Source of the DNA: Bacteroidaceae bacterium
GTDB lineage: Bacteria; Bacteroidota; Bacteroidia; Bacteroidales; Bacteroidaceae
NCBI GenBank assembly: GCA_017616445.1
Contig: JAFZYE010000077.1
Span: 1 to 33,888, forward strand
Length of the DNA: 33,888 bases
Reading direction: 5' to 3'
Shown here one piece after another: positions 1 through 33,888 of this stretch. The translations under genes were made by a program, and so were the position numbers. The notes under the pieces are model-generated. The model made no database searches. It had not been told where the DNA came from and saw nothing but the letters and a program-made list of their open reading frames with translations. Positions within the stretch are counted from its first letter, which is position 1. The number at the start of each line of letters is the position of its first letter.

Positions 1-83
1 CTGAGAATCTTTAAATATCCATCAATTATGAACACGGAACAAAAGAATAGATGATAAATGCAGGCTTAGGGGTTAGATTTGCG

Positions 84-139
84 AACCCTAAGGTTAGCAA
101 TTGCAAACCCTAAGGTTTACAAGTGCAAACCCTAAGGTT
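84..139. repeat. 22-bp-period iteron-like repeat (3 units)
   Basis: The near-palindromic core AACCCTAAGGTT occurs exactly three times, at 84-95, 106-117 and 128-139, so the period is 22 bp, about two helical turns. Units 2 and 3 also share the flanks GCA on the left and TACAA on the right; unit 1 is more degenerate. The exact phasing and dyad symmetry suggest binding sites for a protein, but no adjacent regulator or replication gene is visible. Confidence 0.7.
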
Positions 140-615
140 TACAAAAACACCTCCCGTACGTGACTAGTCTTTTGACATACGTTGAACTATCGTTTCGTGA
201 CAATTCATGAGATTCGTGGTCAAATAAGTAGAGGGATTGCAGAGCATTCCATGATGTGATATGATATTGCTGACATACTCATTGAGGAACGATGATGCCA
301 ACAGAATTGAGTTTTTTTTGAGTTTTTACATTCCGCCCGCAGGGCTAAAAACGCCCTCACAGGTAGTTGTGTTTGGGGTCTTTTGAGTTTTTGACACTAT
401 TTTCGTCAAAACTTTTCTTTTCTGTTTTTTTAAAAAACTTTTTTTTTGAGAAAAGTATGCAAAAAACTCAAAAACACGTTATAACTTCCTAAATTGCAAC
501 TAATTAAAACATATTTTTCTTTTTCAAAAACTCAAAAAAAACTAAAGAAAATGCAGGTGGTCCCCAAAAACATAAAAAAAAGGATGTTGTCATACTCCTC
601 CACCGCAAGCGATCC

Positions 616-644
616 CCCTCCCCAATCCCCCTTTATGGGGAGGG
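616..644. repeat. G/C-rich palindromic intergenic repeat, copy 1
   Basis: An 8-bp perfect stem (CCCTCCCC at 616-623 pairs with GGGGAGGG at 637-644) encloses a second C-run. Related C-run/G-run palindromes occur at 8698-8711 between genes and at 24850-24862 inside a coding region. Confidence 0.6.
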
Positions 645-647
645 CAC

Positions 648-681
648 TAAAAACGGGCGCAACGTGTTGTTGTGCCCGTTT
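648..681 (-). terminator. Rho-independent terminator of the reverse rubrerythrin
   Basis: AAACGGGCGCAAC (651-663) pairs with GTTGTGCCCGTTT (669-681) with one mismatch. On the minus strand the stem is followed by a T-run (the A-run at 649-653). It begins 25 nt past the stop of the gene at 707-1270. Confidence 0.8.
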
Positions 682-706
682 AGTTGAAATACTCGTCGTG
701 GAGAAC

Positions 707-1270
707 TTACTTGAAGTACTTGTTGAACAGACCCTGGAAGCCGGCTCCATGACGTGCCTCATCCTTAGCCATCTCATGAACGGTGTCGTGGATAGCATCA
801 AGGTTGAGTTTCTTTGCCACCTTGGCAATCTCAAGCTTGCCTTCGCATGCTCCACCCTCTGCCTGCATACGCTTCTCGAGGTTGGTCTTGGTGTCCCAGC
901 ACATTTCACCGAGCAGTTCGCAGAACTTAGCTGCATGCTCTGCCTCCTCAAATGCATAGCGACGGAACGCCTCTGCTACATCGGGATAGCCTTCACGGTC
1001 GGCCTGACGGCTCATCGCCAGATACATGCCGACTTCTGAGCACTCGCCTGCGAAATGGTCTTTCAGACCCTGAAGCACGAACTTTCCTTCTTCTGTATCT
1101 GGAATTGCTTTCGCAACTCCTAACTCGTGCTGACAAGCAAACTGAATGCCTCCAGTCTCTACCATTTCCTTGAACTTAGATCCAGGAACTTTACATTGTG
1201 GACACCTCTCAGGTGGTGTGTCTCCTTCGTGTACATAGCCACATACAGGGCAAATCCATTTTTTAGCCAT
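707..1270 (-). CDS. Reverse rubrerythrin (rubredoxin domain first)
   Basis: A 187-aa cytosolic non-haem iron protein that reduces hydrogen peroxide in anaerobes. An N-terminal rubredoxin-type Fe(SCys)4 domain (C7, C10, C23, C26 in CPVCGY and CPQCK) precedes a four-helix ferritin-like diiron domain at about residues 45-185. That domain contains EEAEHA and EARHG, the Glu/His ligands expected of the family. This order is the reverse of classical rubrerythrin, which this window also encodes at 26414-26956. Members are often annotated as NADH peroxidase. It is monocistronic, with its own promoter (1360-1367) and terminator (648-681). The ATG at 1270 gives the family's usual N-terminus, K-W-x-C-P-V-C-G-Y. 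Confidence 0.93.
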
Positions 1271-1359
1271 AGTGTTTTGGTTTTGATTGTTTAACAGTTT
1301 TATTGTTTAATTGACTTGTTAGGTTTAATAGATTATTAATCAAATATCTAACTCGATTG

Positions 1360-1367
1360 CAAAGTTA
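1360..1367 (-). promoter_or_regulatory. -7 promoter element TAACTTTG
   Basis: Read on the minus strand, TAACTTTG matches the Bacteroidetes -7 consensus TAnnTTTG. A GTTG lies about 22 nt upstream (1390-1393) as a possible -33 element. It would give a leader of about 85 nt before the rubrerythrin start at 1270. Confidence 0.65.
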
Positions 1368-1376
1368 AGAAAAAAA

Positions 1377-1436
1377 AGTGAATAGTGAACAACGAAAAGT
1401 AAAAAAAATTTCATTTTTCACTTTTCACTATTCACT
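1377..1436 (-). terminator. Long-loop inverted repeat overlapping a stop codon
   Basis: AGTGAATAGTGAA (1377-1389) and TTCACTATTCACT (1424-1436) are a perfect 13-bp inverted repeat. It is followed on the minus strand by the T-run complementary to 1369-1377. The stop codon of the fusion ORF (1428-1430) lies inside the first minus-strand arm. It is probably a terminator built from heptamer-type repeat DNA (TTCACTA/TTCACTT). Confidence 0.5.
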
Positions 1437-3695
1437 TTCTGCTTCTTCATCGTACAGAATATATTGGTCGAGGACACTTGCTGACCAGTCGTGGTAGAGG
1501 TCTATGAGCCGCTGGGGTTGTGTACCGAACCAACTGTAGCCGTTACGCCGTTCGTATTCTATATCTTCGACATGCTTGCGTGGAATGCCGTCACGCCCAC
1601 AGAAGAGGGGTTCGCCATGGATGAGGTCGTAGAAGCGTGCCCACATGGCTGGTGCTCCAGGACGATCGACGACTCGATAGTCGGCCTTCCCTTCTTCATT
1701 GGTGAACCGCTCAAGGGCTTTGCCCTCGATCTTATGGTTCTCAAGCCAGCGGATGGCTCCATCGATGGCCATGATGATGCGTTCGGATGGGTTGGGAAGC
1801 GACAGGAGGAGTTCAACGATGTTGACAGTCTCGCCTGCTGCACAGAACGACGGCAGCTCATAAGCGCGTGCCTGTGCAGGCTTGAGGGTCTTTTCATCGT
1901 GTTGCTGACACCAAACGGTAGGTTGTCCATCGACCATAATCTGACAATCGAGAATGCACTCCACTCCCCTATCGTATGCCCGCTTGCATGCCTCGCGCTG
2001 TTCGGGCTTCAGCCACAGCATGTCGTAGGGTTCCTCATTACGCGAGATGGAGAGCAGGAACTGCATGACGTTCACCATCGCATTGTCGTTGAAGGTGATG
2101 TGACTGGAATAGTGCCCCTTGCCACGTGGTGGATAGTACTGCGGCCATCCTCCGTTCTCGTACTGCATGCCCAACAGGAAATCAAGCCCGTTGAGGAACG
2201 CCACACGATAGGCAATGAGGTTGGTGTAGTAGTACATCTTGGCCAGGAACTCCATCTCCTGATAGGTAGCTCCGTTATCGATGGTTCCACCTATACCCGT
2301 CTCCATGCATTCGCTAATGTAGAGGCTGTCGGGATTGAGTCCCCAGTCTTGGTTCTTCACCCACCCGCCTGTCGGCAATTGGTATTTCACGATGCTATCA
2401 GCCACGGCTCGTGCCTGCTTGGAGACGAACCACTCGTACTTCCGTTGCCGCATGGCCTGTTTCCACGACATTGGGACGAACTCCGTGGTGTCGACAGGTA
2501 TCTGGGCAGATACTGTGGATGTCAGAAACATGACACCTAACAGGAATATGATAGGTAACAGTTTGTAATGCAACACGTTTTTCCAGAAAGAGTCCATGCA
2601 ACCTTGCTCGATACGTGTCTCGTAGAAGTAAGCCACAAAGTCTGGATGCTTGTGAGCATGTTTGTAAAGGAGGTTGACAGCCCATGGTTTCTCAAGCAGT
2701 CGCTGATAGTACCGCCCCATGTCAATCATCCGCTTGAGATGATCGGTAAGCTTCAGATAGTGGTCCACCGGCTGGGCATTCGAGTCGAAAGCCTTGGCAG
2801 CATAACAGCCCGACTGCAAAGCATAGTAGATGCCTTCATCGGTCAGAGGCTCGACAAATCCTGCCGCATCGCCCACAAACATGATTTTATCACGAAATGC
2901 AGGACGAGTCATATAGGTACCGACAGGAATCATCGCACCCTGTAGCGGATACTTCTGCTGATTCCGCACCTTTAGGTCATTCAGGAACTGACGCATCGCT
3001 ACGTTAGCGTTGGTGGTGTCGTCAGGCTGTTTCACCAGCCCTAAACATACCTTTTCACCTTTAGCAAATGTCCAGGCATAGCTATTGGGGATGATATCCA
3101 AGTGGATATTCACACCAGTCACATCCACGTCGCCGCGGTCGACATTGATTTCCAGCGAGAGTGCACTTTTGGCTTTCCGATGGAACTGCTCAGGATATTG
3201 CTTGGCGAGGAGGCGTTCCACCGTGCTGTTCGCTCCGTCTGCAGCTATCAGGTACTCGTATTCCACCTCACGTTCACGGAAGACAGCTACTTTCTTCTGG
3301 TCATCGAGGTCGATCAGCTCCTGACTGTCGCAGAACTTGCCCCCAAGACGGATGTAATGGTTCACAAGCCAAGCATCGAACTTAGGACGGTTGATGAGTG
3401 TAATCGGTCGGTCGAGATGACTGGTCACGAGACAAGTCTGTCCTTTGTAGATACTGAATTCACTCTCATGACTCATGAGACATGCATCCATGCACTCGTT
3501 GTAGAGGTTCTGCCCAAGCAAATCAAGAAGACATTTCTGAGACTTTTGGGTGAAGAGTCCTGCACAGAGCTTAACGCGAGGGAAAGTCTGTTTGTCCACA
3601 AGCATACAATCCACCCCTGCCTTCTGCAGAGAGATGCCACATGCAGAACCTGCAGGTCCTGCTCCTACGATGAGTACTTGAGTCTTGTGCACCAT
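1428..3695 (-). CDS. Flavin oxidoreductase fused to PL10 pectate lyase
   Basis: A single 755-aa frame containing two proteins. Residues 1 to about 366 are a geranylgeranyl-reductase-family FAD oxidoreductase: dinucleotide site GAGPAG at 11-16, and the second FAD motif FVGDAAGFVEPLTDEGI at 273-289. Residues about 379-398 are a hydrophobic segment ending in TVSAQ, which looks like a signal peptide. Residues about 400-755 are a family 10 pectate lyase, with TGGWVKNQDW, FNDNAM, TVWCQQHD, ARAYELPS, PAMWARFYDL and ERRNGYSWFG. The ATG sits 2 nt after the uxaB stop, so translation is probably coupled. The halves are functionally unrelated (cytosolic flavoenzyme, exported polysaccharide lyase), so this may be two genes whose boundary stop was lost, or a real membrane-tethered fusion. 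An internal ATG at 2597, about 13 codons before the hydrophobic core, could start the lyase alone. Confidence 0.85.
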   Translation of the reverse strand: MVHKTQVLIVGAGPAGSACGISLQKAGVDCMLVDKQTFPRVKLCAGLFTQKSQKCLLDLLGQNLYNECMDACLMSHESEFSIYKGQTCLVTSHLDRPITLINRPKFDAWLVNHYIRLGGKFCDSQELIDLDDQKKVAVFREREVEYEYLIAADGANSTVERLLAKQYPEQFHRKAKSALSLEINVDRGDVDVTGVNIHLDIIPNSYAWTFAKGEKVCLGLVKQPDDTTNANVAMRQFLNDLKVRNQQKYPLQGAMIPVGTYMTRPAFRDKIMFVGDAAGFVEPLTDEGIYYALQSGCYAAKAFDSNAQPVDHYLKLTDHLKRMIDMGRYYQRLLEKPWAVNLLYKHAHKHPDFVAYFYETRIEQGCMDSFWKNVLHYKLLPIIFLLGVMFLTSTVSAQIPVDTTEFVPMSWKQAMRQRKYEWFVSKQARAVADSIVKYQLPTGGWVKNQDWGLNPDSLYISECMETGIGGTIDNGATYQEMEFLAKMYYYTNLIAYRVAFLNGLDFLLGMQYENGGWPQYYPPRGKGHYSSHITFNDNAMVNVMQFLLSISRNEEPYDMLWLKPEQREACKRAYDRGVECILDCQIMVDGQPTVWCQQHDEKTLKPAQARAYELPSFCAAGETVNIVELLLSLPNPSERIIMAIDGAIRWLENHKIEGKALERFTNEEGKADYRVVDRPGAPAMWARFYDLIHGEPLFCGRDGIPRKHVEDIEYERRNGYSWFGTQPQRLIDLYHDWSASVLDQYILYDEEAESE

Positions 3696-3697
3696 CC

Positions 3698-5167
3698 TTA
3701 AAGAATCGTTTTCACTGCTTCGAGCATTCCGAGCGACTGAATCTTGTCGAGGTCAGCTGTTACGAGGTCGGTCAGTCGGGGAATCAGGTTCAGATTCTCA
3801 TGCCATATCGACTCGGCAGCCAGTACACCCTCTGCCACCTTGCGCGTATCGCCTGTAGCCCAGAGGTCGGTCAGTAGCTGCATGATTTCGGGAGCATCGT
3901 TCGGTACAATCTCTGCCCCATCGGCACGACAGCCACCTTTATAATAGGTGATGATGGCAGCCAAGCCGAACACAAGTCCCTGTGGCAGTTCACCTTTACG
4001 CTCCAGATAGACTTTGAGTCCAGGCAGGTCACGTGTCTCGTACTTAGGGAACGAATTGAGCATGATGCTGGTGACCTGATGATCGACGTATGGGTTGTTG
4101 AAACGCTCAAGCACGTCAGAAGCAAACTGCTGCAACTCGTCCATCGGGAGGTTGAGCGTCTGCATCAGTTCGTCGAACTGCACCTTATGGATATACTTGC
4201 CTACAACTGGGTCGTTGCATGCATCACGAACGATATTGATACCGCTCAGGTAAGCAACAGGGCTGAGCACAGTATGCGGACCATTCAGGAGGGTCACCTT
4301 ACGCTCATGATAAGGTTTCTCTGATTCAGCAATAAGCACATGAAGTCCTGCCTTCTCAGCGGGGAACTCAGCCTTGAGCTGGTCGATATCCATATTTTCG
4401 GGCTTCTCAATCACCCAGAGATGGAAGGCCTCACCCTGTACGACGAGGTTGTCCTCGTAGCATATCTTCTCCTGTATCTGCTTGATTTCCTTTCGTGGGA
4501 ACCCAGGCACGATGCGGTCGACGAGGGTGGCACATACATAGCAATAGTTGGTGAACCAATCCTTGAAGCCCTGATAGTCGGCTCCGAAATCGTCCTTCCA
4601 CAACTCAATATACTTGAAGATACACTCTTTCAGGTGGTGTCCGTTGAGGAATATCAACTCACAAGGCATGATGATGAGTCCCTTATCGGGTGCACCACAG
4701 AAGGTCTGGTAGCGACGATAGAGCAACTGAGTCAGCTTGCCCGGATAGGAACTTGCAGGTGCATCGGTGAACTTGCAGGCTGGGTCGAACGCAATTCCTG
4801 CCTCGGTGGTGTTAGATATCACAAAACGAATCTCAGGCTGGTCGGCCAAAGCCATAAACGCCTGATTCTGCGTATAAGGATTCAAAGCACGACTAATACA
4901 GTCGATACGAGTCAGTTTGTTGACCACCTCACCATTCAGTCGGCCTTGCAGGTTGACGTGATACAGACAGTCCTGACCATTCAACCAATCGACCATACCT
5001 CGCTCGATAGGCTGTACGACCACCACACTTGCATTGAAATCGGTCTTACGGTTCATCTTGTAGATGATCCAATCGACAAAACAACGGAGGAAGTTACCCT
5101 CACCAAACTGAATAATCTTCTCAGGTGCCACACTCTTTGGTGCTGTTCGTTTGTTTAGAGCTTTCAT
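3698..5167 (-). CDS. uxaB: Tagaturonate reductase (altronate oxidoreductase)
   Basis: A 489-aa NADH-dependent reductase of D-tagaturonate to D-altronate in galacturonate catabolism, of the mannitol-dehydrogenase-like family. Diagnostic stretches are IIQFGEGNFLRCFVDW near the N-terminus (nucleotide binding), ISNTTEAG, a central LLNGPHTVLSP and the C-terminal half typical of the family. I chose the ATG at 5167 (MKALNK), not the longer frame start at 5203, because 5203 lies in the -7 element at 5201-5208 and the E. coli enzyme (about 483 aa) has a similar length. It is the first gene of an operon with the pectate-lyase fusion, so depolymerisation of pectin and use of the released uronate are linked. 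Confidence 0.93.
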   Translation of the reverse strand: MKALNKRTAPKSVAPEKIIQFGEGNFLRCFVDWIIYKMNRKTDFNASVVVVQPIERGMVDWLNGQDCLYHVNLQGRLNGEVVNKLTRIDCISRALNPYTQNQAFMALADQPEIRFVISNTTEAGIAFDPACKFTDAPASSYPGKLTQLLYRRYQTFCGAPDKGLIIMPCELIFLNGHHLKECIFKYIELWKDDFGADYQGFKDWFTNYCYVCATLVDRIVPGFPRKEIKQIQEKICYEDNLVVQGEAFHLWVIEKPENMDIDQLKAEFPAEKAGLHVLIAESEKPYHERKVTLLNGPHTVLSPVAYLSGINIVRDACNDPVVGKYIHKVQFDELMQTLNLPMDELQQFASDVLERFNNPYVDHQVTSIMLNSFPKYETRDLPGLKVYLERKGELPQGLVFGLAAIITYYKGGCRADGAEIVPNDAPEIMQLLTDLWATGDTRKVAEGVLAAESIWHENLNLIPRLTDLVTADLDKIQSLGMLEAVKTIL

Positions 5168-5200
5168 ATATTTGATAGTAAATGATTTGCTAATTGACTG

Positions 5201-5208
5201 CAAAGATA
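5201..5208 (-). promoter_or_regulatory. -7 promoter element TATCTTTG (uxaB operon)
   Basis: TATCTTTG on the minus strand matches TAnnTTTG and lies 33 nt before the chosen uxaB start. It would drive uxaB and the downstream fusion ORF. Confidence 0.65.
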
Positions 5209-5215
5209 GGCAAAA

Positions 5216-5316
5216 GTTAGGAGTTAGAAGTTAGGAGTTAGGAGTTTTTTGCATTTTTCAACTTTAAACTTTGAACTTACAACTGACTTTCAACTATAAA
5301 CTATCAACTATTAACT
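5216..5316. repeat. Heptamer repeat tract between uxaB and trmN
   Basis: Degenerate 7-nt periodic units such as GTTAGGA (first half) and TCAACTA/TAAACTA (second half) fill most of the gap. The two halves are roughly opposite in strand sense (GTTAG against CTAAC-like). The tract lies between the divergent promoters and contains no gene. Confidence 0.6.
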
Positions 5317-5389
5317 TTTTTTTTGCATAAAATTCTAACGCTCGACAATAAAAACAAGCTTTTATTGTGCTCACTTAACCGAATTTTTG

Positions 5390-5397
5390 TACCTTTG
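5390..5397 (+). promoter_or_regulatory. -7 promoter element TACCTTTG (trmN)
   Basis: TACCTTTG matches TAnnTTTG, with a TTG at 5365-5367 as a plausible -33 element (22 nt spacing). It ends only 7 nt before the trmN ATG, so the transcript would have a leader of a few nucleotides at most. Confidence 0.65.
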
Positions 5398-5404
5398 CAT
5401 CACA

Positions 5405-6118
5405 ATGAGTATAGATAGTTTTCAATTCAAAGAGTTCAGTGTCCGTCACGACCGATGTAGCATGAAGGTCGGGACAGACGGGGTGTTGCTGGGCAGCTGG
5501 GCAGGTCAACTATCAACTATCAACTATCAACTATCAACTGTATTAGATATTGGTACGGGAAGTGGACTAATCGCCTTGATGTTAGCTCAGAGGTTTCCTG
5601 AGGCAAGGATTATGGGGATAGATATCGACCTTGCTTCTGTAGAACAAGCTCGTGAGAATGTGGCAGCATCGCCTTTCGAGAACCGTATCGGCATCCGACA
5701 CGCATCTTTGGAGGATTTCTGCGAAGGGACATACCAACTCATCGTATCGAACCCACCCTTCTACGAGGAAGATACCCAGAGTAAGACGGCACAGATGCAC
5801 AGAGCGAAACACACCTCATCACTCACGTTCGAACAACTCATTGAGGGGGTGGACAGACTGCTGGACAAGGATGGGATGTTCGAAGTGATTGTCCCCTACT
5901 CTGCCGCTGAACGTTTCATCGGAGAGGCTGCCATGAGGGGATTGTACCTCATCAGACGTTGTAACGTAAAAGGAAGTCCCACACGCCCGTTCAAACGAAC
6001 GATGATGACATTCGGCCGAACTCCTCGCGAAACTGAACACACCTTATTAATAATACGTACTCCCCAGAACACATATTCTGAGGAGTACAAAAGACTGACA
6101 CAAGCATTCTACTTGTGA
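5405..6118 (+). CDS. trmN: tRNA1(Val) A37 N6-methyltransferase, with repeat insertion
   Basis: A 237-aa SAM-dependent methyltransferase of the YfiC/TrmN6 family, which modifies A37 of tRNA1(Val). The N-terminus FSVRHDRCSMKVGTDGVLLG matches the family. The SAM motif VLDIGTGSGLIAL is at about 46-58 and the catalytic NPPF at 116-119. The ATG at 5405 is chosen because the longer frame would start inside the promoter. Residues about 34-45 (GQLSTINYQLST) are extra: they come from five perfect or near-perfect TCAACTA heptamers at 5506-5540, between the GSWA turn and the SAM motif where the family has only a short linker. The reading frame is kept. It converges with the dipeptidase gene with a 17-nt gap. 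Confidence 0.92.
   Translation: MSIDSFQFKEFSVRHDRCSMKVGTDGVLLGSWAGQLSTINYQLSTVLDIGTGSGLIALMLAQRFPEARIMGIDIDLASVEQARENVAASPFENRIGIRHASLEDFCEGTYQLIVSNPPFYEEDTQSKTAQMHRAKHTSSLTFEQLIEGVDRLLDKDGMFEVIVPYSAAERFIGEAAMRGLYLIRRCNVKGSPTRPFKRTMMTFGRTPRETEHTLLIIRTPQNTYSEEYKRLTQAFYL
5506..5540 (+). repeat. 35-bp heptamer block inside trmN (5 x TCAACTA)
   Basis: Four TCAACTA units plus TCAACTG, exactly 35 bp, lie in the coding frame. The same heptamer type fills nearby intergenic DNA at 5216-5316. Confidence 0.9.
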
Positions 6119-6135
6119 AAAAACGTTCACGGTTT

Positions 6136-7797
6136 TTATTTCATCTTATAGCGATTGCCTGTCTCTTTCGCCACACGCTTGCTGAACTGAGCAGGATAGC
6201 CAGGACGAATGGTCGGAGCCGCATAGCCATCAGGCGTACGCTCGAACTGACCGTCTTTCTCACGCTTCACCACCATATCGTTGTGCTTCACGATGAGATA
6301 CTTATAGAGACGGTCCCAACGCTGCATCATCTCATCAGCTGCCTTGTTGCTGTAGTTGGCCAGATAGCGTCCTAAGGTCGTAGGCTGACTCTCAAAGATT
6401 TTCTTGGCTTCCTGATCGATTGCTGCAACCTCCTTCACGTATGCAGTCTCCAGTTCATCGATGACCTTACGCAAATCGGGATACATCTTGCTGTAATACG
6501 GATATACCATGTTGCTCACGGTGTTCTGCATCCAGAATGCTGAGCCCCATGAGAAGGTCAGCTCGTCCTGCTCGCCAGCGATGCGCACATAGCACTGAGG
6601 GATGTCGCTCACGCCACAATAGACAGGTGTGTAGGCAATCATATTGGCATCATCGTTGCCCCACCACACAATACCTCCTACTGCATCGGGCAACCAACTA
6701 CGCATCTGACCCACAAAGGCAAATCCTGTCTGCTGGGTGCTGGTAGGACGTTCGTTGAAATACTCTTGCTCGTCCACCTTGAAGCTGAGCGGACTTGGAC
6801 GATAAGGCATGGTGTAAGGGCCTGCGCCAAGGTCTTTGGTGATATCGAGCGCTGTACCCTCGTAATGATCACGCATGCCGTCTTTGATATCCTGAACCGT
6901 CAACAGATGATTTGGTTTCATATATAAAGGCATCTCGCCCTTCATATCCTCACCGTTGATGTATGGGAGGTACTTATCCATCCCGTCCACATGATGGCGG
7001 AAGAAACTCCAGGCACGTGCATCACAATAGCGAATGCCACTGAAGTCGAGTGGATTGAATGCATCACGGAAACTGAACTCAGCATCTTTACCGCTGAAGA
7101 AACCTTTCTCACGAGCAAACTTCACATTGTCCTTATTGTAAAGCACATCCTGCTTCGGGAACAACTGGAAATAACGCGTGATACGGCTCTGATTGGCATG
7201 TGCGCAGATACAGTCGTCAGGCACACGAACAGCTACCCAAGCAGCATTCTGTGAACCTGGTCCCATACCTACCATCTCCATGACCCACACTTCGTTCTTG
7301 TCGGCAATCGTGAACGTCTCACCTTCGCTGCAATAGCCATACTTGGCCACGAGGTCGGTCATAATCTGAATGGCCTCACGTGCTGTACGCGAACGTTCCA
7401 GTCCGATGTAAATAAGACTTCCGTAGTCGATGATACCCTTGGGGTCAACCACCTCCTCACGTCCTCCGAATGTCGTTTCGCAGATGCTCACCTGGTTTTC
7501 GTTCATCTGTCCGACTACATTATAGGTACGCTCAGCCTGAGGTATCTCTCCAAGATACTTATTGGTATCCCACTCGTAGATCTTGCGCATCTCACCCTTC
7601 TGGTGAATGCCACCTACATGACGGAACATGGTTCCATACATGCCGTATGAATCAGCGTTATAGCTCACGATAACACTTCCGTCTACTGATGCTTTCTTAG
7701 CCACGATGAGGTTCGTGCAAGCATGTAGAGATGAGAAGTGTGAGGTAAGAGGTAAGAGAACACTTACCAATACTGCCAGTAAAAGGTTTCTCTTCAT
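6136..7797 (-). CDS. Secreted C69-family dipeptidase
   Basis: A 553-aa peptidase of family C69 (PepD-like), an N-terminal-nucleophile hydrolase that cleaves dipeptides. Residues 1-26 are a signal peptide ending in LHA. The next residue, C27 in ACTNLIVAKKASVDGS, is the expected catalytic Cys exposed by removal of the leader. GSVIVSYNADSYGMYG and later ETTFGGREE also fit the family. Its location should be periplasmic or cell-surface. It follows the DUF4252-like gene by 34 nt on the same strand and is probably co-transcribed with it. The second half of the signal peptide (LLPLTSHFSSL) is encoded by a heptamer-type repeat at 7728-7762, so this leader may have been remodelled by repeat DNA. Confidence 0.9.
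   Translation of the reverse strand: MKRNLLLAVLVSVLLPLTSHFSSLHACTNLIVAKKASVDGSVIVSYNADSYGMYGTMFRHVGGIHQKGEMRKIYEWDTNKYLGEIPQAERTYNVVGQMNENQVSICETTFGGREEVVDPKGIIDYGSLIYIGLERSRTAREAIQIMTDLVAKYGYCSEGETFTIADKNEVWVMEMVGMGPGSQNAAWVAVRVPDDCICAHANQSRITRYFQLFPKQDVLYNKDNVKFAREKGFFSGKDAEFSFRDAFNPLDFSGIRYCDARAWSFFRHHVDGMDKYLPYINGEDMKGEMPLYMKPNHLLTVQDIKDGMRDHYEGTALDITKDLGAGPYTMPYRPSPLSFKVDEQEYFNERPTSTQQTGFAFVGQMRSWLPDAVGGIVWWGNDDANMIAYTPVYCGVSDIPQCYVRIAGEQDELTFSWGSAFWMQNTVSNMVYPYYSKMYPDLRKVIDELETAYVKEVAAIDQEAKKIFESQPTTLGRYLANYSNKAADEMMQRWDRLYKYLIVKHNDMVVKREKDGQFERTPDGYAAPTIRPGYPAQFSKRVAKETGNRYKMK
7728..7762 (-). repeat. Heptamer-type block in the dipeptidase signal peptide
   Basis: It can be read as five 7-nt units: two identical GAGGTAA units in the centre and more degenerate units (GAGATGA, GAAGTGT, GAGAACA) around them, 35 bp in total. 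It is weaker than the blocks in trmN and the GH3 gene. Confidence 0.5.
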
Positions 7798-7831
7798 TTA
7801 TTATCAATTAAAAATTATGAATTATGCATTA

Positions 7832-8467
7832 TTAAAATCCTCCTCCGAATCCGCCACCACCTTGCATGTTGCGCATCATCGGAATCATCATAATCATCAT
7901 GAGGTTGTCAACTGTAAGGTCTGTACCCTCAACAAGTGAAACAGAATTCTGCTGACCTGTTGAGAAGAAGAGCACTTCGTTGAATTTATTGTCTGTCACC
8001 TTGGCGTATGCCTGCATCGAACCACCCATCTGCTGGAACATATTAGGCATCTGCAGACGCTTCACACCGTCAGGACCAGCCTTTGGTTCTGGCATAGCGA
8101 AACCGCCCATACCGCCTCCTCCATCAGTCTCTACGAACTCGATGAGGGTCTTGTAGTCTTTCAGAGCCTCGATATCAGCCTTGATAGCTGCCACCTTATC
8201 TGCACCAGGAGTGAGCACTGTGTAAGACTTGATACTCTTGAGTTGGGCTGTCATAGCACCCATATCAGGCATACCAGGCATACCGCCACCACCCTGTGCA
8301 GGCATATTGGCGAATGCGTCAACCATCTGCTTCACGTCGGCCATCATGTCTTCAGCTTTCACACCCTGACCTTTGTACTTTGCTACTAACGCACTTGCTG
8401 TCTGTGCGTTTGCTGTCATTGCAAACAATGCTATAAGCACTGTAAGCATCAATTTCATTGTCTTCAT
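7832..8467 (-). CDS. Secreted Gly/Met-rich DUF4252-like protein
   Basis: A 211-aa exported protein with a signal peptide (residues 1-22, ending NAQ). The order of segments resembles the DUF4252 family of Bacteroidetes: an N-terminal helix (SALVAKYKGQGV), a SYTVLTP strand, YKTLIEFVET, then KFNEVLFFSTGQQNSVSLVEGTDLTVDNL. It is unusual in its low-complexity inserts: GGGGMPGMPDMG near residue 60, GGGGMGGFAMPEP in the middle, and a Met-rich and Gly-rich tail (MMIMMIPMMRNM, then GGGGFGGGF). The Met clusters could bind metal or just be a flexible tail. Function is unknown. It precedes the C69 dipeptidase. Confidence 0.6.
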   Translation of the reverse strand: MKTMKLMLTVLIALFAMTANAQTASALVAKYKGQGVKAEDMMADVKQMVDAFANMPAQGGGGMPGMPDMGAMTAQLKSIKSYTVLTPGADKVAAIKADIEALKDYKTLIEFVETDGGGGMGGFAMPEPKAGPDGVKRLQMPNMFQQMGGSMQAYAKVTDNKFNEVLFFSTGQQNSVSLVEGTDLTVDNLMMIMMIPMMRNMQGGGGFGGGF

Positions 8468-8720
8468 AATTGTTTTGGTTTAAATAAATAATTAGGTTAA
8501 TTTAAAGTTATTTTATTTACATTTTACTTATTAAGAAGTTATCGCTTCGCTTAGAAGTTAGAGAAGTTATCGCTAAAGCTCAGAAGTTATCACTTCGTTC
8601 GACGATAGTTTGCAGATGTTAACACCCATTGGTGCCGTCTGTCACTCCTGAACTCCTGCAACTCCTGTCAGTCCTTATTTTCAATTTTCAACTTCCTCCC
8701 CCTAAAGGGGGCTAGGTTTC
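8468..8720. other. Repeat-filled intergenic region
   Basis: Between nadC and the DUF4252-like gene. It contains repeated GAAGTTATCGCTTCG/GAAGTTAGAG-like units (about 8535-8600), short CTCCTGAACTCCTGCAACTC-type units (about 8645-8670) and the G/C palindrome at 8698-8711. No gene and no clean TAnnTTTG were seen. Confidence 0.5.
8698..8711. repeat. G/C-rich palindromic repeat, copy 2
   Basis: CCCCCTAAAGGGGG lies just downstream of the nadC stop (minus strand). It is similar in build to 616-644 and 24850-24862. Confidence 0.65.
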
Positions 8721-9590
8721 CTAAATCTTAAGCTTGCTTGAATCCACAGCCTTGAAGCTCATGTCAAGACCTTTCACCGAATGGGTCAAGGCACCTACGG
8801 AGATGAAGTCCACACCACACTCGGCATAATCACGGATGGTATCGAAGGTGATGCCACCCGACGATTCTGTCTCGTACTTGCCATCAATCAGAGCTACAGC
8901 TCGACGGGTTTCCTCTGGTGTAAAGTTATCGAGCATGATGCGATCCACACCACCCACACGCAATACCTCGTTCAGCTCGTCGAACCCACGTACCTCGATT
9001 TCTATCTTCAGATCCTTACCTACCTTCTTGAGATACTGATGACAGCGAGTGATGGCGTTCTCAATACCTCCAGCAAAATCGATGTGATTATCCTTCAGCA
9101 GGATCATATCGAACAGACCGATACGGTGGTTCACTCCCCCACCTATCTTCACCGCCTCCTTCTCAAGCATACGCATGCCAGGAGTAGTCTTACGAGTGTC
9201 GAGAATGCGAGTCTTCGTTCCCTCCAGACGTTTCACATAACGGTTGGTCATCGTTGCGATACCACTCATGCGCTGGAGGATGTTCAGCATCAGTCGCTCT
9301 GTCTGCAACAGACTCTGAATCTTACCCTTCACGCTCATCACGATATCGCCAGGATGCACATGAGCCCCGTCGTGGATATACACCTCAACCTCCATCGTGG
9401 GATCAAAACGGTGGAACACCTGCTTGGCGATTTCCTCACCAGCGAAAATACCTTCCTCTTTTATCAAGAGCTTCGATTCACTCACTGCATCCGCAGGGAT
9501 GCAACAAAGTGTTGTGTGGTCACCATCTCCGATATCCTCGGCAAACGCGAGATCAATCAATCGGTCGTTGAGTTCTTCTACAGATAACAT
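8721..9590 (-). CDS. nadC: Nicotinate-nucleotide pyrophosphorylase
   Basis: A 289-aa quinolinate phosphoribosyltransferase that converts quinolinate and PRPP to nicotinate mononucleotide in NAD synthesis; cytosolic. It has the family's EDIGDGDHTT near the N-terminus. The active-site segments are LQRMSGIATMT, DTRKTTPGMR, GGGVNHRIGL and KDNHI in the middle, and the C-terminal barrel motif SSGGI followed by GVDFISVGALTHS. Length is normal for the family. A -7 element lies about 97 nt upstream (9687-9694). The other NAD genes (nadA, nadB) are not in this window. Confidence 0.95.
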   Translation of the reverse strand: MLSVEELNDRLIDLAFAEDIGDGDHTTLCCIPADAVSESKLLIKEEGIFAGEEIAKQVFHRFDPTMEVEVYIHDGAHVHPGDIVMSVKGKIQSLLQTERLMLNILQRMSGIATMTNRYVKRLEGTKTRILDTRKTTPGMRMLEKEAVKIGGGVNHRIGLFDMILLKDNHIDFAGGIENAITRCHQYLKKVGKDLKIEIEVRGFDELNEVLRVGGVDRIMLDNFTPEETRRAVALIDGKYETESSGGITFDTIRDYAECGVDFISVGALTHSVKGLDMSFKAVDSSKLKI

Positions 9591-9686
9591 CGATTTATTT
9601 ACTATTAAACGATTTAACTATTCAACAGCACTTTTCAATTTTATAGTTTTTACTTTGCCGCTTGCGGCTATGGTCTAAACGCACTG

Positions 9687-9694
9687 CAAAGATA
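9687..9694 (-). promoter_or_regulatory. -7 promoter element TATCTTTG (nadC)
   Basis: It matches TAnnTTTG on the minus strand, 97 nt before the nadC start, implying a leader of about 90 nt. Confidence 0.55.
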
Positions 9695-9791
9695 AGAATA
9701 ATAATTGAGTTAGAAGTTAGAAGTTATGAGTTTTTTTACTAAAAACCACAACTGTAATGCAAAAAAGCCACCCAACGGGTGGCAAACACAT

Positions 9792-9819
9792 AGTATTAAC
9801 TATCAACTGTCAACTGTCT
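9792..9819. repeat. TCAACTA/TCAACTG heptamer units downstream of ybjQ
   Basis: About three heptamer units (TTAACTA, TCAACTG, TCAACTG) end right next to the stop codon of the gene at 9820-10140. They are the same heptamer type as in trmN and the GH3 gene. Confidence 0.6.
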
Positions 9820-10140
9820 TTAGTCAATCAACACAGCCGTTCCGCTACATGCAACCATCAGCATGCTGGCACTCTGTCCGATGGTCTCATAGTCGAAGTC
9901 GATACCAACTACCGCATTAGCACCCAGCTGCTCTGCTCGCTCCTGCAGTTCTCGCATCGCCGTCAGCTTCGCCTCAGCCAACGTGTTCTCATAGCCTCGC
10001 GAACGTCCGCCAAAGAAATCATGAAAACTTGCTGCAAAATCCTTCAGTACGTTTGCGCCAATAATTGTCTCACTTGTTACGACACCATAATACTTTTTGA
10101 TTGGGTGTCCCTCGATGGTTGGAGTTGTTGATGTAATCAT
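9820..10140 (-). CDS. YbjQ/UPF0145 family protein
   Basis: A 106-aa protein of the YbjQ family (UPF0145, sometimes called heavy-metal-binding), which forms pentameric rings; its biochemical role is not established. Family signatures are GVVTSETIIGANVLKDF near residues 20-36, FGGRSRGYENTL, and ANAVVGIDFDYE followed by MLMVACSGTAV. No signal peptide or membrane segment was seen. It has its own -7 element at 10212-10219 and so is probably transcribed separately from the upstream GH3 operon. Confidence 0.9.
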   Translation of the reverse strand: MITSTTPTIEGHPIKKYYGVVTSETIIGANVLKDFAASFHDFFGGRSRGYENTLAEAKLTAMRELQERAEQLGANAVVGIDFDYETIGQSASMLMVACSGTAVLID

Positions 10141-10211
10141 AATCGTCTTTTTTTACATTTTATATTTTACATTCGTTTTACCCATTAGACGCAGCAACTA
10201 CGGAAAAGCTA

Positions 10212-10219
10212 CAAAACTA
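10212..10219 (-). promoter_or_regulatory. -7 promoter element TAGTTTTG
   Basis: It matches TAnnTTTG on the minus strand, 72 nt before the YbjQ-family start. Confidence 0.5.
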
Positions 10220-10252
10220 TTCAACTTTTTTTGATTTGCGGTTGAAATCCGA

Positions 10253-12877
10253 TTATTTGAGTCGAACGATACTCTTCTGCAACGTGCTGTCATCACTGGA
10301 CGGACCTACCATCAGCTGATACTCGCCTGGCACGAAATGTATAGTGTTGGTTTGGGTATCCCAACTCTCAAGGCATTTACGAGGCATGGCAATAGTGACT
10401 GTGCGGGTCTCACCTGGCTTTAGGGTCACCTGCTGATAACCGCAAAGTGTTTTCAGCGGACCGTCTTTGTCTGCCGTTCGACGGAAATAGACTTGTACGG
10501 TCTCGGTTCCTTCAACATGACCCGTGTTCTTAACCGTGAGACGAACCTCAACCTTCTCGTCCTTGATTTGTTTGATTTTTATATTGCCAAAAGCAAATGT
10601 CGTGTAACTCAAACCATGACCGAAAGGGAACAGCGGATCCCCAGTGAAGTAGCGGTAAGTGCGGTTCGTCATCGTATAGTCAAGGAAATCGGGCAACTGC
10701 TCTGTATTGCGATAGAACGTCACAGGTAGTTTTCCGCTTGGATTATAGCGTCCTGTGAGTACGTCAGCCAAGGCAGCACCTCCCTGCTCACCATCGTACC
10801 ACCACTGAAGGATGGCATCACAAGTCTCCATCTCAGGAGTCATCGCCACAGCACCACCACTACAATTGACAAACACAACCTTCTTACCTGCCTCATGCAG
10901 CCAACGCAACACATCGCGCTGAGCCTGTGGCAGTTCGATGCTTGTACGGTCACCACCTCGGAAACCTGACTCGCTGACACGCATCTCCTCCCCTTCCAAA
11001 CGGGGTGAGATGCCACCGATGAAGATGATTGTCTGAGCCGCCCCAACCTGCGCCAACAGCTCCTGCGACGTAGGTGTAGCCTTATGCTGGATGTCGAAAT
11101 TCAAGGCACCATAGCCCGTCTCTTGTACGTATTCTATCTGGATGCGATATTTCTGTCCTGTCTTAACGTCAATCTCTTGCTGTGCCTGCTGGATACGCTG
11201 ACGTGCCTGCCAGAGGTTAACAATCGTGTCACCATTGATTAGCAGACGCAACTTATCATCACCGCTGATGGTGAAGATGAGTGTCTCATCGCGGGTCGGA
11301 GTAAGTGTACCATCGAGGCGAGCGGAAAAATTCTCAAGGTTGACGCCTGGTGCAAAGACGGTATTACCCCCATTACTCAGTTTGACTGGCTCGGACATCG
11401 TAACAGTCGTGACAGGTGCACCACTCATTTCTGTGTTGTTATAGTAAATCGCCTGCATGCCTGCGTTGCCTTGGGGAGACGTTATCTGTCCAAAACGGCT
11501 CTCGATGCTCTCGTTACGGGTCAGTCCGCAGCCCAACACATAGGGTACATTACCCAACTGTTGACGGATACCTTCAAGAGCGGTGACGGTCTTCGTCGGA
11601 TAGCCGGCATAGTTTCCCCATTGCATCACGGAATCATTGGCATTGGGACCCATCACGACGAGTTGAGAGTTGAGAGTTGAAAGTTGAGAGTTCAATGGTA
11701 GTACGCCATTGTTCTTCAACAAAACGATGCTCTTGCGAGCCATGTCAAGAGCCAGTTGCTTGTGCTCCTTCGAGGCAACAACACTCTCAGGAATCTTTGT
11801 CCACGACACATGGTCATCGCTGTCGAAATCGCCCACTTCCATACGGGCAATAAGCAGACGACGAAGTGAACGGTCGAGATCTGCCTCTTTGATGTCGCCA
11901 CGTCGTACAGCATCGGGCAGATGACGATATTCCGAACCACACTCGACATCAGTACCAGCCAATACGGCCTGTGCCGAGGCTTCCTCACTATCCTTTGCTG
12001 TATTGTGCCAACGGGGCAGGAAGTCGCGAATGGCACCGCAGTCGCTGGTAATCAACCCCTTGAAACCCCATTCGTCACGAAGAATTTGTTGCTCATAGCG
12101 AGTCTGACTGCAACAGGGCTGTCCATCGATACGCTGATAAGCACACATCACCTCTGCCACATCACCCTCCTGGACCAACGCCTTGAAGGCGGGCAGATAG
12201 GTCTCCCACAGGTCGCGTTCAGGCAGTTCTTCTACGTTAAACGTGTGACGATTCCACTCCGGTCCGCTATGTACAGCGAAATGCTTGGCACAAGCCAACA
12301 ACTTCTTGTAGTCGCCAAGCGGTTTACCTTCGTAGCTATAGCCCTGCAGACCACGCACCACAGCAAGTCCCATCTTCGATGTCAAGAAAGGGTCTTCGCC
12401 ATAAGTCTCCTGACCACGTCCCCAACGTGGGTCACGAAAGATATTGATATTAGGTGTCCAGAACGACAAGCTCTGATAGCGACGGATGTTACCCGATTGT
12501 TTGGCCTGCTGTGCTTTCACACGAGCCTCATCGCTTACTGCAGTGAAAACCCTGTGCAGCAAGGCATCGTCCCATGATGCAGCCATCGCCATCGTGATGG
12601 GAAATACTGTAGCATAGCCATTACGCCCCACTCCGTGCAACGCCTCGTTCCACCATTGGAACTGAGGAATCTGCAAACGCTCGATAGCTGGCGATGTATC
12701 CATCATCAGTCGCACCTTCTCTTCAAGGGTCAAACGCTTCAACAAGTCATCTGCACGTTGTTCGGACGTAAGTTGGGGATTGAGGTATGGTAATATCTGA
12801 GCGGTGAGCAGCGAAGTACCACTCATAAACGCCAAACTAAGGATGATGCGTTTTATTTGTTTCTTTGTCATAATCAT
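10253..12877 (-). CDS. GH3 beta-xylosidase/glucosidase with PA14 insert
   Basis: An 874-aa exported glycoside hydrolase. It has a signal peptide (to about residue 26), a GH3 N-terminal barrel with NINIFRDPRWGRGQETYGED and the nucleophile D279 in GLITSDCGAI, and a GH3 C-terminal domain interrupted by a PA14 domain at about 470-610. The segment GGISPRLEGEEM (621-632) belongs to the second half. A fibronectin-III-like end covers about 775-860. This build matches Prevotella xylan-degrading enzymes such as Xyl3A, so beta-xylosidase is more likely than beta-glucosidase; substrate is inferred. Residues 396-406 (NSQLSTLNSQL) are a heptamer-repeat insertion between LPL and VVMGPNAND. It lies 20 nt downstream of the CE1 esterase, forming a hemicellulose operon. 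Confidence 0.92.
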   Translation of the reverse strand: MIMTKKQIKRIILSLAFMSGTSLLTAQILPYLNPQLTSEQRADDLLKRLTLEEKVRLMMDTSPAIERLQIPQFQWWNEALHGVGRNGYATVFPITMAMAASWDDALLHRVFTAVSDEARVKAQQAKQSGNIRRYQSLSFWTPNINIFRDPRWGRGQETYGEDPFLTSKMGLAVVRGLQGYSYEGKPLGDYKKLLACAKHFAVHSGPEWNRHTFNVEELPERDLWETYLPAFKALVQEGDVAEVMCAYQRIDGQPCCSQTRYEQQILRDEWGFKGLITSDCGAIRDFLPRWHNTAKDSEEASAQAVLAGTDVECGSEYRHLPDAVRRGDIKEADLDRSLRRLLIARMEVGDFDSDDHVSWTKIPESVVASKEHKQLALDMARKSIVLLKNNGVLPLNSQLSTLNSQLVVMGPNANDSVMQWGNYAGYPTKTVTALEGIRQQLGNVPYVLGCGLTRNESIESRFGQITSPQGNAGMQAIYYNNTEMSGAPVTTVTMSEPVKLSNGGNTVFAPGVNLENFSARLDGTLTPTRDETLIFTISGDDKLRLLINGDTIVNLWQARQRIQQAQQEIDVKTGQKYRIQIEYVQETGYGALNFDIQHKATPTSQELLAQVGAAQTIIFIGGISPRLEGEEMRVSESGFRGGDRTSIELPQAQRDVLRWLHEAGKKVVFVNCSGGAVAMTPEMETCDAILQWWYDGEQGGAALADVLTGRYNPSGKLPVTFYRNTEQLPDFLDYTMTNRTYRYFTGDPLFPFGHGLSYTTFAFGNIKIKQIKDEKVEVRLTVKNTGHVEGTETVQVYFRRTADKDGPLKTLCGYQQVTLKPGETRTVTIAMPRKCLESWDTQTNTIHFVPGEYQLMVGPSSDDSTLQKSIVRLK
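11660..11694 (-). repeat. 35-bp heptamer block inside the GH3 gene
   Basis: Five 7-nt units (GAGTTGA x3, AAGTTGA, GAGTTCA on the plus strand, i.e. TCAACTC on the coding strand) make exactly 35 bp, the same length and heptamer type as the block in trmN. The frame is preserved. Confidence 0.9.
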
Positions 12878-12897
12878 TATTGTATTGTGTGCTAATC

Positions 12898-14055
12898 TTA
12901 GAATATCTTCTGGGCGAACATTGTCAGGTATATACGCCAGTTGCGCCAGATATGTCCGCCATCATTCTCGTAGTACTCATACTTGTAGCCCTTACCATCG
13001 AGGTACTGCCGCAGTTCTGTGTTCTGTTGCATCAGGAAATCATCCTTTCCGATAGCAATCCAATAAAGTTTCGGTTTCGAGTCAAAGAGACGTTTCATCT
13101 GCTCGTCAAACTTCGCATTGTTACGTTGTACCCTTGCTGCTGCCGACTGCAAACCATAGTAATCGAATAGTTCGGGATAGAGGCGTGAGATACCAAAGGT
13201 ATGTCCACCACCCATTGAGAGACCCGTCACAGCACGTGCCGATCGCTTCTTGATGGTCAGATAATGGCTGTCCATGAAATTGACGATATCCATGAAACTC
13301 TCCTCCATCGAGGCTTTGGCACCACGGTCGTTGAATGCGTTACCGTCAGGTGTGTACATCCCCTCATGCCACCATCCAGGGGCGGCATTACATGTTGGGT
13401 TACCATTAGGCATCACCACAATCATCGGCACGCACTTACCCTCGGCAATGAGGTTGTCCATAATCTGCGAAGCGCGTCCCAGGTCACCCCAAGCAGTCTC
13501 GTCGCCACCATGACCATGAAGCAGGTACATCACGGGGAACCTCTTCTTGCCGTCGTAGGCAGCAGGCAGATAGACGGTCATACGACGTTGCTGTCCCAGC
13601 GTCGGGCTGTCGTACCACACACGGCTAAGCGTTCCATGCGGCACATTGTTTACGGAATAGAGGTGCCCTTTGTCGTCGGATGTCTTACTGACGATGAAGA
13701 TGTTGCTCAGGGTAGCGATGTCGCGATTCACATAGCTGTTAGATGGGTCAATGAGACGTTGTCCATCAACGTTGAGGCTATAAGAGTAGAGTTCTGCATT
13801 GAGTGGAGCTGACGTTGTTGCAGTCCATACACCATTGTCCTGCTTCTTCATCTCCAGTCGCTGGTTACGGATTTCTTCGAAATCGCCATTCACACTCACC
13901 CGCTGAGCAGAAGGGTCGTAGAAGTTGAAGGTCACTGTACCGTCTGCATTGATGACGGGTGATTTCACTCGTGGTCGCTGACCCAACTGTTGCTGGGCCA
14001 TGCTGCTAGCTGTCATCAGACAGCACGCAATCAAAATAAATGCATTTTTATTCAT
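12898..14055 (-). CDS. CE1-type esterase (feruloyl/acetyl xylan esterase)
   Basis: A 385-aa exported esterase. It has a signal peptide (1-20), an N-terminal immunoglobulin-like CBM48/E-set domain (about 30-125, VTFNFYDPSAQRVSVNGDF), and an alpha/beta-hydrolase domain of the esterase D/CE1 type. The nucleophile is S280 in GLSMGG, with the oxyanion region LLHGHGGDE, a likely acid near D338/D339, and H368 in GGHIW. It is expected to remove feruloyl or acetyl groups from arabinoxylan, which would help the GH3 enzyme encoded 20 nt downstream. Substrate is inferred from context. The upstream sequence has only a weak promoter match (TCTTTTTG near 14107-14114). Confidence 0.88.
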   Translation of the reverse strand: MNKNAFILIACCLMTASSMAQQQLGQRPRVKSPVINADGTVTFNFYDPSAQRVSVNGDFEEIRNQRLEMKKQDNGVWTATTSAPLNAELYSYSLNVDGQRLIDPSNSYVNRDIATLSNIFIVSKTSDDKGHLYSVNNVPHGTLSRVWYDSPTLGQQRRMTVYLPAAYDGKKRFPVMYLLHGHGGDETAWGDLGRASQIMDNLIAEGKCVPMIVVMPNGNPTCNAAPGWWHEGMYTPDGNAFNDRGAKASMEESFMDIVNFMDSHYLTIKKRSARAVTGLSMGGGHTFGISRLYPELFDYYGLQSAAARVQRNNAKFDEQMKRLFDSKPKLYWIAIGKDDFLMQQNTELRQYLDGKGYKYEYYENDGGHIWRNWRIYLTMFAQKIF

Positions 14056-14168
14056 GGTAGTTGTTAGTAAATATTTTGTTTATACAATGAGTCTAATTAT
14101 TGGACTGCAAAAAGAGTGAGTGGTTTAGTCACATATAATGACTAAGAGCGATAAAAAAAGGACTAAAT

Positions 14169-15680
14169 CTACATGAGACTTTTAAACGCCTTCGGAAGAT
14201 AGTCGATTAGGTCGGTAGCAATGAGACTCTCCTGAGTGAGGTCAGCAGCAGCCAAATCACCTGCTAATCCATGCAAATAGGTGGCAAGGAGAGAAGCCTG
14301 AAGTGACGAATAATCCTGTGCCAAGAGCGACAGGATAATGCCCGACAACACATCACCGCTTCCTGCGGTTGCCATCCCGGGATTGCCCGTGATGTTGAAA
14401 ATCACATCACCTTCTGGGGTTACAATGGCCGAGTTGGCTCCCTTGATGATGACGTAGATATGATGACGCTGGGATAGCTGACGGGTAAGTTGCAGCTCTT
14501 CGTAGCTGCTTGATGTAGACCCTATCAGTCCTCGCAACTCTTTCTTATGTGGCGTGAGGATGGCATCCTGCGGTATGCGGTTCATCAGTTCTGGGTAACT
14601 GCCGAGGATGTTGAGTGCGTCGGCATCGAGCACCAACGGACCTTGATGGTAATGCAGTTGCTGCGAGAAAGCTCGCACGGTTGCCTCATCGGTTCCGATA
14701 CCTGGTCCGATAGCAAGTGCATTGAACGAAGTGGTTTCGAACGGAGTGGCGAAGTGAGCTGCCTGACGTTCTATATGGAGGATAGCTTCAGGAACAGATA
14801 TCTGCAACGGAATCACATTAGCAGCAGGGGTATGGACAGTCAGCTTGCCCGCCCCACTCCGCATACATGCCTTCGAGGCCATGATGGCTGCGCCACCCAT
14901 TCCTTCCTTACCGGCTATGAGACAAGCATGTCCGAAAGTGCCTTTATGAGAAAAACGCGGACGGGTTTTCAACATCGCAGAAGCATCAGAAGCCTCAAAT
15001 AAATAATAAGGTGTAGTAGTGATGTCGGAGAGTGGATCATGCAGACCGATGTCGAGTACTTCCAACTGTCCCACATAATGCTCGTTCTCGGCAAAGAGAA
15101 ACGCAAGTTTTGTGTACTGAAAGGTGAAGGTATAGTCGGCCTGCACCACATGGGTCATCACATTGGCCGCATTGTCTTCGGTCATCAAGCCCGAAGGAAT
15201 ATCAATTGAGACGACTGTTGCCTCGGAGGAGTTGATGTATTTCACCACAGCAGCAAATCCACCCATGAGCGGGCGTGAGAGCCCTGTGCCGAAGAGGCCA
15301 TCGACTATCACATCATCGGTCGAAATGACCGGAGGAACAAAATCGGTGGTGATTTCGTGGAAATCAATCGTAGGACACAACTTCAACCGATTCTTGTTGG
15401 TCTGACAATCTGCGGACAGGTTGTTCCCGATATTAAAAAGAAAGGCTGAGACACGATAGCCCTGCTGTACCAGCATACGGGCTACAGCCAAGGCATCACC
15501 GCCATTATTGCCTGGCCCGGCAAACACGATGATGCGACGGTTGGTGTCGAAGAGACTGCATATTTGTTCTGTCACACGCAACGATGCCCGTTCCATCAGG
15601 TCGAGCGACGATATCGGTTCTGTCTGGATGGTGTGTGCATCGACTTGCCGAATCTGCTGTGATGACAGTATTTTCTTCAT
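14169..15680 (-). CDS. nnr: Bifunctional NAD(P)HX epimerase/dehydratase
   Basis: A 503-aa repair enzyme for hydrated NADH and NADPH. Residues 1 to about 215 are the YjeF-N epimerase domain (FAGPGNNGGDALAVARML, VDGLFGTGLSRPL, VSIDIPSGL). Residues about 225-500 are the ribokinase-like ADP-dependent dehydratase domain (GHACLIAGKEGMGGAAIMAS, GPGIGTDE, DADALNIL, LTPHKKEL, NPGMATAGSGDVLSGII). The two-domain fusion is standard in bacteria. It follows asnA by 41 nt on the same strand. The gap holds repeat DNA (AAAGTCT units and ATTATGCATT-type units) but no promoter match, so the genes are probably co-transcribed. Confidence 0.95.
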   Translation of the reverse strand: MKKILSSQQIRQVDAHTIQTEPISSLDLMERASLRVTEQICSLFDTNRRIIVFAGPGNNGGDALAVARMLVQQGYRVSAFLFNIGNNLSADCQTNKNRLKLCPTIDFHEITTDFVPPVISTDDVIVDGLFGTGLSRPLMGGFAAVVKYINSSEATVVSIDIPSGLMTEDNAANVMTHVVQADYTFTFQYTKLAFLFAENEHYVGQLEVLDIGLHDPLSDITTTPYYLFEASDASAMLKTRPRFSHKGTFGHACLIAGKEGMGGAAIMASKACMRSGAGKLTVHTPAANVIPLQISVPEAILHIERQAAHFATPFETTSFNALAIGPGIGTDEATVRAFSQQLHYHQGPLVLDADALNILGSYPELMNRIPQDAILTPHKKELRGLIGSTSSSYEELQLTRQLSQRHHIYVIIKGANSAIVTPEGDVIFNITGNPGMATAGSGDVLSGIILSLLAQDYSSLQASLLATYLHGLAGDLAAADLTQESLIATDLIDYLPKAFKSLM

Positions 15681-15721
15681 TAAGGTCTAAAGTCTATTAT
15701 GCATTATGAATTATGCATTGT
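15681..15721. repeat. ATTATGCATT-type intergenic repeat
   Basis: The gap between asnA and the NAD(P)HX repair gene is nearly all repeat: GTCTAAAGTCT followed by TATTATGCATTATGAATTAT. Similar ATTATGCAT units occur at about 7812-7833 and 24411-24442. Confidence 0.6.
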
Positions 15722-16759
15722 CTAAATTAATGGCATCCCGAAGTCTGCGCATTCTTGTCGCATAGCATCGGGCCAGATGCTGGCTTGTATTTCACCGATA
15801 TGAGCCTTCTGCAACATAATCATACAGAGTCGACTCTGACCGATACCACCTCCTACCGAAAGCGGTAGTTCGCCAGCAAGGAGTTTCTTGTGGAAATAGA
15901 GATTCTTACGTTCCTGCTTGCCTGTGATTTCCAACTGACGGTTCAGGGCCTCAATATCCACACGGATTCCCATCGAACTGAGTTCGACTGCACGTCCGAG
16001 GACAGGATACCATATCATAATATCTCCATTCAGTCCTTTATACCCATCCTTATTCACTGTAGTCCAATCATCATAATCAGGTGCACGCAGATCATGCTCC
16101 TCACCATTACTGAGCTTACCTCCAATTCCCATGATGAACACAGCTCCATAGGTGCGGCATATCTCGTCTTCGCGCTCTTTGGGCGATAGGTTCGGATAGA
16201 GCTTCAACAACTCCTCGGAATGGATGAAATGGATTTTATCAGGAAGGAACGGCTTCAGCTGAGTGAAATGCTCACAGACCAGATACTCAGTACGGCGGAT
16301 AGCTTCGTAGATTTGAACCACGATTCCTTTTAGGAAATCCAAGTTACGATCCTCGCTGTTGATGGTACGTTCCCAGTCCCACTGATCCACATAGAGCGAA
16401 TGCAGGTTGTCAAGCTCTTCATCACCACGAACAGCATTCATATCGGTATACAGGCCATAGCCTGCAGGAATCTTATATTCTGCCAACATCACTCGTTTCC
16501 ACTTGGCCAACGAATGAACCACTTCAGCAACCTGGTCACCCATATCCTTGATAGGGAAAGAGACAGGACGTTCCACCCCGTTCAAATCATCATTGAGTCC
16601 CAAACCACGAAGCACGAACAACGGAGCTGTCACCCTGCGCAATCGTAAGGCTGTAGACAGGTTCGACTGAAAGAAATCCTTGATTAACTTAATACCCTGT
16701 TCTGTTTCCAAAGGGTTGATCTGCGGCTTATAGCCAGCTGGTTTGATGAGCTTACTCAT
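15722..16759 (-). CDS. asnA: Ammonia-dependent asparagine synthetase
   Basis: A 345-aa AsnA-type aspartate-ammonia ligase, which makes asparagine from aspartate, ATP and ammonia and is related to class II aminoacyl-tRNA synthetases. Motifs include NPLETEQGIKLIKDFF near the N-terminus, LGLNDDLNGVERPV, SLAKWKRVML, LYVDQWDWE, and the class-II-like C-terminal signature LPLSVGGGIGQSRLCMIML. Length matches the family (about 330-345). It is led by a clear -7 element at 16782-16789, so the transcript has a very short leader. Confidence 0.96.
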   Translation of the reverse strand: MSKLIKPAGYKPQINPLETEQGIKLIKDFFQSNLSTALRLRRVTAPLFVLRGLGLNDDLNGVERPVSFPIKDMGDQVAEVVHSLAKWKRVMLAEYKIPAGYGLYTDMNAVRGDEELDNLHSLYVDQWDWERTINSEDRNLDFLKGIVVQIYEAIRRTEYLVCEHFTQLKPFLPDKIHFIHSEELLKLYPNLSPKEREDEICRTYGAVFIMGIGGKLSNGEEHDLRAPDYDDWTTVNKDGYKGLNGDIMIWYPVLGRAVELSSMGIRVDIEALNRQLEITGKQERKNLYFHKKLLAGELPLSVGGGIGQSRLCMIMLQKAHIGEIQASIWPDAMRQECADFGMPLI

Positions 16760-16781
16760 TGTCTATTTTGTTTTGTGCATG

Positions 16782-16789
16782 CAAAGGTA
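16782..16789 (-). promoter_or_regulatory. -7 promoter element TACCTTTG (asnA)
   Basis: It matches TAnnTTTG on the minus strand and lies 22 nt before the asnA ATG. Confidence 0.7.
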
Positions 16790-16942
16790 GTAATAATAAA
16801 TAATGTAAAATGTAGAATGTATAAGAAAATGCCAAAAAAAAGTTGTTTTATTGCCAAACGCTTGCAATTTAGACATAAGACTTTGCATCATGCATCATAA
16901 GTAATGTAAAAAGTTGAATATAAAAAATGTAAGAATTAGAAC

Positions 16943-16970
16943 TAAAGTCTAAGGTCTAAAGTCTAAAGTC
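16943..16970. repeat. Heptamer tract TAAAGTC x4
   Basis: TAAAGTC, TAAGGTC, TAAAGTC and TAAAGTC, four 7-nt units. It belongs to the same class of intergenic heptamer arrays as elsewhere in the window. Confidence 0.8.
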
Positions 16971-17129
16971 CAAATTTACATTTGTAGGATTATTTTACGC
17001 ATTACAAACTGTGTCCGCACACAGAAATTTAAGGTTTAAAAACATTACATTGAAATGTATAAAAAAAGGAAAAAACAATGCATAAATACACAAAAAATGT
17101 GTAAAGAAGTGAATTTTTTTACAAAATTA

Positions 17130-17161
17130 TTTGGTCAATTCAAATAAACACCTTAACTTTG
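17130..17161 (+). promoter_or_regulatory. Consensus Bacteroidetes promoter of the porin-like gene
   Basis: TTTG at 17130-17133 (-33 element) and TAACTTTG at 17154-17161 (-7 element) are separated by 20 bp, close to the published consensus. This is the best two-part promoter in the window. It implies a leader of about 120 nt, which contains a small hairpin (TGTGCG/CGCACA, about 17238-17254). Confidence 0.8.
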
Positions 17162-17286
17162 CAGCGAGTTAATAATAAGGATAAGCCGAAAACCTTAAAA
17201 AGAGTAGGCAAAATTAAAACAATGTAAAAGTGAAGATGTGCGCCAGTCGCACACACGCGTAAACATTAATTTAATTATTAAAAATT

Positions 17287-17817
17287 ATGAAGAAGATTAT
17301 TCTTTCTGCTATCGTAGCAGTATGTGCAATTTCAGCTAACGCTCAGATTTGGGCAGGTGGTAAGCTTGGTTTCAACGCAACTAGCGGTGATGCTTACAAA
17401 GAGACTGAGACAGTATTTACTATCGCTCCTGAGGTAGGTTACACTTTGAGCGACAACTTGGATGTTGCTGCAGCTCTCAATTTCACAATGGAGAACAACA
17501 TGGGTGGTCGCAAGGATAATAACTACACCACTATCGAAATTGAGCCATACGCTCGTTACACTTTTGCTGAGGCTGGTATCGCTAAGTTCTTCGTTGACGG
17601 TTATGTAGGCTTCGGAAGCGTTAAGCCAAAAGGAGTTGACGCTACTACTACTTTCAAGGTAGGTGTTCGCCCAGGTGTTAAGGTTGCTCTTTCTGACGAC
17701 GTATGCCTCGTATCAACTCTTGGTAACATCGGTTACAAGACTGTAAAGGACAGCTACAACAAGTTCGGTTTGAACCTTGACAACGCTATCACTTTCGGTA
17801 TCTACTTCAACTTCTAA
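17287..17817 (+). CDS. Outer-membrane beta-barrel protein
   Basis: A 176-aa small beta-barrel protein with a signal peptide (1-19, ending ANA) and an OmpX/opacity-type pattern of alternating strands and turns. Examples are IWAGGKLGFNATSG, FTIAPEVGYTLSDNLDVAAALNFTM, YTTIEIEPYARYTF, FFVDGYVGFGS, FKVGVRPGVKVALSD and a C-terminal strand ending in an aromatic residue (ITFGIYFNF). A terminal Phe is typical of proteins inserted by the Bam machinery. The codon pattern is restricted (for example GGT, GCT, AAC, GTA), which together with the strong promoter and terminator suggests high expression. Its exact function is unknown. It is monocistronic. Confidence 0.88.
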   Translation: MKKIILSAIVAVCAISANAQIWAGGKLGFNATSGDAYKETETVFTIAPEVGYTLSDNLDVAAALNFTMENNMGGRKDNNYTTIEIEPYARYTFAEAGIAKFFVDGYVGFGSVKPKGVDATTTFKVGVRPGVKVALSDDVCLVSTLGNIGYKTVKDSYNKFGLNLDNAITFGIYFNF

Positions 17818-17840
17818 TTCATAGCTGAAAGAGAACAATA

Positions 17841-17870
17841 AAAAGGAAGCTCGTTTGAGCTTCCTTTTTT
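17841..17870 (+). terminator. Rho-independent terminator of the porin-like gene
   Basis: AAAAGGAAGCTC and GAGCTTCCTTTT form a perfect stem around the loop GTTT, followed by a T-run. It lies 24 nt after the stop. Confidence 0.92.
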
Positions 17871-17911
17871 ATGTATGTATAGCAACAAGCCGTTTCGCTC
17901 ACAGCGAGAGG

Positions 17912-17985
17912 CCATAACTACATTTGCCGACTCCCAGAGCGGACACTTGCACACTCCAGGGAACCACACGTGCAGGCTCCCGAGG
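17912..17985. repeat. Imperfect ~23-bp triplicate in a gene-free stretch
   Basis: On the minus strand three related units follow one another, beginning GGGAGCCTGCACGTGTGG, GGAGTGTGCAAGTGTCC and GGGAGTCGGCAAATGTAG. The stretch is more G/C-rich than its surroundings. A plus-strand TACATTTG (17919-17926) matches the -7 consensus. No gene is seen here. Confidence 0.45.
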
Positions 17986-18100
17986 CAGCAAAACACCCTC
18001 TACCTTATTAGACAAGAACAATCAATCGCAAAAAAAAGAGTTTAATCATTTAACCTACTAAACAATTAAACTATTAAACGACTAACCTATAAATCATTAG

Positions 18101-19324
18101 TTACTTAATATCGAACCGCTTACCCCATTGGGTCTCTTTATAGTAGTCGAAATAAGAATCGTTCTTGTACTTTTCCAAGGGTAAGAACATGCTGACAGCA
18201 CCACACTGGGACTTGTTAACTGGCATTAACGCACTTGTATATCCGCTATACCAGTTTGTGCCAATGGTGGCGACTGGAGACAAATGATAGAATGCATCCT
18301 CCCATCGAGCGTAATCATCACTGTCGGTCACCACAGCTTTCATGATACCTTGAATATCGTAAAAATCCGGGGTATCATAAGCACTCCAGATATTCCAATC
18401 GTAATGAAAATAATTGAGGCAGTTGACATACTTCGTTTCATCGAGGAAACTGTATTTTTCGAACATCTCTGCCATCACAGACACGAAATTATCTAAAGTA
18501 TCATCTGTTCTGGCAGCAGATAGCACTACCCCACCCGAACTACTTAACGTGCTGTTATAATAAGATCCGTATGCATTCACAATGGCTTCTGCAATCTTAT
18601 GTTCCGATTCATGAAGGAACAAGGCAGGTACCACTTTATGATAGGGAGCTCCAGGACCTGGCATCTCTGCAGGCGAACCAATAATATATTTAGCTGCAGC
18701 ACGTAACTCATAAATGACCTCAATAGCCTGCATGAAACATGCATCAAACAGGATGTACTCAAACTTTGGATATTTACTCAACACGGATGCCATTTCAGGA
18801 ATCATCATCCTCGTTGTTCCGTCTGAGGAAGTGTCAACTGCAAAGGACCTACGTTGAGGTGATTCGCTCGAAGCGTTTATCCATCCTGACCCATGCGACC
18901 ACAATACCAATCCGTAGTCTTGTGCTTCATAGTGCTTGAAGAAGTAATCCAACACCTGGTCCAACACAGTAGGAGAAGCCGAATTGAGGTTTTCTGAGAA
19001 CTGATACACCGGAGTAAGACCCGCCTGCGTTTTAGCATTTGTAGTACGGTTGATTTCGTAGATTCTCGATTTGTTATTATCGTCGACAAACACCAGCAAA
19101 TGGTCGTTTTCGCCCATGCCAGACTTACCTTCCAGCATTTCAATAATGTCATTATCAATATTCGGTCTCAGATTGTTCTGGCCTGATATATACACCAACA
19201 CACAACGGGCATTATGACTCTCCTCACTCGGTTCATCCTTTGAGCACGAAACGGCACCAACCAGCATCATACCTGCCAGAAGGACAGGCATCATCAGACG
19301 GAATATGCAGACAATGTATTTCAT
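18101..19324 (-). CDS. Clostripain-like (C11) lipoprotein
   Basis: A 407-aa protein of the C11 clostripain family of cysteine peptidases. A lipoprotein signal peptide ends at VSC (lipobox Cys27), so it is probably anchored in the outer or inner membrane. The family's catalytic His is H144 in LVLWSHGSGW and the catalytic Cys is C196 in YILFDACFMQ; both are present, so it is likely active. C11 enzymes prefer Arg/Lys at P1 and often self-activate. It is last in a tight operon with rpoD and the 182-aa secreted protein (10-nt gap), which is unexpected for an exported protease. Confidence 0.88.
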   Translation of the reverse strand: MKYIVCIFRLMMPVLLAGMMLVGAVSCSKDEPSEESHNARCVLVYISGQNNLRPNIDNDIIEMLEGKSGMGENDHLLVFVDDNNKSRIYEINRTTNAKTQAGLTPVYQFSENLNSASPTVLDQVLDYFFKHYEAQDYGLVLWSHGSGWINASSESPQRRSFAVDTSSDGTTRMMIPEMASVLSKYPKFEYILFDACFMQAIEVIYELRAAAKYIIGSPAEMPGPGAPYHKVVPALFLHESEHKIAEAIVNAYGSYYNSTLSSSGGVVLSAARTDDTLDNFVSVMAEMFEKYSFLDETKYVNCLNYFHYDWNIWSAYDTPDFYDIQGIMKAVVTDSDDYARWEDAFYHLSPVATIGTNWYSGYTSALMPVNKSQCGAVSMFLPLEKYKNDSYFDYYKETQWGKRFDIK

Positions 19325-19334
19325 CGGAAAAAAA

Positions 19335-19883
19335 TTAATTGATGGCCGTCACGGCAAACTGGAACTTATCATCCGTCACTTGCATCAAGTGCATAGACTT
19401 CTCGTAACGCTTCAGAATCTTATTGAACCGTTTCAAGGCTTTCTTCCTGTCCTTGTGGAACACGACACTGGTCACAGGACGCTTCATTTGATAGGTGTCC
19501 ACAATATACTTACGGAACTGATTGCTATAATCCGAACGGAAAGCCAGATAGTCATATTTCTTTGTCAACTGGGCGTTATCCAACTTCTGCAGGTTGGTCA
19601 CATACACAACAGAGTCACCAAACTGGGCTGAGATTCCAAACAGATATACGGGGGTTGTGTAGGTCTCGCTCTTCTTTGTGTCGATACGCTCCAATTTCGC
19701 TATCTTCTCCGCTTTCTTCTTCTCTTCCTTCTGACGTTTGGCCAGTTTCTTGTCAGCTAACTCCTGCTGCTTACGCAAAGCCATGTCGTTGATCATCGTC
19801 TCGAACTCCTGCGCAGACACATCGGTTCCTGCCCATAGCATGAGCGTCAACACTAACACGATTTTCAGCATTCTACCCATCAC
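19335..19883 (-). CDS. Secreted Bacteroidales protein of unknown function
   Basis: A 182-aa protein with a signal peptide (to about residue 25, DVSAQ). A highly charged Lys/Glu stretch (about 35-68) probably forms a helix or coiled coil. The compact C-terminal part includes PVYLFGISAQFGDSVVYVTNLQ and YLAFRSDYSNQFRKYI, and later the Lys/Arg-rich segment VVFHKDRKKALKRFNKILKRY. I recognise the general pattern from Bacteroidales hypothetical proteins but know no function. It begins 2 nt after rpoD ends and is followed 10 nt later by the C11 lipoprotein. Confidence 0.75.
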   Translation of the reverse strand: MMGRMLKIVLVLTLMLWAGTDVSAQEFETMINDMALRKQQELADKKLAKRQKEEKKKAEKIAKLERIDTKKSETYTTPVYLFGISAQFGDSVVYVTNLQKLDNAQLTKKYDYLAFRSDYSNQFRKYIVDTYQMKRPVTSVVFHKDRKKALKRFNKILKRYEKSMHLMQVTDDKFQFAVTAIN

Positions 19884-19885
19884 GC

Positions 19886-20746
19886 TTATCCCAAATATGA
19901 TTTCAACAAACGGCTTCTTGAATTCTGACGCAAGCGACGGATTGCCTTCTCCTTGATTTGACGTACACGCTCACGTGTCAGTCCGAAGGTCTGACCAATC
20001 TCTTCTAAAGTCATTTCGTGTGTACCTATACCAAAGAACATACGGATGATGTCCTTCTCGCGTGGTGTAAGGGTGTCGAGCGCACGGTCGATTTCTTTCG
20101 AAAGGGATTCATTCACCAAGGTCTTGTCGGCCATTGGGCTGTCGTCATTCACCAATACATCCAACAAGCTGTTATCCTCTCCTTCCACAAACGGAGCATC
20201 CACACTGATATGACGGCCTTGCACTTTCAGTGTATCACCAATCTTATCAACTGGCAGTCCTATGATGTTGGCCAACTCCTCTGACGAAGGACGGCGTTCG
20301 TTCTCCTGCTCGAACTTGGCCAATGCTTTCGTAATCTTATTGAGCGATCCCACCTGATTGAGCGGCAGACGCACGATACGAGCTTGCTCAGCCAAAGCCT
20401 GAAGAATACTCTGGCGGATCCACCAAACTGCATACGAAATGAACTTGAAACCACGTGTCTCGTCAAACTTCTCTGCAGCCTTGATCAGTCCGAGGTTTCC
20501 TTCGTTAATCAGGTCAGGCAGACTCAGACCTTGGTTCTGATACTGCTTGGCAACAGAAACCACAAATCGCAGATTGGCTTTTGTCAAGGTCTCCAATGCC
20601 CTGCGATCTCCCTTACGGATACGAGCTGCAAGTTCTACTTCCTGTTCAACTGTGATAAGTTCCTCACGACCAATCTCCTGAAGATACTTGTCTAACGAAG
20701 CACTTTCACGATTGGTAATACTTTTGGTAATTTTTAACTGTCTCAT
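19886..20746 (-). CDS. rpoD: Primary sigma factor of Bacteroidetes type
   Basis: A 286-aa sigma-70. Region 1.2 starts near residue 16 ([18 protein letters not shown]), followed by region 2 ([37 protein letters not shown], then [19 protein letters not shown]), region 3 ([14 protein letters not shown]) and region 4 ([17 protein letters not shown], then [23 protein letters not shown]). It lacks the long acidic region 1.1 of proteobacterial RpoD, as is normal for this phylum, whose primary sigma reads -33 TTTG / -7 TAnnTTTG. Its own upstream sequence has TAATTTTG at 20770-20777. It leads an operon with two exported proteins. Confidence 0.96.
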
Positions 20747-20769
20747 CCCTATAAATACATATTAGCTTG

Positions 20770-20777
20770 CAAAATTA
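20770..20777 (-). promoter_or_regulatory. -7 promoter element TAATTTTG (rpoD)
   Basis: It matches TAnnTTTG on the minus strand, 24 nt before the rpoD ATG. Confidence 0.6.
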
Positions 20778-20848
20778 CTACTTTTTTTCGACATAATGCA
20801 TCGCCATATCAAAAAAAATTGCTTACTTTGTAAAAATATTTACAAAAC

Positions 20849-21490
20849 ATGCAAAAAAAAGAACGATACATAGCGGTTTCCGACTTTTTTCAGCAGGCGA
20901 TGCCAGATGCTCAGACGGAGCTGCAATTCCAGTCGGCTTACCAACTCCTGGTGGCCGTGATGCTCAGCGCACAATGTACAGACAAACGCGTAAATATGAC
21001 AACTCCTGCGCTGTTCAAGGCTTTCCCTACCTCACGAGAGTTAGCAAAAGCTACATTCGACGAGGTCTATCAGTTAATCAGCAGCATCAGCTATCCCAAC
21101 AGTAAGGCACAACATCTCATCGGGATGGCTCAGATGCTTGAGAGCGACTACAATGGCGAAGTTCCCTCAACACTTGAGCAACTCACACGTCTGCCAGGAG
21201 TAGGACGTAAGACCGCGAACGTAGTGATGAGTGTCGCTTTTGGCAAATCTACTATGGCAGTCGATACGCATGTATTCCGCGTCAGTCACAGAATCGGACT
21301 TGTTCCATCACGATGCACCACACCTCTCAGCGTCGAACGCGAACTAGTACGCAACATTCCACCCCATCTCGTCCATTCCTTCCACCACTGGCTCATCCTC
21401 CACGGTCGATATGTATGTAAAGCCATCCATCCCGACTGTCCTAACTGTGGCATCCGACAATGGTGTATGTTTGCCAGCAAACACCTCTAA
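20849..21490 (+). CDS. nth: Endonuclease III
   Basis: A 213-aa DNA glycosylase/AP lyase that removes oxidised pyrimidines in base-excision repair. The helix-hairpin-helix LPGVGRKTANVV carries the catalytic K121, and AVDTHVFRV carries the catalytic D139. The 4Fe-4S cluster motif C-x6-C-x2-C-x5-C is at C190, C197, C200 and C206. Length is normal. It diverges from rpoD with 102 nt between starts. A partial -7 match (TTACTTTG, 20823-20830) could drive it. The 3' end borders heptamer repeat DNA. Confidence 0.96.
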   Translation: MQKKERYIAVSDFFQQAMPDAQTELQFQSAYQLLVAVMLSAQCTDKRVNMTTPALFKAFPTSRELAKATFDEVYQLISSISYPNSKAQHLIGMAQMLESDYNGEVPSTLEQLTRLPGVGRKTANVVMSVAFGKSTMAVDTHVFRVSHRIGLVPSRCTTPLSVERELVRNIPPHLVHSFHHWLILHGRYVCKAIHPDCPNCGIRQWCMFASKHL

Positions 21491-21558
21491 CCCTTAACCA
21501 TGAATCCTTAATCTTGAACCTTGAACCTTGAACCTTGAACCCTTAACCTCTAACCTTT
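21484..21558. repeat. CTTGAAC/CCTTAAC heptamer tract between convergent genes
   Basis: Units CTTGAAC (x4 from 21513), CCTTAAC and CTCTAAC run without a break from the end of nth into the last codons of the metalloprotease. The final residues of that protein (KVKVRG) and its stop are written in repeat DNA. Confidence 0.8.
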
Positions 21559-23210
21559 ACTTTCCCGTTCTCAATATAAATCCCCTTTGGCAAATGGCCT
21601 CCCATGAAACGTCTGCCTTGAAGGTCGTAGATAACGGAAGGAGTACGTTCCGAATCAGGATGCACCTCTGAGATACCCGTATCCTCGTCAGAAGCACGAT
21701 AGAAGAAATTCATCGTCCTGTCACTGTTCTGCGTGATATTCAAGATACCTCCTTGTAAGAATTTTTCATCCAGCATATTCGGATTGTAGTATATCGCAGC
21801 AGGCTTAGAAGTGGCCGTCAGGCTATCATTTGCCTGATAGGGATATAGGTCATGACTCATACTGGTATAGCTGGAACTTGCATTGTTGTCAGCCCGGAAT
21901 ATGATCAGTCGGGCATGATCGTTTGTGGGATATCCATAGTTTCGGACATAATTGGAGGTCGAGGTCAAGACCGAGTTAGGAATATTCAGATACCAGAGTT
22001 GCGCATCATAGTCCACATGTGTAATCATCAGTCCACGACCTGGAAGATATTTATCCCAATTTGTCTGCTGACGGTTCTCAAGGATATAATACTCGTCAGG
22101 ATGTCCATCATTATAGATGATGTAGCCACCTCCGCCCTCGCTGACTGGTTTCAGATTGCTAACGGTCACATTCTGGTTCGACAGCACGGTCAGGTCAATC
22201 CATCCTGCCATCCATTTCTCATAGGCAGAAAAACCTGCAGGCACGAATCCGCTACCATTAAATCCCCCTGAATCCATTATGTCGTATGATTGCAGTGAGC
22301 CAACCACACCATTGGCTGTATCGTAAAGGTCAGGATAACCCAAACAATGCGAGAACTCATGACAGATGCCTCCAATACCTTCAATCTTTCCAGAGGAGGT
22401 CAGTTCGTTGGAACATGCATAAGTATTGATGCGGACTTTATCAAGGAAGAGATTGATATTTGCCACTTTCAAATAGAACATGTGCGGCCAAATGGTGTCA
22501 TCATTACCGCTAGTAGCTTCACCTTTGCCGGCATAGACAACATAAACCTCATCAACCTCATAATCATCATCCCAATCATATTCGCGAAAATTCACCTGAC
22601 TGTCGACTGCCTTACAGGCTTCTACAATCATATTCACCGCCCTCTTATCGCTACCGTTAGCATCGTTTTCTCCATAATAACTCTGATTATTTGCCAGTTG
22701 AACCGGGCCAAACACGTCAAACTCCAGTTCGAACTCTCCACCACTCTGAGCCTTGAAATAGTCGGCAACGCTACCCTTAAAACCTTCTGAGGTCGTATAG
22801 CCCTCTGCATTCAGAATTTTCTCATACTTCGCTTTGTTATTGGAGGCATTGAACTTCACATCCTTAAACTCAGCCAAAATCACCAATCCTTTCTTCTTAC
22901 CAGTATAATGGGTACGCTCTCCAATCGCCACTCTACGTGACATAGCTGACGCTTGCCTTGTGGTTCTGAGACTCTGTGCACGATTGCTCATGGTGATTTC
23001 ATTTGCCTCCACGTACTCTTCACCCGACTTAACATAGTTTCGTCCGTCGTCTGTACGCCAATAATGGCAGAACTCGTCACCTTTCAACTGAGCTCGCACT
23101 TCCGTACCGTCCTTGAGTCGCAAGGTTCTCCATATCTCAGGCATGGCCGGAATGGCATGCATTCCGACCGTCGCCCAATATATCAAAAACAAGCACAACG
23201 CTCTCTTCAT
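21543..23210 (-). CDS. Secreted M6-family metalloprotease
   Basis: A zinc protease of family M6 (immune-inhibitor-A-like). The longest frame starts at 23225 (560 aa). I prefer the ATG at 23210 (555 aa) because MKRALCLFLIYWATVGMHA is a clean signal peptide. The zinc motif HEFSHCLGYPDLYD (H289, E290, H293 and D299 in the longer numbering) matches HExxHxxGxPD. VLILAEF-type strands and SVADYFKAQSGGEFELEFDV precede it, as in the family. The C-terminus (VIYDLQGRRFMGGHLPKGIY) resembles the Bacteroidetes C-terminal sorting-like segment, suggesting surface delivery; no separate proof of type IX secretion is visible here. The last codons are made of heptamer repeat. Confidence 0.9.
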   Translation of the reverse strand: MKRALCLFLIYWATVGMHAIPAMPEIWRTLRLKDGTEVRAQLKGDEFCHYWRTDDGRNYVKSGEEYVEANEITMSNRAQSLRTTRQASAMSRRVAIGERTHYTGKKKGLVILAEFKDVKFNASNNKAKYEKILNAEGYTTSEGFKGSVADYFKAQSGGEFELEFDVFGPVQLANNQSYYGENDANGSDKRAVNMIVEACKAVDSQVNFREYDWDDDYEVDEVYVVYAGKGEATSGNDDTIWPHMFYLKVANINLFLDKVRINTYACSNELTSSGKIEGIGGICHEFSHCLGYPDLYDTANGVVGSLQSYDIMDSGGFNGSGFVPAGFSAYEKWMAGWIDLTVLSNQNVTVSNLKPVSEGGGGYIIYNDGHPDEYYILENRQQTNWDKYLPGRGLMITHVDYDAQLWYLNIPNSVLTSTSNYVRNYGYPTNDHARLIIFRADNNASSSYTSMSHDLYPYQANDSLTATSKPAAIYYNPNMLDEKFLQGGILNITQNSDRTMNFFYRASDEDTGISEVHPDSERTPSVIYDLQGRRFMGGHLPKGIYIENGKVKVRG

Positions 23211-23279
23211 TTTTCTATCCCACATACGCTGCTACGATGACTTTAGAGTCATGCATAATTCCTCTCCCCTCTATAATCA

Positions 23280-23354
23280 CTCTCCCATAACCCTTAACCA
23301 TGAACCCTTAACCATGAACCACTAACCTATAACCTGTCAACTCTCAACTATCAC
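23280..23354. repeat. CCCTTAACCATGAA / TCAACTC repeat tract
   Basis: A 14-nt unit (two heptamers, CCCTTAA and CCATGAA) occurs twice, followed by CTAACCTATAACC and TCAACTCTCAACTA. It ends next to the guaA stop. Confidence 0.75.
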
Positions 23355-24338
23355 CTACTCCCACTCAATAGTGCCCGTTGGTTTTGGAGTGAGGTCGTAA
23401 AGGACACGGTTTACACCTGGAACTTCGGTGATGATGCGCTGGGTGATGTGGTGCAGGAGCTTGTAGGGAATCTCCTCAATGGTAGCGGTCATAGCGTCGC
23501 GGGTGTTGACGGCACGGATAATTACGGGCCAATCCCAACTACGTTTATTGTCCTTAACACCTGTTGACTTATAATCGGGCACGATGGTGAAGTACTGCCA
23601 AACCTTGCCCTCAAGGCCGTTCTTGGCAAACTCCTCACGCAGGATTGCATCGCTCTCACGAAGCGCCTCCAGACGGTCACGAGTGATAGCACCTGTGCAA
23701 CGAACGCCAAGACCCGGACCTGGGAATGGCTGACGATAAACCATGTTGTCAGGCAGGCCCAACTCCTTACCTACTACGCGAACCTCATCCTTGAAGAGCA
23801 GCTTGATAGGCTCCACAAGTTCAAACTGCAAATCATCGGGCAGACCACCCACATTGTGGTGTGATTTCACTGGACCCGACTCAACGATATCGGGATAGAT
23901 GGTACCCTGAGCCAGAAAGCTGATACCCTCCTGCTTGCGGGCCTCCTCCTCAAACACGCGAATGAACTCAGCACCAATGATCTTACGCTTCTGCTCAGGA
24001 TCAGCTACACCAGCCAGCTTGTCAAGGAAGCGATCTGTAGCGTCCACATAAACGAGGTTGGCATTCAATTCATCGCGGAACACACGTACCACCTGCTCGG
24101 GCTCACCCTTGCGCAGAAGTCCGTGATTGACGTGTACTGATACCAGTTGCTTACCTACTGCCTTGATAAGCAGAGCAGCCACTACTGACGAATCCACACC
24201 GCCAGAAAGTGCCAGCAAAACTTTCTTGTCACCAATTTGAGCACGAAGCTCCTGAATTTGTTCATCAATAAACTTCTTCGCCAGAGCTGGAGTCGTGATG
24301 CGCTCCATATCAGCTGGTCTTACATTTCCTGTTACCAT
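23355..24338 (-). CDS. guaA: GMP synthase ATP-pyrophosphatase subunit (no glutaminase domain)
   Basis: A 327-aa protein covering only the C-terminal two thirds of classical GuaA (about 510 aa). It has the ATP-PPase domain with P-loop LALSGGVDSSVVAALL (about 43-58) and VHVNHGLLRKGE, and the dimerisation domain with RQPFPGPGLGVRC, IVPDYKSTGVKDN and the C-terminal PTGTIEWE. The ORF starts about 40 residues before the P-loop and has no room for a class I glutaminase domain. It should make GMP from XMP with free ammonia or with a separate glutaminase subunit, as known in archaea. No such partner lies in this window. The upstream 150 nt hold no glutaminase remnant, so this looks like a natural split form, not a fresh truncation. 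Confidence 0.9.
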   Translation of the reverse strand: MVTGNVRPADMERITTPALAKKFIDEQIQELRAQIGDKKVLLALSGGVDSSVVAALLIKAVGKQLVSVHVNHGLLRKGEPEQVVRVFRDELNANLVYVDATDRFLDKLAGVADPEQKRKIIGAEFIRVFEEEARKQEGISFLAQGTIYPDIVESGPVKSHHNVGGLPDDLQFELVEPIKLLFKDEVRVVGKELGLPDNMVYRQPFPGPGLGVRCTGAITRDRLEALRESDAILREEFAKNGLEGKVWQYFTIVPDYKSTGVKDNKRSWDWPVIIRAVNTRDAMTATIEEIPYKLLHHITQRIITEVPGVNRVLYDLTPKPTGTIEWE

Positions 24339-24410
24339 AATTTTCTTATTTATAATTTGACAATTTATTTCCAGTTTAGTTATTCACTATTCGTTTTCAC
24401 TCTCATCTAT

Positions 24411-24515
24411 TTTATGCATTATGCATTCTTCATTATGCATTGACTAAAGTCTAATTCTCTTAACTCTTAATTCTTAACTCTTAATTCTTAACTCTTAACT
24501 CTTAACTTCTAACTC
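24411..24515. repeat. ATTATGCATT units plus TTAACTC heptamer tract
   Basis: Two or three ATTATGCAT units are followed by a long run of TTAACTC/TTAATTC heptamers (about 24459-24515). The tract overlaps the last codons (EVKS) and stop of the AlkD-like gene. Confidence 0.8.
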
Positions 24516-25277
24516 CATCCATTCCTTACGTTCCTTATCCGACATCTTTTCAATGGCATAGCGAAGCATGGTTCGCGGCATTTCGTGAGCATGCTGACGA
24601 AGAAACTCTCGCAACAAATCCATAGATACACGCTTACCCATTTCTCTAAGCATCCAGCCCACTGCCTTGTGCATCAAGTCGTGTGGATGATGCAGATGAA
24701 CCTCTGCATATCTCAGACACCACGACGGGTCGCCCATCTGCGAGGTCTTCCACGTACAGACAATACTCATGCGCTGCTTCCACAGACAAGGGCTGGCAGC
24801 AAGTTCATCCAACATTTTTCGTTTATACTCAAAATCCTGGGTTTCTTCCCCCCTTAGAGGGGATAAGAGGGAGGCTCCCAATATCTTTGGTGCCGACAAG
24901 TCCACCAAATCCCAGTTATTCGCCTGCTCTGCATATTGCAGATACATCGTCACAATCTCGTCGCGTTTCCTGATAGCGTTTGTATCATTCTCTAATCGCT
25001 TCGTTGCCAGTTTCTCGAACTTCGCCACAAGAATCAAGAACCCACAGAGTCTCACCTCATGCCAGCGGTTCATCAACAACACAGGGATCTCCTCCATTGG
25101 AAAATCCACCCCAGCCGCCTTCACCACTTCCCGTGTCTGTGGCACCTTCAGCCCCAGAAACTCATCGCCTTCCCCATAATCGCCAGGCCCCGTCTTAAAG
25201 AAGCCCATCAACACCTGCCGCTGCTTCTCGTTCTGCAGCGACTCCATATATTCGATGATTTCCTGTGCTTTCGTCAT
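24495..25277 (-). CDS. AlkD-like DNA alkylation repair protein
   Basis: A 260-aa all-helical HEAT-like repeat protein of the DNA alkylation repair (AlkC/AlkD) family, which removes alkylated purines. Typical segments are LGLKVPQTREVVK, EVRLCGFLILVAKF, NNWDLVDLSAPKILG, WKQRMSIVCTW, HDLMHKAVGWMLREMGK and PRTMLRYAIEKM. Residues about 136-149 (SLLSPLRGEETQDF) interrupt the usual link between KILG and the next helix. They are encoded by a C-run/G-run palindrome (24850-24862) and its flanks, also found in intergenic DNA of this window. The C-terminal codons overlap a heptamer tract. The frame is intact, so the protein is probably functional. Confidence 0.88.
   Translation of the reverse strand: MTKAQEIIEYMESLQNEKQRQVLMGFFKTGPGDYGEGDEFLGLKVPQTREVVKAAGVDFPMEEIPVLLMNRWHEVRLCGFLILVAKFEKLATKRLENDTNAIRKRDEIVTMYLQYAEQANNWDLVDLSAPKILGASLLSPLRGEETQDFEYKRKMLDELAASPCLWKQRMSIVCTWKTSQMGDPSWCLRYAEVHLHHPHDLMHKAVGWMLREMGKRVSMDLLREFLRQHAHEMPRTMLRYAIEKMSDKERKEWMELEVKS
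24850..24862. repeat. G/C-rich palindromic repeat inside the AlkD-like gene
   Basis: CCCCTTAGAGGGG followed by ATAAGAGGGAGG lies in frame. It resembles the intergenic copies at 616-644 and 8698-8711. Confidence 0.7.
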
Positions 25278-25312
25278 TCTTCACTCTTCACTTTTCACTC
25301 TTCACTCTTTTC
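25278..25312. repeat. CTTCACT/TTTCACT heptamer tract
   Basis: Units of CTTCACT and TTTCACT fill the gap between the TfoX-domain gene and the AlkD-like gene and encode the last residues (RVKSEK) of the former. Confidence 0.7.
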
Positions 25313-25623
25313 GGTTTCGGTTCAGGTAGTTCCTTACACGTCTCGCGCACCAGTTCCGAAAGATAGTCTCTATCATCTACATCAGCAATATAGAAATAGT
25401 CCTTTGCCCCTTCGTAGGGAGGACGCATATCCACATGCCTGAGTCGTTTCCTCCCAGCCTCCGTAGGTTTCAGATAGAAGCAGTCATCACAGATGAGTCC
25501 AAAGATCTTACCGTTACAATAAATCCCGTAGTCACCAAACATCTTCTTCGGGACAATCTCACCAGCCCCACTACATTGGTCTGCTATATACTGTACAAAA
25601 TCTGAGTTACTTGCCATAACCAT
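25288..25623 (-). CDS. TfoX N-terminal-domain protein
   Basis: A 111-aa protein carrying only the TfoX/Sxy N-terminal domain: KKMFGDYGIYCNGKIFGLICDD followed by FYLKPTE and a YFYIAD strand. In Proteobacteria, TfoX/Sxy proteins regulate competence; short single-domain relatives are widespread and their function is not established. The starting MVMAS gives a second possible ATG two codons in. It follows sodB by 6 nt and precedes the AlkD-like gene by 10 nt, so the three are probably one transcript. The basic C-terminal tail (PKPKRVKSEK) is partly encoded by heptamer repeat. Confidence 0.88.
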   Translation of the reverse strand: MVMASNSDFVQYIADQCSGAGEIVPKKMFGDYGIYCNGKIFGLICDDCFYLKPTEAGRKRLRHVDMRPPYEGAKDYFYIADVDDRDYLSELVRETCKELPEPKPKRVKSEK

Positions 25624-25629
25624 GAGCCA

Positions 25630-26223
25630 TTAATCCTTAACCGTGAACCTCTCCTCTATGACCTCCCAGTCAACAATCTGCCATAATGCAGCCAGATGGT
25701 CAGGACGGCGGTTCTGATAATCCAAGTAATAGGCGTGCTCCCATACATCGAAAGTCAGCAGAGGTTTCAATCCCTTCTGAATAGGATTAGCCGCATTCGT
25801 CTCCTGCGTAATCACGAGTTTGCCATCCTTATCTGCAGACAGCCATACCCAGCCAGATCCAAACAACGTAGCCCCCTTCTTTTGGAACTCCTCCTTGAAT
25901 GCCTCAAACGAACCAAAGTCGCGAACAATGACCTCAGCGAGTGTCCCTATGGGAGTCGTTTTTCCCTGCTTACCACTAAACTGTCCAAAATACAGATTAT
26001 GATTCAGTATCTGTCCTGCATTATTCAGCATACCACCCTCAGCCTTCAAAACAATTTCTTCCAAAGGCAATCCAGCCAACGGACTCCCTTCTAAAAGCCC
26101 ATTCAGATTATTTACATACCCAGCCAAATGCTTTCCGTGATGAAATGCAATCGTTTCTTTACTAATCACCGGTTCTAAAGCCTCAGGTGAATAAGGTAAT
26201 GTCATTAGTTCAAATTGTTCCAT
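25630..26223 (-). CDS. sodB: Iron/manganese superoxide dismutase
   Basis: A 197-aa cytosolic superoxide dismutase. Metal ligands expected of the family are H28 (in AFHHGKHLAGYV), H75 (ILNHNLYF), D159 and H163 (TFDVWEHAYYLDYQNRRPDHL). FGSGWVWL fits the family. In this phylum the enzyme is iron- or cambialistic-type; the metal cannot be fixed from sequence by eye. It has its own -7 element and diverges from rubrerythrin, forming an oxygen-defence pair. Confidence 0.95.
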   Translation of the reverse strand: MEQFELMTLPYSPEALEPVISKETIAFHHGKHLAGYVNNLNGLLEGSPLAGLPLEEIVLKAEGGMLNNAGQILNHNLYFGQFSGKQGKTTPIGTLAEVIVRDFGSFEAFKEEFQKKGATLFGSGWVWLSADKDGKLVITQETNAANPIQKGLKPLLTFDVWEHAYYLDYQNRRPDHLAALWQIVDWEVIEERFTVKD

Positions 26224-26284
26224 AATCTCATTTAATATTTAATATGCCTAATATTTATCAACTATCAACTGTTGTAATTGACTA

Positions 26285-26292
26285 CAAAAATA
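26285..26292 (-). promoter_or_regulatory. -7 promoter element TATTTTTG (sodB)
   Basis: It matches TAnnTTTG on the minus strand, 61 nt before the sodB ATG. TCAACTA-type heptamers (about 26257-26274) fall in the resulting leader. Confidence 0.55.
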
Positions 26293-26376
26293 GTACTTTT
26301 TAGCTGAATTAGAACATGTTTATAGGAAGTTTTTTTGTTTTTTACGTTTTTTTAATTCATTTTGCAAGAAAAACAC

Positions 26377-26384
26377 TATCTTTG
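26377..26384 (+). promoter_or_regulatory. -7 promoter element TATCTTTG (rubrerythrin)
   Basis: It matches TAnnTTTG, 29 nt before the rubrerythrin ATG at 26414. It is divergent from the sodB promoter 85-90 bp away, so one regulator could act on both. Confidence 0.65.
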
Positions 26385-26413
26385 CCGTGCTGATATTAAT
26401 AACTGAAACGCTT

Positions 26414-26956
26414 ATGAAAGACCTGAAAGGAACTAAGACTGAGCAGAACCTCAAGGAGGCTTTTGCCGGTGAGAGCATGGCTCGCAACAAGTACACTTAT
26501 TTTGCATCAAAGGCAAAGAAAGATGGTTACGAACAGATTGCCGCAATCTTCGAGGAGACAGCGGGTAACGAGAAAGAACATGCCAAGATGTGGTACAAGT
26601 ACCTCAATGGCGGTAGTGTGAGTGATACTGCCACCAATCTGGCTGATGCTGCTAATGGCGAGTATTTCGAATGGACAGACATGTATGCCCGTATGGCAAA
26701 GGAAGCTCGTGAAGAAGGCTTCGATGAGATTGCCGAGAAGTTTGAGCTGGTGGGTGCCATTGAGAAACACCATGAAGAGCGTTACCGCAAACTGCTGAAG
26801 AATATCGAAGATGCCGTTGTATTCTCTCGCGAAGGTGATGTCATCTGGCAATGCTCCAACTGTGGCCACATCGTCATCGGTAAGCAAGCGCCAGAAGTAT
26901 GTCCAACATGTGATCACCCACAGAGCTTCTTCCAAATCAAGGCAGAAAATTATTGA
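26414..26956 (+). CDS. rbr: Rubrerythrin (classical domain order)
   Basis: A 180-aa peroxide reductase with an N-terminal ferritin-like diiron domain ([18 protein letters not shown], then [14 protein letters not shown], later [15 protein letters not shown]) and a C-terminal rubredoxin domain (CSNCGH, then [11 protein letters not shown]). Together with the reverse rubrerythrin at 707-1270 it gives the organism two peroxide-reducing iron proteins of opposite domain order. I chose the ATG at 26414 ([10 protein letters not shown]), the family's usual start, because the longer frame begins next to the -7 element. It is followed 12 nt later by a sigma-like regulator. Confidence 0.95.
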
Positions 26957-26968
26957 CGGCAACGTATA

Positions 26969-27835
26969 ATGTTTAGTGGGATTCCCATCTCTGAATTTGT
27001 AGACATCATCCTATCGGGCAACAAGGGCGATGAGGCGATGTACTATTTGTTGCATCACCGTCTCAACCATCAGTTGCGCGAGCAGTATGATGTCTACAAC
27101 CTATATGATGACTTTGAGGATATAGTCGAGGACTATTTCCTTTATCTTCGCGAGGGTAAAGAAGGTAAAAATCGCCATCCCTATCAGTCCTTACGGCATA
27201 TCAAGAAGAAGGAATCCTTCGAAACATGGTTGACAAATACATTTCGTAATTATTTGTCCAATCGCTCTGAAGCAGAAAAGCATGTCAGCTATAAAGAATT
27301 GGATGATAGGACAACTAGTCAGGAACAGATTTCGCCAAAGAATGATGAAGAGAAACTTGCTATCGCGTCTCAACTGATTGCATACGCCCATCAGGTCTTA
27401 TACCCTCGCAGTCGTTTCATCTTCCTCCGGTCACTACTTACAATGCTCAATAAGCAACGAGCAATTTCTGACAAGGAGATGGCAGAAGCGCTTGGTATGA
27501 CACACATCGCCTATCGTGTTACTGTTCATCGTATGAAGTACAATCTTACCAAGTTTTACAAAAGGTTACAACATGGTGAGCACCTTAATCTCAACGAGGA
27601 ACACCGCCAGATGGCCAGCGCTATCAACGATGATTTCACGAACCTCTACCCTATTCTTTTCAATTATTACATGCGATGTATTGATACTTTGAAGACAAGT
27701 ATAGCAGTAAAGAACCTACGTCAGCAATATCTGGATGAAAGAGGCTTCGAAGTTCACGAGCAAGACTCCTTCATCACACACCTATCTATTACTACGTTTT
27801 GGAACAAACTGAATCTGCAGTTCCTTTCCTTATAA
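26969..27835 (+). CDS. Sigma-like regulator downstream of rubrerythrin
   Basis: A 288-aa protein, larger than standard ECF sigma factors (about 190 aa). The N-terminal half has an acidic helical segment (NLYDDFEDIVEDYFLYLREGKEG) followed by SFETWLTNTFRNYLSNR, which resembles sigma region 2. Residues about 160-195 (ISDKEMAEALGMTHIAYRVTVHRMKY) form a helix-turn-helix like sigma region 4. The C-terminal 90 residues have no recognised domain. I call it a divergent sigma-70-like factor; a non-sigma DNA-binding protein is possible. It lies 12 nt after rubrerythrin with no promoter between, so it is expressed with it and may respond to the same oxidative signal. Confidence 0.6.
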   Translation: MFSGIPISEFVDIILSGNKGDEAMYYLLHHRLNHQLREQYDVYNLYDDFEDIVEDYFLYLREGKEGKNRHPYQSLRHIKKKESFETWLTNTFRNYLSNRSEAEKHVSYKELDDRTTSQEQISPKNDEEKLAIASQLIAYAHQVLYPRSRFIFLRSLLTMLNKQRAISDKEMAEALGMTHIAYRVTVHRMKYNLTKFYKRLQHGEHLNLNEEHRQMASAINDDFTNLYPILFNYYMRCIDTLKTSIAVKNLRQQYLDERGFEVHEQDSFITHLSITTFWNKLNLQFLSL

Positions 27836-27862
27836 CCTCTATCATAGTTTATTACACGCTAA

Positions 27863-28222
27863 TTACATTTTCCCTTCTCTTGATGTAGCATCATCCGGTT
27901 CCCACAAGAAACGCTTCATGTCTACATGTCCGTTTGGTCTAAATACTACACCTTCCTCCTCTAACAGCAATCTGTGTTGCATCCATCCTGGAGCAGTACG
28001 TCCCTCTTTGTTCACCACCCTATGACAGGGCAACTTCTCTGCCCCAGGCGTATACCTCAGTGTCCGTCCCACCATCCTCGCATGACTAGGCCAACCAGCA
28101 AGAGTGGCTATCAACCCATAGGTTGTCACCTTCCCACGAGGTATCTGGCTGACGATATTTAGCACATCCTCACCAAATACCCTCACCTGCTCTTGTGTCA
28201 TTTTATCAGGATAGTCTCTCAT
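27863..28222 (-). CDS. MGMT-family methyltransferase catalytic domain
   Basis: A 119-aa protein consisting of the C-terminal DNA-binding and catalytic domain of O6-methylguanine-DNA methyltransferase. It has the helix-turn-helix (IPRGKVTTYGLIATLAG), the Arg finger region (ARMVGRTLR), the active site PCHRVV with C66, and GWMQHRLLLEEEGV. The methyl-accepting Cys is kept, unlike alkyltransferase-like proteins where it is Trp or Ala, so it could be an active repair protein. It lacks the N-terminal domain of Ada/Ogt. The ATG directly abuts the serB stop, so translation is probably coupled. M8 is an alternative start. Confidence 0.88.
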   Translation of the reverse strand: MRDYPDKMTQEQVRVFGEDVLNIVSQIPRGKVTTYGLIATLAGWPSHARMVGRTLRYTPGAEKLPCHRVVNKEGRTAPGWMQHRLLLEEEGVVFRPNGHVDMKRFLWEPDDATSREGKM

Positions 28223-29452
28223 TCACAGTTTCCCTTGCTCTCCCAAATAAGAGTCTTTGAATCCAAGGAAATACAGCACACCATCCAGTCCGATGGTATT
28301 GATGCTCTGCTCGGCATTTGCCACCACACGAGGCTTGGCATGGAAAGCAATACCCAGTCCTGCCTCAGTTATCATCGGGAGGTCATTAGCACCATCACCC
28401 ACCGCAATGGTCTGCGCCAGATTCACCTTCTCCACCTGAGCAATCAGCTTGAGCAGTTCTGCTTTGCGGTGTCCATCCACGATTTCACCCACATAATGCC
28501 CTGTCAACTTACCATCCTCACCTATCTCCAGTTCATTTGCATACACATAATCAATACCATATTTCCGTTGTAAATGCTCGCCAAAGTAAGTGAATCCACC
28601 GCTGAGGATAGCAATCTTATACCCACAGGTTTTAAGCACAGACATCAGCCTGTCCACACCTTCTGTCATGGGAAGGTGTTCTGCAATGTCCTGCATCACA
28701 CTAACATCAAGTCCTTTTAACAAAGCTACTCTACGTGTGAAACTCTCCTTGAAATCGATCTCACCTCGCATCGCACTTTCCGTGATGGCGCGGACCTCAG
28801 CCCCAACACCATTCCTCTCCGCAAGCTCATCAATACATTCCGTTTGGATGAGTGTGGAGTCCATATCAAAGCAAATGAGGCGACGCATCCTTCGGAACAT
28901 ATCGTCTTTCTGGAACGAGAAGTCGATCTCCATCTGCTGTGACAGTTTCATAAGCTTCGACTGCATCTCCTGACGGTTAATCGGTTCGCCTCGAAGCGAG
29001 AATTGTATGCAGGCGCGTGTATGCTTATCCAGTTGCTTGATGCTTTTGCGACCGGTCAGTCGTATGATACTGTCTATATTCAGTCCCTGATCTGCAAGAA
29101 TCTGAGTGGCAGCCTCTATCTGTCGAGCTTCCAACTGGCGACCCATTACCATGAGGATGTAGCGATTCTTCCCTTGATGGCCCACCCAATCCTCGTACTC
29201 ATCATCGCTGATAGGCGAGAATCCGATGTTCACACCCAGTTCTGTTGCCTTGAACAGCAATTCCTTCATGGCAAGTCCAGACTTCATCTCGTCAATACGG
29301 ATCAAGATACCCAACGAAAGCGTACTATGAATGTCTGCCTGACCAATATCAAGAATCGAGGCATCGTATTTTGCCAAAATACCCATGACCGCAGCCGTAA
29401 GTCCAGGCCGGTCCTGACCGGTAATCCTTATCAATATCTGTTCTTCCTTCAT
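28223..29452 (-). CDS. serB: Phosphoserine phosphatase with ACT domains
   Basis: A 409-aa enzyme for the last step of serine synthesis. Two ACT-type regulatory domains occupy about residues 1-180 (ILIRITGQDRPGLTAAVMGIL is the first). The HAD domain has CFDMDSTLIQ (nucleophile D196, acid D198), ILSGGFTYF, and AVGDGANDLPMI. I chose the ATG at 29452 (MKEEQILIRI), since the longer frame adds 11 residues without family support. It sits 54 nt after the lipocalin gene and abuts the methyltransferase-like gene; the three are likely co-transcribed. Confidence 0.95.
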   Translation of the reverse strand: MKEEQILIRITGQDRPGLTAAVMGILAKYDASILDIGQADIHSTLSLGILIRIDEMKSGLAMKELLFKATELGVNIGFSPISDDEYEDWVGHQGKNRYILMVMGRQLEARQIEAATQILADQGLNIDSIIRLTGRKSIKQLDKHTRACIQFSLRGEPINRQEMQSKLMKLSQQMEIDFSFQKDDMFRRMRRLICFDMDSTLIQTECIDELAERNGVGAEVRAITESAMRGEIDFKESFTRRVALLKGLDVSVMQDIAEHLPMTEGVDRLMSVLKTCGYKIAILSGGFTYFGEHLQRKYGIDYVYANELEIGEDGKLTGHYVGEIVDGHRKAELLKLIAQVEKVNLAQTIAVGDGANDLPMITEAGLGIAFHAKPRVVANAEQSINTIGLDGVLYFLGFKDSYLGEQGKL

Positions 29453-29506
29453 ATTATATAAATATCTATTCTCTATACCTATCAATCCTCCATAGCCACC
29501 AATCCT

Positions 29507-30010
29507 TTATTGTTTCACCCAAATCAACTTCTCCGTATCATACCTCCTCCTCTTAGCTTCTGCTAGAATGGCTGCTTTCACATCATCCTCCAACTTCGGA
29601 GTGCGAGACAGTATCCACAGATAATCATCACTGCCACTACCGATGAGTGCATATTGATAAGCGGAGTCGAGCATCATCACACGATAGTCTGAATAGAACG
29701 GCCCAAAGAACGACACACGTAACAAAGCAGGCGTATCGGTCAATTTCCCGATACCCTCTGCCTCCTCAGGTTCTCCATCCTTGATACCCGTATTCAGTAC
29801 ATCAATCTTGCCATCCTCTCGCAGCGTATAATTTGCCTTACAGAAATCCATACCCTGCTCAAAGCTGTGGTCAAACCGAGCAATCTCATACCAATCGCCC
29901 AGGTAGCGATTCAAATCCAGTGAATCCACCACCGAGTTGTCTACCGTCAGCTGCCCGCCGCAAGCAGTCAACACAAGTGTCATCAGCGCAAACAATACGT
30001 TTTTCTTCAT
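29507..30010 (-). CDS. blc: Bacterial lipocalin lipoprotein
   Basis: A 167-aa Blc-type lipocalin anchored by a lipoprotein signal (VLTAC, lipidated C17). The lipocalin signature YLGDWYEIARFDHSFEQGM starts at about residue 35. Later strands include NYTLREDGKIDVLN, LRVSFFGPFYSDYRVMMLD, YALIGSGSDDYLWILSRTP and a C-terminal helix. Such proteins bind lipids in the envelope. It leads the putative operon with serB. A -7 element lies just upstream (30033-30040). Confidence 0.93.
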   Translation of the reverse strand: MKKNVLFALMTLVLTACGGQLTVDNSVVDSLDLNRYLGDWYEIARFDHSFEQGMDFCKANYTLREDGKIDVLNTGIKDGEPEEAEGIGKLTDTPALLRVSFFGPFYSDYRVMMLDSAYQYALIGSGSDDYLWILSRTPKLEDDVKAAILAEAKRRRYDTEKLIWVKQ

Positions 30011-30032
30011 ATTACATTGTTTTAATTGTGGA

Positions 30033-30040
30033 CAAAGATA
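30033..30040 (-). promoter_or_regulatory. -7 promoter element TATCTTTG (blc operon)
   Basis: It matches TAnnTTTG on the minus strand, 22 nt before the lipocalin ATG. Confidence 0.65.
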
Positions 30041-30099
30041 GAGAATTTCTCGCTAATACGAAAAGAAATACTTAAAAATAACACTTTTTCTACATTCCA

Positions 30100-30136
30100 C
30101 CATGTAACATTTCCATTTTTCCCATACTATAAGGGT
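30100..30136 (+). promoter_or_regulatory. Shared 37-bp upstream element, left copy
   Basis: It starts CCATGTAACATTTCC and ends CCCATACTATAAGGGT. 36 of 37 positions are identical to the inverted copy at 32402-32438; the one mismatch is at the base after TTTCC. It ends 29 nt before the 52-aa ORF. Weaker similarity continues on both sides (TTTCT..CATT upstream, AGTC.AA.AAAAA downstream). The last part, CCC-ATACTATAA-GGG, is an imperfect dyad typical of an operator. The usual TAnnTTTG is absent, so it may be read by an alternative sigma or a dedicated activator. Confidence 0.85.
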
Positions 30137-30165
30137 AGAAAGTCAAACAAAAAAAACAAATAATT

Positions 30166-30324
30166 ATGATTTTTATTATCCAAAATCGCATGGTGAGAAT
30201 CTATTACGAGAATAAAGCCCTCACTAAAGATTTCACAGAAGACCTCAACAAACGACTCAAAAAGTTGTTCCTCCCAAGTGCGCGAAAAGAACATCACTGT
30301 CCCATAACCCTAATCCGATTGTAG
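30166..30324 (+). CDS. 52-aa basic ORF, first gene of the shared-promoter unit
   Basis: An ATG at 30166 opens a 52-codon frame beginning MIFIIQNRMVRIYYENKALT and ending PITLIRL. It has a Lys/Arg-rich middle (DLNKRLKKLF) and no signal peptide or family I recognise. It lies 29 nt after the shared element, which is the reason for believing it is translated, and its stop is 2 nt before the ATG of the 230-aa ORF, suggesting coupled translation. It could instead be a leader peptide that regulates the next gene. Confidence 0.45.
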   Translation: MIFIIQNRMVRIYYENKALTKDFTEDLNKRLKKLFLPSARKEHHCPITLIRL

Positions 30325-30326
30325 AA

Positions 30327-31019
30327 ATGGCAAACACCATCCCTCAAGGTTATTTCTCAGAATTAACCACAATCCATCTGAGACCAAGATTTGCAAGCAC
30401 AAGCCGATGGCTACTCAGGTCCGTGGAAGCTATGCTGGCCTGCAAACTGACATTGGTTTACGGGCGCTATCACATGATGACGGATCTACGGTCACTTGTC
30501 GTCAGCGATTATCATGAATCTTACGAACATGCCGAGGTAATGGCCGACTTTATGAACTGCCTGTTGCCATTCCAGCATACCACTCCCTCAGACTTGATGC
30601 AATCTCGAGAGAGCTATGCAGACCAATCCATCGATATGTACAAGGAATACAAGCACTATTTGGAGCTGTTCGAAGGCGAAGGCTTCCTCCCCGAGATCGC
30701 CAAACAGTTCTGCAAGACAGTTTACGATGCTGATGACTACTACACCTTCAAGGCCTTCAGCAACCTTTATTATGGTGTATATGCAGAGACGCTCCTCCTC
30801 TATCAGTTCGAGAAGATGGACTATCCCACTTTTGTGGATCAGTTCCAAGAAATCAGTCTTTTCGAAAGAAAGCGCAAACCCCTGAAATCATCAGCCTTCA
30901 AACTATACCTCAAAACGATGCACAAGGTCGTAGAATTATACATATCCCTGCTGAATGAATATTTAACTCAAAGGACATTTGATGGAAAAGTCTCGTTTAA
31001 TGAAGCACGTAAAGGGTGA
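30327..31019 (+). CDS. 230-aa protein of unknown function
   Basis: I do not recognise this family. The protein appears mostly helical and rich in Tyr/Phe and acidic residues (YADQSIDMYKEYKHYLELFE, FLPEIAKQFCKTVYDADDYY, FSNLYYGVYAETLLLYQFEKM). A basic segment (FERKRKPLKSSAFKLYL) precedes the C-terminal helix. No signal peptide, membrane segment or catalytic motif is evident. It is coupled to the 52-aa ORF. It converges on the AAA+ ATPase gene, whose unit carries the same 37-bp upstream element, so the two are probably expressed together and may act together. Confidence 0.7.
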   Translation: MANTIPQGYFSELTTIHLRPRFASTSRWLLRSVEAMLACKLTLVYGRYHMMTDLRSLVVSDYHESYEHAEVMADFMNCLLPFQHTTPSDLMQSRESYADQSIDMYKEYKHYLELFEGEGFLPEIAKQFCKTVYDADDYYTFKAFSNLYYGVYAETLLLYQFEKMDYPTFVDQFQEISLFERKRKPLKSSAFKLYLKTMHKVVELYISLLNEYLTQRTFDGKVSFNEARKG

Positions 31020-31087
31020 TAAAAAAACAACACTTTAGAAGTGTAACGTTCTCCACTCTCCATAGTGAGTTTGTAGAGTTTTAAAGG

Positions 31088-31120
31088 AAAAGCCCTGGTG
31101 CTCATGCATCAGGACTTTTT
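31088..31120. terminator. Bidirectional terminator between convergent units
   Basis: AAAAGCCCTGGTG and CATCAGGACTTTTT pair (two G-U/mismatch positions) around CTCATG. T-runs exist on both strands, so it can end both the 230-aa ORF unit (plus) and the AAA+ gene (minus, stop at 31159). Confidence 0.8.
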
Positions 31121-31158
31121 AAGTAATCTATAAATATATTGTGAAATTGGACTGTCTA

Positions 31159-32370
31159 TCAGGAGACCAGCATCCCGCGATATAGCGACGGATTGTTCTT
31201 CTTCCGTAACAGGAGACAGAGGTGGGCGCTATCCTCATAGCGGTCACGCATCAGGAAATAGCCATCGGTATTGGGCTCTGTCTCGATGATGCCACGAGAG
31301 GTTGAAACATCGCGGATGAGAGTGGGCGAAGGACTTGTAAGGGTTGCGATATAGACTGAATCGAACTTGTCCTCCAACATATCCTCGTTGGTTTTCTTTT
31401 TGTTGGTCTTTTGGGGTTTATGAAGCCACTCGCTGACGGTCGTAGCATCATCCTCCTTCATGTGCTTATCGATGAAAGCCTTGATCTCCTTGTACCTGTC
31501 GAGTTCAGCGATGTAGTAGAACTCCAGTATCTCAAAGGCATGTTTAGCTGTTGGGATGTTCAAACATTGACTCTCTGGCAAACGGCCATGAATGTTCACC
31601 TCATCGACAAGAGCCTTGAGGATATCGATGGTTGATATTTCCAGCAAATCTACCTGTTCCAAGATACTCTTGCGCTGATTGGCATATTTGGGTAGAAGGT
31701 TGTCATCGAGATAATCCTTAACGGCTTTGGGCAACAGGTTACCAAATTCAAAGCGATACCGGATGCGCCCCGGACGGCCCAACAGATTATCATTGAGCGT
31801 CAGCTGGTTGGTGGTCAGGATGTAGAGCTTACGCATCTGGTTGTAGACGCCATCAATCAGTCGCAGAAGCACATCGTCGTCCTCGCCTTTCTTGAACGTC
31901 TTCTCCGCCTCATCAATGAACACGATACACTCGAAACAGAGTGACTGGAGGAAATTGACCAAACCTTCGTAAGGGTATTGCACAATGACTACAGGTAGGT
32001 CGAGCGCATTGCAGAGCAGTTTTGCCGAGAGCGTCTTGCCTGTGCCCTTAAGGCCGTTGAAGATAACCCCCAGGTTCTTCTCGCCCCTCACGAACACCTC
32101 CGATTCCCATGTCTTACGGATAGTCTGCAGCATCTCCTCGCATCCTAATTCGTAAATCTTGAAATTGAATTCAAAGGTATCACCGATTCTCTGCAAACCA
32201 AGTCGTGCGTCCATTGGGTTTTGCGATTTCACTACATTGAATACACCCTTTCCTGGAGTCTTCAGCAGCATCGTATCGCCACTGATTGGGAAGTAGATAC
32301 CTCCCTCATTCACCCATTTCTGGCGGGTGAGTTCCATGTCATTGCTTTCAATTCTATTCATACTACACAT
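31159..32370 (-). CDS. BCS1/FtsH-like AAA+ ATPase with extra C-terminal domain
   Basis: 403 aa from the ATG at 32370. The longer frame starts with GTG at 32403 inside the shared element; an ATG at 32361 is also possible. The N-terminal domain (about 1-75, IYFPISGDTMLLKTPGKGVF) resembles no family I can name. The AAA+ core has Walker A GLKGTGKT (106-113), Walker B CIVFIDEAE (148-156), sensor ILTTNQ, and RPGRIRYRFEF, which carries the expected arginine region of BCS1/FtsH-type ATPases. A Lys/Asn-rich linker (KTNKKKTNED) leads to a C-terminal beta-rich domain (about 335-403, ending PSLYRGMLV). Similar ATPases occur in phages and defence loci. No protease motif (HExxH) is present, so this is an unfoldase or remodelling type. 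It is co-regulated with the 30166-31019 unit. Confidence 0.8.
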   Translation of the reverse strand: MCSMNRIESNDMELTRQKWVNEGGIYFPISGDTMLLKTPGKGVFNVVKSQNPMDARLGLQRIGDTFEFNFKIYELGCEEMLQTIRKTWESEVFVRGEKNLGVIFNGLKGTGKTLSAKLLCNALDLPVVIVQYPYEGLVNFLQSLCFECIVFIDEAEKTFKKGEDDDVLLRLIDGVYNQMRKLYILTTNQLTLNDNLLGRPGRIRYRFEFGNLLPKAVKDYLDDNLLPKYANQRKSILEQVDLLEISTIDILKALVDEVNIHGRLPESQCLNIPTAKHAFEILEFYYIAELDRYKEIKAFIDKHMKEDDATTVSEWLHKPQKTNKKKTNEDMLEDKFDSVYIATLTSPSPTLIRDVSTSRGIIETEPNTDGYFLMRDRYEDSAHLCLLLRKKNNPSLYRGMLVS

Positions 32371-32401
32371 TTGTTGTTTATCGATTTTTATTCGACTCTT
32401 C

Positions 32402-32438
32402 ACCCTTATAGTATGGGAAAAACGGAAATGTTACATGG
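32402..32438 (-). promoter_or_regulatory. Shared 37-bp upstream element, right (inverted) copy
   Basis: On the minus strand it starts CCATGTAACATTTCC and ends CCCATACTATAAGGGT, and differs from 30100-30136 at one base. It ends 31 nt before the chosen AAA+ start, against 29 nt in the left copy. No further copy was found by eye in the window. Confidence 0.85.
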
Positions 32439-32505
32439 AAAATGAAGAAATTTTCAAAAAAATGTTTTTCTGTCAGTATTACCGATTGCTGTTGTTGGAA
32501 GGATG

Positions 32506-33888
32506 TTACTTTTTCAATGACTCCAGCAGACTCGTAGCAATCTCCGAATTCTTGAACCTGATGAGATTATCTTCAACAGAATGGAAACCAAGTATATTCA
32601 CGCTGCCGTACCAGATGATGCTTTTGTCAATGATGACGGCATGAAGGGAAAGATGCTCCTTGATCATCACAGAGATTCCTAGGTGCAGCAACCGAAGAGT
32701 GTCATCATTATCCTCTCTTGTATAAAGAACGATTTCAATGCCGTTTGCTGCTAAATCCACAAGCCGTTCTGCTATTCTCGAGTGTCTTCCAATATTTATC
32801 CTTGGGCATGAGGCAACTACGGAATGCTTGGTCTTTGCAAGGTCAGATATGAACGGCGGTTCAAAACTATGGCCATCATAAATCACATCGGTCGTTGGAA
32901 ACAAAGTGTCAAACATCTCGTTGTTTCGGATTCTATAACCAATGGAGGCATATCCCTTTAGACGTTTGCGGTACATAGACTCGCAAACGGGAACGCGGAT
33001 GTCGATGTAGTCATATACTTGAACGTCTTGTTTACTTTCAAATTCACGATGCAGACGGCCGGTATATTGGTTCACCATATTCTTTCCTGCGATAGGCGAT
33101 GCTAAGAACAACGTGTCAAGTCGGGCATAATCAAAACCCTCACCCACGTACTTGCCCGTGGCCACAATAACCAGCGGTTCCAACGGTGGAATAGATTGTA
33201 ACTGTTCCATCTTCTGCCGTTTCTCTTTGGTGCTCTCTGAGCCAACAAGTATAATTACGTTGGGGCAATGCGGTTCTATAAGTTCTGCCAATGTCGTAAC
33301 ATGTGCTGTCCGACTGGTCAAGATAATCGGAGAACGACCTTCCTTTAAAGCCTCTACAACATCTTTGACAATGAACAAGTTGCGGCATTCATCTTCCACC
33401 AATTGCTGTTCTACCTTCGTATAGGTAAGGTTCTCATCACCAACAGGTCGGAACGGTGTATAGCGAGGTACTAACAACCGACTGAAATTCTGACTCTTCA
33501 TCTGAGCCTTTGCATCAACTGTATATCTTATCAGGCCACATTGCATGAAAAGGATGGGTTGGTGACCGTCTTGGCGGAAAGGAGTAGCCGTCAATCCATA
33601 AACAAATTGGGCATTGACAGCTTTCATCACCTGTTCATAGCTGACCGCAGAGATATGGTGGCACTCGTCAGCAATCACCATCCCGTAATCCCTAACGAAA
33701 GGCTTTACCTCATTATCCGAGACATACGACTGCAAGAGAGCGATATCGATAATTCCATGGAGCGAATTACCTGACGAGCTGAGCGTCCCGACTGGAGATA
33801 GCGTCTTCTTTCGCCCACGCTTGTTTGGCACATCTTCAGGCCTATCGTCAATTATTAGGAATTCGTTGATCCGCTTTACCCACTGGTC
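32506..33888 (-). CDS. SF2 helicase with C-terminal PLD-like domain (partial)
   Basis: The frame is open to the right edge, so the true start and the N-terminal part (Walker A and anything before it) lie outside the window; 460 residues are visible. The GTG at 33831 is internal. Visible motifs: QWVKRINEFL near the edge, IIDIALLQSYV, DECHH (motif II), YGLTATP (motif III), VATGKYVGEGFD and QYTGRLHR (motifs V and VI). The last ~120 residues hold a phospholipase-D-like fold with LHAVIIDKSIIWYGSVN. The usual H-x-K of the HKD motif reads S-x-H here, so nuclease activity is uncertain. The architecture and wording of the helicase core resemble the helicase part of TOTE-type conflict proteins, which carry a primase domain at their N-terminus; that part cannot be seen. 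Confidence 0.85.
   Translation of the reverse strand, partial: DQWVKRINEFLIIDDRPEDVPNKRGRKKTLSPVGTLSSSGNSLHGIIDIALLQSYVSDNEVKPFVRDYGMVIADECHHISAVSYEQVMKAVNAQFVYGLTATPFRQDGHQPILFMQCGLIRYTVDAKAQMKSQNFSRLLVPRYTPFRPVGDENLTYTKVEQQLVEDECRNLFIVKDVVEALKEGRSPIILTSRTAHVTTLAELIEPHCPNVIILVGSESTKEKRQKMEQLQSIPPLEPLVIVATGKYVGEGFDYARLDTLFLASPIAGKNMVNQYTGRLHREFESKQDVQVYDYIDIRVPVCESMYRKRLKGYASIGYRIRNNEMFDTLFPTTDVIYDGHSFEPPFISDLAKTKHSVVASCPRINIGRHSRIAERLVDLAANGIEIVLYTREDNDDTLRLLHLGISVMIKEHLSLHAVIIDKSIIWYGSVNILGFHSVEDNLIRFKNSEIATSLLESLKK

Follow-up and report, generated by a model that had tools for sequence, protein, structure and literature searches.

Two convergent transcription units close to one end of the window (the whole 33,888 nt stretch of Bacteroidaceae DNA analysed here) are each preceded by nearly the same 37 bp sequence, in inverted orientation. 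This raises the question of what the shared element is, what reads it, and whether it makes the genes behind it partners. The features concerned are the following.

24495..25277, minus strand: AlkD-type DNA alkylation repair protein (by reading), separate from the sigma gene here
26969..27835, plus strand: divergent ECF-like sigma factor of 288 aa, proposed reader of the element (hhalign, TIGR02937)
30100..30136, plus strand: element copy 1, putative ECF-type promoter of ORF52-P230 (−35 TGTAACATTT, −10 CATACTATA)
30166..30324, plus strand: ORF52, a conserved microprotein (44–52 aa in four genomes, and the first ORF after the element in all four)
30327..31019, plus strand: P230, a protein of no known family, with homologues in rumen Bacteroidales MAGs
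31087..31120, no strand assigned: bidirectional intrinsic-terminator-like hairpin between the convergent units (folding energy)
31159..32361, minus strand: AAA+ ATPase (Pfam AAA; phrog_2376; by sequence closest to p97/BCS1 among solved structures)
32402..32438, minus strand: element copy 2, putative ECF-type promoter of the AAA gene (sequence comparison)

The two copies match at 36 of 37 positions; when the 400 nt around each copy were shuffled in pairs 200 times with dinucleotides preserved, the best 37-mer matched at 25 (mean 22). The similarity runs on into the leaders (54 nt at 89%, 30100-30153 against 32385-32438), and the region between the units (31075-31125) has folding energies of −18.6 kcal/mol (z −3.76) on the plus strand and −16.7 kcal/mol (z −4.38) on the minus strand, so that the inverted pair, its extension and the two-way terminator described in the initial annotation were all recovered, as was the imperfect dyad CCC-ATACTATAA-GGG within the element. 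The element is separated from the ORF52 start codon (ATG at 30166) by 29 nt and from that of the AAA gene (ATG at 32361) by 40 nt; the latter start was used following the 94.5% identical homologue in locus L035, and a nearer in-frame ATG lies at 32370. The sequence TAnnTTTG is missing, as had been claimed, from the 150 nt upstream of either gene. Since it was found within that distance for no more than 8 of 19 other window genes tested and was absent for 11, its absence alone says little. Within the window's assembly (2.38 Mb, about 70% complete), these were the only two copies found, either with a 35-letter pattern allowing three mismatches or with a sequence model at E ≤ 0.1.

The proposed search for the element in related genomes showed that it recurs, with accessory genes behind it, but that it is not restricted to the AAA/P230 pair. 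A model built from 12 aligned copies detected 22 at E < 1e-6 in nine of 23 genomes chosen for matches to P230, AAA, the element or the sigma factor; 12 of these had trained the model and 10 were new. They are distributed as seven in G302, three each in G301 and G222, two each in the window's genome, G096 and G308, and one each in G303, G203 and G312. Among 301 genomes of the family, the window's included, the exact pattern occurs in three, and the model with stricter filters finds the element in 13 at E ≤ 0.001 and in seven at E < 1e-6. It was searched for in viral contigs and not found there.

Two blocks of the element are conserved, TGTAACATTT and CATACTATAAGGGT. Geometry was measured on 16 of the 18 copies listed, those of L103 (G308) and L104 (G303) being left out; in the alignment, the L104 copy has an altered −10 block. 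The spacing from TGTAACA to TAC is 15 nt in 14 of the 16 and 16 nt in the other two, and a start codon follows the −10 by 26–36 nt in 13 (one lies at 12 nt, and for two none was found). In G301, the spacer of the copy before the AAA gene has diverged but both blocks are retained, despite the near identity of the gene itself. ECF-type promoters have a −35 with AAC, and the element has this form, with TGTAACA as the −35 and a −10 at a fixed 15–16 nt in all 16 copies measured. The Bacteroides housekeeping box, TAnnTTTG at −7, was seen in none of these strong copies, nor anywhere between −80 and the ATG.

These properties make it reasonably probable, in our judgement, that the element is an ECF-sigma-type promoter of ORF52-P230 and of the AAA gene, belonging to an accessory regulon and read most likely by the sigma factor at 26969-27835. 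The promoter would consist of the −35 block TGTAACATTT, a pyrimidine-rich spacer and the −10 block CATACTATA, followed by AGGGT near the presumed start; copy 1 would drive the ORF52-P230 unit, and the inverted copy the convergent AAA gene. An operator bound by a dimeric regulator (repressor or activator) and lying across a housekeeping promoter of non-consensus sequence could account for the imperfect dyads (ATGT-A-ACAT as well as CCC-ATACTATAA-GGG), and TAnnTTTG does lie downstream of four of nine weaker copies examined, a set that covered only L120 of the weak loci L111-L120. The conserved letters are nevertheless asymmetric (TGTAACATTT), the base needed to complete the palindrome varies, and the start codon follows at a promoter-like distance, with TAnnTTTG lacking from all 16 strong copies measured; an operator is improbable on these grounds.

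The leaders of genes for 523, 215 and 292 aa proteins (L109, L056, L099, L100) carry TTATAGTATG at the start codon, and that of a 91 aa gene has ATATAGTATG in its place. TTATAGTATG is the reverse complement of the −10 block (CATACTATAA), a pairing that could be read as part of an RNA switch, with the element belonging to the 5′ leader RNA. This is scarcely credible: TTATAGTATG is absent at the ORF52/P230 leaders, and the 80 nt searched upstream of the 16 copies contain no TAnnTTTG promoter. No Rfam match was found in 29900-32600 at E ≤ 1, and a known RNA element was rejected on this basis.

The genes preceded by the element in the relatives are varied. That for the 523 aa protein stands behind it in four of the five genomes with a homologue among the fetched loci (G301, G302, G222 and G303, the last with a microprotein in between; not G243). 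In G302, the element is followed by a small ORF and then a DUF6557 gene, while in G308 it precedes a DUF6557-like ORF of 86 aa and a truncated phosphoesterase-like ORF (both by reading). A copy in G222 lies before a MAD3-like ATPase, with the ATG farther off (168 nt), and in G203 a phosphoesterase-like gene and a small ORF are preceded by weak copies. Small genes of no known function are also among those preceded by the element. Neither of the two G096 copies has an evident gene behind it; they face each other about 85 bp apart (L057, 3028-3124) across a stretch free of genes, an arrangement resembling a collapsed convergent pair. The regulon would thus be a small accessory one of rumen Prevotellaceae-type Bacteroidales, its members mostly of no known function and some of them near defence-like or RNA/DNA-processing genes; these neighbours suggest that it may act in defence or nucleic-acid processing. 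Weaker variants of the element, found in genomes without this sigma factor as well (the single-contig G233 among them), were also seen before AlbA_2 (Schlafen-type) genes (L112, L110) and before RhuM-family genes (L113 and L120 by Pfam, L101 by reading).

The inverted pair brackets P230 and AAA, and might instead mark a mobile module with both genes on it, as its terminal inverted repeats or its recombination sites. The facing copies of G096 would fit such a module, as would two kinds of gene identified by reading, one for an IS110-like transposase next to a weak copy of G233 (L120), the other resembling REP-type transposases and located near P230 in L012, L038 and L040. This is very unlikely, as G302 and G222 also have copies arranged in direct orientation, every one of them ahead of a gene, and no recombinase was recognised among the window's ORFs when their first 160 residues were read. 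A phage origin of the AAA/P230 pair was likewise rejected: P230 was not found in phages or viral contigs, nor the element in viral contigs.

The shared element had been taken to mean that AAA and P230 are partners in one system, and this was not established. The convergent layout does occur in two other genomes, G301 (L035; 91% identity for P230, 94.5% for AAA) and G175 (L012; 57% for P230, 62–63% for AAA), which supports a conserved AAA/P230 neighbourhood. In G175, however, the pair is present without an element match at E ≤ 0.1; TAnnTTTG precedes its AAA gene, and a near match, CAccTTTG, precedes the other unit. An AAA homologue is missing at 13 of 15 P230 loci within the stretch fetched, at most 6 kb per side and in several cases shorter. 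With the window's genome set aside, six of the remaining 300 family genomes have a P230 match (two of them marginal), eight have AAA and one has both (p = 0.15). As the element also precedes other accessory genes in G301, G302, G303, G222, G308 and, weakly, G203, a partnership is not supported by its being shared.

ORF52 shares 52–59% identity with its homologues, and the conservation of such microproteins in four genomes suggests that it is a gene of its own. Its derivation from a 128 aa gene that precedes P230 in G175 was considered and rejected; in the ORF's frame, equal scores against the two relatives compared were reached by 39 and by 8 of 300 shuffles. P230 could not be assigned to any family described so far (its best match in PDB has E 0.22, and the best in Pfam, at E 0.02, concerns one of 11 members only), and PADLOC gave no match to P230 or ORF52 at E ≤ 1. 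Matches to P230 occur in seven of the 301 family genomes, counting the window's and two marginal cases, and at 15 loci of a wider contig search, two of which are the G175 and G113 contigs again. Where its relatives have named records, these are of MAGs whose titles give Prevotella, Prevotellaceae, Bacteroidaceae or Bacteroidales, and many of the titles also mention a rumen or forestomach sample. P230 adjoins McrBC genes in G235 and G222 (broken copies), lies a few kb from McrB-like matches in L048, and stands behind a DUF4379 nuclease-like gene in G113. Just upstream of P230 in L012 (G175) are two related small proteins of no known family (9391-9774 and 9900-10514), possibly of winged-helix type (by reading).

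The AAA protein matches Pfam AAA at E 1.8e-10, p97 at E 0.0037 and BCS1 at E 0.005, and its resemblance to the BCS1/p97 type is at the level of AAA-domain similarity; it also has distant phage relatives. In IetAS-type defence, the AAA protein IetA is paired with a peptidase, IetS. The AAA protein matches IetA only over about 33 residues (E 0.0017), and it was not assigned to this type. A GNAT-type sequence precedes the AAA homologues in L027, L028, L030, L031 (as two ORFs) and L032, recognised by Pfam in L030 and by reading in the others, and in L030 a DprA-like gene follows (by reading).

A single dedicated regulator for both units, as envisaged in the initial annotation, gains circumstantial support from the ECF-promoter shape of the element and from a rare ECF-like sigma gene 2.3 kb away (26969-27835). 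Three of four homologues of this protein match TIGR02937 (sigma70-ECF) at 1.2e-6, 4.5e-6 and 2.7e-5, with scores (28.2, 26.4 and 23.9 bits) that lie below the curated cut-off of 42.9 bits. Alignment by hhalign with five Pfam-recognised ECFs gave a probability of 98.2 (E 3.5e-14, 139 columns), and the homology includes sigma region 2 and region 4. For the proteins of the window and of L035, Pfam gave no sigma domain (Sigma70_r2/r4) at E ≤ 0.05, and the sole match of the sigma profile in PDB was an AAA ATPase at E 1.5.

The sigma gene is present in five of the nine element-bearing genomes, G301 and G303 among them, and in none of the 14 other chosen genomes (p = 0.004), and among the 300 family genomes close homologues occur in two, the element (E < 1e-6) in six and both in two (p = 3e-4); since the 23 genomes were preselected and the training sets of the sequence model (R1) and the profile (A3) overlap the genomes tested, these p-values are only indicative. 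In four of the five sigma-bearing genomes, the nearest element lies within 2.3 kb of the sigma gene: adjacent in G301, where the sigma stop codon TAA falls inside TGTAACA, and at 0.7 kb in G303, 1.05 kb in G222 and 2.3 kb in the window. In G203, sigma and elements are on different contigs, and a phosphoesterase-like gene lies behind the sigma gene. This proximity may in part reflect a common chromosomal hotspot (the SOD/ogt/AlkD region, by reading).

The element could then be an ECF promoter read by a different ECF, with the 26969-27835 protein no more than a neighbour in the accessory hotspot. Room for another reader is left by G302 (with its seven copies), G096, G308 and G312 (with a weak copy), in which no sigma match was found, and by G233, a single-contig genome with weaker element copies and no such sigma; in G312, an ordinary ECF gene stands downstream of the weak copy. 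Some of the element-bearing genomes may lack the sigma gene because of gaps in their assemblies. Close sigma homologues (E < 1e-100) are nevertheless rare, occurring in 3 of 301 family genomes, and all three carry elements, with the short distances given above; a different reader appears unlikely, if quite conceivable. Of seven further, weaker sigma matches, four are ordinary short ECFs, and another is a more distant relative of 300 aa (E 6.4e-12, no Pfam hit) in G034, a genome with no element at E ≤ 0.001.

In two relatives, G303 and G222, the sigma factor that we favour as reader forms the C-terminal part of a longer frame, continuing that of an AlkD gene with no stop between them. The fused AlkD homologue in L104 (G303) matches Pfam DNA_alkylation at E 4.2e-47, and two AlkD genes of G308 end at the apparent fusion junction, near contig ends (by reading). 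It is tempting to see in this a one-protein DNA-damage sensor and sigma factor, in which the AlkD-type domain would sense alkylated or phage-modified DNA and the sigma domain would activate transcription from the TGTAACATTT/CATACTATA promoter, inducing an accessory regulon for defence or repair (P230, AAA, the 523 aa gene, phosphoesterases and the microprotein), although we regard this as doubtful. In Ada, a methyl-accepting domain is joined to an AraC-type activator. The two cases are alike in joining a DNA-alkylation repair protein to a transcription regulator; here, the partners are an AlkD-type domain and an ECF-like sigma, and sensing is a proposal. If true, such a coupling of an ECF-like sigma to a DNA-repair domain would connect DNA damage with gene expression in an unusual way.

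Literature searches found no AlkD-sigma fusion, and the word 'alkylation' is absent from the main text of a study of non-canonical ECFs (PMC8999054). ECF41 and other non-canonical ECFs are likewise sigma2-sigma4 proteins with additional sequence (PMC8999054, PMC3426412) and have target promoters of fixed geometry (PMC8999054), but the protein described here differs in its N-terminal AlkD-type DNA repair domain (in two genomes) and its accessory-gene targets. TGTAACA as an ECF −35 has a precedent in the promoter listing for RpoE7 (ECF16) of S. meliloti, where the target promoter sequences contain ATGTAACA, letters that the element has in common with them at the −35; the listed sequences differ in having no CATACTATA-like −10, and the targets are other genes (PMC6180224). 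The Bacteroides housekeeping promoter, with TTTG and the −7 box TAnnTTTG (PMC7366714), is an AT-rich promoter of Bacteroidales, as the element putatively is, but TAnnTTTG is lacking in the 16 strong element copies measured.

What appeared as a sequence coincidence between two units can thus be framed as a defined and testable regulon, in which a promoter other than the housekeeping type and a candidate sigma factor are joined by a set of target genes with almost no known functions. The promoter would also be a handle for finding functionally linked genes of this kind, as its copies mark genes that lie apart. HipA-type genes occur near regulon genes in L035 (Pfam) and, by reading, in the genome of L036 and in L037, with HipB-like neighbours (by reading). 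In G104, which has no element match, a T4 Rnl2-type RNA ligase gene (Pfam; L016, 3949-5019) lies near a metallophosphoesterase-like gene and a relative of the 115 aa regulon protein. In the window itself, 32506-33888 holds a gene for a ResIII/RadD-like helicase with a weak PLD-like C-terminus, which is cut by the contig end.
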